Assembly: GCA_913055625.1 (NCBI GenBank)
Contig: CAJXJW010000010.1
Location: forward strand, 1 to 64,000
DNA: 64,000 nucleotides
Source of the DNA: an uncultured Pseudomonadota bacterium
GTDB taxonomy: Bacteria; Pseudomonadota; Gammaproteobacteria; Steroidobacterales; Woeseiaceae
Reading direction: 5' to 3'
The notes under the pieces were generated by a model. It ran no database searches. It was given only the letters and a program-made list of their open reading frames with translations, and had not been told where the DNA came from. Made by a program: the position numbers and the translations under genes. Numbering within the stretch: the stretch's first letter is position 1; every line of letters starts with the position of its first letter. Below are positions 1-64,000 of the stretch, one piece after another.

Positions 1-1215
1 CGACGTTCCCTGATCTCTGCCACGACCCTGCTGCTGTGCGCCTGCCAGGGCGCCGAGCCCGACCTCGCCGCCGAGGCACGGCGCATCGCGCAGGACGCCA
101 TCATCGTCGACACACACATCGACGTGCCTTATCGCCTGGAAGAGAACCCCGCGGACGTCACCCGCGACACCGAGGACGGCGATTTCGACTATCCGCGCGC
201 TATCGCCGGCGGGCTGAACGCAGCGTTCATGTCCATCTACACGCCGGCGGAACTCGAAGCCGAGGGCCGCTCCAGGGCCGTCGCAAACGCCCTGATCGAC
301 CTGGTCGAAGGCGTCGTGGCGTCGGCGCCCGATCGTGTGGCGATCGCCCGCAGCCCCGCCGATGTCCGGCAGCATTTCGAGGCCCGCATCCTGTCATTGC
401 CGTTGGGCATGGAGAACGGGTCGCCGCTGGACGGCGACTTGGCGAACCTCTCTCACTTCTACGAGCGCGGCATCCGCTACATCACGCTGGCACACGGCAA
501 GAGCAACGCGCTGTCGGATTCCTCGTATGACGAGAACCGGCAGTGGGACGGGCTGAGCCCTTTCGGCGAGGCGGTTGTGCGCGAAATGAACCGGCTCGGG
601 ATGATGGTCGACGTCAGCCACCTGTCGGATGCCGCGTTCTACGACGTGCTGGCCGTCAGTTCGGCGCCCGTCATCGCGTCCCACTCCTCGGCGCGGCATT
701 TCACGCCCGGCTTTGAACGCAACATGGATGACGACATGATTCGCGCGCTCGCTGCGAACGGTGGTGTCATCATGATCAACTTCGGTTCGTCATTCATTAC
801 CGCGGAAGCACGCGCCTACTCCAAGGCGCGCAGCGATGCCGAGAAGCTTTGGAAGGCGGACTACCCCGACCTTTCCGAAGACGAAGCCGAGGCAGCGTTC
901 GCGAAGATCTACGCCGAGGAACACGGGCCCTACCCGTACGCCACGCTGAATGACGTTCTCGACCATTTCGATCACGTGATCCGCCTGGTCGGCATCGATC
1001 ACGTCGGCATCGGGTCCGACTACGACGGGGTCGGGGACTCGCTCCCGATCGGCCTGAAGGACGTCTCGAGCTACCCCGAGTTGGTCCTCGGCCTGCTCGA
1101 GCGCGGCCACGACGAGGCCGCGGTGCGCAAGATTCTCGGCGGGAACCTCCTGCGCGTGTGGGAAGCCGTCGAGGCCGTCGCCCGGGATCAGGCGACGACG
1201 TCGAGCAGCACGTAG
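1..1215 (+). CDS. Membrane (renal-type) dipeptidase, peptidase family M19, 5'-truncated
   Basis: The open frame runs from the window edge, so the start codon lies outside. The first visible residues read as the end of a lipoprotein signal peptide (LLLCACQG; the Cys at visible residue 15 is a plausible lipidation site), so the enzyme is probably anchored in the envelope. Family M19 zinc ligands are recognisable: DTHID (visible residues 37-41), the Glu in GMENG near residue 138, the His in VDVSHLS, and the His in SHSSARH near 228. GSDYDG near residue 335 carries the expected catalytic-site Asp. M19 enzymes cleave dipeptides and some beta-lactam-like amides with a binuclear zinc centre. The 3' end overlaps the convergent small gene by 28 bases. 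The substrate cannot be told from sequence. Confidence 0.9.
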   Translation, partial: RRSLISATTLLLCACQGAEPDLAAEARRIAQDAIIVDTHIDVPYRLEENPADVTRDTEDGDFDYPRAIAGGLNAAFMSIYTPAELEAEGRSRAVANALIDLVEGVVASAPDRVAIARSPADVRQHFEARILSLPLGMENGSPLDGDLANLSHFYERGIRYITLAHGKSNALSDSSYDENRQWDGLSPFGEAVVREMNRLGMMVDVSHLSDAAFYDVLAVSSAPVIASHSSARHFTPGFERNMDDDMIRALAANGGVIMINFGSSFITAEARAYSKARSDAEKLWKADYPDLSEDEAEAAFAKIYAEEHGPYPYATLNDVLDHFDHVIRLVGIDHVGIGSDYDGVGDSLPIGLKDVSSYPELVLGLLERGHDEAAVRKILGGNLLRVWEAVEAVARDQATTSSST

Positions 1216-1418
1216 CGCAACAGGACCTCGTAGCTCGTCTGGTCGAGCTTCATGCCCTCGGGCAGCTCGAGGGTATGGATCGGGCTGCCGTCGATGTCGC
1301 GAATTTCCTGGAACAGCTGGTCGCCGTCCCGAAACACCCGGTACTGCACGTCGCGGTGCTTGCCGAACGTGATCCTGACCTCGCTGTCGGTCCAGTCCTG
1401 AATCGTCGCTGTCGCCAT
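1188..1418 (-). CDS. Small conserved-looking hypothetical protein, 76 aa
   Basis: I do not recognise a family. The start was chosen at the ATG preceded by a strong Shine-Dalgarno sequence (GGAGGA, five bases upstream), giving MATATIQDW... and 76 residues; the frame remains open further upstream, but that part is Arg-rich and reads as non-coding. The protein has no signal peptide or membrane segment and alternates short beta-like stretches (VRITFGKH, VQYRVFRDGDQLFQEI). It is convergent with the dipeptidase, overlapping its last 28 bases. A good ribosome binding site and normal composition make it a likely real gene of unknown function. Confidence 0.6.
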   Translation of the reverse strand: MATATIQDWTDSEVRITFGKHRDVQYRVFRDGDQLFQEIRDIDGSPIHTLELPEGMKLDQTSYEVLLRYVLLDVVA

Positions 1419-1659
1419 GTTGTCCTCCGGGAGCCCGCTCGGGGCCGCAATGTCAAAACCTGTTGCCCCTGTTTTTGCAAAGCGCGTGCCACATGGCGGG
1501 CACACCCGGATTCCAGGAAAAACTTCTTTCAAATCAAAACTTTCAAAGAGATATTGAGAATTATGATGAACTAAAGTTCGGCCACGCGATGTCAGTTTCT
1601 GACGCCGCTTTCGCGCAGATGGCGACAAGTGCTTGACATAAGACGCGCGGGAACCGGCC
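1419..1659. other. AT-rich intergenic stretch with a short direct repeat
   Basis: This gap lies upstream of the 76-aa gene and downstream of the permease gene. It is markedly more AT-rich than its surroundings between about 1515 and 1570. It carries an 8-base direct repeat, CTTTCAAA, at 1526-1533 and 1540-1547 (14-base spacing). A CATAAT hexamer on the minus strand near 1563 could be a -10 element for the small gene, but no convincing -35 accompanies it. No ORF or RNA gene is evident. Confidence 0.4.
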
Positions 1660-3435
1660 CTAGCCGAGCGGCCACACGAGAAGAATCATCGGCACGGACA
1701 CGAGGACGACGAGGATCTCCAGCGGCAGGCCCATGCGCCAGTAGTCCCCGAAACGGTAGCCGCCAGGCCCCATGATCAGCGTGTTGTTCTTGTGCCCGAT
1801 CGGCGTCAGGAATGCGCAGGACGCCGCCACCGCGACGCCCATCAGGAACGGGTCCGGGCTGACACCGAGGCGAACCGCGATGTCGACGGCCACGGGCGCC
1901 GCGATCACCGCGGTGGCCGTGTTGTTCATCACGTCTGACAGCGTCATCGTCACGACCACGAGCAGTGCGAGGATGAACACGGGCGGCAGGCCAAATGACA
2001 GGTTGACGATGCCGTCGGCAATGAGCGCCGTGCCGCCGGTGGACTGCAGCGCGCCGCCAATCGGGATCATGCTGCCGAGCAGGACGATGACCGGCCATTC
2101 GACGGACAGGTAGACCTCGCGGATCGGCACGATGTTCAACGCGACGTAGAGCGCGGCGACGCAGCCGAGCGCGATCGGCAGGTAGACGAAGCCCAGGCTG
2201 GCCACGACGATCGCTGCCGCGAACGTACCGACCGCAATCCAGGCCTTGTCGCGCTGGACGACGCGCTGCCCCCGGTCCGCGAGGGGCAACAGCCCGAGCT
2301 GCCGCGTGACGTCGGCGACCGTGTCCTCGGCACCGAGCAGCAGCAGCACGTCCCCCGGGAGCAGCGTCAGCGTTCGCACGCCGTCGCGAAAGCGCTTCCC
2401 CTGCCGGGACACGCCGACCAGGGCGACCCGGTAGCGGTTCAGCAGGCGCAGCGATAACGCAGTACGCCCGGCAAGCCGCGCCCCGTCCGGGACGACGACC
2501 TCGGCCAGCGCGAGGTCGCGGTCCTCGAGCAGGCCTTCCCCCCGGCCGACGTACTCGAGCCCGAGTGCGCCGAGCGCCTCGTCCAGGCTGTCGGGGCTCG
2601 CTTCCAGCACCACGTTGTCGCCGGCCTGGATCGCGTAGTTGCGGGCAAAGCCCGGCAGGCGCTTGCCGTCGCGGATCAGGCCGATGATCTCGACGTCCGC
2701 TTTCGCCGCCTCCTCGTCCAGGTCGCGGACGCGCTGCCCGATGATCCGGGAATCGTCCGCTACGCGGACCTCGCTGATATAGCCCGCGAGGTCGAAGCCG
2801 TTGGCCTCGTCCGCCGCGCCCCCGCGAGCGGTGGGGAGCAGCCGCCAGCCGAGCAAGGCGACGTACGCGACGCCCACGGCCGCGCAAGCAAGACCGACCG
2901 GCGCGAAATCGAACATCCGGTACGGTTCGCCGAACGCATCCTGGCGGAATTCCGCGACGACGATGTTCGGCGGCGTCCCGATCAGCGTGATCATGCCCCC
3001 GAGTATCGAAGCGAACGACAGCGGCATCAGCGACAGCGATGGGCTGCGTCCCGCCTTGCGAGCCGCCTGGAGGTCGACGGGCATCAGCAGGGCCAGCGCC
3101 GCGACGTTGTTCATCACCGCCGACAGGCCGGCCGCCAGGCCGGACATCACGGCGATATGGGTGCCGAGCCGGCGTCCGGCATCGACCAGGTAGCGCCCGA
3201 GCAGCTCGATCACGCCGGAGTTGGACAGCCCGCGACTCACGATCAGGACCAGCGCGATGATGACCGTCGCCGGGTGCCCGAAGCCCGAGAACGCCTCGGC
3301 CTGCGGCACGACGCCGGCGAGCAGGGCCGCCAGCAATGCCACGAACGCCACGAGGTCGTAGCGCCAGCGCCCCCAGACCAGGAACACGAAGACGAAGAAC
3401 AGGAGGACGAAGAGGATGATCTGGTCGGGCGTCAC
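1660..3435 (-). CDS. SLC13/DASS-type anion permease with two RCK_C (TrkA-C) domains
   Basis: An inner-membrane transporter of about 591 residues. The N-terminal half has several hydrophobic helices, beginning [19 protein letters not shown] and followed by [10 protein letters not shown]. Two soluble TrkA-C/RCK_C-like domains follow (roughly residues 205-370, each ending in an AGDNVVLEA or PGDVLLLLG strand). A second block of membrane helices contains the family signature around [15 protein letters not shown]. Members of this architecture carry sulfate, di- or tricarboxylates or other anions with sodium; the substrate is not predictable. I chose the GTG at 3435 because homologues begin TPDQII; the frame stays open to 3504. 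No clear ribosome binding site is visible. It is divergent from fusA. Confidence 0.87.
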
Positions 3436-3737
3436 CCCCCTACTGTACCGCAGTCCGTGCCGCCACCGCGGCAGGGGCATTGCAATCGCCGGCACCGAAC
3501 CCATGTCCGGACCCGCGCCAATCCCGTGGAAATCACTGGTTTGCGGGCGGTGGCGCTGCTATCATCCGCGCCCGAACTGCCGGGGTGCCGGCAGGCGACG
3601 CACGACCGGCCGACCGTTCGGGCCGACACGAAACACACGGCATCCGCCCCTCCGCACGCTGGCACGCCGCCCTGGACGACCATGGCGCTCCGGCGAAATA
3701 TTGCGTACCGGCGGGTGAGCAACGAACTCAACGAGCA
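3436..3737. other. Divergent intergenic region between the permease gene and fusA
   Basis: About 300 bases without a supported gene. The only clear signal is an extended -10 (TGCTATCAT) at 3557-3565 pointing toward fusA. The inferred leader of roughly 165 bases before the fusA start contains a GCCGGGGTGCCGGC-type inverted repeat but no recognisable riboswitch. Long frames crossing the region are shadows in high-GC DNA. Confidence 0.5.
3557..3565 (+). promoter_or_regulatory. Candidate extended -10 promoter for fusA
   Basis: TGC followed by TATCAT (3560-3565) matches an extended -10 element. There is no good -35, as usual for TGn promoters. It would start a leader of about 165 nt before the fusA ATG. 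Similar TGn-type elements precede other genes in this window. Confidence 0.4.
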
Positions 3738-5837
3738 ATGAGCACTACGGCAATGAGAGACTTAAGCAAGTACCGCAACATCGGCATCTTCGCGCACGTC
3801 GACGCAGGCAAGACGACGACGACCGAGCGCATCCTGAAGCTGACCGGCCGCATTCACCGCACCGGCGAGGTGCATGATGGCGAAGCGACGACCGACTTCA
3901 TGGAACAGGAGCAGGAACGCGGTATCACAATCCAGTCGGCCGCGACGAGCTGCCACTGGAACCAGCACCGCCTGAACATCATCGACACCCCGGGGCACGT
4001 CGACTTCACGATCGAGGTCTACCGCTCCCTGAAGGTGCTCGATGGCGGTATCGGCGTGTTCTGCGGTTCCGGCGGCGTCGAGCCGCAGTCCGAAACGAAC
4101 TGGCGCTACGCGAACAATTCGAAAGTCTCCCGCGTCATCTTCGTTAACAAGCTCGACCGCATCGGCGCCGACTTCTACCGCGTCGTGAAGCAGATCGAGG
4201 ACATCCTGGCGGCACGCCCGCTCGTGATGGTGCTGCCGATCGGCATCGAGGACGACTTCAAGGGCATCGTCGACCTGCTCGAGCGCAAGGCCTATATCTG
4301 GAGCGACACCGGCAACCCGGAAGACTACGAAGTCACGGACGTGCCCGCCGACATGGCCGACAAGGTCGAGGAATGGCGCGAGAAGCTCATCGAGACGGCC
4401 GTCGAACAGGACGACACGCTGCTCGAGCAGTACCTGGAAGGTAACGAGCCGTCGATCGAAGACCTCAAGCGCTGCATTCGCAAGGGCACGATCCATCTCG
4501 ACTTCTTCCCGACGTATTGCGGGTCCGCGTTCAAGAACAAGGGCATCCAGAACGTGCTGAATGCCGTCGTCGACTATTTGCCGAGCCCGACCGAGGTTCC
4601 GCCGCAGCCCGAGATCGATCTCGAGGGCAATCCGACCGGCGGCTTTGCCGTCGTCGACCCGGACAAGCCGCTGCGCGCGCTGGCGTTCAAGATCATGGAC
4701 GACCGCTATGGAGCGCTCACGTTCACGCGCCTGTACTCCGGCACGATCGGGAAAGGCGACAGCGTGCTGAACACGTTCACCGGCAAGACCGAACGCATCG
4801 GCCGCATCGTCGAGATGCACGCGAACTCGCGCGAGGAGCTGGATTCCGCGCAGGCCGGCGACATCGTCGCCCTGCTCGGCATGAAGAACACCCGCACGGG
4901 CCACACGCTGGCGGATCCGGACCACCCGGCGACGCTGGAGCCGATGGTGTTCCCGGACCCGGTCATCTCGGTCGCGATCAAGCCGAAGGACAAGGCCGGC
5001 CAGGAGAAGATGGCCATCGCACTGAACAAGATGGTCCAGGAAGACCCGTCCTTCCACGTGGCAACCGACGAAGACTCCGGCGAAACACTCATCAAGGGCA
5101 TGGGCGAGCTTCACCTCGACATCAAGGTCGATATCCTGAAGCGCACGCACAAGGTCGAAGTCGAGATGGGCAAGCCGCAGGTGGCGTACCGCGAGACGAT
5201 CACGCAGACGATCGAAGACTCGTACACGCACAAGAAGCAGTCCGGCGGCTCGGGCCAGTACGGCAAGATCGAGTACCGGATCTCGCCCGCGGAGAAAGGC
5301 GAAGGTTACGTGTTCGCATCGCTGGTCACGGGCGGCAACGTTCCGCGCGAGTACTGGGGTGCGATCGAGAAGGCGTTCGGCGGCTCCATGGACGAAGGCA
5401 CGCTGGCCGGATACCCGCTGCTCGACGTCAAGTTCGAGCTGCTGGACGGTGCGTTCCACGCCGTCGACTCCTCGGCACTCGCGTTCGAGATCGCAACGCG
5501 CGCGGCTTACCGCCAGTCGATCCCGAAAGCCGGCCCGCAGCTGCTGGAGCCGATCATGAAGGTGGACGTGTTCACGCCGGAGGACAACGTCGGTGACGTC
5601 ATCGGCGACCTGAACCGCCGCCGCGGCATGATCAAGACGCAGGAATCCATTGCCACGGGTGTACGCGTCAAGGCGGATGCGCCGCTGGCGGACATGTTCG
5701 GCTACATCGGGCACCTGCGCACGCTGACCAGCGGTCGCGGCCAGTTCTCGATGGAGTTCTCGCACTACGCCCCGTGCCCGCAGAACGTGGCGGACGAGGT
5801 TATCCGCGAGGCCCAGGAACGCCGGGCCAAGAAGTAG
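3738..5837 (+). CDS. fusA: Elongation factor G, type-2 (FusA2-like) paralogue
   Basis: A translational GTPase of 699 residues that moves tRNA and mRNA through the ribosome and can act in ribosome recycling. The G1 loop AHVDAGKT is at residues 19-26, followed by DTPGH (G3) and NKLD (G4), then domains II-V ending near [12 protein letters not shown]. The switch region reads [20 protein letters not shown] and the G-domain [14 protein letters not shown]. From memory this matches the second EF-G of Vibrio and Pseudomonas better than the str-operon EF-G (VEVERSLRVLDG). The gene stands alone, with no rpsL, rpsG or tuf next to it, consistent with an EF-G2 paralogue. I chose the ATG at 3738; ATG 3753 is an alternative. 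No strong Shine-Dalgarno is visible. An intrinsic terminator follows within 35 bases. Confidence 0.95.
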
Positions 5838-5864
5838 GGTCTGCGGCCAGGAAGGCCCGGTTCC

Positions 5865-6818
5865 TCAGGCCCCCGCCGGCGTCGCCGGCGGGGGCTTTTT
5901 TGTTGCCGCGCGCAGCGCGTCGGCGCTGAACACGGTGACGGCAACCCAGATGCAGGCGAAGCACGCGAGCTTCGCGGGTGACAGGACCTCGCCATACCAG
6001 AGCGCGGTCAGGAACTGCAGCGTCGGCGCGAGAAACTGCAGGAAGCCGAGCGTCGTCAGGCTGACGTTGCGAGCCGCCGTCGCGAAGAACAGGAGCGGCA
6101 GCACGGTGATTGGCCCGGCCAGGAGCAGCAGGCCGGTCAGCGACGCGTCGCCAGCGGTAAACGCTGCCCTCCCCTGGACCGCCAGCCATGCGAGCCAGCC
6201 GGCCGCGAACGGCAACAGCATCAGCGTCTCGATGAACAGTCCCGGCATCGCGCCGATCGCGACCTGCTTGCGGATCACGCCGTACGCCGTGAACAGCAGC
6301 GCCAGGGACAGCGATACCCATGGAAGAACGCCGCCGTTGACGGTGAGGATTCCGACGCCAACGGCCGCCAGCGCAACCGCCAGCGACTTCAGCCGGTTGA
6401 GACGTTCACCGAAGAACACGACGCCGACGACGACGTACACGAGCGGGTTGATGTAGTAGCCAAGGCTGGCTTCGAAGATGCGGTTGTGCACGACCGCCCA
6501 GATATAAATGAACCAGTTGGCGGAAATGCAGAGTGCGGCCAATCCCAGCCATGCGAGCATCGGCCCGTCCCGAAACGCCTGGCGAACCGGCGTCCATTGC
6601 CGTCGAGCGGCAATGATCAATGCGCCGAACGGCACTGCCCAGACGACACGGTGAACCAGCACCTCGGCCGGTGCCACCGTGTCGACGAGTTTGAAGTACA
6701 CGGGGAACACGCCCCACAGCGAATAGGCCAACAGACCCGCGATCACGCCCAGGCGGGCGTCGGGGCCGGAACCGCCGGCCGGCGTCGTCGAGGCCCGCGC
6801 CGTTTTTTTCTCTTTCAA
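5865..6818 (-). CDS. rarD: RarD-type EamA/DMT superfamily transporter
   Basis: A 317-residue inner-membrane protein with about ten hydrophobic helices in two EamA repeats. It begins with GVIAGLLAYSLWGVFPVYFK, a RarD-like first helix, followed by EVLVHRVVWAVPFGAL and NWFIYIWAV. RarD proteins are named after a chloramphenicol-sensitivity locus, but their substrate is unproven. The start is a TTG at 6818, supported by AAAGGA seven to eight bases upstream; no better ATG exists near the first helix. A Lys/Arg-rich 20-residue cytoplasmic lead precedes helix 1. The last codons carry the fusA terminator. It is divergent from the ExeA-like ATPase gene. Confidence 0.88.
   Translation of the reverse strand: MKEKKTARASTTPAGGSGPDARLGVIAGLLAYSLWGVFPVYFKLVDTVAPAEVLVHRVVWAVPFGALIIAARRQWTPVRQAFRDGPMLAWLGLAALCISANWFIYIWAVVHNRIFEASLGYYINPLVYVVVGVVFFGERLNRLKSLAVALAAVGVGILTVNGGVLPWVSLSLALLFTAYGVIRKQVAIGAMPGLFIETLMLLPFAAGWLAWLAVQGRAAFTAGDASLTGLLLLAGPITVLPLLFFATAARNVSLTTLGFLQFLAPTLQFLTALWYGEVLSPAKLACFACIWVAVTVFSADALRAATKKPPPATPAGA
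5869..5901 (+). terminator. Rho-independent terminator of fusA, inside the rarD 3' codons
   Basis: A perfect 12-bp stem (GCCCCCGCCGGC, 5869-5880; partner 5884-5895) with a GTC loop is followed by six T. It starts 31 bases after the fusA stop and encodes the last residues (PPPATPAGA) of the convergent rarD gene. No T-tract follows on the minus strand, so it should work in the plus direction only. Confidence 0.9.
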
Positions 6819-6975
6819 AACAATCCTTTAGAAATTCTCGCGGACCACCGCGGACCGTTTCCAGCGAACCAAATCTGTGACATAACTCCGCGCAAACCAC
6901 TCGCATTGCCGGGACAATCCGGAGCATTGTCGCCGCATTGTGCACTGCGGACGCCGACTCGTGGAAAAGAGAACG

Positions 6976-9303
6976 ATGTACGCTGACTTTTTCGATCTGA
7001 AAAGCCGACCGTTTCGACCCAATCCCGGCGGAGCCGACGTGTTCGTCGGGCCGCAGACCGCCCGCATAATAAAGAGCATCCGCCAGGCGCTGGCGACGAA
7101 CGACGCCGTGATCGCCGTCACCGGTGACCCCGGCGTCGGCAAGACCACGCTCGTCCGGCGCTCGCTGGACGCGCTGGGTGAGAACCTGCAGCTTGTGCGC
7201 ATGCCACGCGCGCAGCTCGCACACGACGAGGTCATCGACTACCTGCTCGAGCAGTTGAGAGTGCCGGACCTGCCGAGCGGCATGCTCCGCAAAGTCATCG
7301 CCTGCCGCAACCACCTCGCCACCTGCTCCCGGGAGGGCCGGGCGGTGTGCATCGTGGTCGAGGACGCAATCCGGATCGGCGAAGACGCGCTGGTCGAACT
7401 TGAAGCCCTGACGGCATCGGACGCCGCCGATGACCACGGCGGACGCCTGGTTCTCCTGGGCACGGAAACGTTGCTCGACACCCTGAAGAAGCCGTCGCTC
7501 GCGCGCCTCGCGCAACGCACGCGCCTGCGCTTTCGCGTCGAGCCGCTGTCCGAGGCGGAACTGCTGGCCTATCTCAAGCACTGTTTCCGGTGCGCCGGGG
7601 GCGACTATGACCGGGTCTTCGGCGCCGACGCGACCGCCATGTTGTACACGCTCTCGGGCGGCACACCGAGGATCGCGAACAACCTGGTGGAGTCCGTCGT
7701 CGAAGCGGCTGCCGAACGCCAGATGCGCCCGATCGGCACGGCGCTGATCGCGGAAATTGCGCGCGAACGACACGGCATGGATGTCGAGCTGCCGGCCAGG
7801 CCGGCCGCCCGACCGGAACCCGTCCCGCCTGCTCAGACCCCGGTGGCCGGAACGACCGTCGAGGCCCCGCCCCCAGCCCCGAAACCGGCGCCCGACGCGG
7901 CGCCGAAGGAACGCCCCCGCCCCGCCGCCGCGGCACCCGACGGGGCCGACCGGCCGAGCGACACCATGGACTCGGGCAGTTTCCTGATCAATGACACGCT
8001 GCCGGATCTCGAGGTAATCGCGCCGGAGCTCACCGCGCAATCCGAACCGGCCGAGCGGGCCGACGAGGAAATTCCGACGCTTTTCAGCTCCACGCGTATC
8101 GAGCGACCGTCGCCGGTGGCGGAAGTCGCCGCGCCGCCCGAGCCGGAACCCACGGCAACGGCCGAGGCCGCCCCGCCTGTGACGCCGCCGCCGCAATCCA
8201 TCGCCGATACGTCGACACAGAAATCCCTGGGCGTGAACACGGAAACGGCGGCACCGGCACCGAAGCCGCCACCCCCGGCGGACGACGTGCCGGCCTGGGA
8301 CCGGGACCCGACGCTGGCGGAGCTGCGACCGGACATGGAAGCGCTGGAACAAGCCATGGCCGAATTCGGCGGCGCCCCGGACGAGGAAGAAGCGCCGATC
8401 GTCGAGGAAGAGGCGCCGGTTCTCGAACTCAAGAACACCACCGTCGTCGAACTCCCGGAGATCACGCTCGACGTGGCGATCGAGGAGAAGATCCGGGAGG
8501 CCCAGGACGCGCTGAGAAAGCACGACGAGACCATTGCCGAGGAAGAGCTCGACGAGGCGCCGGCGCCGAGTAGTGCCGCGTCCGACGGGCACGCCGCGCC
8601 AGCGGCGGAGAACGCCAGACCGGAGCAGCCGGCGGCGGAGAAGCCCAAGCCGCCGCAGCCTGAGGCAGTGCCCGTCGACCCGGAAGACGGTGCGCGCGCC
8701 GCCGACCTGCAGCGACTGGCGGCCGGCATCGCGAAGGCGAAATCGCTGGAGGATGTCGACGACCGCATGGCCGAGACGCTGTTCGGCGAGGACTTCAACG
8801 CGATTGCGGCGGAGCTTGCGGCCAACGCGCCGATCGCTGACAAGCCGGAAACCCTCGAACTCGAACTCGTCGCCGACCCGCCCTCGGAACCTGAAGCCGA
8901 TGCCCGTGACGAGACCGGCGCCGATTCGGCATCGGAAACCGAGATGGAACGCGAGTTCAAGAAAGTCTATGGCGAGGATGCCCTCGAAGTATCGCTGCAG
9001 GGCGATGCGCCGAAGGCGGGGCTCGACCTGTCCGCGTCGCAGCGTCTTGCCACCGTGCGAGCCCTCAATGCGGAACGAAAGCTGTCCGAATCCTCGCGCG
9101 TGCGTGCCAAGGGTCTGAAAAACGGCAATGGCGCCGCGTCCACGCCGTCGCCAACACAATCGATCGAAGACCAGATCAACACGTCGATGACGCAAACACT
9201 GCGCACGCTCGCCGCGAGGCCGAACTCCGCCAACGATGACGACGATGATGACGACGACGACGATCGCAAGGGCGGCTTCTTCAGTCGTTTCCGGCGGCAC
9301 TGA
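6976..9303 (+). CDS. ExeA/GspA-like AAA ATPase with long acidic disordered tail
   Basis: A protein of 775 residues. The first ~265 residues are an ExeA-type AAA module: MYADFFDLKSRPF start signature, Walker A GDPGVGKTT (about 51-59), Walker B-like AVCIVVEDA, and the C-terminal GGTPRIANNL helix. GspA/ExeA ATPases help assemble secretins through peptidoglycan, and related modules sit in DamX-like proteins. The remaining ~500 residues are low-complexity Pro/Ala/Glu/Asp-rich sequence with no transmembrane segment or peptidoglycan-binding domain visible. They end in ten consecutive Asp and a short basic-aromatic tip, RKGGFFSRFRRH. The start at 6976 is preferred because homologues start MYxxFF; an in-frame extension upstream is possible. 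The gspCDEF genes lie 32 kb away. Confidence 0.8.
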   Translation: MYADFFDLKSRPFRPNPGGADVFVGPQTARIIKSIRQALATNDAVIAVTGDPGVGKTTLVRRSLDALGENLQLVRMPRAQLAHDEVIDYLLEQLRVPDLPSGMLRKVIACRNHLATCSREGRAVCIVVEDAIRIGEDALVELEALTASDAADDHGGRLVLLGTETLLDTLKKPSLARLAQRTRLRFRVEPLSEAELLAYLKHCFRCAGGDYDRVFGADATAMLYTLSGGTPRIANNLVESVVEAAAERQMRPIGTALIAEIARERHGMDVELPARPAARPEPVPPAQTPVAGTTVEAPPPAPKPAPDAAPKERPRPAAAAPDGADRPSDTMDSGSFLINDTLPDLEVIAPELTAQSEPAERADEEIPTLFSSTRIERPSPVAEVAAPPEPEPTATAEAAPPVTPPPQSIADTSTQKSLGVNTETAAPAPKPPPPADDVPAWDRDPTLAELRPDMEALEQAMAEFGGAPDEEEAPIVEEEAPVLELKNTTVVELPEITLDVAIEEKIREAQDALRKHDETIAEEELDEAPAPSSAASDGHAAPAAENARPEQPAAEKPKPPQPEAVPVDPEDGARAADLQRLAAGIAKAKSLEDVDDRMAETLFGEDFNAIAAELAANAPIADKPETLELELVADPPSEPEADARDETGADSASETEMEREFKKVYGEDALEVSLQGDAPKAGLDLSASQRLATVRALNAERKLSESSRVRAKGLKNGNGAASTPSPTQSIEDQINTSMTQTLRTLAARPNSANDDDDDDDDDDRKGGFFSRFRRH
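9233..9264 (+). repeat. GAY trinucleotide run encoding poly-Asp
   Basis: Ten consecutive Asp codons (GAT/GAC mixed) near the end of the ExeA-like gene. The synonymous mixing argues for selection on the protein sequence and against a pure slippage tract. Confidence 0.7.
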
Positions 9304-9341
9304 TCACTGCGGCGGCGGCTGGAGCCCACAGGCCGTGATGC

Positions 9342-9350
9342 TGCTATAGT
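9342..9350 (+). promoter_or_regulatory. Candidate extended -10 promoter for the diguanylate cyclase gene
   Basis: TGC plus TATAGT (9345-9350) lies 37 bases before the GTG start, between the ATPase stop and the cyclase. The ribosome binding site AGGAG is at about 9372. No strong -35 is visible. Confidence 0.45.
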
Positions 9351-9387
9351 CTCGGCCCCGCCGCCCGGTACAGGAGCACTTCGAGTC

Positions 9388-10407
9388 GTGGCCGACAAGA
9401 AATCCGGCATCGAAACCTGGAATTTCGTCTCGAGTTTCGACCGGGACGGACAGGATTCCGAAATCACGCTGCCCGTGATTCTTGCGTTCGCGTGCTCGAT
9501 CGGGGTCGTCCCATTCGCCATCATCCGGCTGATGCACGCGGAGTACGTGATCGCGTTCGTCGATTTCCTGATCATCGTCGGCATGCTGCTCCTCGGCACC
9601 TGGGTCTACCGGACACGCCAGGTGCGGTTCGCGTGCATCGTCATGGCCGTCCTGTGCGTCGTCGGCATTTGCGCGTCGGCCTATGTAAGCGGCCCACGAC
9701 AGATCGTGTGGGCGTACCCGGCGGCACTCGCCATCTTCTACCTGCTGCGCCCGGGCGAAGCGATTGCCATGGTGCTGGCAATGGTCGGTATTCTAATGCC
9801 GATCCTGCTGTCGGAATCCAGCAGCTTCCAGACAGCGTCTGTTCTCATCACGCTGGTCCTGATGGCGGCATTCGCGTACGCCTTTGCCGCGATGAACAAT
9901 CGCCAGCGCGTGCTGCTGATGCGGCTCGCCACCAAGGATCCATTGACCGGGGTCGGGAACCGCCGCGCGTTGGACACGAAACTCGCCGACGTCGTCGCGG
10001 CCCGCGAGCGCAGCCGCTCTCCGGCATCGCTGATCATCCTGGACCTGGACCATTTCAAGGCCGTGAACGATACGCACGGACACGCGAAAGGCGACGAGAT
10101 CCTCCAGCGCATCGCGGAAATCGTGAACCTGCGAATCCGCGTTACCGACAGCCTGTACCGCATCGGCGGTGAGGAGTTTGTCGTCGTTGCGGAACACCAG
10201 GACCTGGACAAGGCCATGCACCTGGCCGAACAGCTGCGCCTGCTGGTCGAGGCGAACGAACTGGTTGACGACCGCGCCGTCACGATCTCGCTGGGCGTCG
10301 CCGAACTCGCGGATGGCGAAGACGGCGGCGCGTGGCTGTGTCGCGCGGACGAGGCGCTTTACGCCGCGAAGCGCAGCGGCCGTAACGCGACCGTTCGCGC
10401 CGCCTGA
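9388..10407 (+). CDS. Membrane-bound diguanylate cyclase (GGDEF domain)
   Basis: A 339-residue protein predicted to make cyclic di-GMP from two GTP at the inner membrane. About six hydrophobic helices occupy residues 28-163 without a recognisable periplasmic sensor domain, followed by a short linker and the GGDEF domain (about 175-335). The active-site motif is GGEEF at 260-264, a functional variant. An allosteric I-site RxxD (RVTD, 251-254) sits the canonical five residues before it, so product inhibition is expected. DPLTGVGNRR and LDLDHFKAVND are intact. The start is GTG, with AGGAG eleven bases upstream. The stop abuts the stop of the convergent DUF885 gene exactly (TGATCA). Confidence 0.93.
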   Translation: MADKKSGIETWNFVSSFDRDGQDSEITLPVILAFACSIGVVPFAIIRLMHAEYVIAFVDFLIIVGMLLLGTWVYRTRQVRFACIVMAVLCVVGICASAYVSGPRQIVWAYPAALAIFYLLRPGEAIAMVLAMVGILMPILLSESSSFQTASVLITLVLMAAFAYAFAAMNNRQRVLLMRLATKDPLTGVGNRRALDTKLADVVAARERSRSPASLIILDLDHFKAVNDTHGHAKGDEILQRIAEIVNLRIRVTDSLYRIGGEEFVVVAEHQDLDKAMHLAEQLRLLVEANELVDDRAVTISLGVAELADGEDGGAWLCRADEALYAAKRSGRNATVRAA

Positions 10408-12180
10408 TCAGTCGCCGGCGGCGGCGTCGATATAGCGATCGATGGCCGCGCCGAGCATCTCGAGGGGCAGCGCACCGTTTTCCAGTATGGCGTCGTGGAA
10501 GGCGCGCAGGTCGAAGCGATCCCGGAGCAAGGCCTCGGCCTCCCGGCGCAATCGCCAGATCTCGAGTTCCCCCAGCTTGTAGGCGAGCGCCTGGCCGGGC
10601 CACGAAATGTAGCGATCCACTTCGGCGCGTATATTTCCCTGCGACAGCGACGTATTCGATGCCATGAAGTCCATCGCCTGCTGGCGCGTCCATCCCTGGC
10701 TGTGCAGCCCCGTATCGATGACCAGTCGGCACGCGCGCCACATCTCGTAGCTCAACCGCCCGAACTGTTCGTAGGGCGTACGGTAGATGCCCATCTCGAC
10801 GCCGAGTTTCTCGCTGTACAGGGCCCAGCCCTCCCCAAACGCGCTGAAGTACAGGTCTTTGCGAAACTCGGGCACGTCCTGCATCTCTAGCGCCAGCGCG
10901 CTCTGGTGGTGGTGCCCCGGCACGGCTTCGTGCAACGTGAGCGCGGGCAACTCGTACAACGGCCGCTGGTCGAGCGCGTAGGTATTGATCCAGAACGCAC
11001 CGCCATGATCACCGCCCGGCGGCGCGCCGTAGTACGCCCCGGTGGTGTAATTTGGCGCAATCTCGTCGGGCACCGGCACGATGCCGTAGCTCTGCCGCGG
11101 CAACTTGCCGAAGTAGCCCGGCATGACGTAGTCGATGCGCTTCGCCACCCAGGCGGCTTCCTTCAGGAGCTGCTCGGGGCTGTCGGCGTAGAACTGCGGG
11201 TCGGTCCGCAGGAACGCCGCGAAATCCGCGAAATCGCCGTCGAAGCCGAGATCGTCGATGATCGCCTGCATTTCGGCGCGGATACGCGCGACCTCGTCGA
11301 GGCCGACCTGGTGTATCTCCGCGGCCGTGGTGCCCGTCAGTGTCGTGTAGCGCCTGATCTGGAACGCGTAGTACGCCTTGCCGCCCGGTAGCGCCTCCGC
11401 GCCGAGCGACGCCGACGCGCCGTAGTCGCCGTCGAGAAAATCGGCAACACGTGCAAACGCGGGCATCACCTCGCCGGCGATGACCTTCCTTGCGTCTTCT
11501 CGCAGTGCCGCCTGGCGTGCCGGCGGCACCCGCTCGCTCATCGACTCGAACGGGTCGTAGAAGCTGCTGTCGGCCGGGTCGTCCTTGACCTGCGCCCGCA
11601 GCGTCGGCAGGACGCCGTCGATGACGATGCGCGGCAGCACGAACGCTTCGTGGTCGCCGCGCCGCATGTTCGCGATATTCTCGTCGAAATAGCGTGGAAT
11701 GTCGCGAAGGCGCGCCAGGTAGTCGACGTAGTCCGCCTCGTTCTCCATGCGCACGCCGTTGCTGGCTGTCAACGCATTCATGAAAAAGCCGGAGAACGTG
11801 TTGAACGGTATGCGCGCCAGGTCGAGTTCGTAGGCCCCGATCGAATCGTCGAGTATCCAGGCGAAGACATCCGCGTTGACCCGCCCGGCCTCGCTCAGGC
11901 GGTCGCGATCGATGTCGGCCAGCCTGGCCCGGAAACCGCGCTCCCGGGCCAGGCGACGGGCGTCATCCGCCGGCGTCGCCCCGGGCAGGCGGTCATTCCC
12001 GCGTTTGAGACCGACACGTGTCGCCAGCAGCGGGTCTTCCTGCAGGCTGTACTCCCAGTGTTCCGCCATCAATGCGTCGAGCACGGCGTCGCCGGCCTCG
12101 TCGCCGGCCGGCCATGCGTTCGACGCGACGGCCAGGGCCGCCAGGACGACGGCCCCGCCCGCGCGAATGCGTCCCGGCAT
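10408..12180 (-). CDS. DUF885 family exported protein with HExxPGH zinc motif
   Basis: A 590-residue protein with an N-terminal signal peptide (hydrophobic GGAVVLAALAVASNAWPAG), so it is probably periplasmic. It matches the DUF885 family by its LTLHEAVPGHHHQ motif near residue 415 and the downstream FGEGWALYSEKLG, which together resemble a metallopeptidase HExxxH...E site. Family function is unproven; a zinc peptidase role is inferred. The start codon overlaps the TGA of the M28 peptidase gene (TGATG), so the two are probably co-transcribed and translationally coupled. Both look like exported peptide-degrading enzymes. Confidence 0.88.
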   Translation of the reverse strand: MPGRIRAGGAVVLAALAVASNAWPAGDEAGDAVLDALMAEHWEYSLQEDPLLATRVGLKRGNDRLPGATPADDARRLARERGFRARLADIDRDRLSEAGRVNADVFAWILDDSIGAYELDLARIPFNTFSGFFMNALTASNGVRMENEADYVDYLARLRDIPRYFDENIANMRRGDHEAFVLPRIVIDGVLPTLRAQVKDDPADSSFYDPFESMSERVPPARQAALREDARKVIAGEVMPAFARVADFLDGDYGASASLGAEALPGGKAYYAFQIRRYTTLTGTTAAEIHQVGLDEVARIRAEMQAIIDDLGFDGDFADFAAFLRTDPQFYADSPEQLLKEAAWVAKRIDYVMPGYFGKLPRQSYGIVPVPDEIAPNYTTGAYYGAPPGGDHGGAFWINTYALDQRPLYELPALTLHEAVPGHHHQSALALEMQDVPEFRKDLYFSAFGEGWALYSEKLGVEMGIYRTPYEQFGRLSYEMWRACRLVIDTGLHSQGWTRQQAMDFMASNTSLSQGNIRAEVDRYISWPGQALAYKLGELEIWRLRREAEALLRDRFDLRAFHDAILENGALPLEMLGAAIDRYIDAAAGD

Positions 12181-13895
12181 CACTCCGACGCAGCCTCGAT
12201 GGCCGCCTTCCGGGCCGCCTCGAATTCGTCACCCGGCGCCCACTGCGGCATCTCGTCCGCGTTGGCGATCGCGAGCCCGGTCCAGAAGCCGAGTTGCGCG
12301 TCGGCAATCATGCCGTCGAAGTTCCAGGAGTCGTCGTACTCGTCGCTGGGCTGGTGGTAATTCACGTCGGTGTAGTGATCGACCTGTTCCCGGCCCCACT
12401 CCGGCGGCCGGTCGACGAAGTCGGTACCGGTGTCCAGGTACATCGCCGGTACGCCGATCTTCGCGAAGCTGAACTGGTCGGACCGGTAGAAATAACCACG
12501 ATCCGCGAACTGGTCAGGCTTGACCACCCGGCCCTGCTCCTTCGCGATCATCGTCACGATATCGTCAATGGACGACTTGCCGAGGCCGATATAGGTCACG
12601 TCGTGCGTGTGGCCCCAGATGTTGCCGCCGTCGTAGTTCAGGTTGGCGGCGATCTTGCCCGGCGGGAACGTCGGGTTCGCTGCGTACCATTTCGAACCCA
12701 GCAGGCCCTGCTCCTCCGCACCGACGAGCGCTATTACGATCGACCGGCGCGGTGCCTCGGGCAGTTCTTTCAGGGCCTTCGCGATGGCCAGGACCTGGGC
12801 CACGCCGGACGCGTTGTCCATCGCGCCGTTGTAGATCGCATCGCCCTCCTCGTTCGGCGTGCCGATGCCGAGGTGGTCGTGATGCGCGGTGTAGATGACC
12901 GCCTCGTCACTGAGCGCCGGATCGCTGCCCGGAATGACGCCGAGTACGTTCGCGGACGCAACGCGGCGAACCTCGACGTCCATCGACAACGACGTCGTGA
13001 TGCCGAGCGGCACCGGCTCGAAGTCGCGGTTGTAGGCGGCCTCGCGAAGCGCGTCGAGGTCGAAGCCGCCCATCGCGATCAGGTCACGCGCGGTGTCTTC
13101 GGTCAGCCAGGCCATGACCTGGTTGCGCGGCTCGTCGCCGGCCGGCAGTTCGAACTGCTCGCCCGTCCACGATGTCTGCACGACCTGGAACGGGTAGCCG
13201 GCGGACGGCTGCGTGTGGATGATGATGGCGCCGACGGCGCCCTGGCGCGCGGCACTGAGGTACTTGTAATCCCAGCGCCCGTACCAGAGCCGCGTTTCGC
13301 CGGCGAACAGTTCGGGATCCCAGTCCGGGTCGTTGTTCATGATGACGAGGATCTTGCCGCGCAAATCCGCGTCCTTGAAGTCGTCCCAGTCGTATTCCGG
13401 CGCCTGGATGCCGTAGCCCACGAACACCAGTTCGGCGTCCTCGACCGATGCCTGTTCCGCCTGCACGCCGCTGTGGACAATGTACTGGTCCCATTGCTTC
13501 AGCGTCATCGAGTCGTCGTCGGTCTCGAAGGTCCACGTCGGCGGCTGCTCGGCCGTGATGCCGACAAGATCGAACGGCTGCTCCCAGCTGCCGTCGGCCG
13601 CGCCGGGCTCGATGCCGAGTTCCGCCATGCGCTCGGCCAGGTACTTGCGGGCTTTCTCGTCGCCGGCACTCCCGGGACCGCGGCCCTCGTACGCGTCGCT
13701 CGATATCTCGACGATAATGTCGCGCATGAAGTCCGCGGCGATTCCGGCCGCCGCGGCCTCGGCAGCCGAGGCGTCGGCGGCCGAGGCGTCGACCGGTACG
13801 TCCGCCGACTCCATGGCCGGTGCCGGTTCGTCCCGGCCGCAGCCCGCGAGCGCAAGCGAAGTGAGGATGATCAGGGCATAAATTCGTTGGTGCAC
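12180..13895 (-). CDS. M28 family metallopeptidase, predicted lipoprotein
   Basis: A protein of 571 residues starting at a GTG with GGAGAAAGG upstream. The N-terminus is a lipoprotein signal (IYALIILTSLALAGC), followed by a Ser/Ala/Asp-rich linker. The catalytic domain has the M28 aminopeptidase zinc ligands: TAHHDHLG (near 335), DNASG (near 360), GAEEQG (near 392) and a late HQPSDEY (near 516). A protease-associated (PA) type insert precedes it. It probably trims peptides in the periplasm or at the outer membrane. It is the first gene of a two-gene unit with the DUF885 gene, with a one-base stop/start overlap. Confidence 0.92.
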   Translation of the reverse strand: MHQRIYALIILTSLALAGCGRDEPAPAMESADVPVDASAADASAAEAAAAGIAADFMRDIIVEISSDAYEGRGPGSAGDEKARKYLAERMAELGIEPGAADGSWEQPFDLVGITAEQPPTWTFETDDDSMTLKQWDQYIVHSGVQAEQASVEDAELVFVGYGIQAPEYDWDDFKDADLRGKILVIMNNDPDWDPELFAGETRLWYGRWDYKYLSAARQGAVGAIIIHTQPSAGYPFQVVQTSWTGEQFELPAGDEPRNQVMAWLTEDTARDLIAMGGFDLDALREAAYNRDFEPVPLGITTSLSMDVEVRRVASANVLGVIPGSDPALSDEAVIYTAHHDHLGIGTPNEEGDAIYNGAMDNASGVAQVLAIAKALKELPEAPRRSIVIALVGAEEQGLLGSKWYAANPTFPPGKIAANLNYDGGNIWGHTHDVTYIGLGKSSIDDIVTMIAKEQGRVVKPDQFADRGYFYRSDQFSFAKIGVPAMYLDTGTDFVDRPPEWGREQVDHYTDVNYHQPSDEYDDSWNFDGMIADAQLGFWTGLAIANADEMPQWAPGDEFEAARKAAIEAASE

Positions 13896-14125
13896 GTGCC
13901 TTTCTCCACGGTTGGCGATCGACCGGCTTCGTCGCCGGTACAGAGTCAAAGACCGTCTGAACGCCGAACAGTTCGGCGAGAGGTGCCGTCAGGGACGTCC
14001 AGGACCGGCAATCGGCGATCGCATTACTGATCGGCCCGGCGCTTGCCTCGTTGGCCACCGGGTCCGCAAAGGCATGCAGCGTATTACCACGGGCGTGAAT
14101 TTGCCAGCCCGGCCGCGACCTCGCC

Positions 14126-15397
14126 TCAGAGGGACACGACGTCCGGGCGCGCCAGCGGCTTGACGAGGTGCATTTGCACGTTGCCGATCGCACGTTCGAT
14201 GAACGCGCCCTCGCAATAGCAAAGGTAGTAGAGCCACATGCGTATGAACTCCTCGCCGAAGCCCATCGCGCGTACCTCGTCCAGGCGCGCGGAGAAGCGT
14301 TCGCGCCATACCCGCAGCGTCTGCGCGTAGTGCGGACCGATGTCCTCGAGGTGCACGACCCGCATGTCCGTCCCGCGGGTCAGCATGTCCGTCATCGATG
14401 TCACCGACGTCAGGCAGCCGCCCGGGAACACGTAGCGGCGGATGAAGTCCACGCTGCCGACGTAGGCGTCGAAGTGCTGATCCGCAATCGTGATCGACTG
14501 CAGCAGCATCTGCCCGTGCGGGTGCAGCAGTTCGCTGCAACGGCTGAAGAACCTGGCCTGGTACTCGTGACCTACGGCCTCGATCATCTCGATCGACACG
14601 ATCTTGTCGTATTTTCCGGCCAGGTCGCGATAGTCCTTCTGCAGCACCTCGACGCGGTCGTCCAGGCACTCCTTGCGCACTCGCTCCTTCGCGTACGCGT
14701 ACTGCTCTTCGGAGATCGTCGTCGTGGTCACGTGACAGCCGTAGTGCTTTGCCGCGTACACCGCGAAACCGCCCCAGCCGGTCCCGATCTCGAGAACCCG
14801 GTCGCCCGGTTGCAGCGCAAGCTTGCGGCACACGCGATCGAGCTTGGCGAGCGATGCCTCCTCGAGCGTCATGTCGGGGCGCTCGAACACCGCGCTGGAA
14901 TACATCATCGTGCGGTCGAGCCACAGCGAGTAGAAGTCGTTGCCGAGGTCGTAGTGCGCCGCGATGTTTCGCTTGCTGCCGCTGCGCGTGTTCCGGTTCG
15001 CACGATGCAGGAACCTCTGGACCGGGCGCGTCAGCAGGGCGGCGCCGCGGTTCATGTCATTGAGCACATCGCGATTGCGCAGGAGGATCCGCACGAGGCT
15101 GGTCAGCTCGTCGCACGACCAGAGACCCTGGATCCAGGCTTCCGCGGCGCCGATCGGCCCGCCGAACGCGACCTCGCTGAAGAACGCGGGATCGTGGATG
15201 GTCAGCAACGTGGTGAGCGGCATGTCGTCGGTCAGGTCGCCGAATGCTTCGTGGCGTCCCTGCTCGCTGATCACGATCTGCCCGTTGCGCACGCGTTCGA
15301 GGCGCGCACGCACCGCGCGCCGTGCAAACTGGTCGAAGCCCGAAGGCTTGCGGCCGCTCTCGAGAAACTCGCTCGATCCTACCGACAGTGTCTTCAT
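14126..15397 (-). CDS. cfa: Cyclopropane-fatty-acyl-phospholipid synthase family methyltransferase
   Basis: A 423-residue SAM-dependent enzyme that adds a methylene or methyl group to unsaturated acyl chains of membrane phospholipids. It has the full COG2230 architecture: an N-terminal lipid-binding part (LLTIHDPAFFSEVAFGGPIG...AWIQGLW), then AAHYDLGNDFYSLWLD, the SAM loop VLEIGTGWGGFAVYAA near residue 200, the substrate region SIEMIEAVGHEY and the C-terminal helix EEFIRMWLYYLCYCEGAF. It is the last gene of the eight-gene minus-strand operon that starts at 20976. The ATG lies 11 bases after the DUF1365 stop; no strong ribosome binding site is visible. Confidence 0.92.
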   Translation of the reverse strand: MKTLSVGSSEFLESGRKPSGFDQFARRAVRARLERVRNGQIVISEQGRHEAFGDLTDDMPLTTLLTIHDPAFFSEVAFGGPIGAAEAWIQGLWSCDELTSLVRILLRNRDVLNDMNRGAALLTRPVQRFLHRANRNTRSGSKRNIAAHYDLGNDFYSLWLDRTMMYSSAVFERPDMTLEEASLAKLDRVCRKLALQPGDRVLEIGTGWGGFAVYAAKHYGCHVTTTTISEEQYAYAKERVRKECLDDRVEVLQKDYRDLAGKYDKIVSIEMIEAVGHEYQARFFSRCSELLHPHGQMLLQSITIADQHFDAYVGSVDFIRRYVFPGGCLTSVTSMTDMLTRGTDMRVVHLEDIGPHYAQTLRVWRERFSARLDEVRAMGFGEEFIRMWLYYLCYCEGAFIERAIGNVQMHLVKPLARPDVVSL

Positions 15398-15408
15398 TGG
15401 TTGACGTA

Positions 15409-16185
15409 CTAACGTGACGAAACTGCGATCTTCTGTCGCTTGTTCGGGTGCTCATGCACCGGGCATTTCTTCAGCCACAGGCGCAATGCCTGCCAGTGAA
15501 TCGCGACGATGATCCGGGCCGTCATGAACGGATACCGGACCAGCGTCCGTGCCAGCGACGCCGCGCCGATGTCGACCCGTCGCATCGCGACGGAGGCGCC
15601 GAAGACACGTTTTCCCTTATGCAAACTGGTCATATGGATGACCAGTCGATGCCCGGGATCAGTAAAGCACCAATCATATTGCATGTCCATTGGCATGAAC
15701 GGCGACACGTGCAGGGCCTTGGCGTCGCGGAATCGCTGCGCGTTGCCGCGTTGTTCCGCGCGACTGGCGGGCAGCACGTAGGCCGCCCGTTCACCCCAAG
15801 GCGTGTTCGTCACGTCCGCGACGATGGTTTCCACGCGGCGGCCGGATGCATCGAAGCAGTAGTAGTGCGTCACCGGGTTGAAGCAATAGCCGAAATAGCT
15901 GAGGTTCGTCAGCATCCGTACGGGCCCGGTCGGGCGTCGGCCCGTACGTTGCTCGACGAGGTCGCGCACGGACGCGTCGAGCGGCTGGTCTTGCGGTCCG
16001 AGGTAGTTTTCCCGGCGAAAGCGCGCCGGTGCCGCGCGGCTTGTCGACCAGAACCAGCGCCCGTCGAAGACCTCGTCCAGTTCGTCGAGGTCCAGGTACA
16101 TCATGAATACGCGATAGTCGAACCGGTGCGGCACCGGTTCCGACCGCGCGTGCCTAACCCGCCCTTCGTAGATGCAACTCTGCAT
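15409..16185 (-). CDS. DUF1365 (COG3496) family protein
   Basis: A 258-residue protein of the DUF1365 family, recognised from SCIYEGRVRHAR near the start, HRFDYRVFMMYLDLDEL, and the hallmark SYFGYCFNPVTHYYCFD. The function is unproven. The family is found almost invariably beside a COG2907 flavoprotein and a CFA-type methyltransferase, exactly as here, so a role in modifying unsaturated membrane acyl chains is inferred. Its start lies inside the end of the flavoprotein gene (32-base overlap), implying translational coupling. A C-terminal hydrophobic stretch (TARIIVAIHWQALRLWLKK) may attach it to the membrane. Confidence 0.9.
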   Translation of the reverse strand: MQSCIYEGRVRHARSEPVPHRFDYRVFMMYLDLDELDEVFDGRWFWSTSRAAPARFRRENYLGPQDQPLDASVRDLVEQRTGRRPTGPVRMLTNLSYFGYCFNPVTHYYCFDASGRRVETIVADVTNTPWGERAAYVLPASRAEQRGNAQRFRDAKALHVSPFMPMDMQYDWCFTDPGHRLVIHMTSLHKGKRVFGASVAMRRVDIGAASLARTLVRYPFMTARIIVAIHWQALRLWLKKCPVHEHPNKRQKIAVSSR

Positions 16186-17449
16186 GGGAGAACCGTTGAT
16201 TGAAGTGAGACAGCGCGTCGAGCGCGCTGACGACGCCGTCTTCGTGAAATCCGTTGCGCCAGTAGGCGCCGCAGTAGAACGTCCGGTCGACGTTCAGGTC
16301 GGCCTGGCGCTGCTGCGCAGCGAGCGCTTCTGTCGTGAAGACCGGGTGCTCGTAGTGAATCCGGCGCAGGACGCTCGCGGGGTCGATGCTCCCCTCGTGA
16401 TTCAGGGACACGCAGTACTGCCGGTCCGATTGAATGCCCTGCAGTATGTTCATGTTGTAGGTCACCGCGACATGCGCCTCCGGATCCCGCGGAAGGTGGT
16501 AGTTCCACGCCGCCCACGCGCGGCGGCGCTTCGGCATCACGGACGCATCGGTATGCAGGATCGCAACATTGTCCTGGTAGCGGATCGCCCCGAGCACCTC
16601 GGCTTCGGCCGTTGTCGGGTCGGCCAGCAGGGACAGCGCCTGGTCGCTGTGGCAGGCCATGAACACCGCGTCGAAGCGTTCGCGTCCTGCCGCGTCGGTA
16701 AACACGTCGACGCCATCGGGTTGCCGCCGGATCTTGCGGACCGGCGTGCGCAGGCGGATGCGGTCGCGATGATCGCGGACCATGCGCCGGACGTACTCCC
16801 TCGATCCGCCGGTGATGACCCGCCAGACGGGACGCTCTCGCAGCCGGAGCAGCCCGTGGTTCTCGAAAAAACCCACGAGGAAGCGTATTGGCATGCGCTG
16901 GATCGCGACCGGCTCCGACGACCAGATCGCCGCGGCCATCGGGACGAGGTAGCAGTCGAGGAACTCCCGGCTGTACCCGTGCCGGACCAGGTAGCGACCG
17001 ACGGTCTGCGTCTTGTCCTCCCGGCTGAGACTCGCGACCGCGGACCGGTTGAAGCGCAATATGTCGCGCACCATCCGGTAGAACGGCGGCCGCAGGATGT
17101 TCCGGCGCTGCGCGAACAGCGCGTTCAGGTTCGCCCCGTTGTACTCGAGCCGGCCGTCGAACGCCTGGACACTGAAGCTCATGACGCTCTTTTGGGACGG
17201 TTGCCCGAGCTCGTCCAGCAACTTGTTGAACTCGGGGTAGGTATGGTCGTTGAAGACGATGAAGCCCGTGTCGACCGGGATCACCCGGCCGCCGTCATCG
17301 ACGTCGACGGTGTTCGTGTGCCCGCCGATGTGCGCCCCGGCCTCGAAGACCGTGATGTCGCAGCGCTCGCGCAGCCGGTACGCCGCCATGTTGCCGGCAA
17401 TGCCGGTGCCGACGATGGCAACCCGCGGGCGTCGCTCGCTCGTCACCAT
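16154..17449 (-). CDS. COG2907-type FAD-dependent oxidoreductase (amine-oxidase fold)
   Basis: A 431-residue flavoprotein. The dinucleotide fold VAIVGTGIAGNMAAYRL is at residues 10-26, followed by FEAGAHIGGHTNTV. The family marker IPVDTGFIVFNDHTYPEF is clear, and the C-terminal FAD-binding strand reads FYCGAYWRNGFHEDGVVSAL. COG2907 proteins are annotated as NAD/FAD-binding proteins and cluster with DUF1365 and CFA synthases; oxidation or desaturation of a lipid substrate is an inference. It overlaps the lipocalin gene upstream by 7 bases and DUF1365 downstream by 32 bases, so it sits in the core of the operon. Confidence 0.9.
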   Translation of the reverse strand: MVTSERRPRVAIVGTGIAGNMAAYRLRERCDITVFEAGAHIGGHTNTVDVDDGGRVIPVDTGFIVFNDHTYPEFNKLLDELGQPSQKSVMSFSVQAFDGRLEYNGANLNALFAQRRNILRPPFYRMVRDILRFNRSAVASLSREDKTQTVGRYLVRHGYSREFLDCYLVPMAAAIWSSEPVAIQRMPIRFLVGFFENHGLLRLRERPVWRVITGGSREYVRRMVRDHRDRIRLRTPVRKIRRQPDGVDVFTDAAGRERFDAVFMACHSDQALSLLADPTTAEAEVLGAIRYQDNVAILHTDASVMPKRRRAWAAWNYHLPRDPEAHVAVTYNMNILQGIQSDRQYCVSLNHEGSIDPASVLRRIHYEHPVFTTEALAAQQRQADLNVDRTFYCGAYWRNGFHEDGVVSALDALSHFNQRFSHAELHLRRAG

Positions 17450-17970
17450 TGTTGCGGCACCTTCTGGACCTTCGACACGTCGTAGCCCAGTCCTTCGACG
17501 CGCTCGATCAGTTCCCGGTAGTCCGCCTCCGGGATCGACGGTGTGCGCGCCATGATCCAGACGTAGTCGCGCTTCTGCCGGCCGATGATCGTCCGCGTGT
17601 AGTCCCGGTCCAAGTGCACGATCCGGTAATCCGCCTTGACGGGCCAGACGAAGCGCATGCCCCAGGTCGCGTTGGTGTCCGTGTCGCGCACGAAGCCCTT
17701 CGGCGTGTAGGTCTTGAGCGGCCCGTCGAACCCGCCCTTGCGGAATGTGAACGTCGTCGCGATCGTCCCGTCCGGATTCAGCGCATAGTTCTCGACGGCG
17801 TTGTAGGCCTCCTTCTCGAGAAACGTCGGGATGTTCGCAATGACGTACCAGTCGCCCATGAAACGCTCGAGATCGACGTGGTCCACGGTATGCATATCGG
17901 GCCCCCTGCCGGCGCAGCCTGCAAGAAACAGGACGCCGATCGTGGTGAGTGTCGGGAAGATTCGGTTCAT
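17443..17970 (-). CDS. blc: Bacterial lipocalin, outer-membrane lipoprotein Blc family
   Basis: A 175-residue lipoprotein: signal peptide with lipobox LFLAGC (Cys near residue 19), then the lipocalin barrel with the first signature FMGDWYVIANIP and later KADYRIVHLDRDYTRTIIGR. Blc proteins bind lysophospholipids or fatty acids in the periplasm and are often stress-induced. In this operon the natural inference is handling of modified or damaged acyl chains. The start overlaps the DUF6134 stop (ATGA), and the end overlaps the flavoprotein start. Confidence 0.9.
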   Translation of the reverse strand: MNRIFPTLTTIGVLFLAGCAGRGPDMHTVDHVDLERFMGDWYVIANIPTFLEKEAYNAVENYALNPDGTIATTFTFRKGGFDGPLKTYTPKGFVRDTDTNATWGMRFVWPVKADYRIVHLDRDYTRTIIGRQKRDYVWIMARTPSIPEADYRELIERVEGLGYDVSKVQKVPQQW

Positions 17971-18599
17971 GACCTGACGTACCTCAGGACTCGGCCGCCT
18001 TTAACGACCGCCTCCAGGCCGAGCCATTGCTGCGTGGTCGAGTACCAGACGGCGATCCTGCGGTCACCGGCCTCGATGCGGTAGACGATCGCGGCGTCGG
18101 CACCGGGGTCCGCGACCGTGCGCTCGATACGCACGGTGACGAACTCGCCGGTTTGTGGATTCAACAGCCGCTCCTGTTCCAGCAGCGCCGGATCCCAGTA
18201 GGCGAACGACCGCACACAATCCGGCAGCGCCTCGGCGCGACCGGCAATCGTGAAACCGGAGTCCGTGCGTTCGCCGCTCACCGCCATGTGCTTGCCGTTC
18301 GTTCGCGTCGTGGCCTCGACGCTGACCAGGCAGTCGCCGCGCCAAACTTCCGTGTTCCGGTGCTCGTAGCGGTAAACCGGTATGGCGAGGAAACGCACGT
18401 CGAAATCCGCCTCGCTGCGCACGCGGGCCTCCCCCGGCGCAGTACTGGAGATCGTGTATTCGTGCGTACCGATGCGGCGCTCATCGAGATAGACGTCGAA
18501 CTCGAAGCGCTGCACCCCGGCATACGCGCCGGCCAGTCCGGCACCGGCCGACAATGCGGCAATGGCCGCAACACCCGCCGTGTAGCATTTTCTACGCAT
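17967..18599 (-). CDS. Exported DUF6134-like protein
   Basis: A 210-residue protein with a signal peptide (AAIAALSAGAGLAGAYA), so periplasmic or surface exposed. The mature part is a predicted beta-rich fold (FEFDVYLDERRIGTHEYTIS, VYRYEHRNTEVWRG). It resembles DUF6134 proteins, whose function is unknown; family assignment is from recall. A TTG one codon upstream is possible, but ATG 18599 is preferred. It overlaps the DUF1295 gene end by 8 bases and couples to blc downstream through ATGA. Its place between membrane-lipid genes suggests an envelope role. Confidence 0.72.
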   Translation of the reverse strand: MRRKCYTAGVAAIAALSAGAGLAGAYAGVQRFEFDVYLDERRIGTHEYTISSTAPGEARVRSEADFDVRFLAIPVYRYEHRNTEVWRGDCLVSVEATTRTNGKHMAVSGERTDSGFTIAGRAEALPDCVRSFAYWDPALLEQERLLNPQTGEFVTVRIERTVADPGADAAIVYRIEAGDRRIAVWYSTTQQWLGLEAVVKGGRVLRYVRS

Positions 18600-19386
18600 C
18601 AACCGCCCTCACCTGCTGCCGTGGGCCTGGAAAGAACGCATTCGTGGACGCGACGTATTCCGCGTAACCGGGCCGGCGGCTGCCGATCGACTTCTCGAGC
18701 AGCGCCACGCCCGACACCTTCAGCAACAGGAAGCTCATCAGCAGCGGCGACAGGATCGTCCACCAGCCGCCCGCTGCTACTGCAAACAGGTAGTACGCCC
18801 ACCAGATGCAGAAGTCACCGAAGTAGTTCGGATGGCGCGTGTACCGCCACAGGCCGGTATCGAGCACTTTCCCCCGGTTTGCCGGGTCATTGCGAAAGCG
18901 CGCAAGCTGCCAGTCGCCACCAGCTTCGAACACGAAGCCCACCAGCCACAACAGCGTCGCGACGAGGTCTATCCAGCCGAGGGCTGCGGCAGGCTGCGAT
19001 ATTGAAACCACGAGCGGCAACGCAATCAGCCACGCCAGTACGCCCTGGAGCCCAAAGACGATGTACAGGCTCTTCAGCGCAAACGGCTGATGCCGCTCGC
19101 GCATCTCGCGATAGCGGTAATCCTCGGGCTCGCCGAAACTGCGCACGAAAATGTGCAGCGACAAGCGCAGCGACCACAGCGTCAATAGCGCGAGTACCAG
19201 CACCGCGCGGTTACCGAGTTCATCGACGTACCAGCCGGCAACGAGTCCTGACACCAGGAAGAACAGCGACCACAGCCCATCGACAAAACCGACATCGCGC
19301 AGCAGGAGGCTCGCCAGCCAGGCCACCAGTGCGATGACGACGATAGCCGCCAGCGCCGACGCCCAGGGCGTAAAAATCGTGATCAC
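18592..19386 (-). CDS. DUF1295 / steroid 5-alpha-reductase-like membrane protein
   Basis: A protein of about 264 residues with at least six hydrophobic helices. The C-terminal signature TGLWRYTRHPNYFGDFCIWW is the DUF1295/isoprenylcysteine methyltransferase-like NADPH- or SAM-binding region, followed by LLEKSIGSRRPGYAEYV. Related enzymes reduce or methylate lipid-like substrates in the membrane. I chose the GTG at 19386, which overlaps the TGA of the DUF2878 gene (GTGA); the frame is open farther upstream, but that is the shadow of DUF2878. The substrate is unknown; a lipid role is inferred from the operon. Confidence 0.87.
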   Translation of the reverse strand: MITIFTPWASALAAIVVIALVAWLASLLLRDVGFVDGLWSLFFLVSGLVAGWYVDELGNRAVLVLALLTLWSLRLSLHIFVRSFGEPEDYRYREMRERHQPFALKSLYIVFGLQGVLAWLIALPLVVSISQPAAALGWIDLVATLLWLVGFVFEAGGDWQLARFRNDPANRGKVLDTGLWRYTRHPNYFGDFCIWWAYYLFAVAAGGWWTILSPLLMSFLLLKVSGVALLEKSIGSRRPGYAEYVASTNAFFPGPRQQVRAVDA

Positions 19387-19928
19387 GACGCTTTCCCCGG
19401 CAGCACCGCCTGTTCGGGCCGGAAACCGTCGAAGCGCCGGGCAAGCACGAAGAGCGCAGGCAGCATTGCGCCCCAGCCGATGGCCAGCGTCACCAGCGCC
19501 GCTGTCGGGTCGACCAGCGTGATGCCCCCGAGCTTTGCGCCGGCGACATAGCTCGCGGGACCGGCGACAAAGCCGAGTACAGCCGCCAGCGCCGTCCTGC
19601 CCCGCAGCCAGCGCAGTGACACGTTCAGCGTCGTCGCGAACAGCAGCCACATGCCGACGATCCAGTACGGCGCCACACCCGCGGCCAGCATCCCGGACGG
19701 GTACCGGACCCAGCCCGCCGCGACCAGGGCGCTGTCGAACACGGCACCCAGACCGCCACACGCGACGATCAGCATCAGCTCGCTCGATGGCCTGCGTGCG
19801 AGTCGCAGGTGCAGGGCAACGGCCACGAGCACCAGCAGCGGACCGAGCCACGGCATCTGGTTGGCGGCGCCGAGCACGGACGTGAACCAACCGGCCTGGA
19901 AGACGAGAAAATTCAGGAGCACGAGCAT
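19383..19928 (-). CDS. DUF2878 family membrane protein
   Basis: A 181-residue polytopic protein with about five hydrophobic segments (LLVLVAVALHL, IVACGGLGAVFDSALVAAGW, VAPYWIVGMWLLFATTLNVSL). It resembles DUF2878, a family with no known function that recurs beside CFA-type methyltransferases and DUF1295. The start is one base after the stop of the upstream methyltransferase gene, and its stop overlaps the next start (GTGA). It may be a membrane subunit for lipid modification; this is inference from context only. Confidence 0.8.
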   Translation of the reverse strand: MLVLLNFLVFQAGWFTSVLGAANQMPWLGPLLVLVAVALHLRLARRPSSELMLIVACGGLGAVFDSALVAAGWVRYPSGMLAAGVAPYWIVGMWLLFATTLNVSLRWLRGRTALAAVLGFVAGPASYVAGAKLGGITLVDPTAALVTLAIGWGAMLPALFVLARRFDGFRPEQAVLPGKAS

Positions 19929-19929
19929 G

Positions 19930-20976
19930 TCAGCCTTCGGACCGCTCGAAGAGGTAGTGACTCACGAACCACTCGCGGCCATCCTGCCAGGCGAACAGTT
20001 CGGCACACGCCATGAAGAACATGCGCCAGCGCATCCACCAGCGATCCGCGTCGTCCCCGTAGGTGTCACGGAGGATCGGCATCAGCCGCTCGCGGTTCGC
20101 ATCCATCTTCCGAAGCCACGCTTCGCTGGTCTGCGCATAGTGTCTGCCGTCCCAGCGCCAACTGTTTTCGATTCGAAGGTGCCGCGGAAAGCGCAACGGC
20201 AATTCAGCCGACGGCATGATGCCGCCGGAGAAGAAGTGCCGGCTCATCCAGTCGCCCGGTCCCCTGTCGATGAACTCGTAGGGCGTGCTGCGGTGCGTGA
20301 AGATGTGCATGAAGAAGCGCCCATCCGGCTGCAGCCAGCCGCGGATGCGACGGAACAGTTCCCGGTAGTTCCGCATGTGCTCGAACATCTCGACGGACAC
20401 GATGCGGTCGAAGCGCGCCGCCGGATCGAAGTCGTTCATATCAGCGACGCGCACGTCGACGTTGTCGAGGCCTCGCGCCGCGACCAACTCGAGGATTGCG
20501 GCTTGCTGAGATTGAGAATTGCTGACGGCAATGACCTCGCAGGCCGGGAAATGCTCGGCGATCCACAGCGTGAGCGAGCCCCAGCCGCATCCCAGGTCGA
20601 GAACGCGCATGCCGTTGGTGATGCCGGCACGGCGAACGGTCAACGCCAGCGCAGCCGCCTCCGCCTCGTCCAGCGATCCGACGTCGCCGCCCCAGTAGCC
20701 GCAGCTGTACTTGCGGTGCTCGCCGAGCACGGCCTCGAAGAACGCGGCAGGCACCTCGTAGTGTTGTTCATTGGCCAGGTCCGGCAGGAGCGCCACCGGC
20801 GACGCGTTCATCATGTCGACGAACACATTCGTCCGGTGTGCCGCAGCCTCCGGATTGTCAGCCTCGATCTCGTGGCGCTTGCGATCGAGCAGGCGCCGGA
20901 TGCCGCTACGGATAATCGCGTCGGGCACCATCCCGGCTTCAGTCCAGCTCAGCGCTCGCGCTGTCATGTCGGTCAT
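19930..20976 (-). CDS. Second CFA-family SAM methyltransferase (short form)
   Basis: A 348-residue COG2230-type methyltransferase that lacks the long N-terminal lipid-binding part of the other copy. Recognisable elements are NEQHYEVPAAFFEAVLG, YSCGYW, the SAM loop VLDLGCGWGSLTLWIA (near residue 124), SVEMFEHMRNYRELF and HRSTPYEF. This short subfamily differs from true cyclopropane synthases and may act on another lipid or acyl position. The start is ATG 20976, because AGGAGA lies six bases upstream; an in-frame TTG at 20982 is less likely. It is the promoter-proximal gene of the operon and is divergent from the photolyase gene. Confidence 0.87.
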   Translation of the reverse strand: MTDMTARALSWTEAGMVPDAIIRSGIRRLLDRKRHEIEADNPEAAAHRTNVFVDMMNASPVALLPDLANEQHYEVPAAFFEAVLGEHRKYSCGYWGGDVGSLDEAEAAALALTVRRAGITNGMRVLDLGCGWGSLTLWIAEHFPACEVIAVSNSQSQQAAILELVAARGLDNVDVRVADMNDFDPAARFDRIVSVEMFEHMRNYRELFRRIRGWLQPDGRFFMHIFTHRSTPYEFIDRGPGDWMSRHFFSGGIMPSAELPLRFPRHLRIENSWRWDGRHYAQTSEAWLRKMDANRERLMPILRDTYGDDADRWWMRWRMFFMACAELFAWQDGREWFVSHYLFERSEG

Positions 20977-21001
20977 TGCCAATCTCCTGAAACTGGGTGC
21001 A

Positions 21002-21051
21002 GCTTACAAAGCCCGTAAGCGGGCGCCTACGGTGGGAAATGCTTTGTTACA
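21002..21051 (-). promoter_or_regulatory. Possible ECF-type promoter and leader hairpin of the lipid operon
   Basis: In the 171-base gap shared with phr, the minus strand reads TGTAAC (21051-21046), 14 bases, then CGTA (21031-21028). This resembles ECF sigma promoters, but the spacing is short. A small stem-loop (GCTTAC/GTAAGC, 21002-21020) lies just downstream in the leader. No sigma or anti-sigma gene is in the window. Weak evidence. Confidence 0.25.
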
Positions 21052-21147
21052 TTCGCATACACACCGTCGAAATTGCGCGAAGTAGACTGCGGGTATGCCT
21101 TATCAGATTGACATCCGCAGCGTCCCGCAACCGGGCGGGGACGGCGC

Positions 21148-22623
21148 GTGAGCGCAACCGCCGTCGCCTGGTTCCGGCGGGATTTGCGGCTCGACGACAA
21201 TGCCGCACTCATCGAAGCCTCGGAGGACGGCCGTCCCATCGTGCCCGTGTACGTCCACGATGCCGAGCGCGCCGGCCGTGCCGCCGACTGGTGGTTGCAC
21301 CACAGCCTTTCTGCGTTGTCACGCGCGCTCGACAAGCGCGGTGCGCCACTTCTCATCCTGCGCGGCAAGGCGGCCGAAGTGCTACCGAAACTAACGGCAC
21401 TCGTCGAAGCAGGGTCGATCCACTACACCCGAGGTTACACCCCGGCGGCGCGCAGCGAGCAGGACGCGGTGGCCGGGAACGTTGGCGACGCCGCGATCGC
21501 GCACGACAGCTATTACCTGCAGCGGCCCGGCACGGTGCTGACCGCCGAGGAAACCCCGTACCGCGTTTTCACAGCTTTCTGGAAGAGCTGCGTCAGTCGG
21601 CCGGAGCGCGACCGGCCGGCCGCCGCCCCCGAAACCCTGCGGTCCTGCCCCTCCGCGACTCTCGAGAAGGTGAAGGCGGAATTGCCCGTGATGCCGCTGG
21701 ACGACCTCGGGCTGCTGCCGACATCGCCCGACTGGGCCGGCGGCCTCCGCGACAACTGGACGCCGGGCGAAGACGGCGCGCACGCGCGCCTCGACGCGTT
21801 TGCCGATAGCGCCGGCCGATACGCAAGCCGCCGGGATTTGCCAGGCGAGGACGGGACGTCGAAACTGTCCCCGCACCTGCACTTTGGCGAGATCAGCCCC
21901 CGCCAGGTCTGGCACCGCCTGCACGACAAGGTGCTGGCGGGCGAAGGCACCCGCGGTGCGGAAGCGTTCCTCCGGCAACTCTACTGGCGAGACTTCTGCG
22001 GACACCTCCTGTTCCACTTTCCCGATATGCCCACGAAGCCGCTGCGCGACGAGTTCGAGTCTTTCGGGTGGAAAGACGACACCGACGCACTGAACGCGTG
22101 GCAACGGGGACAATCCGGCATACCGCTCGTCGACGCCGGCATGCGGGAGCTGTGGACCACCGGCTGGATGCACAATCGCGTGCGCATGATCGTCGCGTCG
22201 TTCCTTGTGAAGAACCTTCTCGTGCCGTGGCAGCACGGCGCAGCGTGGTTTCTCGATACGCTCGTAGACGCCGACCTCGCGAACAACTCAGCCGGCTGGC
22301 AGTGGGTGGCCGGTTGCGGCACCGACGCGGCGCCGTACTTCAGGATCTTCAATCCGGTACTGCAGAGCCGCAAGTTCGATCCCGACGGTGACTATCTCCG
22401 CCGCTGGCTGCCGGAACTCGCGCGACTCCCAAACGCGAACCTGCATGCGCCGTGGTCGGCCGACAGCGCAACGCTGCACGACGCGAATATTACGCTCGGA
22501 AAAACCTACCCGAAGCCGATCGTCGACCTCGCCGACACCCGCCAGCGCGCGCTCGACGCGTATCAGGACATGCGCAGTTTGCTACAATCGCCTGCGGCCA
22601 GCCCCGGTAGCTCAGCAGGATAG
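21148..22623 (+). CDS. phrB: Deoxyribodipyrimidine photolyase (class I CPD photolyase)
   Basis: A 491-residue flavoenzyme that repairs UV-induced cyclobutane pyrimidine dimers using blue light. The N-terminal antenna domain starts AVAWFRRDLRLDDNAAL. The FAD/DNA domain contains KLSPHLHFGEISPRQVW, LRQLYWRDFCGH, GMRELWTTGWMHNRVRMI, FLVKNLLVPWQHGAAWFLD and the class I hallmark DADLANNSAGWQWVAGCGTDA. The start is GTG with GGGG upstream; an 18-codon frame (21095-21151) overlaps it by GTGA. The last 23 bases, encoding part of the final residues and the stop, are also the 5' part of tRNA-Arg. Divergence from the lipid operon suggests shared control by photo-oxidative stress. Confidence 0.95.
   Translation: MSATAVAWFRRDLRLDDNAALIEASEDGRPIVPVYVHDAERAGRAADWWLHHSLSALSRALDKRGAPLLILRGKAAEVLPKLTALVEAGSIHYTRGYTPAARSEQDAVAGNVGDAAIAHDSYYLQRPGTVLTAEETPYRVFTAFWKSCVSRPERDRPAAAPETLRSCPSATLEKVKAELPVMPLDDLGLLPTSPDWAGGLRDNWTPGEDGAHARLDAFADSAGRYASRRDLPGEDGTSKLSPHLHFGEISPRQVWHRLHDKVLAGEGTRGAEAFLRQLYWRDFCGHLLFHFPDMPTKPLRDEFESFGWKDDTDALNAWQRGQSGIPLVDAGMRELWTTGWMHNRVRMIVASFLVKNLLVPWQHGAAWFLDTLVDADLANNSAGWQWVAGCGTDAAPYFRIFNPVLQSRKFDPDGDYLRRWLPELARLPNANLHAPWSADSATLHDANITLGKTYPKPIVDLADTRQRALDAYQDMRSLLQSPAASPGSSAG
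22580..22588 (+). promoter_or_regulatory. Candidate extended -10 promoter of tRNA-Arg
   Basis: TGC plus TACAAT (22583-22588) ends 12 bases before the tRNA 5' end, predicting a leader of about six bases. It lies wholly inside the photolyase 3' codons. Confidence 0.5.
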
Positions 22624-22677
22624 AGCACCAGATTCCTAATCTGGGGGTCCCATGTTCGAATCATGGTCGGGGCGCCA
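22601..22677 (+). tRNA. tRNA-Arg (anticodon CCU)
   Basis: A 77-base cloverleaf. The acceptor GCCCCGG pairs with TCGGGGC, followed by discriminator G and encoded CCA (22675-22677). The D-arm is GCTC...GAGC. The anticodon arm CCAGA-TTCCTAA-TCTGG gives anticodon CCT, reading AGG. The T-arm CCATG-TTCGAAT-CATGG is perfect. The 5' 23 bases overlap the end of the photolyase gene; the TAG that stops that gene lies in the D-arm. Confidence 0.97.
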
Positions 22678-22714
22678 TAGCCGAGCCGTTCCGCAGGGAC
22701 GGTTCGGCTATGGC
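22674..22714 (+). repeat. 19-bp near-perfect hairpin starting at the tRNA 3' end
   Basis: Bases 22674-22692 pair with 22696-22714 around a GCA loop: 17 Watson-Crick and two G-U pairs. The left arm includes the tRNA discriminator base and CCA. No T-tract follows, so it is not a standard intrinsic terminator; it could end transcription, guide tRNA 3' processing or compete with the tRNA fold. Confidence 0.8.
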
Positions 22715-22745
22715 GGCTCGACCTGCCGATGAGAGCATTGTTCGA

Positions 22746-22842
22746 CAACTCGCGACAGCGAGTTGGACGGCGCCGAAGGCGCCGGGGCGCAGCCCCGAGG
22801 ATCGGCGCGAGCCGATCCGAGTCAATCCTCTTCGGGGCACCA
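22746..22842 (+). repeat. Array of four stem-loops ending in a tRNA-like CCA fold
   Basis: Four hairpins follow one another: CAACTCGC-GACA-GCGAGTTG (22746-22765), GGCGCC-GAA-GGCGCC (22769-22783), GGGGC-GCA-GCCCC (22784-22796) and GGATCGGC-GCGA-GCCGATCC (22799-22818). Alternatively, GCCCCGA (22792-22798) pairs with TCGGGGC (22832-22838), followed by A and CCA. That is an acceptor-stem-like end enclosing the last hairpin. The region lies between tRNA-Arg and the GNAT start and has no ORF of its own. Confidence 0.7.
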
Positions 22843-22863
22843 TCTCTTGCATGGAGCAGCGCT

Positions 22864-23346
22864 GTGAAGCTGACAATCCGGGACGCCTCGCCCGACGATG
22901 CGACCGTCATCGCCGCGTTCAACCGCGGCATTGCGACCGAGACCGAGGGTCACGATCTCGACCCGGCGCTGATCGGTCGCGGCGTACAGCGCATCCTGTC
23001 CGATCGTTCTCTCGGTCGCTACTGGGTGGCCGAGACCGATGGCGCCGTCGTCGGCCAGATCATGGTGACCTACGAATGGAGCGACTGGCGCAACGGCATG
23101 CTGTGGTGGGTGCAGAGCGTGTACGTGCATCGCGACTATCGACGACAGGGCATCTACACCGCGCTCTACCACCACGTCGAAGCGCTCGCGCATGCCTCGG
23201 ATGACATCGCCGGAATTCGGCTGTACGTCGAGAAAGACAACCTGCGCGCGCAGCAGACCTATGCGAGGCTCGGCATGGCGATGACGAACTACCGCGTGAT
23301 GGAAGTCCTGCGCCCCGGGCACGATACCGACACGGACGGCGACTGA
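22864..23346 (+). CDS. GNAT family N-acetyltransferase
   Basis: A 160-residue acetyl-CoA-dependent acetyltransferase: N-terminal strand LTIRDASPDDA, core WVAETDGAVVGQIMVTYEW, the acetyl-CoA loop VHRDYRRQGIYTALY, and the C-terminal VEKDNLRAQQTYARLGM. The substrate is unknown. The start is GTG at 22864, with GGAG seven bases upstream; the open frame continues upstream through the stem-loop array, which reads as Arg-rich non-coding sequence. The stop overlaps the peroxiredoxin start (TGATG), so the two are probably co-translated. Confidence 0.88.
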   Translation: MKLTIRDASPDDATVIAAFNRGIATETEGHDLDPALIGRGVQRILSDRSLGRYWVAETDGAVVGQIMVTYEWSDWRNGMLWWVQSVYVHRDYRRQGIYTALYHHVEALAHASDDIAGIRLYVEKDNLRAQQTYARLGMAMTNYRVMEVLRPGHDTDTDGD

Positions 23347-23819
23347 TGCTCGATGCGGGGACGCGCGCACCGGAATTCGTTCTCCAGGACGACCGCGGCA
23401 CTGACCGCTCGCTGACGAGCCTGCTCGACGACGGTCCCCTGCTCCTCTATTTCTACCCGGCCGATTTCACGCCCGGGTGCACCCGCGAGGCCTGCACCAT
23501 CCGGGACATGTTCGGCGAACTCCGCGCGGTGGGGCTCACCGTGGCCGGCATCAGCCCGCAGGGCCCCGGGAGCCACCGGCGTTTTCGCGAGAAGCACGCG
23601 TTGCCGTTCACGCTGCTGTGCGACCCCGACAAGACCGTGACCCGGATGTACGACGTCGACGGACCGCTGGGCATCGGGGTACGGCGCGCAACCTACCTGG
23701 TCGACCAGGACCGTTGCATCGTCGACCGTGTCCTGGCCGACATCCGCATTTCACGGCATCGACAGTTCATGGAACGCGCGGTGCAGGCCCGCACCGAGGC
23801 CGGCATGCGACGCGCCTAG
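23346..23819 (+). CDS. Peroxiredoxin, Bcp/PrxQ type
   Basis: A 157-residue thiol peroxidase. The active-site motif is FTPGCTREAC, with peroxidatic Cys45 and a resolving Cys50 five residues later, the atypical two-Cys arrangement of the Bcp/PrxQ group. It reduces hydroperoxides with electrons from thioredoxin. The fold elements GTRAPEFVLQDDRG and YLVDQDRCIVDR fit. It is coupled to the GNAT gene by a one-base stop/start overlap and overlaps the convergent phosphatase gene by four bases. Presence a few genes from the photolyase/lipid cluster is compatible with an oxidative-stress neighbourhood, but co-regulation is unproven. Confidence 0.93.
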   Translation: MLDAGTRAPEFVLQDDRGTDRSLTSLLDDGPLLLYFYPADFTPGCTREACTIRDMFGELRAVGLTVAGISPQGPGSHRRFREKHALPFTLLCDPDKTVTRMYDVDGPLGIGVRRATYLVDQDRCIVDRVLADIRISRHRQFMERAVQARTEAGMRRA

Positions 23820-24409
23820 GGCGATTCTGCGGGAAGGTAGGGACTGCCGTAGCGCAGGCGTATGGTCTTCGTCTTGCCGAACCAGGGAATGGCGACGAGA
23901 TACAGGTTGTCGTACTCGTCCTCGGCAATCGGCGGCACGCGCTTGCTGGCGCCCAGGTTCGCGATCAGCTCCGGCAGCGTGTCGCTGTGGCCGACGACGA
24001 GCACCACCTTGCCCTTGTGGTCTCTCAGGATGTCGTCGAGCACCGTCTCGGTGTCGTCCGCATCGTAGGTGGTGATCGGCACATCCAGCGCATCGGACAA
24101 CGGCACTACCGTTTCCTGCGAGCGCTTGTAGGCCGTGGCGTACACGGCATCGACGCCCTGGATCACGTCCGCATCCGACATCTGCCGCGCCAGTTCGTCG
24201 GCACGCCGTTGGCCCGCCTCGTTCAGAGATGGATCGTCGGTGCCGTCAACGGCCTTTTCGGCGTGGCGCACGAAGATGATCGTCGTCGTCGCCTGCGACT
24301 CGAAGAACCAAGCGAGGCCAACCGCGATCGCCGTGTAGATGATGATGATCTGGATGCGTCGCCGACGTCGGCGACGCCGCTTGTCGTCTTTTTCGGTCGC
24401 GTTCTGCAT
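23816..24409 (-). CDS. Membrane-anchored histidine phosphatase (phosphoglycerate mutase-like)
   Basis: A 197-residue protein with a very basic N-terminus (eight consecutive Arg), one transmembrane anchor (IQIIIIYTAIAVGLAWFF), then a histidine-phosphatase domain. The catalytic motif is FVRHAEKA and the second His lies in VVGHSDTLP. The signal-anchor topology suggests the domain faces the periplasm. Related SixA/PGM-like enzymes remove phosphate from small molecules or proteins; the substrate here is unknown. The gene is the last of a minus-strand set with the two following upstream genes. Confidence 0.85.
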   Translation of the reverse strand: MQNATEKDDKRRRRRRRRIQIIIIYTAIAVGLAWFFESQATTTIIFVRHAEKAVDGTDDPSLNEAGQRRADELARQMSDADVIQGVDAVYATAYKRSQETVVPLSDALDVPITTYDADDTETVLDDILRDHKGKVVLVVGHSDTLPELIANLGASKRVPPIAEDEYDNLYLVAIPWFGKTKTIRLRYGSPYLPAESP

Positions 24410-24463
24410 GACGCGCGACTTTACGAGGTTTTTACGGCGCTGGCCAGACGGGTGCGGCGCGTC

Positions 24464-24772
24464 TCAGGGTTCGTGCCGCCGGTCTTCCACCTGCATCTCG
24501 ACGACGTGGAATTCGCCTTCGATCACGTGCGTCGCGTCGGCCGACTCCCGGGTCTCTGGGTTCGCGCGGGCCGCTTTGGCCAGCTTGCGGTTGAACCACC
24601 AGACGCGAATGCCGATGACCGCGGCGAACACCAGCGCAAGCGTCGCCAGCACCACGAAGGCGAAGAAGCCGAGCACGAGCGAGGCCGCGATGACGAGCGC
24701 GCCGACGATGACGACGAGCACGTTCGCGATCGGGTTGCCTGCCGGGAATCCTCGATTGGGGGAATAACTCAC
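24464..24772 (-). CDS. Small two-helix membrane protein
   Basis: A 102-residue hypothetical inner-membrane protein. Two hydrophobic helices (IANVLVVIVGALVIAASLVL and FFAFVVLATLALVFAAVIGI) are followed by a short amphipathic basic segment (RVWWFNRKLAKAAR) and an acidic tail. I do not recognise the family, though short proteins of this plan are common in gammaproteobacteria. The start is GTG at 24772, overlapping the TGA of the upstream gene (GTGA), which indicates translational coupling. Confidence 0.7.
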   Translation of the reverse strand: MSYSPNRGFPAGNPIANVLVVIVGALVIAASLVLGFFAFVVLATLALVFAAVIGIRVWWFNRKLAKAARANPETRESADATHVIEGEFHVVEMQVEDRRHEP

Positions 24773-25515
24773 TGGACGGTGCCCTCCTGGTCCCCGCTGC
24801 GACGGGTGTAGAAACCTTCGAACCACGGCACCCAGGTTGCGGCACCGTCGTTCGATTGTTCGAAGTATTGTCGCACACGGCCATCTTCAAGGGGGGTCCA
24901 CAGTCCACGGAACGGCGACGTCAGGCCGGTCGCGACGTAGTGGATCGTCCCCTCCAGCAACATGCCATCCTTGGTCATTCCGCCCCGTATATGGATCTGG
25001 CTCCCGCTGGCATCGTTCCAGATCTGCACCCACCGGCCGTCCGTCTTGTCCACGTAATTGATGCTGGTGCCGCTGCCGCCGGATGCGCTCGACCAGTTCT
25101 CGATCAGCACGCAGCCCCGCTGTTCGCGGTGAATGCGGTTCGTGCCGGCAAACGTTCCGTTCGCGAGGTGCACATCCCAGTCGCCCAGCCAGAAATCGAA
25201 CTCGGCGAAGGCCGGATCGTGCTCGCAGGGAAAAGCCTTTCGCGACATGTCGGTTACCAGTTGATCGAACGCCGGATTGCCCGCAAGCGCCGACAAGGCC
25301 GGGTCGGCGAGGATCAGGCCGACGCCGGAGAAGCCGTTGTCGAACAGTGATTGCAGCGCCTCGACCGCGCGCGCCTGGTCGCCGTCCGCCAGCGCCGCAC
25401 GGGCCTCGGCGAGCCCGGCCTGGACCGGCGACAGGCCGTCCGGTGACTGGGCGGAGGCTGTGGCGCACAGAAGCCCGAGAAGGAAGAGATTTACTATCAG
25501 TAACTTGTGAATCAT
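24769..25515 (-). CDS. Exported protein with DUF1579-like domain
   Basis: A 248-residue protein with a signal peptide (LLIVNLFLLGLLCATASA). Residues 25-90 are helical and tetratricopeptide-like (AGLAEARAALADGDQARAVEAL). The C-terminal part starting FDFWLGDWDVHLANG resembles DUF1579 and related lipocalin-like domains of unknown function, with GCVLIENWSS and a final WFEGFYTR. It is probably periplasmic. It is the first gene of the three-gene minus-strand set ending with the histidine phosphatase. Confidence 0.72.
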   Translation of the reverse strand: MIHKLLIVNLFLLGLLCATASAQSPDGLSPVQAGLAEARAALADGDQARAVEALQSLFDNGFSGVGLILADPALSALAGNPAFDQLVTDMSRKAFPCEHDPAFAEFDFWLGDWDVHLANGTFAGTNRIHREQRGCVLIENWSSASGGSGTSINYVDKTDGRWVQIWNDASGSQIHIRGGMTKDGMLLEGTIHYVATGLTSPFRGLWTPLEDGRVRQYFEQSNDGAATWVPWFEGFYTRRSGDQEGTVQ

Positions 25516-25625
25516 TTCTCGAACTCGTGTAATGCGCTGCTTTCACGCTCCACTGACTGTGACCGGCCCGAACCCCATCGGTTCGGTCGCGCGAACGCCG
25601 GCCCGGTCACGGGATTGACAGGCGA

Positions 25626-25655
25626 TTGGACGCGGCACGCCACGCGCTGCACAAT
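25626..25655 (+). promoter_or_regulatory. Possible promoter of tRNA-Ser
   Basis: TTGGAC (25626-25631), an 18-base spacer and CACAAT (25650-25655) lie 40 bases before the tRNA. A better-looking TTGACA at 25615-25620 is 29 bases from that -10 and cannot pair with it. Confidence 0.3.
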
Positions 25656-25694
25656 GCGCGGCGCGGACGCGCACGCGCCGCAGGTCACGGTTCC

Positions 25695-25785
25695 GGAGAG
25701 GTGGCAGAGTGGTTGAATGCACCGGTCTTGAAAACCGGCAAGGGTTCATAGCCCTTCGTGGGTTCAAATCCCACCCTCTCCGCCA
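25695..25785 (+). tRNA. tRNA-Ser (anticodon UGA)
   Basis: A 91-base class II tRNA with the long variable arm typical of serine tRNAs. The acceptor GGAGAGG pairs with CCTCTCC; discriminator G782 and encoded CCA (25783-25785) follow. The anticodon arm CCGGT-CTTGAAA-ACCGG gives anticodon TGA, reading UCA and UCG. The T-loop is TTCAAAT. Confidence 0.97.
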
Positions 25786-25798
25786 ACTCCCGAGTACC

Positions 25799-25822
25799 CT
25801 GGACCACCCCGGGGTGGTCCAG
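25799..25822. repeat. 24-base perfect palindrome after tRNA-Ser
   Basis: CTGGACCACCCC and its exact complement form a 12-bp inverted repeat with no spacer. It begins 14 bases after the tRNA CCA. It has no T-tract, so it may be a Rho-independent-like processing stem, a dyad operator or a REP-like remnant. Confidence 0.6.
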
Positions 25823-25877
25823 AAATCCTCGCTGGCGCGTCAGGCTCCGCGTGGTCTCGCAGCCGGTCCCGGGCCGG

Positions 25878-26480
25878 CTACAGGGCGCGAAATGCCAGTA
25901 GAACGGCCAGGACCATCAGCAGTCCGAATGTAACCCGAACCATTCGTGCCGACTTCGGCGACTCGAAGACGGGCCTCAGCAAGCCGCCCAATCCCAGCCA
26001 CGTGACGTCGATGACGATCGCAACGCCAAATGCGACGAGTGCGGTAGCAGCGGTACTCGAGACATTCGTCGAAAGCGGCAGCGAGAACTGCGAGAACAAG
26101 GCGATAAACGCCGCGTAGGCTTTCGGATTGAGAAGATTGAGAATGAATCCATCCCGGAATCGCGGCGCTGACGCCAATGCTTCCCCGGCGGTCGAGAGCA
26201 GTGGTCCTGTCGCGATCTTGAAGGCGACGTAGCATATGTAGGCACCGCCCAGGACGCCGACAAGGAAGCGACTGGCGGGAAACGCATTGAAAAGCCCTAT
26301 GACGCCCGCGGACCCGAGAGTGATTGCCACGGCCAATCCCACGAGTATCCCCAGGAGAAACGGAGTTCCCTGGCGGAAGCCGAATACGGCACCGGTCGCT
26401 GCGAGCGCGATGGGTACAGGCCCCGGAGAGCCCAGGAGCAATGACGTTGCGACGATGAGCGCGGTGATCGATTCCAGCAC
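25878..26480 (-). CDS. LysE/RhtB family amino-acid exporter
   Basis: A 200-residue inner-membrane protein with about six helices. The family signature region LLLGSPGPVPIALAATGAVFGFRQG is clear, followed by FRDGFILNLLNPKAYAAFIALF, the central LysE motif. Members export amino acids or homoserine lactones; the substrate is not predictable. The start is GTG 26480, which places the first helix in its usual position with AAGG about six bases upstream. The open frame upstream runs into non-coding sequence. It lies 58 bases downstream of the APC permease gene on the same strand, so the two may be co-transcribed. Confidence 0.87.
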   Translation of the reverse strand: MLESITALIVATSLLLGSPGPVPIALAATGAVFGFRQGTPFLLGILVGLAVAITLGSAGVIGLFNAFPASRFLVGVLGGAYICYVAFKIATGPLLSTAGEALASAPRFRDGFILNLLNPKAYAAFIALFSQFSLPLSTNVSSTAATALVAFGVAIVIDVTWLGLGGLLRPVFESPKSARMVRVTFGLLMVLAVLLAFRAL

Positions 26481-26538
26481 CGGGGCCTTAGGGTTACGCG
26501 AAAAGACGGTGCACTCTGGAGGCAGGAACGCATTGAGG

Positions 26539-27903
26539 TCAAGGAACCGTGTCGGCTTGGGTTGATTGTGATAGTGCCCCGCCCTCTCCGCCGTCTTTCC
26601 CGCGTGCAATGAAGTAGACCGCGACCCCGGCGCCGACCAGCCCCAGGCTCACCAACGCCTCCACGGGCCGGGACCACAACACGAACCCGAGCGTCCAGCC
26701 CATCACGACGAGGTACGCGAGCGGCGTCAGCGGGTAGCCGAACGTGCGGTATGGCCGCGGCAGGTCGGGCCGCCGGTAGCGCAGTACGAACACGCCCAGG
26801 ACCGTCACGAAGCTGTTCAGCGCCAGCGTGAATCCCGCGAAGACCAGGACGGATTCGAACGTAGAGGTCGCGATGAAGGCGATCGCGAGGGTCGACTGCA
26901 GCGCGATGGCGACGTACGGGAGACCGTCCCGGTTGACGATCGCGAGCAGCCGGAGGCCCTGAAAGTCCTCGCCGATGACCTGCAGGACGCGGGGGCCGGC
27001 CAGCGTCATGGCACTGACCGTCGACACGAGCAGTAGTGCGAGGGCCAGCCCGACATAGCTGCCCGCGGCGTCGCCGAACGCGGCGACCGCCGCGACCTGC
27101 CCGACTTCGAGCTGGCCGGCCAGCGCGTCCATCGGTGCGACCTCGAGGAAGACGTAGTTCAGCAGGACGTACAGTACCGCGACGACGGCCGTGCCGGCGA
27201 ACAGGATCTTCGGCAGGTCGCGCTGCGGATGCGCAAGCTCGCTGCTCAGGTAGGTTGCGGCATTCCAGCCCGTGTAGGCATAGCTCACGTAGATGAGCGA
27301 CACCGCGAACGCGCCGCCCAGCAGCAGCCGACCATCGCCGGGTGCCGGCAGGACCGGCACGTGTTGCCGCGACTCCGCGAACAGCAGCGCGGCGGTGCAG
27401 AATGCCACGATCGCGGCCAGCTTCAGGGCCGTGAACAGCCCCTGCAGCCCGCCACTCTGCCGCCGGCTGATCGAATGGACGGCGGTCAGCACCAGGACGA
27501 GGCAGATCGCAAGCACCCGCTCGAGCAACGCGGTGTTCTCCCGCGCCAACGCCGACGTCGCGTAGGCCGCGAACGTCATGGCCGCGAGCGCGGTCGGCGC
27601 GGCGAACCCGATCGTCGCGGAGATCCAGCCGGACACGAAACCCGCCAGCGGGTGATAGATACGCGACAACAGGTTGTATTCGCCGCCGGAGCGCGGGAAC
27701 GCCGCTCCCAGTTCCGCGTAGGTCATCGCTCCGCACAGCGCGATCAAGCCGCCGAGCGCCCAGAGCAACAGGATGACGAACCCCGACCGGATGCCCTCGA
27801 GCTGGTAGCCGAGGCTCGTGAAGACGCCGGTGCCGATCATGTTCGCGATGACGACGGCGATCACGGTCGACCGGCGATACTTGATTTTCGAGTCCGTCGT
27901 CAC
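26539..27903 (-). CDS. APC superfamily amino-acid permease
   Basis: A 454-residue permease with about twelve membrane helices. It starts KIKYRRSTVIAVVIANMIGTG; the unwound helix-1 motif NMIGTGVF is the APC substrate-binding signature. Further matches are ALGGLIALCGAMTYAELGAAFPRSGGEYNLL and SYAYTGWNAATYLSSEL. It probably imports or exchanges an amino acid or polyamine. The start is GTG 27903, chosen from family alignment; only 43 bases separate it from the divergent SDR start, so the promoters must overlap or lie in coding sequence. Confidence 0.9.
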   Translation of the reverse strand: MTTDSKIKYRRSTVIAVVIANMIGTGVFTSLGYQLEGIRSGFVILLLWALGGLIALCGAMTYAELGAAFPRSGGEYNLLSRIYHPLAGFVSGWISATIGFAAPTALAAMTFAAYATSALARENTALLERVLAICLVLVLTAVHSISRRQSGGLQGLFTALKLAAIVAFCTAALLFAESRQHVPVLPAPGDGRLLLGGAFAVSLIYVSYAYTGWNAATYLSSELAHPQRDLPKILFAGTAVVAVLYVLLNYVFLEVAPMDALAGQLEVGQVAAVAAFGDAAGSYVGLALALLLVSTVSAMTLAGPRVLQVIGEDFQGLRLLAIVNRDGLPYVAIALQSTLAIAFIATSTFESVLVFAGFTLALNSFVTVLGVFVLRYRRPDLPRPYRTFGYPLTPLAYLVVMGWTLGFVLWSRPVEALVSLGLVGAGVAVYFIARGKDGGEGGALSQSTQADTVP

Positions 27904-27946
27904 CAGACCTGCTGTTCCAGCGGGGGAGCGCGAGGAGATATAACAC

Positions 27947-28606
27947 ATGTCGACCGTATTGATTACCGGCTGCAATCGCGGCATCGGGCTGGAGATCGTT
28001 CGCCAGCTGAGCGAACGGGGCGATACCGTGATCGCCGTCTGCCGTCGGGCCTCCGATGGCCTGTCGGCATCGGGGGTCGAAATCGTCGACGGGATCGATG
28101 TTGCCGACGCGGCGTCGGTGCAGCGCCTTGCCGCGGCCCTCGACGGACGGACGATCGACGTGCTGATCAACAACGCCGGCATCCTGCGCGACGACCGCTT
28201 CGGCGACCTCGACTACGAGGCCATGCTGGAGCAGTACCGCGTGAATACGCTCGGGCCGTTGCGCGTCACCGAGGCCCTCGCCGGCAACCTGGCCGACGGC
28301 GGCAAGGTCGCGATCGTGTCCAGCCGCGTCGGGTCGATCGAAGACAACGGCAGCGGCGGCCACTACGGCTACCGGGCTTCCAAGTCAGCCGTCAACCAGG
28401 TCGGCATGAACCTGAAACACGAGCTCGGGCCGCGCGGGATCTCGGTCGCGCTGCTGCACCCGGGGCTGGTCGCGACAGCCATGACCGGCGGCCGCGGGAT
28501 CGACCCGGGGACCGCGGCCGGCGGCCTGATACGGCGGATCGACGAGCTGACGCCCGCGACCTCGGGGGGCTTCTGGCATGCCGAGGGCTACCGCCTGCCG
28601 TGGTGA
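27947..28606 (+). CDS. Short-chain dehydrogenase/reductase (C-factor-like)
   Basis: A 219-residue NAD(P)-dependent oxidoreductase. The nucleotide motif TGCNRGIG is at residues 7-14, NNAG at about 75, the catalytic Ser in IVSSRVGS and YGYRASK carries the Tyr-Lys pair. The C-terminus is short, as in C-factor-like SDRs. The substrate is unknown. AGGAG lies ten bases upstream of the ATG. It is divergent from the APC permease gene. Confidence 0.9.
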   Translation: MSTVLITGCNRGIGLEIVRQLSERGDTVIAVCRRASDGLSASGVEIVDGIDVADAASVQRLAAALDGRTIDVLINNAGILRDDRFGDLDYEAMLEQYRVNTLGPLRVTEALAGNLADGGKVAIVSSRVGSIEDNGSGGHYGYRASKSAVNQVGMNLKHELGPRGISVALLHPGLVATAMTGGRGIDPGTAAGGLIRRIDELTPATSGGFWHAEGYRLPW

Positions 28607-28635
28607 CGGATTTCGTCGTCCGGTTTCGCAGCGGG

Positions 28636-28644
28636 TGGTAGAAT
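28636..28644 (+). promoter_or_regulatory. Candidate extended -10 promoter for yccA
   Basis: TGG plus TAGAAT (28639-28644) lies 31 bases before the ATG, with GGAGGA as a strong ribosome binding site in between. No convincing -35. Confidence 0.4.
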
Positions 28645-28674
28645 CGGCCCGGTCATCAATGGAGGATCAGTGAC

Positions 28675-31975
<3,301 letters not shown>

Positions 31976-31991
31976 GTCGCCGGTCACGCGC

Positions 31992-32408
31992 TCAGCCCGT
32001 CTGCCGGGCACCGGCGAGCCAATGCTCGAACCGCAGCGACCAGCCCACGGCGCCAAGCGCCGCGATCGCGAGGCCGGCCGCGATGCCCGCGGCATCGGCC
32101 GCGACATCGAGCCACTCGGCGGAGCGATAGCCCACGCCGCGCTGGCACAACTCGATGAAGACGCCGAACGCCAGGAGGCCGACGGCAATCCGCCAAAGCC
32201 CGCTGCGCCGGAACTGGCCGGCAAACCAGAGTGCCAGCAGTGCGAACGTGATGCCGTGCAACCACTTGTCCGACCCGTCGAACCAGCTTCCAAGGCGGGC
32301 CCGGTCCGGCCAGTACCACGCGAGGGGCGCCAGTGCGGCCACCAACACGCACAGCAGCAGCACGCCGTTTGCAAGCTGCCAGCGCCTGCGGAAACGGAGG
32401 GGCAGCAT
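31992..32408 (-). CDS. VanZ-like family membrane protein
   Basis: A 138-residue protein with about four hydrophobic helices. The VanZ-like pattern is seen in DKWLHGITFALLALWFAG and FIELCQRGVGYRSAEWLDVAADAAG. VanZ-like proteins are of uncertain function in Gram-negatives. The gene is inserted between lolA and rarA. Its ATG overlaps the lolA stop by one base (TGATG). Confidence 0.82.
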   Translation of the reverse strand: MLPLRFRRRWQLANGVLLLCVLVAALAPLAWYWPDRARLGSWFDGSDKWLHGITFALLALWFAGQFRRSGLWRIAVGLLAFGVFIELCQRGVGYRSAEWLDVAADAAGIAAGLAIAALGAVGWSLRFEHWLAGARQTG

Positions 32409-33076
32409 CAGGGATACCGCGAGTCGTCGGGCGTACCGACGAGATCGACGCCTTCCGGCACCTCGAACGTAAACAGGCCGTCGTCGACGTCCCCGTTCAC
32501 CACCACGTCGGTCAGGGCGATGACCGTGGTCTGGTCCAGGTTGTCGTAGAACACCATGCGCGCGAGCGTTCCGTCGCGGAAGGCGAGATCGACATGACGA
32601 AAGCCGTTGTCGCCCGACCGCGGCGCGAACCGGGCCCAGGTCAGGCCGTCGTTCTCCGCCGAGGCAATGAAGTCGAACTCGGCCAGCACGTCATCCGCGC
32701 CACCAAGCAGTAGCGCCGGCGTGTTGGCGAGCGCCGTGGCCTGCGGCTTGACGGTCACCTGTTCGAGATCGACGTCGTAGCTCCAGACGTTGCGGCCGTC
32801 GGCGACCAGCCATTGCTCGTACGGCTCCCGGTAGACCCAACGGAATCGCCCCGGCCGCGCAATGTCCAGCGTGCCGGACGACGCCTCGGCCTGGAGGCCG
32901 TCGGCGTCGATCAGCGTCTGGTCGAACGCGGCCGACAGCGTCTGCACGCCGTCCAGAAAATGCTCGACCTCGGGCGGCATATCGACTGCGCTGCCAGCGC
33001 TGGCTGCCGCGGCGAACATCGACAACGCACAGGCAGCGTGCCGTGAAAAGCGGGCAAAGTCTCGGAATGGACGCAT
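32408..33076 (-). CDS. lolA: Outer-membrane lipoprotein carrier protein LolA
   Basis: A 222-residue periplasmic chaperone that ferries lipoproteins from the LolCDE complex to LolB. A signal peptide covers about residues 1-30 (CALSMFAAAASAGSA). The mature domain has the LolA-type strand order, with LSAAFDQTLIDADG, PGRFRWVYREPYEQWLVADGRNVWSYDVDLEQVTV and a C-terminal LTDVVVNGDVDDGLFTFEVP. The ATG follows the ftsK stop directly with no gap. Several predicted lipoproteins in this window (Blc, Lpp, M28 peptidase) would depend on this pathway. Confidence 0.94.
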   Translation of the reverse strand: MRPFRDFARFSRHAACALSMFAAAASAGSAVDMPPEVEHFLDGVQTLSAAFDQTLIDADGLQAEASSGTLDIARPGRFRWVYREPYEQWLVADGRNVWSYDVDLEQVTVKPQATALANTPALLLGGADDVLAEFDFIASAENDGLTWARFAPRSGDNGFRHVDLAFRDGTLARMVFYDNLDQTTVIALTDVVVNGDVDDGLFTFEVPEGVDLVGTPDDSRYP

Positions 33077-35395
33077 TCAGTCCTCGTCGCCGCCGGGCAC
33101 CAGGATCTCGCGGGATCCGTTCGGCTGCAGCGGCCCGACAAGTCCGGCCGCCTCCATCGACTCGACCATGCGCGCGGCCCGGTTGTACCCAATCTTCAAT
33201 CGCCGCTGCACACCGGAGATGGAGGCCTTACGGGTTTCCATGACGACCTGCACGGCCTGGTCGTACAGCGGGTCCTGCTCCGCGTCGCCCGAGTCCGGGG
33301 CCAGGCTCTCCAGGCCGGTGAGACCGGGAGTCGGCGCCGTCGGTCCTTCGAGGATCTCGTCGAGGTACCGCGGCTCGCCGCTCTTCTTCAGGTGCCGGAC
33401 GACGGAATGCACTTCGTGGTCCGCGACGAACGCACCGTGCACGCGAATCGGCAGCGACGTACCCGGCGGCAGGTACAGCATGTCGCCGTGGCCGAGAAGA
33501 TTCTCCGCGCCCTGCTGGTCGAGAATCGTCCGTGAATCCACCTTTGCGGACACCTGGAACGCGATGCGCGACGGGACGTTCGCCTTGATCAGGCCCGTGA
33601 TCACGTCGACGGAAGGACGCTGGGTGGCGAGCAGCATGTGAATGCCGGAGGCGCGGGCTTTCTGCGCCAGGCGCGCGATCAGTTCCTCGACCTTCTTGCC
33701 GACGATCATCATCATGTCCGCCAGCTCGTCGATGATCACGACGATGTACGGCAACGGCGTCAGCGTCGGGTACTCGAACTCCTTGTCCGGGTCCTCGAAC
33801 GGCGGCGGTGTAAACGTCGGATCCTTGATCGGCTCGCCCTTGTCGATTGCGTCGCGCACCTTGCGGTTGTAGCCACCGATGTTGCGCACGCCGAGCGCGG
33901 CCATCAGCCGGTAGCGCCTGTCCATTTCGGCAACACACCAGCGCAGCGCATTCGAGGCCTCCGCCATGTCGGTGACGACCGGCGCAAGCAGGTGCGGAAT
34001 GCCCTCGTAGACTGACAGCTCGAGCATCTTCGGATCGATCATGATCAGCCGAACCTGCTCCGGCTGCGTCTTGTACAGGATGCTGAGGATCATCGCGTTG
34101 ATCGCGACGGACTTGCCGGACCCGGTGGTGCCGGCGATCAGCAGGTGCGGCATGCGCGCGAGGTCGGCCACGACGGAGTGCCCGCCGATATCCTTTCCGA
34201 GCGCCAGCGTCAGCGGCGAGTTCATGTCGTCGTAGGCACGGGACTTGAGTATCTCGCCCAGCGTCACGAGCTGTCGGTTCTCGTTCGGAATCTCGAGCCC
34301 GACGTAGGACTTGCCCGGAATGACCTCGACCACCCGGACACTGACGACGGACAGTGAGCGCGCGAGATCCTTCGCCAGGTTGGAAATCTGGCTGACCTTG
34401 ACGCCAGGCGCCGGGTCCAGCTCGAAGCGCGTGATCACCGGCCCCGGCGAGACCGACTTCACTTCGACCTCGATATTGAAGTCGGCGAGCTTCAGCTCGA
34501 CGAGCCGTGACATCGCCTCGAGCGACTCGGCCGAGTAGCCTTCCTGCTGGTCCGGCGGATCGTCGAGCAGCGACAGCGGCGGTAGCTCGCCGGCGGCCGG
34601 CGGATCGAACAACGGCACCTGCCGTTCCTTTTCCGCCCGCACGCTCGGCTCCAGCACGGCAATGACGGGCTCGATGCGCGGCTTCTGCCGTCCCTCGATC
34701 CTTTTCTTCTCGACCTTGACGATATCCTGGCGCGCCGCCGCCTGGCGCCGACCTTCAGCCTTGTCCTTCAGTTCGTCGAGCCGGGCAAGCACCTGTTCAT
34801 ACGCGCGCAGGCAGACACGGCCGACGCGGTCCATGACGCTGATCCACGAGAACCCGAGGAACAGCGAGATCGAAGCGACCCAGAGGACGAACAGCAGGAC
34901 GCTCGCGCCGAGCAACTTCATGACCGAGGCAAGACTCTCGCCGAACACCTGCCCCACGATACCGCCCGCGGTGGCGTTGAAGTCGGCGCCCGAGAAGTGC
35001 AGCGTCGACAGCGCGCAGCTGGTGATCAGCGTGGCGACGAAGCCGGTGCCGCGCAGGATGAAGTCCATTTTCGTCAGCTCGGTCTGGGTCTTCTCCTCCC
35101 GGTACAGCATCCAGCCGAAGAAGAAGACCATGACCGTGAACAGGTACGCCGGCCGCCCGAACAGGTAGAAGAGGAGATCCGCCGTCAGCGCGCCGACGCG
35201 CCCGATACCGTTCTGGACTTCCGTCGATCCGGTCACCTGCGTGAATCCCGGGTCCGCCGGGTCGTAGGTGAACAGCGCGAACCACAGGATCAGCGCGAAC
35301 GCGCCGAACACGTACAACGCACCCTCGCGCAGGGCGCGATGCACCTGCGCGGAAATGGCGGATTCGGGTTGTCGGGCCTTCGCGGCTCTGGCCAT
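33077..35395 (-). CDS. ftsK: DNA translocase FtsK
   Basis: A 772-residue septal DNA pump that clears and resolves chromosome dimers at division. Four N-terminal membrane helices lie within residues 25-180, followed by a short linker (about 200-290) rather than the long E. coli one. Then come the alpha domain and the RecA-like motor with Walker [13 protein letters not shown] near 423 and Walker [14 protein letters not shown]. The C-terminal gamma winged helix (about 705-765) includes [20 protein letters not shown] for KOPS recognition. The shorter length is typical of non-enteric FtsK. It is the first gene of the minus-strand operon and is divergent from trxB. Confidence 0.97.
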
Positions 35396-35461
35396 GGCGA
35401 TGCGGTGTGCTTTTCCCTAAACTCGGCGATTGCGCGCTCGCACTCCTGCCGCGCCCCTTGA

Positions 35462-36535
<1,074 letters not shown>

Positions 36536-36548
36536 GGCGCACGGCCGT

Positions 36549-37691
36549 ATGTCCGTCTCCGTGCATGCGGCGATCGACGACATCCCGGCCGCCGAGTGGG
36601 ATGCCCTCGCCGGGCCACGCTACCCGTTCCTGCGGCACGCGTTCCTGAGCGCGGCCGAGGCGTCCGGGAGCGTCTGTCCGGATACCGGCTGGACACCGGC
36701 ACACCTCGCGATGCGGGACGACGAGGGAGGCCTGCGCGCCGCGATGCCGCTGTACGAGAAGTCTCACTCCTGGGGCGAGTTCGTGTTCGATTGGGCATGG
36801 GCGAACGCGTACGAACGCGCGGGGCTCGACTACTACCCCAAGCTTGTCAGTGCGACACCGTTCACGCCGGCCACCGGCCCGAAATTGTTGCTGGCCGACA
36901 CCGACGACCGGGCCGCCGCGGACGCGTTGATCGGATCGCTGCCGGCACTGGCCCGGGAGCGCGGTTGCTCGTCCGTGCACATCCAGTTTCCGACCGACGC
37001 GGAACACCCGCTCTTCGAGCAGGCCGGCTTCCTGCTGAGGCGCGACTGCCAGTTCCATTGGCACAATCGCGGCTACACCGATTTCGACGCATTCCTCGCG
37101 ACGTTCAGCGCCGCGAAGCGCAAGAAGGCGCGGCGTGACCGTCGGCGAGTCCGCGAAGCGGGCGTCCGTTTCGTGCGCCGCAGCGGTCGCACGATGACCG
37201 AGGCGGACTGGTCCCGGACCTACGAATTGATCAGCCTGACCTTCCTGCAACGCGGCTCTCTCCCGTACTTCACGCCGCAATTTTTCATTGACTTCGCAAA
37301 CGCGTGCCCGGACGACATCCTCGTCGTCGACGCAAAGCTCGACGGCGAGATCATTGCAGCCGCTATCTTCTTCGTCGGCGAAGACACGTTGTACGGGCGC
37401 TACTGGGGCAGCAACCGGCACGTCGACGCGCTGCACTTCGAGACCTGCTACTACCAGGGCATCGACTATTGCATCGAGCACGGCCTCGCCCGTTTCGAGC
37501 CCGGCACGCAGGGCGAGCACAAAGTCAGCCGCGGCTTCGTGCCGACGGACACGTGGTCCGCGCACTGGCTGGCACACCCGGCCTTCAGCGATGCCATCGC
37601 CGACTACCTCGATGCCGAGGCGGAGCACGTGCGGCGGTACATGCGGGCGGTCGACGACCACATCCCGTACCGCCGGGGCGACGGCGACTGA
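36549..37691 (+). CDS. COG3146 (DUF482) GNAT/FemX-like acyltransferase
   Basis: A 380-residue protein of the COG3146 group, tandem GNAT folds related to Fem/aminoacyl-transferases. Recognised from FLRHAFLSAAEASG, PLYEKSHSWGEFVFDWAWA, FLATFSAAKRKKARRDRRRV and FEPGTQGEHKVSRGFVPT. The biochemical role is unproven; aminoacyl or acyl transfer to protein or peptidoglycan is inferred. Its stop overlaps the aat start (TGATG), so it is coupled to a tRNA-dependent aminoacyl-transferase. Many relatives have ate/bpt next to aat instead. Confidence 0.85.
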   Translation: MSVSVHAAIDDIPAAEWDALAGPRYPFLRHAFLSAAEASGSVCPDTGWTPAHLAMRDDEGGLRAAMPLYEKSHSWGEFVFDWAWANAYERAGLDYYPKLVSATPFTPATGPKLLLADTDDRAAADALIGSLPALARERGCSSVHIQFPTDAEHPLFEQAGFLLRRDCQFHWHNRGYTDFDAFLATFSAAKRKKARRDRRRVREAGVRFVRRSGRTMTEADWSRTYELISLTFLQRGSLPYFTPQFFIDFANACPDDILVVDAKLDGEIIAAAIFFVGEDTLYGRYWGSNRHVDALHFETCYYQGIDYCIEHGLARFEPGTQGEHKVSRGFVPTDTWSAHWLAHPAFSDAIADYLDAEAEHVRRYMRAVDDHIPYRRGDGD

Positions 37692-38446
37692 TGCGCGGCC
37701 ACCGCCTCGCCTGGATCGCCGGTGACGATCCTCCGGGTGCGTTCCCGCCCGTGCACATGGCGTTCGACGAGCCGAACGGGCTGCTGGCGGCCGGCGGTGA
37801 CCTGTCGGCGGAGCGACTGATCTGCGCCTACCCGCGTGGCATATTCCCGTGGTACGAAGACGGCCAGCCGATCCTATGGTGGTCGCCCGATCCCCGCTGC
37901 GTGCTGATCCCACGGGACTTCCGATTGTCCCGCCGCATGCACCGGCTCGCGCGACGCGGTGCCGTCGAGGTGACGTTCAATCGCGCCTTTACGGCCGTCA
38001 TCGCGGCCTGCGCGGCCCCGCGCCGTAGCCTCCAGGGCACCTGGATCACGGCGGAAATGCAGGACGCCTACGTCGATCTGCACCGTCTCGGATGGGCGCA
38101 CTCCGTCGAGATCTGGCGAGCCGACCGGCTGGTCGGCGGACTCTACGGACTCGCCATCGGCCGCGTGTTCTTCGGCGAGTCGATGTTCAGCCGCGAAAGC
38201 AATGCATCCAAGTTTGCGCTGTTCGCCGCCTGCCGGCAGCTCGCTGCCAGCGGCTTCACGCTGTTCGACTGCCAGACCGTGTCACGCCACCTGCTGTCGC
38301 TCGGCGCCGAGTTGATCGCCCGGGATCGCTTCACGGAATGGCTCGCCCGAGATTGCTTCCCCGCCGATCGCTACGAGGACTGGCCTGCTTCTGCCGCCAA
38401 TATCGCCGATCTGGCATGCGATGTGCCGGGCCGTTCATTGCAATGA
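37691..38446 (+). CDS. aat: Leucyl/phenylalanyl-tRNA-protein transferase
   Basis: A 251-residue N-end-rule enzyme that adds Leu or Phe from tRNA to proteins with N-terminal Arg or Lys. Signature sequences: GLLAAGGDLSAERLICAYPRGIFPW, WWSPDPRCVLIP, GGLYGLAIGRVFFGESMFS and LFDCQTVSRHLLSLGA. ClpS and ClpA, which recognise and degrade the marked proteins, are encoded convergently 300 bases downstream, beyond infA. It starts within the stop of the COG3146 gene. Confidence 0.96.
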   Translation: MRGHRLAWIAGDDPPGAFPPVHMAFDEPNGLLAAGGDLSAERLICAYPRGIFPWYEDGQPILWWSPDPRCVLIPRDFRLSRRMHRLARRGAVEVTFNRAFTAVIAACAAPRRSLQGTWITAEMQDAYVDLHRLGWAHSVEIWRADRLVGGLYGLAIGRVFFGESMFSRESNASKFALFAACRQLAASGFTLFDCQTVSRHLLSLGAELIARDRFTEWLARDCFPADRYEDWPASAANIADLACDVPGRSLQ

Positions 38447-38498
38447 GGGGCCTGTTTCTGCACAATTCGCCAGCCTTTGACTTTGGAGCACCAATCCC

Positions 38499-38717
38499 TT
38501 GGCGAAAGAAGAAGCCATCCAGATGGAGGGTGTCGTCACCGACACGCTCCCGAATACGACGTTTCGCGTCGAACTCGACAACGGACATGTCGTGACCGCG
38601 CACATCTCGGGAAAGATGCGCAAGAACTACATTCGCATCCTGACGGGTGACAAGGTCACCGTCGAACTCACGCCCTACGACCTGAGCAAAGGCCGTATCG
38701 TCTACCGCGGCCGCTGA
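38499..38717 (+). CDS. infA: Translation initiation factor IF-1, TTG start
   Basis: A 72-residue OB-fold protein that occupies the ribosomal A site during initiation. The sequence [19 protein letters not shown]...[26 protein letters not shown] is diagnostic. The start codon in the DNA is TTG; the first in-frame ATG would remove the eight leading residues. A GGAG lies eleven bases upstream. It sits between aat and the convergent clpA, the usual gammaproteobacterial place. Confidence 0.96.
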
Positions 38718-38755
38718 TCGCCGCGCGGCCCCGCACGTCACGGGCCATCCTCACG

Positions 38756-41032
<2,277 letters not shown>

Positions 41033-41051
41033 TGGTCGTCAGACACTCCCG

Positions 41052-41381
41052 TCAGATTTCTTCCATCGTACACAACAAGGGGTGCTGGTGCTGCCGCGCG
41101 ATACCCATGACCTGCGCCACCTTCGTTTCGGCGATTTCGTAGTTGTACTCGCCGCAAATCCCCTTGCCCTTCGTGTGCACTTCCAGCATGACCTGCGTCG
41201 CGCGCGTGCGCTCCATCGAGAAGACCGTGCGCAGGATGTCGACGACGAACTCCATCGGTGTGTAGTCGTCGTTCAGCAGCACGACGCGATACCGCGACGG
41301 CTCCTCGACGCGCGGCCGCGATTCTTCGACCGCCAGGTCGAAATCGTCGGATATCTCCGGCTTGTCACGCTTGTCTGTCAT
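41052..41381 (-). CDS. clpS: ClpS adaptor of ClpAP
   Basis: A 109-residue adaptor that delivers N-degron proteins to ClpA. An acidic flexible lead (1-30) precedes the core [21 protein letters not shown], whose Asn-Asp pair and Met shape the N-degron pocket. [19 protein letters not shown] follows. It is the first gene of clpS-clpA and is divergent from gspC, with a 264-base gap. Confidence 0.96.
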
Positions 41382-41565
41382 GGGAACCTTTTATAACGCC
41401 AAATCCCGCGACTTCAACCGTCTCCGGACGCCCGAAGGCGATTATAGCCGGCCACCTGGCGGCCGCCCCGGGCCCGTTTCGCACATTTGGGCGCCCGGCA
41501 GGCGCACCCGGCGGCTGCGGAAACGGTATATGCTTGGAAAACCTTGAATTTCCGGGTTCGCCGAT

Positions 41566-41595
41566 TTGTTTGAATCCGGGAAAAACCCGTATCAT
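41566..41595 (+). promoter_or_regulatory. Possible promoter of the gsp operon
   Basis: TTGTTT (41566-41571), an 18-base spacer and TATCAT (41590-41595) lie 50 bases before the gspC ATG, in the AT-richer part of the clpS-gspC gap. The spacer itself holds the small inverted repeat CCGGGAAAAACCCG. Confidence 0.35.
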
Positions 41596-41645
41596 CATTG
41601 CGCTGCGTTCAATACCGGACAGGGACTCTGCCGCCAGGCCTCTCA

Positions 41646-42584
41646 ATGTCGACGAATTACCAATGGTCCGACCTGTGGTCGGGTGACCGTGCGCGGGCCG
41701 CGCAGGCGGCGAATCGCCTGTTGCCGGCATGGGTCAGCCTGGTGATCGTCATCCTGATCGGCTGGCAGCTCGCCCGGGTCGCCTGGATGCTGGTGCCGGG
41801 CCCGTCCGCCGGTGAGCCGGTCATGATTCCCCGCCAGGCCGCAGCATTGAGCACATCCACCGACGCGGTCGCTGCGAGCGAGGCCATCGCGGGTGCCCAC
41901 CTGTTCGGCACCGCCGACGCAACCGAGGCGCCCGCGGCGCCGGTCGAAGAACTCGACAACCTCGCCGAGACAAACCTGCGCAACCTGACGTTGCGCGGAA
42001 CCATCGCGTCCGACCGGGAGGAGTTCTCGATTGCAATCATTGCCAACAGCGGCAACGAGGAGAAGGTGTATGCCGTCGGCGATGCCGTCGCTTCCGGTGC
42101 TTCGCTGCACGCTGTTTACGCGGACCGCGTGGTGCTGAACGAGAACGGCGAGCTGACGAACCTGTCGCTGCCGCGGGAATTCGAGAACACCCGCCCGACG
42201 GCCGCCGTGCGCCCGGTTTCGTACCGCCAGTCCGACGACGTGCAGGAGGAGGACCAGTCGATCCAGGCGGTCGTCGCACAAAACGTGTCCCGTCTTGCGG
42301 ACGTCATCCGGCCGACGCCCTACTTCGTCAACGGCGAACAGCAGGGCTATCGCGTGTACCCCGGCAGGAACCGGGAGCAGTTTGCCGCACTCGGGCTTCG
42401 GCCGGGCGACCTCATCCGCGAGATCGACGGGCAGTCCCTGTCGGACCCGACCCAGGCCATGCAGATATTCCAGTCACTCGGCACCGCGAGCCAGGTTTCC
42501 GTGACCGTCGACCGCGACGGGAACCCCGAGACCATCGTGCTGAGTACCGACCAACTCGATCTAGGGAAAGAAGAGACGCAATGA
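41646..42584 (+). CDS. gspC: Type II secretion protein GspC
   Basis: A 312-residue inner-membrane component that links the assembly platform to the GspD secretin. One transmembrane helix (WVSLVIVILIGWQLARVAWML, about 33-53), then the HR domain (LRNLTLRGTIASDREEFSIAI, VYAVGDAVASGASLHAVYAD) and a C-terminal PDZ-like domain (YRVYPGRNREQFAALGLRPGDLIREIDG), which contributes to substrate choice. ATG 41646 is chosen as the natural start. It overlaps gspD by ATGA. Confidence 0.92.
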   Translation: MSTNYQWSDLWSGDRARAAQAANRLLPAWVSLVIVILIGWQLARVAWMLVPGPSAGEPVMIPRQAAALSTSTDAVAASEAIAGAHLFGTADATEAPAAPVEELDNLAETNLRNLTLRGTIASDREEFSIAIIANSGNEEKVYAVGDAVASGASLHAVYADRVVLNENGELTNLSLPREFENTRPTAAVRPVSYRQSDDVQEEDQSIQAVVAQNVSRLADVIRPTPYFVNGEQQGYRVYPGRNREQFAALGLRPGDLIREIDGQSLSDPTQAMQIFQSLGTASQVSVTVDRDGNPETIVLSTDQLDLGKEETQ

Positions 42585-44590
42585 TAGCCCGTCACCACCG
42601 GATGTTTCCGCGGCTCGGAGCCGCCATCCTGCTCCTCGTGCTCGCGCCATTGCCGGCACCGGCCCAGCAGCCCGGCACGGCCACGATCACACCAAACTAC
42701 AAGGAAGCGGATATCCGGCAGATCGTCGAAGCCGTCGGCGAAATCACGAACCGCACGTTCATCATCGATCCCCGCGTGCAGGGCGCCAAGGTCACGATGC
42801 TGTCGTCCACGCCGATGACGCCCGAAGCCTTCTACGAGGCCTTCCTGTCGATCCTCGAGGTTCACCAGCTCGCCGCGGTCACGACCGGCAACATCACGAA
42901 GATCATCCCGAATGCGACGGCACGGCAGTACGCCGGCCCGATCGGTACGACGGGCTCGACCGGGCCGGACGACCTGATCACCCAGGTCATACAGGTACGC
43001 AACGTCGGCGCGACACAGCTCGTCCCGATCCTCCGCCCGCTCGTACCGCAGTACGGCCATCTCGTCGCGCACCCCGGCTCGAACATGCTGATCATTTCGG
43101 ACCGTGCCGCGAACGTCGACCGCATGATCGCGATCATCCGCCGCATCGACCAGGCGAGTGACGAGGAGATCGAGGTCGTACCCCTGCAGCACGCGTCGGC
43201 CACCGAAGTCGTCCGCGTCGTCTCGACACTGACGCAGCAACCGCGCGCGGACGGCGCGCCGGTGACGACGAGCCTGGTCGCCGACTCCCGGACCAACAGT
43301 GTACTGCTCGGCGGCGACAAGGCGGACCGGTTGCGGCTGCGGACGCTGATCGCACACCTCGACACGCCGTTGGAAGACGGGGGCGACACGCAAGTTCGCT
43401 ATCTCCGTTACGCAGATGCCGAGGAACTCGCCACGAAACTGCAGCAGCACGTGGCCGCGAACCAGGCCAGTGCCGGCGGCGCGGCCGGCGCCGCGGCGAA
43501 CACCGCCGGTTCGCAGGGCGCGGTCAGCGTCTGGGCCGATGCGCAGACGAATGCGATCATCGTCAATGCGCCCCCGAAACTGATGCGCTCGATGATGGCC
43601 ATCGTCGACAAGCTCGACATCCGTCGTGCGCAGGTGCTGGTCGAGGCCATCATCGTCGAAGTGCTCGAGAATCGGTCTGCCGACCTCGGCGTGACGTTCG
43701 CCATCGAAGGCAGCGGCTCGGACGCGCCCATTGCGATCAGCAATTTCCCGGCGTTCGGCAGCGGCGTCGTGCAGCTCGCGGCGGCGGCTGCCGGTGGCGG
43801 CGACACGGTGACGGACCCGTCCGGCCTGATCGGCTCCGGCGTCACGATCGGCGTCGGGCGCATTACCGACGACGGCGTGAGCTTCGCAGCCATCCTGCGT
43901 GCGCTCCAGGGCGACGCCAACACGAACATCATCTCGACGCCCACGATCCTGACCACCGACAACGAGGAAGCCAGCCTCAACATCGGGCAGGAAGTGCCCT
44001 TCGTGTCCGGCCAGTTCACGAACACCGGCTCATCCGGCGGGTCGGTCAACCCGTTCACCACGGTCAACCGCGAATCCATCGGCGTAAAACTCACGATCAC
44101 GCCGCAAATCAACGAAGGTGACTCGCTGCTGCTCAAGATCTCGCAGGAAATCTCCAGCCTCGCGTCTTCGTCGGAGGGCGCAGTCGACCTGATCACGAAC
44201 CAGCGCATCATCGAAACCACGGTCATCGTCGACGACGGCACGATCATCGTGCTCGGGGGCCTGATCGAGGACACGCTCCGGGAGACGGAACAGCGTGTAC
44301 CCGTACTCGGCGCGATTCCGGTCGTCGGCGGGCTGTTCCGCAGTCGCAACAACGAGAAGGTCAAGACCAACCTGATGATCTTCATCCGGCCGCAGATCCT
44401 GCGCGATGCCGAGCGGTCCTGGCAGGTCACAAATGACAAGTACAACTACATCCGCAACGTCCAGCTGGGCAACCAGGGGCAGGCAGTACCGCTGCTGAAG
44501 GACGTGGAGCGCCCCGCCCTGCCGCCGATCGAGGAACAGGGCACGGCCCCCGCGCCGTCGGACGAGGCGCCCAGCGAGAAGTACGACTGA
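42581..44590 (+). CDS. gspD: Type II secretion secretin GspD
   Basis: A 669-residue outer-membrane channel subunit. A signal peptide ([19 protein letters not shown]) is followed by the N0 domain ([20 protein letters not shown]), N1-N3 repeats (including [19 protein letters not shown] and [16 protein letters not shown]), and the secretin barrel with [40 protein letters not shown] and [21 protein letters not shown]. Its small C-terminal extension has no obvious S-domain. It is coupled to gspC (ATGA) and is 11 bases upstream of gspE. Confidence 0.96.
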
Positions 44591-44601
44591 CGGCGTCGCG
44601 C

Positions 44602-46140
44602 ATGGCCAGCCAACACGAAACGCTCGCTCCCGGCAGCACGATCGTTCCCGAGACCGAAGCCGAAATCGAAGCCGCCCGCGAAGCGCGCGTCCTGCCATTC
44701 TCGTTCGCGAAGCGCCACGGCGTACTGATTCGCGAGATCAAGGACGGCGCCGCCGACGCCGTGTACCGCGCCGGTGCGAGCCCCTTGAGCCTTGCGGAAG
44801 CACGGCGCTTTGCCGGCGTGCCCTTGAAACTGTCGCGGGTGTCCGACGCGGTCTTCGATTCCCTGCTGCAGGCCTCCTACGAGCAGGGCACGCACAACGC
44901 CATCCAGATGGTCGACGGCCTCAATGAGGACATCAACCTCGACCAGGTGGCCCAGGAACTGCAGGAACCGTCAGACCTGATCGACAGCGACGACGACGCG
45001 CCGATCATCCGCTTCATCAACGCCGTTCTCACCGAGGCGGTCAAGGAGAATGCCTCCGACGTCCACATCGAGCCCTACGAGAACCGGCTGAACGTGCGAT
45101 TTCGTGTCGACGGCGTCCTTCGCGAGATCCTGCAGACCCGGCGTGCCCTCGCCCCGCTCGTCGTGTCGCGCATCAAGGTCATGTCGAAACTCGACATCGC
45201 CGAAAAGCGCCTGCCCCAGGACGGACGCATCTCCCTGCGCATCGCCGGCCGCGCCGTCGACGTGCGTGTCTCGACGATGCCGTCCGGCCACGGAGAGCGC
45301 GTCGTGCTTCGCCTGCTCGACAAGCAGGCCGGCCGGCTCGACCTCGGGTCGCTCGGCATGGACGAACGGTCGACGGCGATCATGGACAGCCTGATCCACA
45401 AGCCCCACGGCATCATCCTCGTGACCGGCCCGACCGGTTCCGGCAAGACGACGACACTGTACGCCGCCCTCGAGCGCATCAACGACCACAGCCGCAACAT
45501 CATGACGGTCGAGGACCCGATCGAGTACTTCATCGACGGTATCGGGCAGACGCAGGTCAATTCCAAGGTGGACATGACCTTCGCGCGCGGACTGCGCGCG
45601 ATCCTGCGCCAGGACCCCGATGTCGTCATGGTGGGCGAGATCCGCGACCTGGAGACCGCGGAGATCGCGGTGCAGGCGAGTCTCACGGGGCACCTCGTGC
45701 TGTCCACGCTGCACACGAACACGGCGTCCGGCGCCGTCACGCGCCTGCGCGACATGGGTGTCGAACCCTTCCTGCTCTCGTCGAGCATCATCGGCGTGCT
45801 CGCGCAGCGTCTCGTGCGCGTACTCGACGACGAGACGAAGGTGCCCTACACGGCCACCGAGTACGAGTGCGGGCTGCTCGAGGCAGACCCGGCGAATCCC
45901 CCGACGCTGTACAAGCCGGGGCCGGGGGCCAACGGCGGGTTTTCCGGCCGCACCGGCATCTACGAGCTGATCGCGATCAACGACCGCATGCGCACGATGA
46001 TCCACGATGGCGTCAGCGAGCAGGAGTTTGAACGTTACGCACGCAAGTTCGGTCCGGGCATCCGCGCCGACGGCCGCCGACGCGTGCTCCAGGGCGAGAC
46101 CACGCTCGAGGAAGTCCTGCGCGTAACGCGGGAAGACTGA
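44602..46140 (+). CDS. gspE: Type II secretion ATPase GspE lacking the zinc motif
   Basis: A 512-residue cytoplasmic hexameric ATPase that powers pseudopilus growth. The N-terminal N1E part is short and is followed by the N2E and motor domains: [19 protein letters not shown], Walker [11 protein letters not shown] near 276, Asp box [16 protein letters not shown], Walker [16 protein letters not shown] and the His box [10 protein letters not shown]. Canonical GspE then has two CxxC pairs binding zinc. Here that place reads [20 protein letters not shown]...[17 protein letters not shown], with a single Cys. The nucleotide-binding site itself looks intact. Confidence 0.95.
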
Positions 46141-46154
46141 CGGACACCTGATCG

Positions 46155-47369
46155 ATGGGCGCCTTCGAATACGTCGCGCTGGATGCCACCGGCAAGGAAG
46201 CCAAGGGCCTCATCGAAGGCGACACGCCGCGCCACGTTCGCCAGATTCTGCGCGAGCGTCGCCTCCTCCCCGTCAAGGTGACGGAGGTCGCTCAGCGCGA
46301 AGCCCGACGCCAGCGTTCGTTCTCACTGCGCCGCGGCATGTCGCCGGCCGAGCTCGCGCTCGTCACGCGCCAACTCGCCTCGTTGTCGCAGTCAGGCCTG
46401 CCGCTCGAGGAATCGCTGCTGGCCGTGTCGCAACAGAACGACCAACCGAGAACGAAGAGCATTCTGCTGGGGGTGCGCGGCAAGGTCATGGAAGGCCACA
46501 CGCTGGCCGACGGCCTCGGCGAATTCCCGCAGGCGTTTCCGGACCTGTACCGGGCGACGATCGCGGCCGGCGAACAATCCGGGCACCTCGACGTCGTCCT
46601 CGAGCGCCTCGCGGACTACACCGAAGCCCGCCACGAGCTGCGGCAGCGCGTCACCAATGCAATGATCTACCCGATCGCGCTCGTCGTCATGGCGATCGGC
46701 ATCATCAGCTTCATGCTGGCCTCGGTCGTGCCGAAGATCGTCCAGGTCTTCGAGAACACCGCCGCGGAACTGCCGGCCCTGACGCGTGGACTGATTTCGA
46801 CCAGCGACTTCCTGCGCAATCACTGGTTCCTGGTGATCGTGGCGGTCGGGGCGCTGAGCTGGGGCACCTGGTGGCTGCTTCAGCGCGAAGGACCGCGCCG
46901 GCGCTACCACCGGACGCTGCTCGCGCTGCCGATCATCGGCCGGCTAACGCGCGGCATCAACACCGCGCGATTCACCCGCACGTTCAGCATCCTGGCCGGC
47001 AGCGGTGTCCCGATCCTCGAAGCGATGAAGATTTCGGCCGGCGTCATCGAGAACCTGCCGATGCGCGACGCCGTGACGGACGCGGCCGTCAGGGTTCGTG
47101 AGGGTGGCTCGATCAGCAAGTCACTCGAAATGAGCAAGCTGTTTCCGCCGATGATGATTCACCTGATCGCCAGCGGTGAAGCGGGCGGCAAACTCGGCGA
47201 GATGCTGAAGCGCGCCGCCGACGGCCAGGAGCGGGAAGTGGACGGCCTGATCGCGGCCCTCCTCGGCATTCTCCAGCCATTGCTGATCGTGCTGATGGGC
47301 GGCGTCGTCCTCATGATCGTGCTCGCGATCCTGTTGCCGATTTTCGAGATCAACAATCTGATTCGCTGA
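46155..47369 (+). CDS. gspF: Type II secretion inner-membrane platform protein GspF
   Basis: A 404-residue polytopic protein with the two-domain GspF/PilC fold: FEYVALDATGKEAKGLIEGD at the N-terminus, LVTRQLASLSQSGLPLEESL, a first helix pair (MIYPIALVVMAIGIISFMLASVVP) and the final helix LLIVLMGGVVLMIVLAILLPIFEIN. It anchors GspE and the growing pseudopilus. It is the last gsp gene here: gspG and later genes do not follow. Confidence 0.95.
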   Translation: MGAFEYVALDATGKEAKGLIEGDTPRHVRQILRERRLLPVKVTEVAQREARRQRSFSLRRGMSPAELALVTRQLASLSQSGLPLEESLLAVSQQNDQPRTKSILLGVRGKVMEGHTLADGLGEFPQAFPDLYRATIAAGEQSGHLDVVLERLADYTEARHELRQRVTNAMIYPIALVVMAIGIISFMLASVVPKIVQVFENTAAELPALTRGLISTSDFLRNHWFLVIVAVGALSWGTWWLLQREGPRRRYHRTLLALPIIGRLTRGINTARFTRTFSILAGSGVPILEAMKISAGVIENLPMRDAVTDAAVRVREGGSISKSLEMSKLFPPMMIHLIASGEAGGKLGEMLKRAADGQEREVDGLIAALLGILQPLLIVLMGGVVLMIVLAILLPIFEINNLIR

Positions 47370-47506
47370 TTCCGGCGGATTGGTGCGCCGACCGGAATGC
47401 GGTCTTGCGAAGCAAAATCTTTCGCGGTATACATGCGGCAATCTCGGGTCGGCGGGGATGCCGCGGAGAGCAATTGCCGTACGAGAGGGTGCATTGAGGA
47501 CATGCG

Positions 47507-47809
47507 ATGACCGGCCAGAAGAAAGGCGAGCGGGAACCGGAAGAAACGGAAGAAGAGCTCGACACCGAAGATGACGACGATACGCTGAGCGTGCGTCGCG
47601 CGAGCGATGACGATGACGACGACGACAGCGACGGCTCGTCCATCGAAATCAACATCGAGGAGCTCGTGTCGAAGCTCGATTCCATCGACGGTGATGATGT
47701 CGCCCGTCGACGCGCGATCAAGCGCCGCATCGAAGAACTCCGTGAATTGCGTGAGGCAGAGAGAGACCTCGACAGCACCTACAATTTCAATCTCGACGAC
47801 GACGACTGA
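47507..47809 (+). CDS. Small, highly acidic protein of unknown function
   Basis: A 100-residue protein with over a third Asp and Glu. It has an acidic N-terminal half (EETEEELDTEDDDDT, DDDDDDDSDGSS), a helical, charged middle (VSKLDSIDGDDVARRRAIKRRIEELRELRE is mixed acidic and basic) and an Asp-rich end. A ribosome binding site GAGG lies about nine bases upstream. It could be related to the small PA3496-like charged proteins, but that is uncertain. It lies 137 bases after gspF and is convergent with dnaE2. Confidence 0.6.
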   Translation: MTGQKKGEREPEETEEELDTEDDDDTLSVRRASDDDDDDDSDGSSIEINIEELVSKLDSIDGDDVARRRAIKRRIEELRELREAERDLDSTYNFNLDDDD

Positions 47810-47828
47810 ATGTTCGCCGGGGCCGGCG

Positions 47829-50800
47829 TCAACGAAAGTCGCGGGACCGCACGTCCAGATTCCCCAGCAACGCCGTGTGATCGACCAGCCGTTTCGCAAT
47901 CACGTGGATCACCTTGCCCTCGATCTGCAACTCGCCGGTCACCCCCATCAGCTTCGCGTTCAGCAGTGCGGCACGAAATTCCTCGGCGACCTGCTTCCAG
48001 ACGATCAGGTTGACGTGCCCGCCCTCGTCCTCCAGCGTGACGAACGTGACGCCGCTCGCCGTTCCCGGGCGCTGTTTCGTGATGACGAGTCCCGCCACGG
48101 AAATCGGCTGCCCGTTCCGGCCATCCGGTAAGGTCGTCACCGGCGCGTAGCCGTAACGATCCAGGCGATCGCGCAGCAGGTGCATCGGGTGCCGTTCGAG
48201 CGTCAGCCCCAGGCTGCGGTAGTCGGCGACGATATCCTGCCCTTCGCCCGGCGCGGTCAGCATCGGCGCGGCCTCGCGGACGTCGAACGTGCCGAGGAGC
48301 GGCGTCGGTTCCTCCACGCCGGCCACCGCCCAGCGCGCGCGATGACGATGGCCTTCCAGCGGTTTCAGCGCACCGGCCGTGGCCAGCAGGCCCAGCTCGC
48401 GCCGGTCCAGCCCGGTCCGTTCAACCAGTTCCTGCGTACGCGAGAAGCCGACGCCCGGACGCGTGCTCTCGATCCGGCGTCCGGCCTCTTCCGACAACCC
48501 CTTGACCAGCCGCAGCCCGAGTCTCAGGCAGGCCGCGCCGTCCGGGCTGCGCTCCAGGGAACAGTCCCAGCCGCTCCGGTTGACGTCGACGGGCCGCACC
48601 TCGACACCGTGGCGGCGCAGGTCCTGGACGAGCTGTGAGGCCGAGTAGAAGCCCATCGGCTGGCTGTTCAGCAGGGCCGCCGTGAACGCGGCCGGCGTGT
48701 GCCGCTTCAGCCAGCACGACACGTAGACGAGCAGCGCGAAGCTCGCCGAGTGCGACTCCGGAAAACCGTACTCGCCGAAGCCCTCGATCTGGTGAAAGAT
48801 CTGCCGGGCGAACGCCTCGCTGTAGCCGCGGCGCCGCATGCCCTCGATCAGGCGTTCCTCGAACGGCCCGAGACCGCCACGCCGCTTCCAGGCGGCCATC
48901 GCCCGCCGCAGGCGATCCGCCTCGCCGGCGGAGAACCCGGCGGCCACGATCGCGAGCTGCATCACCTGCTCCTGGAAAATCGGCACGCCGAGCGTCCGCT
49001 GCAGCACGCCCTTGACCTCGTCGCTCGGGTAGTCGACGGCCTCCTCGCCGTTACGGCGCCGAAGATAAGGGTGCACCATGTCGCCCTGGATCGGCCCCGG
49101 CCGGATGATCGCGACCTCGATGACGAGATCGTAGTAGCAGCGCGGCTTCAGCCGCGGCAGCATCGCCATCTGCGCACGGGATTCGATCTGGAACACGCCC
49201 ATCGTGTCACCGTCGCAGATCATGTCGTACACGAGCGGGTCCTCGGCCGGCACCGTCGCCAGAGTGAGTTCGCGCCCGTCGAAACGCCGGATCAGCTCGA
49301 AGCTGCGCCGGATCGCCGTCAGCATCCCGAGCCCGAGCACGTCGACCTTCAAAAGCCCCAGGTCTTCGAGATCGTTCTTCTCCCACTGGATGACGGTGCG
49401 CTCCGGCATCGTCGCGTTCTCGACCGGCACGAGCTCGGACAGCGGCCCGTTCGAGATCACGAAGCCGCCGACGTGCTGCGACAGGTGCCGCGGGAACCCG
49501 ACCAGTTCGCCGACGAGGTACAGCAGGCGCTTCACGACCGGGCTGTCGGGCCGCAGGCCGGCCTCGAGGATGCGGCTCTCGTCGACGGTCCTGCCGTCCC
49601 ACCACTGCATCGACCGCGCCAGCCGCCCGACCTGCAGCTCCGACAGGCCCAGCGCCTTGCCGACGTCACGCAGCGCACTGCGCGGGCGGTAGGTGATCAC
49701 CGTGGCCGCGAGTGCCGCGCGCTCGCGGCCGTACTTCCGGTAGATATACTGGATCACCTCCTCGCGGCGCTCGTGCTCGAAATCGACGTCGATGTCCGGC
49801 GGCTCGTTGCGCTCCTTCGAGATGAATCGCTCGACCAGCGTCGCCATGCGCCCCGGATCGACTTCCGTGATACCGAGACAGAAACACACGGCCGAATTCG
49901 CCGCCGAGCCGCGTCCCTGGCACAGGATGCCCTGCGAGCGTGCAAACGCCACGATGTCGTAGACGGTCAGGAAGTACGGTTCGTAACGGAGGTCCGCGAT
50001 CAGCGCGAGTTCGTGCTCGACGAGTTGCACGACCTTCGCCGGCACGCCGCCGGGCCAGCGCCGGCGCATGCCCGCCTCGGTGAGCCGCCGCAGGTAGCTG
50101 GCCGGCGTCTCGCCGGCCGGCACGATCTCGTCCGGGTACTCGTAGCGCAGTTCGTCGAGCGAAAACGCCATGCTCGCGGCGATGTCGACGGACTCGCGCA
50201 ACAGCGCGGCCGGGTAGATGCGCTCGAGCATCTCGCGCGGCCGCAGGTGCCGCTCGCCGTTCGGGTACAGCAGGAAGCCGGCGGCGTCGACCGTGACGCC
50301 TTCGCGGATTGCCGTCAGCGTGTCCTGCAGGACGCGCCGCGCCCGGCGGTGCATGTGCACGTCACCGGTCGCAACGAGCGGCAGCTTCAGGCGCTTTCCG
50401 GTCGCCCGCAGGCAGTCGAGTTGTTCCCGCTGCCGGCCATCGGCCAGCAGCTCGACGGCGATCCAGAGCCGGTCGCGAAACGTTTCGCGAATCCAGTGAT
50501 CGTCGGTGCCGAGCGCAAATGTCTCGTCCGGGACCCACAGCGCGATGCAACCCGGAAGGCCGTCGTCGAAATCCTGCCGGCGCAGCGCGTAGCGACCCTT
50601 GTCGGCGGCGCGCCGTGCCCGCGTGATCAGCGCACACAGCGCCGCGTACCCGCGCCGGTCCTGCGCCAGCAGAACGAGCTTGCGCCCGCCCGGCAGGCGC
50701 AACTCCGAGCCGATGACGAGCTTCGAGAGACCGGCCTCCTTCGCGGCCATGTGCGCGCGCACGACGCCGGACACCGAGCACTCGTCGGTGATCGCCAGCG

Positions 50801-50909
50801 CGTCGTAACCGAGCGCCGCCGCGGTCGCGACGAGTTCTTCGGGGTGCGATGCGCCGCGCAGGAACGTGAAATTGCTGAGCGCGTGCAGCTCGGCATAGCG
50901 GGCCGGCAT
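47829..50909 (-). CDS. dnaE2: Error-prone DNA polymerase DnaE2
   Basis: A 1026-residue C-family polymerase used in damage-induced mutagenesis. The PHP domain starts YAELHALSNFTFLRGASHPEEL; the polymerase active site includes GRGSAANSAVCFCLGITEVDP and the metal-binding PDIDVDFEHERREEV (near 371). The C-terminal OB fold has ISVAGLVITKQRPGTASGVTFVTLEDE. ATG 50909 gives the usual start. It is the last gene of lexA-imuA-imuB-dnaE2, two bases after the imuB stop, and should be SOS-induced with them. Confidence 0.96.
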   Translation of the reverse strand: MPARYAELHALSNFTFLRGASHPEELVATAAALGYDALAITDECSVSGVVRAHMAAKEAGLSKLVIGSELRLPGGRKLVLLAQDRRGYAALCALITRARRAADKGRYALRRQDFDDGLPGCIALWVPDETFALGTDDHWIRETFRDRLWIAVELLADGRQREQLDCLRATGKRLKLPLVATGDVHMHRRARRVLQDTLTAIREGVTVDAAGFLLYPNGERHLRPREMLERIYPAALLRESVDIAASMAFSLDELRYEYPDEIVPAGETPASYLRRLTEAGMRRRWPGGVPAKVVQLVEHELALIADLRYEPYFLTVYDIVAFARSQGILCQGRGSAANSAVCFCLGITEVDPGRMATLVERFISKERNEPPDIDVDFEHERREEVIQYIYRKYGRERAALAATVITYRPRSALRDVGKALGLSELQVGRLARSMQWWDGRTVDESRILEAGLRPDSPVVKRLLYLVGELVGFPRHLSQHVGGFVISNGPLSELVPVENATMPERTVIQWEKNDLEDLGLLKVDVLGLGMLTAIRRSFELIRRFDGRELTLATVPAEDPLVYDMICDGDTMGVFQIESRAQMAMLPRLKPRCYYDLVIEVAIIRPGPIQGDMVHPYLRRRNGEEAVDYPSDEVKGVLQRTLGVPIFQEQVMQLAIVAAGFSAGEADRLRRAMAAWKRRGGLGPFEERLIEGMRRRGYSEAFARQIFHQIEGFGEYGFPESHSASFALLVYVSCWLKRHTPAAFTAALLNSQPMGFYSASQLVQDLRRHGVEVRPVDVNRSGWDCSLERSPDGAACLRLGLRLVKGLSEEAGRRIESTRPGVGFSRTQELVERTGLDRRELGLLATAGALKPLEGHRHRARWAVAGVEEPTPLLGTFDVREAAPMLTAPGEGQDIVADYRSLGLTLERHPMHLLRDRLDRYGYAPVTTLPDGRNGQPISVAGLVITKQRPGTASGVTFVTLEDEGGHVNLIVWKQVAEEFRAALLNAKLMGVTGELQIEGKVIHVIAKRLVDHTALLGNLDVRSRDFR

Positions 50910-50911
50910 CG

Positions 50912-52513
50912 TCAGCCGAAGAAGCCGTGGAGATACCAGCCGGCGCAGGGACGACGATCGCGAAAAACCCACAGGCGCATGCCCCGCGGGTTCACGGCCG
51001 TGTAGTAGTCCCGGGCGATGCCGTCGTCATCCCACCAGCCGGTTTCGAGACGCTCCGGACCGTCGATGAGTTGCAGGGGACCGAGGTGCAGCGGGCGCCC
51101 CGCTTCCGCGTGCAGCCGCGTCGGCTCCGGCAACATCCACAACGGCCGTCTCGCCCCGTGACGCACGACGGCCGAGGCGGCGTCGGCGCCCGGTGACAGC
51201 AGGCTGCGCACGCCCCAGGCATGCTGAGGCCGGTGATCCGGCACCGTCGTCACGCCCAGCACCGCGTTGCGACCGACGCGAGCCCCGAGCCGTTCGGCGA
51301 GCTGCGTCATCGAAGCACCGGAGGCCTGCGGCCGGCGGGTGCCGAATCCCAGCCGTGCCGTTCCCGTTTCCAGCGGCCGGGTGTCGTGCGCTTCGAGGCG
51401 TACCGCGATGACCGGTTCACTGAAGGCGACGCGCTCGAAACGCAGGCGCAGCAGGTCGGCCCAGCGCGCCGCCGCCCGGCCGGACTGCGCGCAACCCAGC
51501 GACACGCAGGTTGCCGCCGCTTTCAGGTGATAAAAACTGAAATCGAGGCGCTGGGTGCCGAGTTGCCGCGACAACAGGAAACGCTCCAGGCGTTCGAGCA
51601 ATTCGTTGCAGACCGCGAGCAACAGCTCCCGGTCGGACTGTTCTTCCAGCAGCTCGACATCGGCGCGAAAGCTTTCCGGCGCGCGCCAGCCGGGCCGCGG
51701 GTCCGGCAGGCGCCCCAGCGCACGATCCAGTTCCAGCAGGCGTCCCGCACCGAAGCGCCGGGCAAAGCCCTCCCGCGGCAGGCGCAGGCAGGCACCGACC
51801 CGCGTGACGCCAATGCCGGTCAATGCCTCGACCACCCCCGCGGGCCAGTCGAGGCAGGCGAGCGGCAGGTCGCGCAGCGCCGCTGCGAGATTGTCCGGGC
51901 TCCTGACGCAGACGCGATGCCCGGCCCGCGCAAGCCAGGTCGCGGCCAGCGGCGTCGGCGCGATCGCCAGCGCCGCCGTGAACCCCAGCTGCCGCAGTCC
52001 GGTGGTCACCTGCCGGCGCAGGCTCTTCAATCCGCCGAACAGGCGCAGACTGCCGGCGATCTCGAACAACAGGACGTCGTCCGCCGCCAGCGATACCCGC
52101 GACGAAAACTGTTCGAGCCAGCCCGCGAGATGTTCGAGCGCCTGCTGTTCGTGACTGCGCCGGCGCACCTCGAGCGTGAGTTCCGGCAGCAGCGCCAGTG
52201 CCGCGTTCGAGGACATGCCGGGCGCGACGCCGGCGGCAAGCGCCGCGGCATTCGCGAACACGATGCGATGCATCCCCTGCTGCTCCTCGACGACGGCGAA
52301 CGCGGCACTTGCCGTGCAGAGCGCTTCGAGCGGCAGGCATGGCAGGCAGGCACAGAACCAGAGTTCGCGGGCGCGCGTAGCCGCCCGGGTACGCGGCGCC
52401 GGCTCGGCGAGCGGCAGCAAGGCCTGGGCATCGGGACCGGGCTCCGGCCGCGCCGCCGGAGGCACCGGGGCCGTGCCCCGAACCAGGGCCGGAAAACGCC
52501 GCGCCCGGGACAT
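50912..52513 (-). CDS. imuB: ImuB, Y-family polymerase-like mutasome protein
   Basis: A 533-residue Y-family homologue that works as the hub of the ImuA-ImuB-DnaE2 mutasome and is thought to be catalytically inactive. Recognised from LWFCACLPCLPLEAL, FANAAALAAGVAPGMSSNAALAL, LAADDVLLFEIAGSLRLFGG and the C-terminal WWDDDGIARDYYTAVNPRGMRLWVFRD. The usual metal-binding acidic triad of active Pol IV/V is not evident in its N-terminal strand. ATG 52513 overlaps the imuA stop by one base; the longer open frame upstream is the imuA shadow. Confidence 0.93.
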   Translation of the reverse strand: MSRARRFPALVRGTAPVPPAARPEPGPDAQALLPLAEPAPRTRAATRARELWFCACLPCLPLEALCTASAAFAVVEEQQGMHRIVFANAAALAAGVAPGMSSNAALALLPELTLEVRRRSHEQQALEHLAGWLEQFSSRVSLAADDVLLFEIAGSLRLFGGLKSLRRQVTTGLRQLGFTAALAIAPTPLAATWLARAGHRVCVRSPDNLAAALRDLPLACLDWPAGVVEALTGIGVTRVGACLRLPREGFARRFGAGRLLELDRALGRLPDPRPGWRAPESFRADVELLEEQSDRELLLAVCNELLERLERFLLSRQLGTQRLDFSFYHLKAAATCVSLGCAQSGRAAARWADLLRLRFERVAFSEPVIAVRLEAHDTRPLETGTARLGFGTRRPQASGASMTQLAERLGARVGRNAVLGVTTVPDHRPQHAWGVRSLLSPGADAASAVVRHGARRPLWMLPEPTRLHAEAGRPLHLGPLQLIDGPERLETGWWDDDGIARDYYTAVNPRGMRLWVFRDRRPCAGWYLHGFFG

Positions 52514-53160
52514 CAGCCCGCGAAGATGTCGTGCAGCGTGACGGGCCGCCCGCCCCGGCTCTTGAAGATGTCCAGGTGTGTGCCGGCCTCGTCGGCCCGC
52601 ATCGCGATGCGCAGGGCGGCGGCCGAGCTTGCATGCCGCGCGGTATCGGGGCGGAAAGCCACCGCCCAGCTCTCGCCCTTTTCCGCGGCGAGTTGCAGGC
52701 GGCGGCTGTCCTGGTCGGAGAGGTCCGGCGGCCACAACAGCACGGCGGCACAGGTGCCGGACGCCAGCGCCTGTTCGGCCGACCAGAGTATGTCGCCGTC
52801 GTCCTTCGGCCGGACGATCAGCAGGCGGGACAGGTTGAGACCCCATTCCAGCAAGGCCGGCGGGTACGGCTCGAACGGCGGCGCCACCCAGGCGATCCAC
52901 GCCGGTTCACCGAAGGCCGCGGCCGGGTCCTCGGCGCCGAGCCGCGCCAGCGCCGGCATCAGCAACTGCAGCTCGCCCACGCCGTACTGCTCGGTGAAGA
53001 TCTCCGTCAGCGCGTGCAGCGGCCAGCCGCCGCCCGGGAGGTGCCGGTCGAGCTTCGCGTAGCCGCTCGACAGGCCGGAGGCCGGCCGCTCCGTCGATGA
53101 GCCTCGCCAGATGCGCGGATTCGCGAGCAACGCTTCCAGGGATGACGCATCACGCCGCAT
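52513..53160 (-). CDS. imuA: ImuA, RecA-like/SulA-related mutasome protein
   Basis: A protein of about 215 residues. The RecA-like fold is shown by GYAKLDRHLPGGGWPLHALTE, GELQLLMPALARL, PALLEWGLNLSRLLIVRP and ILWSAEQALASG, the standard ImuA sequence run. No canonical Walker A is present, as is normal for the family. It partners ImuB and DnaE2 in mutagenic lesion bypass. I chose ATG 53160 because CGGAG sits six bases upstream; ATG- and GTG-type starts up to 53199 would overlap lexA. Confidence 0.9.
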   Translation of the reverse strand: MRRDASSLEALLANPRIWRGSSTERPASGLSSGYAKLDRHLPGGGWPLHALTEIFTEQYGVGELQLLMPALARLGAEDPAAAFGEPAWIAWVAPPFEPYPPALLEWGLNLSRLLIVRPKDDGDILWSAEQALASGTCAAVLLWPPDLSDQDSRRLQLAAEKGESWAVAFRPDTARHASSAAALRIAMRADEAGTHLDIFKSRGGRPVTLHDIFAG

Positions 53161-53176
53161 GCCGCGCTCCGGTACC

Positions 53177-53794
53177 TCAGTGCAACGGCAGGCCGTCACG
53201 AATGACGCCGACGACGACGCCTTCGATGACCAGGCCCTGTTCCCGCAGGTCGACCTGTATCGGCTCGAACTCCTCGTTCTCCGGCAACAACCAGACGAGC
53301 GAACCGTCCTGCCGGTAGCGCTTGACCGTCACCTCGTCATCCAGTCGCGCGACGATGATCTGCCGGCTGCGCACTTCCGGCGTCCGGTGCACGGCCACGA
53401 GATCGCCATCCAGGATGCCGGCGTTCTTCATGCTCATGCCCTGCACCCGCAACAGGTAATGGGGCTTCGGATTGAACAACTGGGGATCGAGCTTGTAATG
53501 CGTTTCGATGTGTTCCTGCGCGAGGATGGGACTGCCGGCCGCGACCCGACCGACGAGCGGCAGTCCCATCTGTTCGCGCAGAGAATCCTTGAGCTGGATG
53601 CCGCGTGACGCGCCCGGGATCAGTTCCAGCACGCCCTTTTTCTGCAGGGCCCGCAGGTGTTCCTCGGCGGCGTTCGCCGACCTGAAACCGAGCTCGTTCG
53701 CGATGTCGGCGCGCGTCGGCGGCATGCCGGTCTCGGCGATAAACTCCTGAATCATTTCGAGAATTTGCGTTTGTCGGGGGGTCAGTTCGCGCAT
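53177..53794 (-). CDS. lexA: LexA repressor
   Basis: A 205-residue SOS repressor. The winged-helix domain covers residues 1-70 ([42 protein letters not shown]). The self-cleavage site is Ala86-Gly87 in RVAAGSPI. The catalytic dyad is Ser121 ([12 protein letters not shown]) and Lys158 (VTVKRYRQ). It heads an operon with imuA, imuB and dnaE2. Two LexA boxes overlap its own promoter, so it is autoregulated. AGGA lies nine bases before the ATG. Confidence 0.97.
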
Positions 53795-53805
53795 TTCAGC
53801 TTATC

Positions 53806-53821
53806 CTGTACGGAATTACAG
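53806..53821 (-). promoter_or_regulatory. LexA (SOS) box, proximal
   Basis: CTGT-N8-ACAG matches the gammaproteobacterial LexA consensus exactly. It lies between the -10 and the lexA start, 12 bases upstream of the ATG. Confidence 0.9.
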
Positions 53822-53824
53822 TAC

Positions 53825-53840
53825 CTGCGATTATATACAG
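53825..53840 (-). promoter_or_regulatory. LexA (SOS) box, distal, containing the -10
   Basis: On the minus strand it reads CTGTATATAATCGCAG, one mismatch from CTGT-N8-ACAG, and encloses the hexamer TATAAT (53835-53830). The two boxes are centred 19 bases apart, close to two helical turns. Confidence 0.88.
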
Positions 53841-53857
53841 TACTTCCGCCGGCGCAA
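53830..53857 (-). promoter_or_regulatory. lexA operon promoter
   Basis: A perfect -10 TATAAT (53835-53830), a 16-base spacer and a weak -35 TTGCGC (53857-53852). The predicted start, about 53823, gives a leader of nearly 30 bases. Confidence 0.8.
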
Positions 53858-54085
53858 GCACGGCGTGCCACCCTGCCCGCCGTTTCCCGAACACTTCCCG
53901 AATGCTCGCCGCCGACCGGGTGAACACGGCCGACACAGAATCGCATCGACCGAACGCGTCGACCGGTCAGGCCAAAGACGCGTCCGCCGGACCAACGCCG
54001 GCGAACCTGCTCCCGAACCGCACAACAAGGACCGACCGCACTGTCCCCAACCGGCGACAAACCGCATTAAAAAACAATATCTTCA

Positions 54086-54114
54086 TTGCAGCGTCTGAGG
54101 ATTTGGGAAATAAT
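54086..54114 (+). promoter_or_regulatory. lpp promoter
   Basis: TTGCAG (54086-54091), a 17-base spacer and AATAAT (54109-54114). This is in the AT-rich part of the lexA-lpp gap and predicts a leader of about 32 bases, with AGAGGAA as ribosome binding site. The rest of the roughly 360-base lexA-lpp gap holds only the lexA control region and no ORF I support. Confidence 0.7.
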
Positions 54115-54152
54115 GCGTCTGCAGTTTTTCCCAACAGAGGAACCTTAGACCA

Positions 54153-54449
54153 ATGAAGAAAACCGCAATGAAGACGGGTGCGTTGCTGCTGGCACTCGGC
54201 CTCGTCACCGGCTGTGCAACGGGCCTGGACGAAGTCAAGGCAACGGCGGATCGCGCTGCTGCAGACGCTGCAGCCGCTGCTTCGACCGCAGAAGCTGCGC
54301 GCGCTGCCGCTGATCGCGCCGCGCAAGCAGCCGCCAGCGCTCAGAGCACTGCAGACCGCGCTCTCTCGGCCGCTACCGGGGCACAGAAGTGCTGCGATGC
54401 GAACCGCGAAGCGATGGATCGCATGTTCCAGAAGTCGATGTCGAAGTAA
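54153..54449 (+). CDS. lpp: Alanine-zipper murein lipoprotein, Lpp/OprI-like
   Basis: A 98-residue outer-membrane lipoprotein. A signal peptide with lipobox ALGLVTGCA (Cys near 21) is followed by an Ala-rich heptad coiled coil (ATADRAAADAAAAASTAEAA...). The C-terminus ends in Lys, the residue through which Braun-type lipoproteins are linked to peptidoglycan. Two adjacent Cys (AQKCCDANREAMDR) near the end are unusual and could form intersubunit disulfides. It has a strong promoter, a good ribosome binding site and an intrinsic terminator, consistent with high expression. Confidence 0.9.
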   Translation: MKKTAMKTGALLLALGLVTGCATGLDEVKATADRAAADAAAAASTAEAARAAADRAAQAAASAQSTADRALSAATGAQKCCDANREAMDRMFQKSMSK

Positions 54450-54466
54450 CGTCAGACGACCAGGAT

Positions 54467-55498
54467 CTATTCGAACGCCGCGCTCGTCGCGGCGTTTTTT
54501 ATTCCCTCGCCAACCACCACCGGCAAGCCGTCGGAACGCGCGATCGCCGCTTCGACGCGTGTCCAGTCGAGCTCGCCGGCGCGTTTCGTCGTCGCGACGA
54601 TGAACTGTTCCGTCGCATAGGTCAGTGGATCCTTCGCCGGTGGTAGCACGTCGACGGCTTCCTCGCCACTCGCCGCTTCCCCGACCGCCGTTTCCGGCAT
54701 CGGCACGTCACTGGTCACCTCAGGTGACGATGCCAGCACCGGGTGTGCTTCCAGCACGAGTTGTTCTCCGTCCCAGCCGATCTTGACCGGTTCGTTGACA
54801 ATGCGCACCGTCGTGTTCAGTGCCACCTGCTCGAACAGGTATTCGATGTCTTCCGGAAACATGCGGACGCAACCGTGCGTGACCTGCATGCCGACCCCGG
54901 CGGGCCGGTTCGTTCCGTGGATCAGGTAGCCCGGCAGGCCGAGACGCATTGCACGCGAGCCGAGCGGGTTGTCCGGCCCCGGCGGCACGACCGACGGCAG
55001 CGGCCGGCCGTCCGCTTCATGCTCGTCGCGCACCGACTGCGGCGGATACCACGACGGATTGACGTTCTTCTGCACGACGCGCGTAATGCCGATCGGCGTG
55101 GCCCAGTCCTGGCGCCCGATGCTGACAGGGTACGTCATGACGACGCCCGGCTCTCCCGCCTTCGGTTTCGGGAAATAGTAGAGGCGATACTCGGCAATGT
55201 TCAGCACGAGCCCTTCGCGCGGACCCGACGGAAGAATGAACCGTCCCGGCAGCACGATCTCGGTCCCTTCACCCGGCACCCAGGGGTTGACGTCCGGGTT
55301 CGCGCGCACGAGATCCTCGTAACCGAAGCCGTGCCGGCGCGCGATGTCGACGAACGTATCGTGATGCCCGGTGACGACGGTCGTCACCTCGCCGATGACG
55401 TCAATGCCGTCGGGCGGCAACTCGAAGGTCGACGAAAGCGCCGGACCCGCGGCCGTGAACACCAGGAAAGCCAGCGCAGAGCGCAGTCGTGTCGTCAT
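54467..55498 (-). CDS. L,D-transpeptidase (YkuD domain) with LysM-like motif
   Basis: A 343-residue periplasmic enzyme that cross-links peptidoglycan or attaches lipoproteins to it. A signal peptide (SALAFLVFTAAGPALSS) is followed by a LysM-type segment (VTGHHDTFVDIARRHGFGYEDLV...VPGEGTEIVLP, about 45-95), then the YkuD domain with LVLNIAEYRLYYF and the catalytic HGTN...THGCVRM (Cys near 209). The layout is that of the ErfK/YbiS group, which attach Braun lipoprotein in E. coli. ATG 55498 is chosen; ATG 55519 would overlap the GST gene. It is convergent with lpp, its likely substrate gene. Confidence 0.9.
   Translation of the reverse strand: MTTRLRSALAFLVFTAAGPALSSTFELPPDGIDVIGEVTTVVTGHHDTFVDIARRHGFGYEDLVRANPDVNPWVPGEGTEIVLPGRFILPSGPREGLVLNIAEYRLYYFPKPKAGEPGVVMTYPVSIGRQDWATPIGITRVVQKNVNPSWYPPQSVRDEHEADGRPLPSVVPPGPDNPLGSRAMRLGLPGYLIHGTNRPAGVGMQVTHGCVRMFPEDIEYLFEQVALNTTVRIVNEPVKIGWDGEQLVLEAHPVLASSPEVTSDVPMPETAVGEAASGEEAVDVLPPAKDPLTYATEQFIVATTKRAGELDWTRVEAAIARSDGLPVVVGEGIKNAATSAAFE
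54474..54500 (+). terminator. Rho-independent terminator of lpp, inside the ldt 3' end
   Basis: A nine-base-pair stem AACGCCGCG (54474-54482) / CGCGGCGTT (54488-54496) with loop CTCGT and a T-tract (54495-54500). It starts 24 bases after the lpp stop and forms part of the last codons of the convergent L,D-transpeptidase gene. Confidence 0.9.
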
Positions 55499-55502
55499 GC
55501 CG

Positions 55503-56153
55503 TCATTGTCCCTTTTCATCCTGCTCGATGACTTCCGTTTCTGTTTCGGCTGCCTCGAGCCATTCCTGCAGCGATCGGCTGTCGAGCAGCCGTTCCGGAA
55601 AACTGCGGGCGGAATCGGGCAGATTGATACCGTAGGTCCTGAATCGCAGCGCAACCGGCGCGAACATGGCATCGGCAACGCTGAAGCGGCCGAACAGCCA
55701 GCCACCGCCGTAGCGCCGGTGACAGTCGGACCAGATCTCGATGACGCGATCGATATCGGCAACCAGGTCGTCGGGCAGTGCCACCTTGCGTCCCATGGCA
55801 CGGCAGTTCATCGGCATCTGTTCACGCAGCGCGGCAAACCCCGCGTGCATCTCGGCGCTGACACTGCGCGCATGCGCGCGCGCCGACAGGTCGTCAGGCC
55901 ACAACTTCGCCTCGGGGTAGCGCTCCGCTACCGTTTCCGCGATCGCGAGCGAGTCCCAGACCACCTCGTCCTCGAGCAGCAGGACCGGCACGCGGCCGGA
56001 CGGCGACACCGCGCCGATCGCCTCGGCCGTGCCCGGCACGTCCAGCGCGATTCGCTGCTCCTCGAAGGGTATGCCCGCTTCGCGCAGCAGCAGCCAGGCC
56101 CTGAGCGACCAGCTCGAGTAATTGCGGTTTCCGATGACGAGGGTGACGGCCAT
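55503..56153 (-). CDS. Glutathione S-transferase family protein
   Basis: A 216-residue protein with an N-terminal thioredoxin-like GST domain (VIGNRNYSSWSLRAWLLLREAG, SGRVPVLLLEDEVVWDSLAIAE) and a helical C-terminal domain (FGRFSVADAMFAPVALRF). The NYSSWS motif supplies the Ser/Tyr that could activate glutathione. The substrate is unknown. It lies just upstream of the L,D-transpeptidase gene on the same strand and may be in one transcript. Confidence 0.87.
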   Translation of the reverse strand: MAVTLVIGNRNYSSWSLRAWLLLREAGIPFEEQRIALDVPGTAEAIGAVSPSGRVPVLLLEDEVVWDSLAIAETVAERYPEAKLWPDDLSARAHARSVSAEMHAGFAALREQMPMNCRAMGRKVALPDDLVADIDRVIEIWSDCHRRYGGGWLFGRFSVADAMFAPVALRFRTYGINLPDSARSFPERLLDSRSLQEWLEAAETETEVIEQDEKGQ

Positions 56154-56208
56154 GTCGAATTCTCGACGAACGCTCCGGGACGGCCATGGTAAGCCATCCC
56201 GAGGCGGG

Positions 56209-57177
56209 TCAGAAGCGCATCAGTACCGAACCCCAGGTGAACCCGCCGCCGAACGCTTCCATCAGGACGAGCTGGCCGGGCTTGATGCGCCCGTCCCGCA
56301 CCGCGGTATCGAGCGCCAACGGGACCGACGCGGCGGAGGTGTTGCCGTGGTCCTGGACCGTGACGATGACCTTCTCCATCGGCAGGTTCAGGCGCTTGGC
56401 CGTGGCCTGGATGATGCGGATATTCGCCTGGTGCGGCACCAGCCAGTCCAGTTCGTCGGGACTGACGCCGGCACTTTCCAGCGCGCGGCTCGCCACATCG
56501 CCGAGCGTCGTGACCGCCACCTTGAACACTTCCTTGCCGGTCATCATGATCGCGGCTTCGTCGGTGCCGGCCTTCGCGAGGTCCTTCGAGGCGCCGACCG
56601 GGTAATACAGCAGGTCGCGATACTGGCCGTCAGCGCCGAGGTGCGTCGTCAGGATGCCGGGTTCGTCGGAGCGCTCCAGCACGACCGCACCGGCGCCATC
56701 GCCGAACAGTACGCAGGTATTGCGGTCCGACCAGTCGATCAGCTTCGTGATGCATTCGGCGCCCAGGACCAATGCGCGCTTGACGTCGCCGGCGCGGATG
56801 TACTTGTCCGCCGTCGACAACGCGTAGATGAATCCGGTGCACGCGGCTTCCAGGCTGACGGCGGGACACGCCGGGATGCCGAGCCGGTGCTGCACTATCG
56901 TGCCGACGTTCGGGAACACCAGGTCCGGCGACGTCGTGCCCACGATGACCATGTCGATGTCGGTCGGCGCAACGCCGGCCGCATCGAGGGCGAGGCGCGC
57001 CGCCTCGACACACATGTCCGACGTGGTCTGGTCTTCCGCGACGCAATGGCGTCGCTCAACACCGGTGCGCGTCCGGATCCACTCGTCCGTCGTGTCGACC
57101 ATCTTCTCGAGGTCGAAATTCGTCAGTACCTTCTCGGGCAGGTACCGGCCTGTTCCGGTGATTCTCGAATACGTCAT
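56209..57177 (-). CDS. fabH: Beta-ketoacyl-ACP synthase III
   Basis: A 322-residue enzyme that starts fatty-acid synthesis by condensing acetyl-CoA with malonyl-ACP. The catalytic triad is seen: Cys113 in EAACTGF, His in VPHQANIRI and Asn in HGNTSAAS. GTGRYLPEKVLTN and TDEWIRTRTGV are standard. ATG 57177 overlaps the plsX stop (ATGA). In E. coli fabD, fabG and acpP come next; here the operon ends with fabH. Confidence 0.97.
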   Translation of the reverse strand: MTYSRITGTGRYLPEKVLTNFDLEKMVDTTDEWIRTRTGVERRHCVAEDQTTSDMCVEAARLALDAAGVAPTDIDMVIVGTTSPDLVFPNVGTIVQHRLGIPACPAVSLEAACTGFIYALSTADKYIRAGDVKRALVLGAECITKLIDWSDRNTCVLFGDGAGAVVLERSDEPGILTTHLGADGQYRDLLYYPVGASKDLAKAGTDEAAIMMTGKEVFKVAVTTLGDVASRALESAGVSPDELDWLVPHQANIRIIQATAKRLNLPMEKVIVTVQDHGNTSAASVPLALDTAVRDGRIKPGQLVLMEAFGGGFTWGSVLMRF

Positions 57178-58184
57178 GCCGTTTCCCGACGCAGCAGACT
57201 TCCGATCTGCTGCGGCACCTGGTTCCGCACTTCCAAGACGGCCGTGTCGATCGCGTGCTGGAACGCATACGCATCGGCGCTGCCATGGCTCTTGATTACG
57301 ATACCATTTAGCCCGACCAGAGTCGCACCGTTGTAATTCCGGGAATCGGTTTCGCTCGCCAGTCGCTTCAGGACCCACTGGGCAAGAAACGCCTGCAACT
57401 TTGCCCGCCAGTCGCGGGTGAATGCCTGCCGGAGCCGGTGTTTGATCAGGGCAACCATGCCTTCCATCGCTTTCAGCGCGACGTTGCCCGAGAAACCGTC
57501 GGTTACGACGACGTCCGTCTTGCCGTTGAACAGGTCGTTGCCCTCGATGTAACCGACGTAGTTCAGCGAACTTGCCTGCAGGAGCCGTGCGGCTTCCTTG
57601 ACCGTACCGTTGCCCTTCGTGTCCTCGGCCCCGATGTTCAACAGCGCCACCCTCGGCTTTTCGAGGCGGGCGATATCGCCCGCGACGATCGAACCCATCA
57701 CGGCGAACTGGAAGAGCTGTTCGGCCGTGCATTCCGTGTTCGCGCCCAGGTCAAGCATGTGCAGGGATCCGTCGATCGCGGGCAGCTCGGCAAGGATGGC
57801 CGGCCGGTCGATGCCCGGCAGCATCTTCAGCACGAACTTCGCCGTCGCCATCAGCGCACCGGTATTGCCCGCGCTGACACAGGCATCCGCCTCGCCGGAC
57901 TTGACGAGGTCGATCGCCACACGCATCGAGGAATCCTTTTTCTTGCGGACGGCGTCCGCCGGCGGGTCCGTCATCTCGACGACTTCCGACGCGTGCACGA
58001 TCCTGAGGCGTGGATCGTCGCCGATGATGCGCGTCACGAGGTCGGTGAGCACGCCGGCGTCGCCGACCAGCAGCAGCTCGATGTGATGGTATTTCTGCAG
58101 CGACGCGAACGCCGCGCGCACGACGACCTCGGCACCGAGGTCACCGCTCATCGCGTCAAGGGCTATTCTCGACAGGTTTCCCAT
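57174..58184 (-). CDS. plsX: Phosphate acyltransferase PlsX
   Basis: A 336-residue enzyme that converts acyl-ACP to acyl-phosphate for phospholipid synthesis. Signature sequences: IALDAMSGDLGAEVVVRAA, CVSAGNTGALMATAKFVL, LDLGANTECTAEQLFQFAVMG, LLNIGAEDTKGN and DVVVTDGFSGNVALKAMEG. It lies between rpmF and fabH and overlaps fabH by four bases. Confidence 0.97.
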   Translation of the reverse strand: MGNLSRIALDAMSGDLGAEVVVRAAFASLQKYHHIELLLVGDAGVLTDLVTRIIGDDPRLRIVHASEVVEMTDPPADAVRKKKDSSMRVAIDLVKSGEADACVSAGNTGALMATAKFVLKMLPGIDRPAILAELPAIDGSLHMLDLGANTECTAEQLFQFAVMGSIVAGDIARLEKPRVALLNIGAEDTKGNGTVKEAARLLQASSLNYVGYIEGNDLFNGKTDVVVTDGFSGNVALKAMEGMVALIKHRLRQAFTRDWRAKLQAFLAQWVLKRLASETDSRNYNGATLVGLNGIVIKSHGSADAYAFQHAIDTAVLEVRNQVPQQIGSLLRRETA

Positions 58185-58257
58185 CGCCGTTGTCCGCGGG
58201 TCCCTCGCCCGCGAACCGGCCCGGCATCAACGCCCGGCCACGCGCATCCTGTCCGGG

Positions 58258-58452
58258 CTATTCGTCGTCGGTGTCGGTGTCGGGCCGAGCAATGACCTGC
58301 TCGCCGCGATAGAATCCGTCCGGCGACACGCGGTGGCGCAGGTGCGTTTCGCCGGTGGTCGGGTCGACCGACAGCGCGGGATTCGTCAGCTTGTCATGCG
58401 AACGTCGCATGCCGCGCCGGGACGGTGTCTTGCGACTCTTTTGTACGGCCAT
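58258..58452 (-). CDS. rpmF: Ribosomal protein L32
   Basis: A 64-residue ribosomal protein. The N-terminus [20 protein letters not shown] is diagnostic. The zinc Cys residues of some L32 proteins are absent, as in E. coli. It lies between yceD and plsX, the conserved order. It is 73 bases upstream of plsX. Confidence 0.97.
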
Positions 58453-58502
58453 AACTTTCTCCAGTCAGATCGACGTCCGGCGAACTCACCGGTCGCGTCT
58501 CG

Positions 58503-59069
58503 TTATTCCTTGTCAGCGTTTTCCATCTGGCGGCGCAGGTCGGCGAACGGCCGTGTTCTGTCACTCGCCGCGCCGGCTTCTTCCGGCGCCCTGCAATCTT
58601 CGTCGTTCGCATGCCGCGCCGACAACGGCATGGCCATCACGATCAGCTCGTCGACGATGTCGACGGGCCGGACACGGTCGTCCGGCAACTCCCAGTACTC
58701 GTAACCCGGTGACACCGCGGCGTCGAGAGCCTTGTTTGCCTCGCGCCCGAACTGCACTGCCACCGGCACGTCGAGCGCGTAGCGGAACGGTTCCAGGCAG
58801 CGCTGGCACACCGCGGGAACCTGCGCGAGCACCTCGCCCTCGAGCGCCGGGTCGCCGGAACCGTCCGGCGCGTGCCCGAACCGCACCCGCCCGGTGATCG
58901 GCTGCGCGCGCCAGTTTCCCGGCCGCGCGCCCGCAGGCAGCGTCGCCAGGTCGTTCTCCACGCTTTCCGCAACGCGCGGGAAGCCTTCAATATTCCCTGC
59001 AATTTCAATTACTTGCCGGGCATTCGCCAGCACGTTGACGGACTGCCTGTCGTGCAGCGGATCGCCCAT
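58503..59069 (-). CDS. yceD: YceD (DUF177) family protein, likely leaderless start
   Basis: A 188-residue protein of the DUF177 family, conserved next to rpmF and linked to 23S rRNA metabolism or ribosome assembly. Recognised from VPAVCQRCLEPFRYAL, whose CxxC is conserved, and DIVDELIVMAMPLSARH. ATG 59069 gives an N-terminus aligning with other YceD proteins. No Shine-Dalgarno lies upstream; instead the -10 hexamer of a near-consensus promoter ends eight bases before the A of the ATG. It is the first gene of yceD-rpmF-plsX-fabH. Confidence 0.93.
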   Translation of the reverse strand: MGDPLHDRQSVNVLANARQVIEIAGNIEGFPRVAESVENDLATLPAGARPGNWRAQPITGRVRFGHAPDGSGDPALEGEVLAQVPAVCQRCLEPFRYALDVPVAVQFGREANKALDAAVSPGYEYWELPDDRVRPVDIVDELIVMAMPLSARHANDEDCRAPEEAGAASDRTRPFADLRRQMENADKE

Positions 59070-59078
59070 GGCGCGCGC

Positions 59079-59107
59079 ATGATAAGTACCCGCAGGGCGG
59101 GTGTCAA
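59079..59107 (-). promoter_or_regulatory. Near-consensus sigma-70 promoter of yceD-rpmF-plsX-fabH
   Basis: -35 TTGACA (59107-59102), a 17-base spacer and -10 TATCAT (59084-59079), then seven bases (GCGCGCC) and the yceD ATG. The expected transcription start coincides with or nearly touches the start codon. This is the best promoter match in the window. Confidence 0.85.
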
Positions 59108-59200
59108 AGCATCGCGCCGGCGAATCCCGAAAAGTCTCGGTCCGTCGCCGGAATCCCGGTACACTCGCCGGGACTCGTTCTGCAAGCACCTGATTCCCTT

Positions 59201-59794
59201 ATGCAAAACCCATCCGCCCGGCCGATTGTCCTGGCCTCCTCGTCGCCGTACCGGCGCGGCCTGCTCGACCGCTTTCTCGACGAGTACGAAACGATGTCGC
59301 CGGACGTTGACGAGAGCAATCCGGGCGGGCTGCCGCCTGGCGAACTCGCGACGCACCTGGCCCGCCGCAAGGCCGAGGCCGTGTCCGTCAACGCGCGTGA
59401 CGCGCTCGTAATCGGCGCCGACCAGCTCGCCGTTCTCGACGATACGGTGCTCGGCAAGCCCGGGTCTGCGCAAAAGGCCGTCGAGCAGTTGCTGGCGGCC
59501 TCGGGGAAGACGATGCGCTTCCTCACGGCCGTCTGCATCCTCGATCCCGCCGGGCGTACACGCTACGAACACACGGACACGACCGTCGTGCGTTTCCGGA
59601 AATTCGACCGGCGTCTCGCCGAGGCCTACGTCCGGCACGACGAGCCGTACGACTGCGCAGGTAGCTTCAAGCTGGAAGGCGCGGGCTTCGTCCTGTTCGA
59701 ATCCGTGGCGGCGGAAGACCCCACTGCCCTGATCGGCCTGCCGATGATCTGGGTCGCCGACCGGCTGCTGCAGCTGGGCTACCTGTTGCCCTGA
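59201..59794 (+). CDS. yceF: Maf-family nucleotide pyrophosphatase, YceF type
   Basis: A 197-residue house-cleaning pyrophosphatase. Motifs: IVLASSSPYRRGLLDRF, SPDVDES, VIGADQLAVLDD, GKPGSAQKAVEQLLAASGK and CAGSFKLEGAGFVLFE. The sequence fits the YceF subgroup, which hydrolyses 7-methyl-GTP, better than the dTTP/UTPase group. It is divergent from yceD, and its last 16 bases overlap the convergent rluC end. E. coli has the same neighbours. Confidence 0.93.
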   Translation: MQNPSARPIVLASSSPYRRGLLDRFLDEYETMSPDVDESNPGGLPPGELATHLARRKAEAVSVNARDALVIGADQLAVLDDTVLGKPGSAQKAVEQLLAASGKTMRFLTAVCILDPAGRTRYEHTDTTVVRFRKFDRRLAEAYVRHDEPYDCAGSFKLEGAGFVLFESVAAEDPTALIGLPMIWVADRLLQLGYLLP

Positions 59795-60774
59795 CGCGCC
59801 CGCCGTCCGGGTGCGGGCCCCGGCAACCGGCCGAGGAAGGCTTCGAGGTCCGCGGCCAGGGGGGCCGTGAAATGCAGGTCGTTACCGCTCGGATCCGGGA
59901 ACGAAATCGATTGTGCGTGCAGGAACAGGCGTGGCAGGCCGAGCGCGGCGAAGCGCGCGTTCGCCGCCGGGTCGCCGTAGCGCTCGTCGCCCGCGATCGG
60001 GAATTCCGCTGCGGCAAGATGCACGCGTATCTGGTGCGTACGGCCGGTCCGCGGTGCGCATTGCAGCAGGCTCGCGTCGCGATAACGCCGCGACAACCGG
60101 ACCCGCGTCTGCGCGTCCTTGCCTTTCTCGCTGACGACGACGTGGCGCTCGCCGCCCTGGCGATTCGTCACCAGCAAGGGCATGTCGAGCACCTGCTCGC
60201 CGTGCTGCCAGTCACCGGATACCAACGCCAGGTAGTTCTTCTCGACGACGCCCTCCCGAAAGCGTGCATGCAATTCGCGCAGTGCGCTGCGCCGTTTTGC
60301 CAGCACCAGGCAGCCGGACGTTTCGCGATCGAGTCGGTGCACGAGACCGACCTCCGCAAGGTCGGGCCTGGCGTGACGCAGGCGCTCCACCACTCCGTGG
60401 CTGACGCCGCTGCCGCCGTGAACGGCCACGCCGCTCGGCTTGTCGATAACGATGAGCCGCTTGTCCTCGTACAGCACGTGCTCGAGGATTTGCCCGGCGA
60501 GCTTCGGTGCCGGCGGCGCACCGGGCGCATCGATGCGCACCGGCGGGATCCGCACCTCGTCCCCGGCCGCGAGCTTGTACTCGGCGCGCACGCGCCCGCC
60601 GTTGACGCGAACCTCGCCGCGGCGCAGCAGCCGATACACGCGCCCCTTCGGCACGCCGGGCAACTCGCGCCGGAGGAAATTGTCGATGCGCTGGCCGGCC
60701 GAATCCGCGTCCACCCGTACTTTGCGCACGGATGCCGCGGGGCCGGCGTTGTGACTTCGAGACTTTTCTTGCAT
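59779..60774 (-). CDS. rluC: 23S rRNA pseudouridine synthase RluC
   Basis: A 331-residue enzyme that makes pseudouridines in 23S rRNA (positions 955, 2504 and 2580 in E. coli). An S4 RNA-binding domain (QRIDNFLRRELPGVPKGRVYRLLRRGEVRVNGGR, residues 25-60) is followed by the catalytic domain with GLVHRLDRETSG (catalytic Asp near 148) and RTGRTHQIRVHLAA. ATG 60774 is preferred to the upstream TTG. It is divergent from rne, as in E. coli. Confidence 0.95.
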   Translation of the reverse strand: MQEKSRSHNAGPAASVRKVRVDADSAGQRIDNFLRRELPGVPKGRVYRLLRRGEVRVNGGRVRAEYKLAAGDEVRIPPVRIDAPGAPPAPKLAGQILEHVLYEDKRLIVIDKPSGVAVHGGSGVSHGVVERLRHARPDLAEVGLVHRLDRETSGCLVLAKRRSALRELHARFREGVVEKNYLALVSGDWQHGEQVLDMPLLVTNRQGGERHVVVSEKGKDAQTRVRLSRRYRDASLLQCAPRTGRTHQIRVHLAAAEFPIAGDERYGDPAANARFAALGLPRLFLHAQSISFPDPSGNDLHFTAPLAADLEAFLGRLPGPAPGRRARQGNR

Positions 60775-60784
60775 GATCAATGAC

Positions 60785-60812
60785 TTGATGGGCCGTAGGC
60801 TTGTGGTATATT
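60785..60812 (+). promoter_or_regulatory. rne promoter
   Basis: TTGATG (60785-60790), a 16-base spacer and TATATT (60807-60812). It predicts a transcript start near 60819 and a leader of about 400 nt before the rne ATG. Confidence 0.65.
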
Positions 60813-60818
60813 AGCGCC

Positions 60819-61222
60819 CAGCGAGGGCCGCGAAACGTGGGCGAGACTAACCGCCGCGACCGGCACCCGCAATCTTGGCAACACCGTTTGACACGAGTTT
60901 AACGATTCACGCGAGACCCAGCCGGGTCGCCGCCTGACTCCTGAACTGATTTACCGGTCCGCGACAGCGTGACCGGATTGTTTTGGCAGCGCGAGCGGTT
61001 TCCGCCGAGCGCCATCGCGGTACGACCGCAGGGACAGCATGCTGATTTTGTCATTAGCCGTGATCACTCTGGTTCACGTGCTATTCAAATTCGAACCATC
61101 CATCATCAGCGCCGACGCAGCACGCAGCGTTGCGCGCAGCCTGCCCTGCGTTCCCGTCCTGGCCACCAACCGGCACCCGGAACCTCCTCGCCTGCCCTCG
61201 AACCATCTACAAGTAGGGCAAC
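60819..61222 (+). promoter_or_regulatory. Long rne 5' leader, candidate autoregulatory element
   Basis: About 404 nt between the predicted start site and the RNase E ATG, without a supported ORF. In E. coli a leader of 361 nt carries hairpins through which RNase E controls its own mRNA (rne5 element). Similar length and position make an analogous role likely, though I cannot align the structure by eye. An AGGG ribosome binding site precedes the ATG. Small frames inside (from 60969 and 61039) have no ribosome binding site. Confidence 0.5.
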
Positions 61223-63706
61223 ATGAAAAGAATGCTGATCAACGCAACTCAATCCGAAGAGTTGCGCATGGCAATGGTCGACGGCCAGCGCCTGTATGAC
61301 CTGAATATCGAAGGACCCGCGAGCGAACGCAAGAAAGCCAATATCTACAAAGGCAAGATCACGCGCATCGAGCCGAGCCTCGAGGCCGCGTTCGTCGACT
61401 ACGGCGCCGATCGCCACGGCTTCCTGCCGCTGAAAGAAGTTTCCAGCGAGTACTTCGTCAAACCTGCCGGTTCCGGCAAGCCGAACATCAAGGATGTCCT
61501 CAAGGAAGGTCAGGACATCGTCGTCCAGATCGACAAGGAAGAGCGCGGCAACAAGGGTGCCGCTCTGACGACCTTTGTCAGCCTCGCGGGCCGGTTCATC
61601 GTCCTGAAACCCAACAAGGCGCGTTCGGGTGGCGTGTCGCGCCGCATCGTCGGTTCGGACCGTGACCTCGCGCGCGACTCGCTCGACCAGGTCAAAATTC
61701 CCGACAACATGAGCGTCATCCTGCGCACCGCCGGCATCGACCGCAGTGCCGAGGAGCTCGAATGGGACATGAACAACCTGCTGCAGGTGTGGCAGGCGAT
61801 CCTCGACACGGTGTTGAAACGGCCGTCGCCGTTCCTGATCTACCGGGAGAGCAACGCGGTCATTCGCGCGCTGCGTGATTACCTCACGACCGACATTGGC
61901 GAAATCCTGATCGACGACGAGGCGACGTACGCCGAGGCCCGCGAATTCGTCGAGCAGATCATGCCGCACAACGCGCGGAAGCTGAAACACTACACGGACC
62001 CGGTGCCGCTGTTTACGCGCTTCCAGATCGAATCGCAGATCGAGTCGGCGTTCGCGCACCAGGTCACCCTGCCCTCCGGCGGCAGCATCGTCATCGACCA
62101 TACCGAGGCACTCGTCGCGATCGACGTGAACTCCGCGCGGGCGACGAAAGGCGGCGACATCGAAGCCACCGCGCTGAATACGAACCTCGAGGCCGCGGAC
62201 GAGGTCGCGCGCCAGCTGCGCATTCGCGACCTCGGCGGCCTCGTCGTCATCGACTTCATTGACATGGGCCCGCAGAAGAACCAGCGGGAAGTCGAGAACC
62301 GGCTGCGCGAAGCCGTGCGGCAGGATCGCGCGCGGGTACAGCTCGGCAAGATCACCCGCTTCGGCCTGCTGGAAATGTCACGGCAGCGCCTGCGGCCGTC
62401 GATCGGCGAATCGTCTTACCATTCCTGCCCGCGCTGCTCGGGCTTCGGCACGATTCGCTCCATCGAATCGCTGGCGCTGGCTATCCTTCGCCTGATTGGC
62501 GAAGAGGCCCGCAAGGAACGCACCGCGAAAGTCATCGCGCAGCTGCCGGTCGAAGTCGCGACCTACCTGCTGAACGAGAAGCGCGACTGGGTGCAGAGCC
62601 TGGAATCGCGCAACGATACACAGGTCGTCCTGGTGGCAAACGCGAACCTCGAGACACCGCACTACGACATCCGCCGCGTGCGTGACGACCAGACGGAGCT
62701 GCCGGAAAATGCCGGTGCGAGCTATGCGCTGGCCGAAACGGACCCGGTCGCCGAGATCCCGCCGGCCTACGCGGAAGCGAAGGTCGTCGAGCAACCGGCC
62801 ATCGGTGCCATCGCTCCGGCAACACCGGCGCCCGTGCGCAAGAAGGAGCCGAGCGGCTTCTGGGTCTGGCTCAAGGGACTGTTCGCAAGCGACGAGAGTG
62901 AGAGCGACGGTCGCCGGCGGCGCAAACCGGCCTCGAAACAGCGCCGCAGCGACAGGTCGTCGGGCGGAACCCGCGGCGGCAAGCAGAAGCGCGGCGAGAA
63001 ACAGTCGGCCCGTGGCCGCCAGGGCAGCAAGGGAAAAGCGGACGGCAGCCGCGGTTCCGGCGAGCAGCGCGGCAAACGCAAGCGCAAAAAGAGCACGCAG
63101 GAACGCCAGGGCAAGAAGGCCGCGAGCGACAAGCGGCAAGCGCCGGAGAACACGTCGGCCGCCGGCGAGCAGAAGCCGGACGAGTCGAAACGCTCCTCGC
63201 GTAGCCGCCGCAGCCGTGGCGGACGCCGTCGTCGCCGCTCTAACGAGAACGCCGACAACAACGCGCAGAACGCATCGAACGGCCCCGCGAAGGCGGAGTC
63301 CGGCAACGACAAGGCGAACGGTTCGAACGAACCACGCGGCAACGGTGCCAGGGCCCCGCAAACCACCGCTGCGGATGCGCCACCGAAAAGCGACGTGAAG
63401 GAACCGGCGCCGCGCAAGGCCGCGCCGAAACCGGACGTCGCCGAAGCCACGAAACCGGCACCGGCAAAACCGGCACCGGCCGAATCGCCGAAGGCCGAAT
63501 CGCCGAAGATCGATGCACCGAAGGCCGAATCGCCGAAGGCCGATGCACCGGCAGCGAAACCTGCTGCACCCAAGCCGGCGGCCGACAGGGATCCCTCGGC
63601 CGGTCGCGGGGAATCCCGTCTCCTGCCGTGGGAGCCGGTGCCGCCGCCTGCCACGAAGCCGCGTGACACGGCGAAGTCGTCCGGCGACTCCCCGGACGGC
63701 GCGTAG
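61223..63706 (+). CDS. rne: Ribonuclease E
   Basis: An 827-residue endoribonuclease, the core of the RNA degradosome. The catalytic half contains the S1 domain (ANIYKGKITRIEPSLEAAFVDYGADRHGFLPL, about 35-125), the DNase I-like site with Asp in VAIDVNSARATKG and VVIDFIDMG, and the zinc link CPRCSG. A probable membrane-binding amphipathic helix, GFWVWLKGLFA, is at about 544-555. The rest is a disordered, Lys/Arg-rich scaffold that ends in Pro/Ala/Lys repeats (AESPK units). The scaffold is shorter than in E. coli (1061 residues). Confidence 0.97.
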   Translation: MKRMLINATQSEELRMAMVDGQRLYDLNIEGPASERKKANIYKGKITRIEPSLEAAFVDYGADRHGFLPLKEVSSEYFVKPAGSGKPNIKDVLKEGQDIVVQIDKEERGNKGAALTTFVSLAGRFIVLKPNKARSGGVSRRIVGSDRDLARDSLDQVKIPDNMSVILRTAGIDRSAEELEWDMNNLLQVWQAILDTVLKRPSPFLIYRESNAVIRALRDYLTTDIGEILIDDEATYAEAREFVEQIMPHNARKLKHYTDPVPLFTRFQIESQIESAFAHQVTLPSGGSIVIDHTEALVAIDVNSARATKGGDIEATALNTNLEAADEVARQLRIRDLGGLVVIDFIDMGPQKNQREVENRLREAVRQDRARVQLGKITRFGLLEMSRQRLRPSIGESSYHSCPRCSGFGTIRSIESLALAILRLIGEEARKERTAKVIAQLPVEVATYLLNEKRDWVQSLESRNDTQVVLVANANLETPHYDIRRVRDDQTELPENAGASYALAETDPVAEIPPAYAEAKVVEQPAIGAIAPATPAPVRKKEPSGFWVWLKGLFASDESESDGRRRRKPASKQRRSDRSSGGTRGGKQKRGEKQSARGRQGSKGKADGSRGSGEQRGKRKRKKSTQERQGKKAASDKRQAPENTSAAGEQKPDESKRSSRSRRSRGGRRRRRSNENADNNAQNASNGPAKAESGNDKANGSNEPRGNGARAPQTTAADAPPKSDVKEPAPRKAAPKPDVAEATKPAPAKPAPAESPKAESPKIDAPKAESPKADAPAAKPAAPKPAADRDPSAGRGESRLLPWEPVPPPATKPRDTAKSSGDSPDGA
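63478..63570 (+). repeat. Short in-frame tandem repeats in the RNase E tail
   Basis: Units encoding (A)ESPKA or (I/A)DAPKA recur six times; the DNA repeats GCCGAATCGCCGAAG almost exactly. Such repeats can expand or contract without a frameshift because the unit is 15 bases. Confidence 0.75.
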
Positions 63707-63722
63707 TCAGTAAGCGCTGATC

Positions 63723-63751
63723 GCCTGCCGGCGACTACTGCGCCGGCAGGC
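63723..63751. repeat. Perfect 11-bp stem-loop at the rne/phosphatase convergence
   Basis: GCCTGCCGGCG (63723-63733), loop ACTACTG, CGCCGGCAGGC (63741-63751). It starts 16 bases after the rne stop and includes the stop codon and last codons of the convergent phosphatase gene. There is no T-tract on either side, so termination by this hairpin alone is uncertain. Confidence 0.7.
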
Positions 63752-64000
63752 CGTGACGCGCACGCAATGCCTCGAGCAGCGCGCGCGACGCCTCCTCGAC
63801 GAGATCCAGGACCCGTTCGAAGCCGGCGGCACCACCGTAGTACGGGTCCGGCACCTCCTCACCAACGCCCGACGCGTACGGCAGGAACAGGCCGAGCTGC
63901 GACCGGTGCTCCTCCGTCAGCATCGATTCGAGCGTCACGAGGTTCAGGCGATCCATCGCAAGGACGTAATCGAACACCGCTAGATCGGCAGGCTCCACCC
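63735..64000 (-). CDS. Low-molecular-weight protein-tyrosine phosphatase, 5' end outside window
   Basis: The C-terminal 87 or so residues of an LMW-PTP. The sequence AVFDYVLAMDRLNLVTLE and VPDPYYGGAAGFERVLDLVEEA is diagnostic; DPYY contains the general-acid Asp. The N-terminal CxxxxxR(S) loop lies beyond the window edge. LMW-PTPs dephosphorylate tyrosine kinases and other proteins and often regulate exopolysaccharide export. It is convergent with rne. Confidence 0.9.
   Translation of the reverse strand, partial: VEPADLAVFDYVLAMDRLNLVTLESMLTEEHRSQLGLFLPYASGVGEEVPDPYYGGAAGFERVLDLVEEASRALLEALRARHGLPAQ

Follow-up and report, generated by a model that had tools for sequence, protein, structure and literature searches.

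Based on gene families, phylogenetic trees, and gene neighborhoods, the eight-gene operon described here most likely builds and maintains a rare antioxidant membrane lipid that carries a furan ring. The predicted product is a furan fatty acid of the membrane phospholipids that is methylated, most likely twice, and this reading, together with OmpR-family control through a TGTA-N6-TGTAAC box, is considered probable. The operon lies in the window, the whole 64,000-nucleotide stretch of DNA analyzed, and comprises the following features.

19930..20976, minus strand: fufM-like SAM methyltransferase, gene 1, the first of the operon (CMAS Pfam, FufM clade)
19383..19928, minus strand: DUF2878 small protein, gene 2 (PF11086, 148.7 bits)
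18592..19386, minus strand: DUF1295 membrane protein, gene 3 (Pfam; steroid 5-alpha-reductase/sterol-reductase-like fold)
17967..18599, minus strand: DUF6134 protein, gene 4 (PF19630, 144.1 bits)
17443..17970, minus strand: Blc-type lipocalin, gene 5 (Lipocalin_2, 142.5 bits)
16154..17449, minus strand: ufaD-like FAD flavoprotein, gene 6 (Amino_oxidase/NAD_binding_8; gene order ufaD-ufaO-ufaM)
15409..16185, minus strand: ufaO (DUF1365), gene 7
14126..15397, minus strand: ufaM-like SAM methylase, gene 8 (CMAS, 307 bits; UfaM clade)
20990..21045, minus strand: core promoter region (alignment of 25 upstream regions, by eye)
21046..21061, minus strand: predicted response-regulator site, direct-repeat box TGTATGCGAATGTAAC (TGTA-N6-TGTAAC, genus-wide)
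21148..22623, plus strand: divergent photolyase

According to the open reading frame list and Pfam, all eight genes are placed as the first-pass annotation had described, on the minus strand from 14126 to 20976 and divergent from the photolyase gene. The best Pfam families of genes 1 to 8, all above the curated cut-offs, are CMAS, DUF2878, DUF1295, DUF6134, Lipocalin_2, Amino_oxidase, DUF1365, and CMAS, and the photolyase reading frame exceeds those for DNA_photolyase and FAD_binding_7. With GTG at 19386 taken as the DUF1295 start, the successive intergenic spacings from gene 1 to gene 8 are +1, -4, -8, -4, -7, -32, and +11 nt, in agreement with the claim that neighboring genes overlap or lie no more than 11 nt apart, except for the one 32-nt overlap. 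A DUF1295 start at 19389 (spacing -7) was ruled out because the codon there is GTC. The "full-length CFA synthase" of that annotation (gene 8) is UfaM-like, and its "short CFA-type" methyltransferase (gene 1) belongs to the FufM clade.

The last three genes of the operon correspond to UfaD, UfaO, and UfaM, the enzyme set already described for furan fatty acids. The chemistry of these enzymes and of FufM has been published, and UfaO is a DUF1365 protein (PMC7380195); therefore, DUF1365 has a known function. Gene 7 matches DUF1365 at 274.7 bits against a cut-off of 25 and is predicted to be a furan-forming, O2-dependent enzyme. Gene 6 encodes a FAD-binding, phytoene-desaturase-like flavoprotein (Amino_oxidase, 90 bits, and NAD_binding_8) with matches to HpnE/CrtD-type models far under the cut-off, and it is predicted to be a desaturase of the methylated acyl chain. 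Gene 8 encodes a SAM methylase that resembles CFA synthase but is distinct from it; the protein falls into the UfaM clade (support 94/92) and has Ala and Gln in place of H240 and H266 of Cfa. All three Ufa families are thus present, in the R. palustris RPA2571-2570-2569 order, and a furan is by far the best reading of the unusual modified fatty acid that had been proposed as the product.

Gene 1 groups in the FufM clade with the fufM genes of four phototrophic Rhodopseudomonas-like genomes, which served as a proxy for R. palustris RPA0924 (FufM), with support of 100/100, and shares 50-51% identity with the two Rhodopseudomonas-like FufM proteins compared. Its best PDB relative is coclaurine N-methyltransferase (224 bits versus 109 for CFA synthase). 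At the positions of Cfa H240 and H266, the alignment shows H/H in 37 of 37 FufM rows and A/Q in 52 of 52 UfaM rows, a grouping that is partly by construction because the rows were collected with purpose-built HMMs; across the 80 scan loci, the pairs are H/H in 79/80 FufM and A/Q in 49/50 UfaM sequences, one being truncated. A FufM-like gene of Bradyrhizobium lacks both histidines (Q/Q) and has no partner gene nearby. Membership of gene 1 in the clade of the second furan methylase predicts that it methylates the furan ring a second time, and a dimethyl furan fatty acid is therefore the expected product.

Analogy with the characterized enzymes suggests the following order of substrates and products. 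UfaM may methylate a cis-unsaturated acyl chain, after which UfaD could convert the methylated chain to a conjugated diene by desaturation. UfaO, with O2, could then close the furan ring, and FufM may add the second ring methyl group. The lipocalin and the DUF6134 protein may assist as envelope lipid carriers, and DUF1295 may act as a helper NADPH-type membrane reductase on a furan-derived lipid.

The order methyltransferase-DUF2878-(DUF1295)-(DUF6134)-Blc-UfaD-UfaO-UfaM is repeated across the genus of the window, and all eight families occur in the same order in a Methylophilaceae, a Nitrospira, and a gammaproteobacterial MAG locus, with approximately 960 nt extra between Blc and UfaD in the first and third of these. 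Because the order recurs in the genus and in these three loci, the arrangement is not due to chance. Light or singlet oxygen may induce the operon, as first proposed; the photolyase adjoins it in only 9 of the 25 genus loci with upstream DNA. At least one Ufa gene was found in the flank examined of 58 of 80 FufM-like loci, and all three in 44. Among 60 genomes (that of the window and its relatives), FufM and UfaO occur together in 31, FufM alone in 8, UfaO alone in 3, and neither in 18 (Fisher p 1.3e-6, uncorrected for kinship). No DUF1365 match was found in eight of the 39 FufM-positive genomes (G009, G013, G023, G026, G040, G042, G048, and G053), which are 73-98% complete. In G009, G013, and G023, all from the genus of the window, the locus consists of FufM-DUF2878-DUF6134-Blc and lacks UfaD, UfaO, and UfaM; thus, the first half of the operon can stand alone. 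These genomes would suit two separable modules that are merely co-regulated, in which FufM-DUF2878-(DUF1295)-DUF6134-Blc acts on another lipid and UfaD-UfaO-UfaM serves the furan. Nevertheless, where no Ufa gene flanks FufM, the genome encodes DUF1365 elsewhere in 21 of 22 cases, the Rhodopseudomonas-like genes sit inside the FufM clade, and published FufM acts on 9M5-FuFA without significant methylation of 18:1 (PMC7380195), so that two modules appear unlikely. It is very improbable that genes 8 and 1 both encode ordinary cyclopropane fatty acid synthases and that the operon makes cyclopropane lipids. Both genes do carry the CMAS Pfam domain, and one study reports Halomonas ufaM expressed in E. 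coli together with cyclic fatty acids (PMC12089945); however, gene 8 scores too low for the NCBIfam CFA models (277 bits where one of them demands 400), lacks both Cfa histidines, and clusters with UfaM, so it was rejected as a typical CFA synthase, gene 1 belongs to the FufM clade, and UfaD and UfaO would be left without a role.

In contrast to the enzymes, the control proposed in the first-pass annotation, an ECF11-ChrR circuit, was not borne out. The upstream gap holds a response-regulator-like repeat, and the TGTA-N6-TGTAAC direct repeat is present upstream of 25/25 genus operons with upstream DNA. The near end of the window box lies 69 nt from the fufM start codon, and both this box (TGTATG...) and the core promoter are further from the consensus than most in the genus. 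The genus core promoter consensus, from a by-eye alignment of 25 upstream regions, is TTGTTG, a spacing of about 17, and TATATTG, relative to which the hexamers of the window are degenerate. TGTANNNGNNTGTAAC has a single match in the 3.63-Mb genome (0.01 expected per window), and a genome scan allowing two mismatches gave 32 matches versus 61 in the reversed control. An OmpR-type response regulator of at least 80% identity was found in 18/18 FufM-positive versus 1/6 FufM-negative genus genomes searched, and in 12 of 25 cases this regulator or its kinase shares the locus of the operon. Upstream of the regulator gene itself, TGTWTC direct repeats with the same 10-bp period occur at 10 of 13 loci, a pattern chosen post hoc. 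In the genome of the window, a Trans_reg_C response regulator and a HAMP histidine kinase are encoded at C16:3144-5166, on a contig other than that of the operon, so that regulator, kinase, and direct-repeat site of an OmpR-type two-component system are all present. The CpxR box GTAAA-N5-6-GTAAA (PMC9600279) is likewise an OmpR-family direct repeat with a period of approximately 10 bp, but its letters differ from those of the window box, and the candidate regulator may not be CpxR. From these features we infer regulator binding and the kind of inducing signal: an OmpR-family two-component system acting at this box, rather than ECF11-ChrR, may drive transcription in the genus, and the operon of the window seems to answer to another type of stress sensor than the one first proposed.

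Membership of the singlet-oxygen regulon under ECF11 (RpoE)-ChrR would fit the ChrR family genes found in 14 of the 80 FufM loci and those in the same cluster on Rhizobium, Mesorhizobium, and Shinella plasmids, and the core sigmaE-ChrR regulon includes furan fatty acid genes according to PMC6852236. It is nonetheless highly improbable here, because a search for ChrR alone, in which the Caulobacter vibrioides positive control matched, found none in the 99.45% complete genome of the window and because a different conserved box and regulator fit instead. A class II LitR/LOV light switch resembling that of Pseudomonas is most improbable. P. mendocina phrB and ufaM, beside a LitR gene, are induced 25-33-fold by light and suggested to be LitR-controlled in PMC9758184, but in the genome of the window a search with the B12-binding and MerR_1 families gave no candidate combining the two: the B12-binding domain occurs only in two frames of more than 1,100 aa, and MerR_1 matches a 120-aa frame and, weakly and partially, a 261-aa frame. 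In addition, the 10-bp direct spacing of the box is unlike TGTACA-N12-TGTACA.

The expectation of at least three members without an assigned function holds for DUF2878, DUF1295, DUF6134, and the lipocalin; DUF1365, being UfaO, is not among them. By eye, the DUF6134 protein has a hydrophobic N-terminus resembling a signal peptide and the lipocalin a lipobox-like N-terminus (LAGC). The lipocalin, which scores 76 bits against PRK10477 Blc, below the cut-off of 267, is a possible lipid carrier. Across 12 phyla, DUF1295 adjoins FufM at 65 of 80 loci, but fewer than half of the genus operons (12 of 27) contain it. Its full length matches the fold of membrane 5-alpha-reductases and sterol reductases, and it shares fold and C-terminal motif with steroid 5-alpha-reductases and C14 sterol reductases (7c83, 7bw1, and 4quv), although the sequence similarity is weak. 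DUF1295 is thus predicted to be an NADPH-type membrane reductase and partner of FufM, although an ICMT-like SAM methyltransferase is also conceivable, and it may reduce oxidized furan lipids. PMC7380195 lists a delta-RPA0923 strain of R. palustris CGA009, and judging from four Rhodopseudomonas-like genomes RPA0923 may be the DUF1295 gene. Singlet oxygen opens the furan ring to an electrophilic enedione, and a saturated 1,4-dione dehydrates to a furan again (Paal-Knorr). If DUF1295 with NADPH reduced the C=C bond of the enedione, the resulting saturated 1,4-dione could return to the furan, and furan fatty acids would be a renewable singlet-oxygen shield. Such a repair function, which is speculative and rather unlikely, would account for the adjacency to FufM across 12 phyla, for the place of DUF1295 in a Chlamydomonas singlet-oxygen gene set, and for its not being among the enzymes known as necessary for synthesis.

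The enzyme half of the operon is already largely known from the literature, whereas DUF1295, with its sterol/5-alpha-reductase-like fold, is new as a frequent neighbor of FufM. In many phyla, a single operon or cluster carries the genes that lead to mono- and dimethyl furan fatty acids. The DUF1295 fold suggests a reductase to which the furan fatty acid literature found assigns no role, and the fate of furan lipids after singlet oxygen therefore becomes a testable question. In Chlamydomonas, the SAK1-dependent singlet oxygen genes in Table 5 of PMC4067076 include CFA1, CFA2/CPLD27, DUF1365, DUF1295, and DUF2177, so that families found in the window are co-induced, DUF1295 included; this set is eukaryotic and without an operon, and the accessible text assigns it no furan function. 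The Pseudomonas LitR/PplR light cluster (phrB, SDR, FAD oxidoreductase, and ufaM) likewise places a photolyase beside ufa genes, but its regulator, operator, and helper genes (PMC9758184) are unlike those of the window. The UfaM-UfaD-UfaO pathway of Rhodobacter sphaeroides and R. palustris (PMC7380195, Lemke et al. 2020) shares three enzyme families with the window, and RPA2569-2571 keep the same ufaD-ufaO-ufaM order. The R. sphaeroides pathway is tied to the singlet oxygen response, whereas the genome of the window lacks ChrR. In R. palustris, the locus number of FufM (RPA0924) is apart from ufaMDO, whereas in the window fufM opens a single eight-gene operon that also holds DUF2878, DUF1295, DUF6134, and lipocalin genes. 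That a candidate two-component box stands here instead of ChrR suggests that different sensors have come to govern the same lipid response.

The eight minus-strand open reading frames at 14126-20976 described in the first-pass annotation were borne out by ORF and family checks (here read as FufM-like, DUF2878, DUF1295, DUF6134, Blc lipocalin, UfaD-like, UfaO, and UfaM-like), and the divergent photolyase gene at 21148-22623 was likewise confirmed. Successive genes are separated by +1, -4, -8, -4, -7, -32, and +11 nt, taking GTG 19386 as the DUF1295 start, since position 19389 carries a GTC codon. Downstream of the operon, the same strand (10408-13949) encodes two further proteins, one an M28 peptidase and the other a member of DUF885. 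A tRNA-Arg(CCT) gene (22601-22677, plus strand) shares the final 23 bases of the photolyase ORF, and at three related loci (L044, L045, and L048) the search gave no photolyase next to the operon, and the tRNA-Arg(CCT) gene lies approximately 140-220 nt from fufM; the photolyase looks as if it were a variable insert between this tRNA gene and the operon.

Genes 6, 7, and 8 belong to the families of UfaD, an FAD flavoprotein desaturase, UfaO, an O2-dependent furan-forming DUF1365 enzyme whose cofactor and reductant were termed unknown, and UfaM, a SAM methylase (PMC7380195), and are ordered as in R. palustris. The earlier assignment of gene 8 as a CFA synthase was not upheld, as it scores under the NCBIfam CFA cut-offs and Cfa H240 and H266 are replaced. 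These residues are A and Q in all 52 UfaM-like rows, window included, in which Cfa E239 and Y317 are retained; when only the 80 scan loci listed are counted, 49 of 50 UfaM proteins carry the signature, the other row being incomplete there. The UfaM rows form one side of a tree branch (support 94/92), a grouping partly by construction because the rows were collected with our own HMM, which does not apply to the residue signature. For UfaO (15409-16185), a calycin-like barrel was predicted, H12, R14, K156, S161, and P162 are invariant across 51 rows, and the top fold matches, polyketide spirocyclases and nitrobindin, are borderline.

The closest solved structures to gene 1 are coclaurine N-methyltransferases (224 bits, versus 109 bits for CFA synthase). 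Published FufM shares only 26% identity with UfaM (PMC7380195) and 38% with the Arabidopsis LIME1 protein. Thirty-seven FufM tree rows, including the window and four phototrophic Bradyrhizobium-family members (genomes of 5.0-5.6 Mb), form one clade (100/100); in a comparison with two of these four, window FufM reaches 50-51% identity and window UfaM 26%. A scan of genome contigs retained, among the matches listed, 80 of 568 relatives as FufM-like loci, 79 of which keep the Cfa-type histidine pair. A Bradyrhizobium copy (L086) is without both histidines, and there DUF1295 does not directly precede FufM.

Because contig ends often cut the flanks, neighbourhood counts over these 80 loci are lower bounds. 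DUF1295 lies within 2 kb of FufM in at least 65 (same strand in 64/65, less than 150 nt apart in 54/65), any Ufa gene lies in the available flank in at least 58, and all three in at least 44; lipocalin occurs in at least 21, DUF2878 in 18, DUF2177 in 15, DUF6134 in 13, ChrR in 14, and photolyase in 10, each again a minimum. In the Bradyrhizobium family, DUF1295 immediately precedes FufM in all ten loci inspected, which were picked from 57 genomes, out of 198, that gave a match. In five alphaproteobacterial loci (L069, L072, L076, L080, and L081; three from Caulobacteraceae), FufM is followed directly by DUF2177; this family may be an alternative to DUF2878 as a small partner. Furan clusters on Acinetobacter, Mesorhizobium, and Cupriavidus plasmids (L033, L060, L061, and L064) variously carry a photolyase/cryptochrome and a chalcone-isomerase-like protein, and their regulators differ (ChrR, TetR, or a two-component pair). 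In rhizobial clusters, a small protein after FufM weakly resembles the MASE7 sensor domain, above cut-off in one of three:

L031, 9023-9601, small protein after FufM, weakly MASE7-like
L060, 9026-9610, small protein after FufM, weakly MASE7-like
L063, 9026-9625, small protein after FufM, weakly MASE7-like

Where no Ufa gene flanks FufM (22 loci), DUF1365 was found elsewhere in 21 of 22 genomes, versus 1 of 14 control genomes. Across 60 genomes (the window's own and relatives), 31 have both FufM and DUF1365, 18 neither, 8 FufM only (G009, G013, G023, G026, G040, G042, G048, and G053), and 3 DUF1365 only (G046, G047, and G059); for the four classes together, Fisher 1.3e-6, kinship ignored. The contigs of G026 and G053 end at the FufM locus. 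G009, G013, and G023 count against the linkage: their locus is FufM-DUF2878-DUF6134-Blc with no UfaD, UfaO, or UfaM, and DUF1365 has no match in these whole genomes.

The ChrR circuit suspected in the first-pass annotation found no counterpart, as a search of the window's genome (3.63 Mb, 99.45% complete) returned no ChrR; for LitR, a rival light regulator, the two domains searched (B12-binding and MerR_1) gave no candidate in that genome. A direct repeat, TGTA-N6-TGTAAC, lies upstream of fufM in all 25 genus operons with upstream DNA available, its far end approximately 84-92 nt from the gene start. The pattern TGTANNNGNNTGTAAC fits 23 of the 25 boxes, L209 and L210 differing by one letter, and occurs once in the window's whole genome, at 21046-21061 (chance expectation 0.01 per window). 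In 12 of the 25 genus operons, the fufM locus also includes an OmpR-type regulator, its HAMP kinase, or both; in the window's genome the regulator is on another contig (C16). Among genomes G000-G023, a regulator orthologue (at least 80% identity) is present in 18/18 with FufM versus 1/6 without (Fisher 1.4e-4). At 10 of 13 loci, the region upstream of the regulator gene itself carries TGTWTC direct repeats with the period of the fufM box. This pattern, picked post hoc, has 16 matches in 190 kb, every one of them upstream of the regulator gene; its letters differ from those of the fufM box. The fufM box is a candidate site, predicted from sequence, for the two-component regulator.

The furan enzymes and FufM were already known (PMC7380195), and furan genes had been connected with the singlet-oxygen response through sigmaE-ChrR or with light through LitR. 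Judged by our searches of the open-access literature, the following are new: an eight-gene operon form that recurs with the same gene order in Methylophilaceae and Nitrospira, the pairing of FufM with DUF1295, a residue signature of UfaM, and a candidate two-component box.
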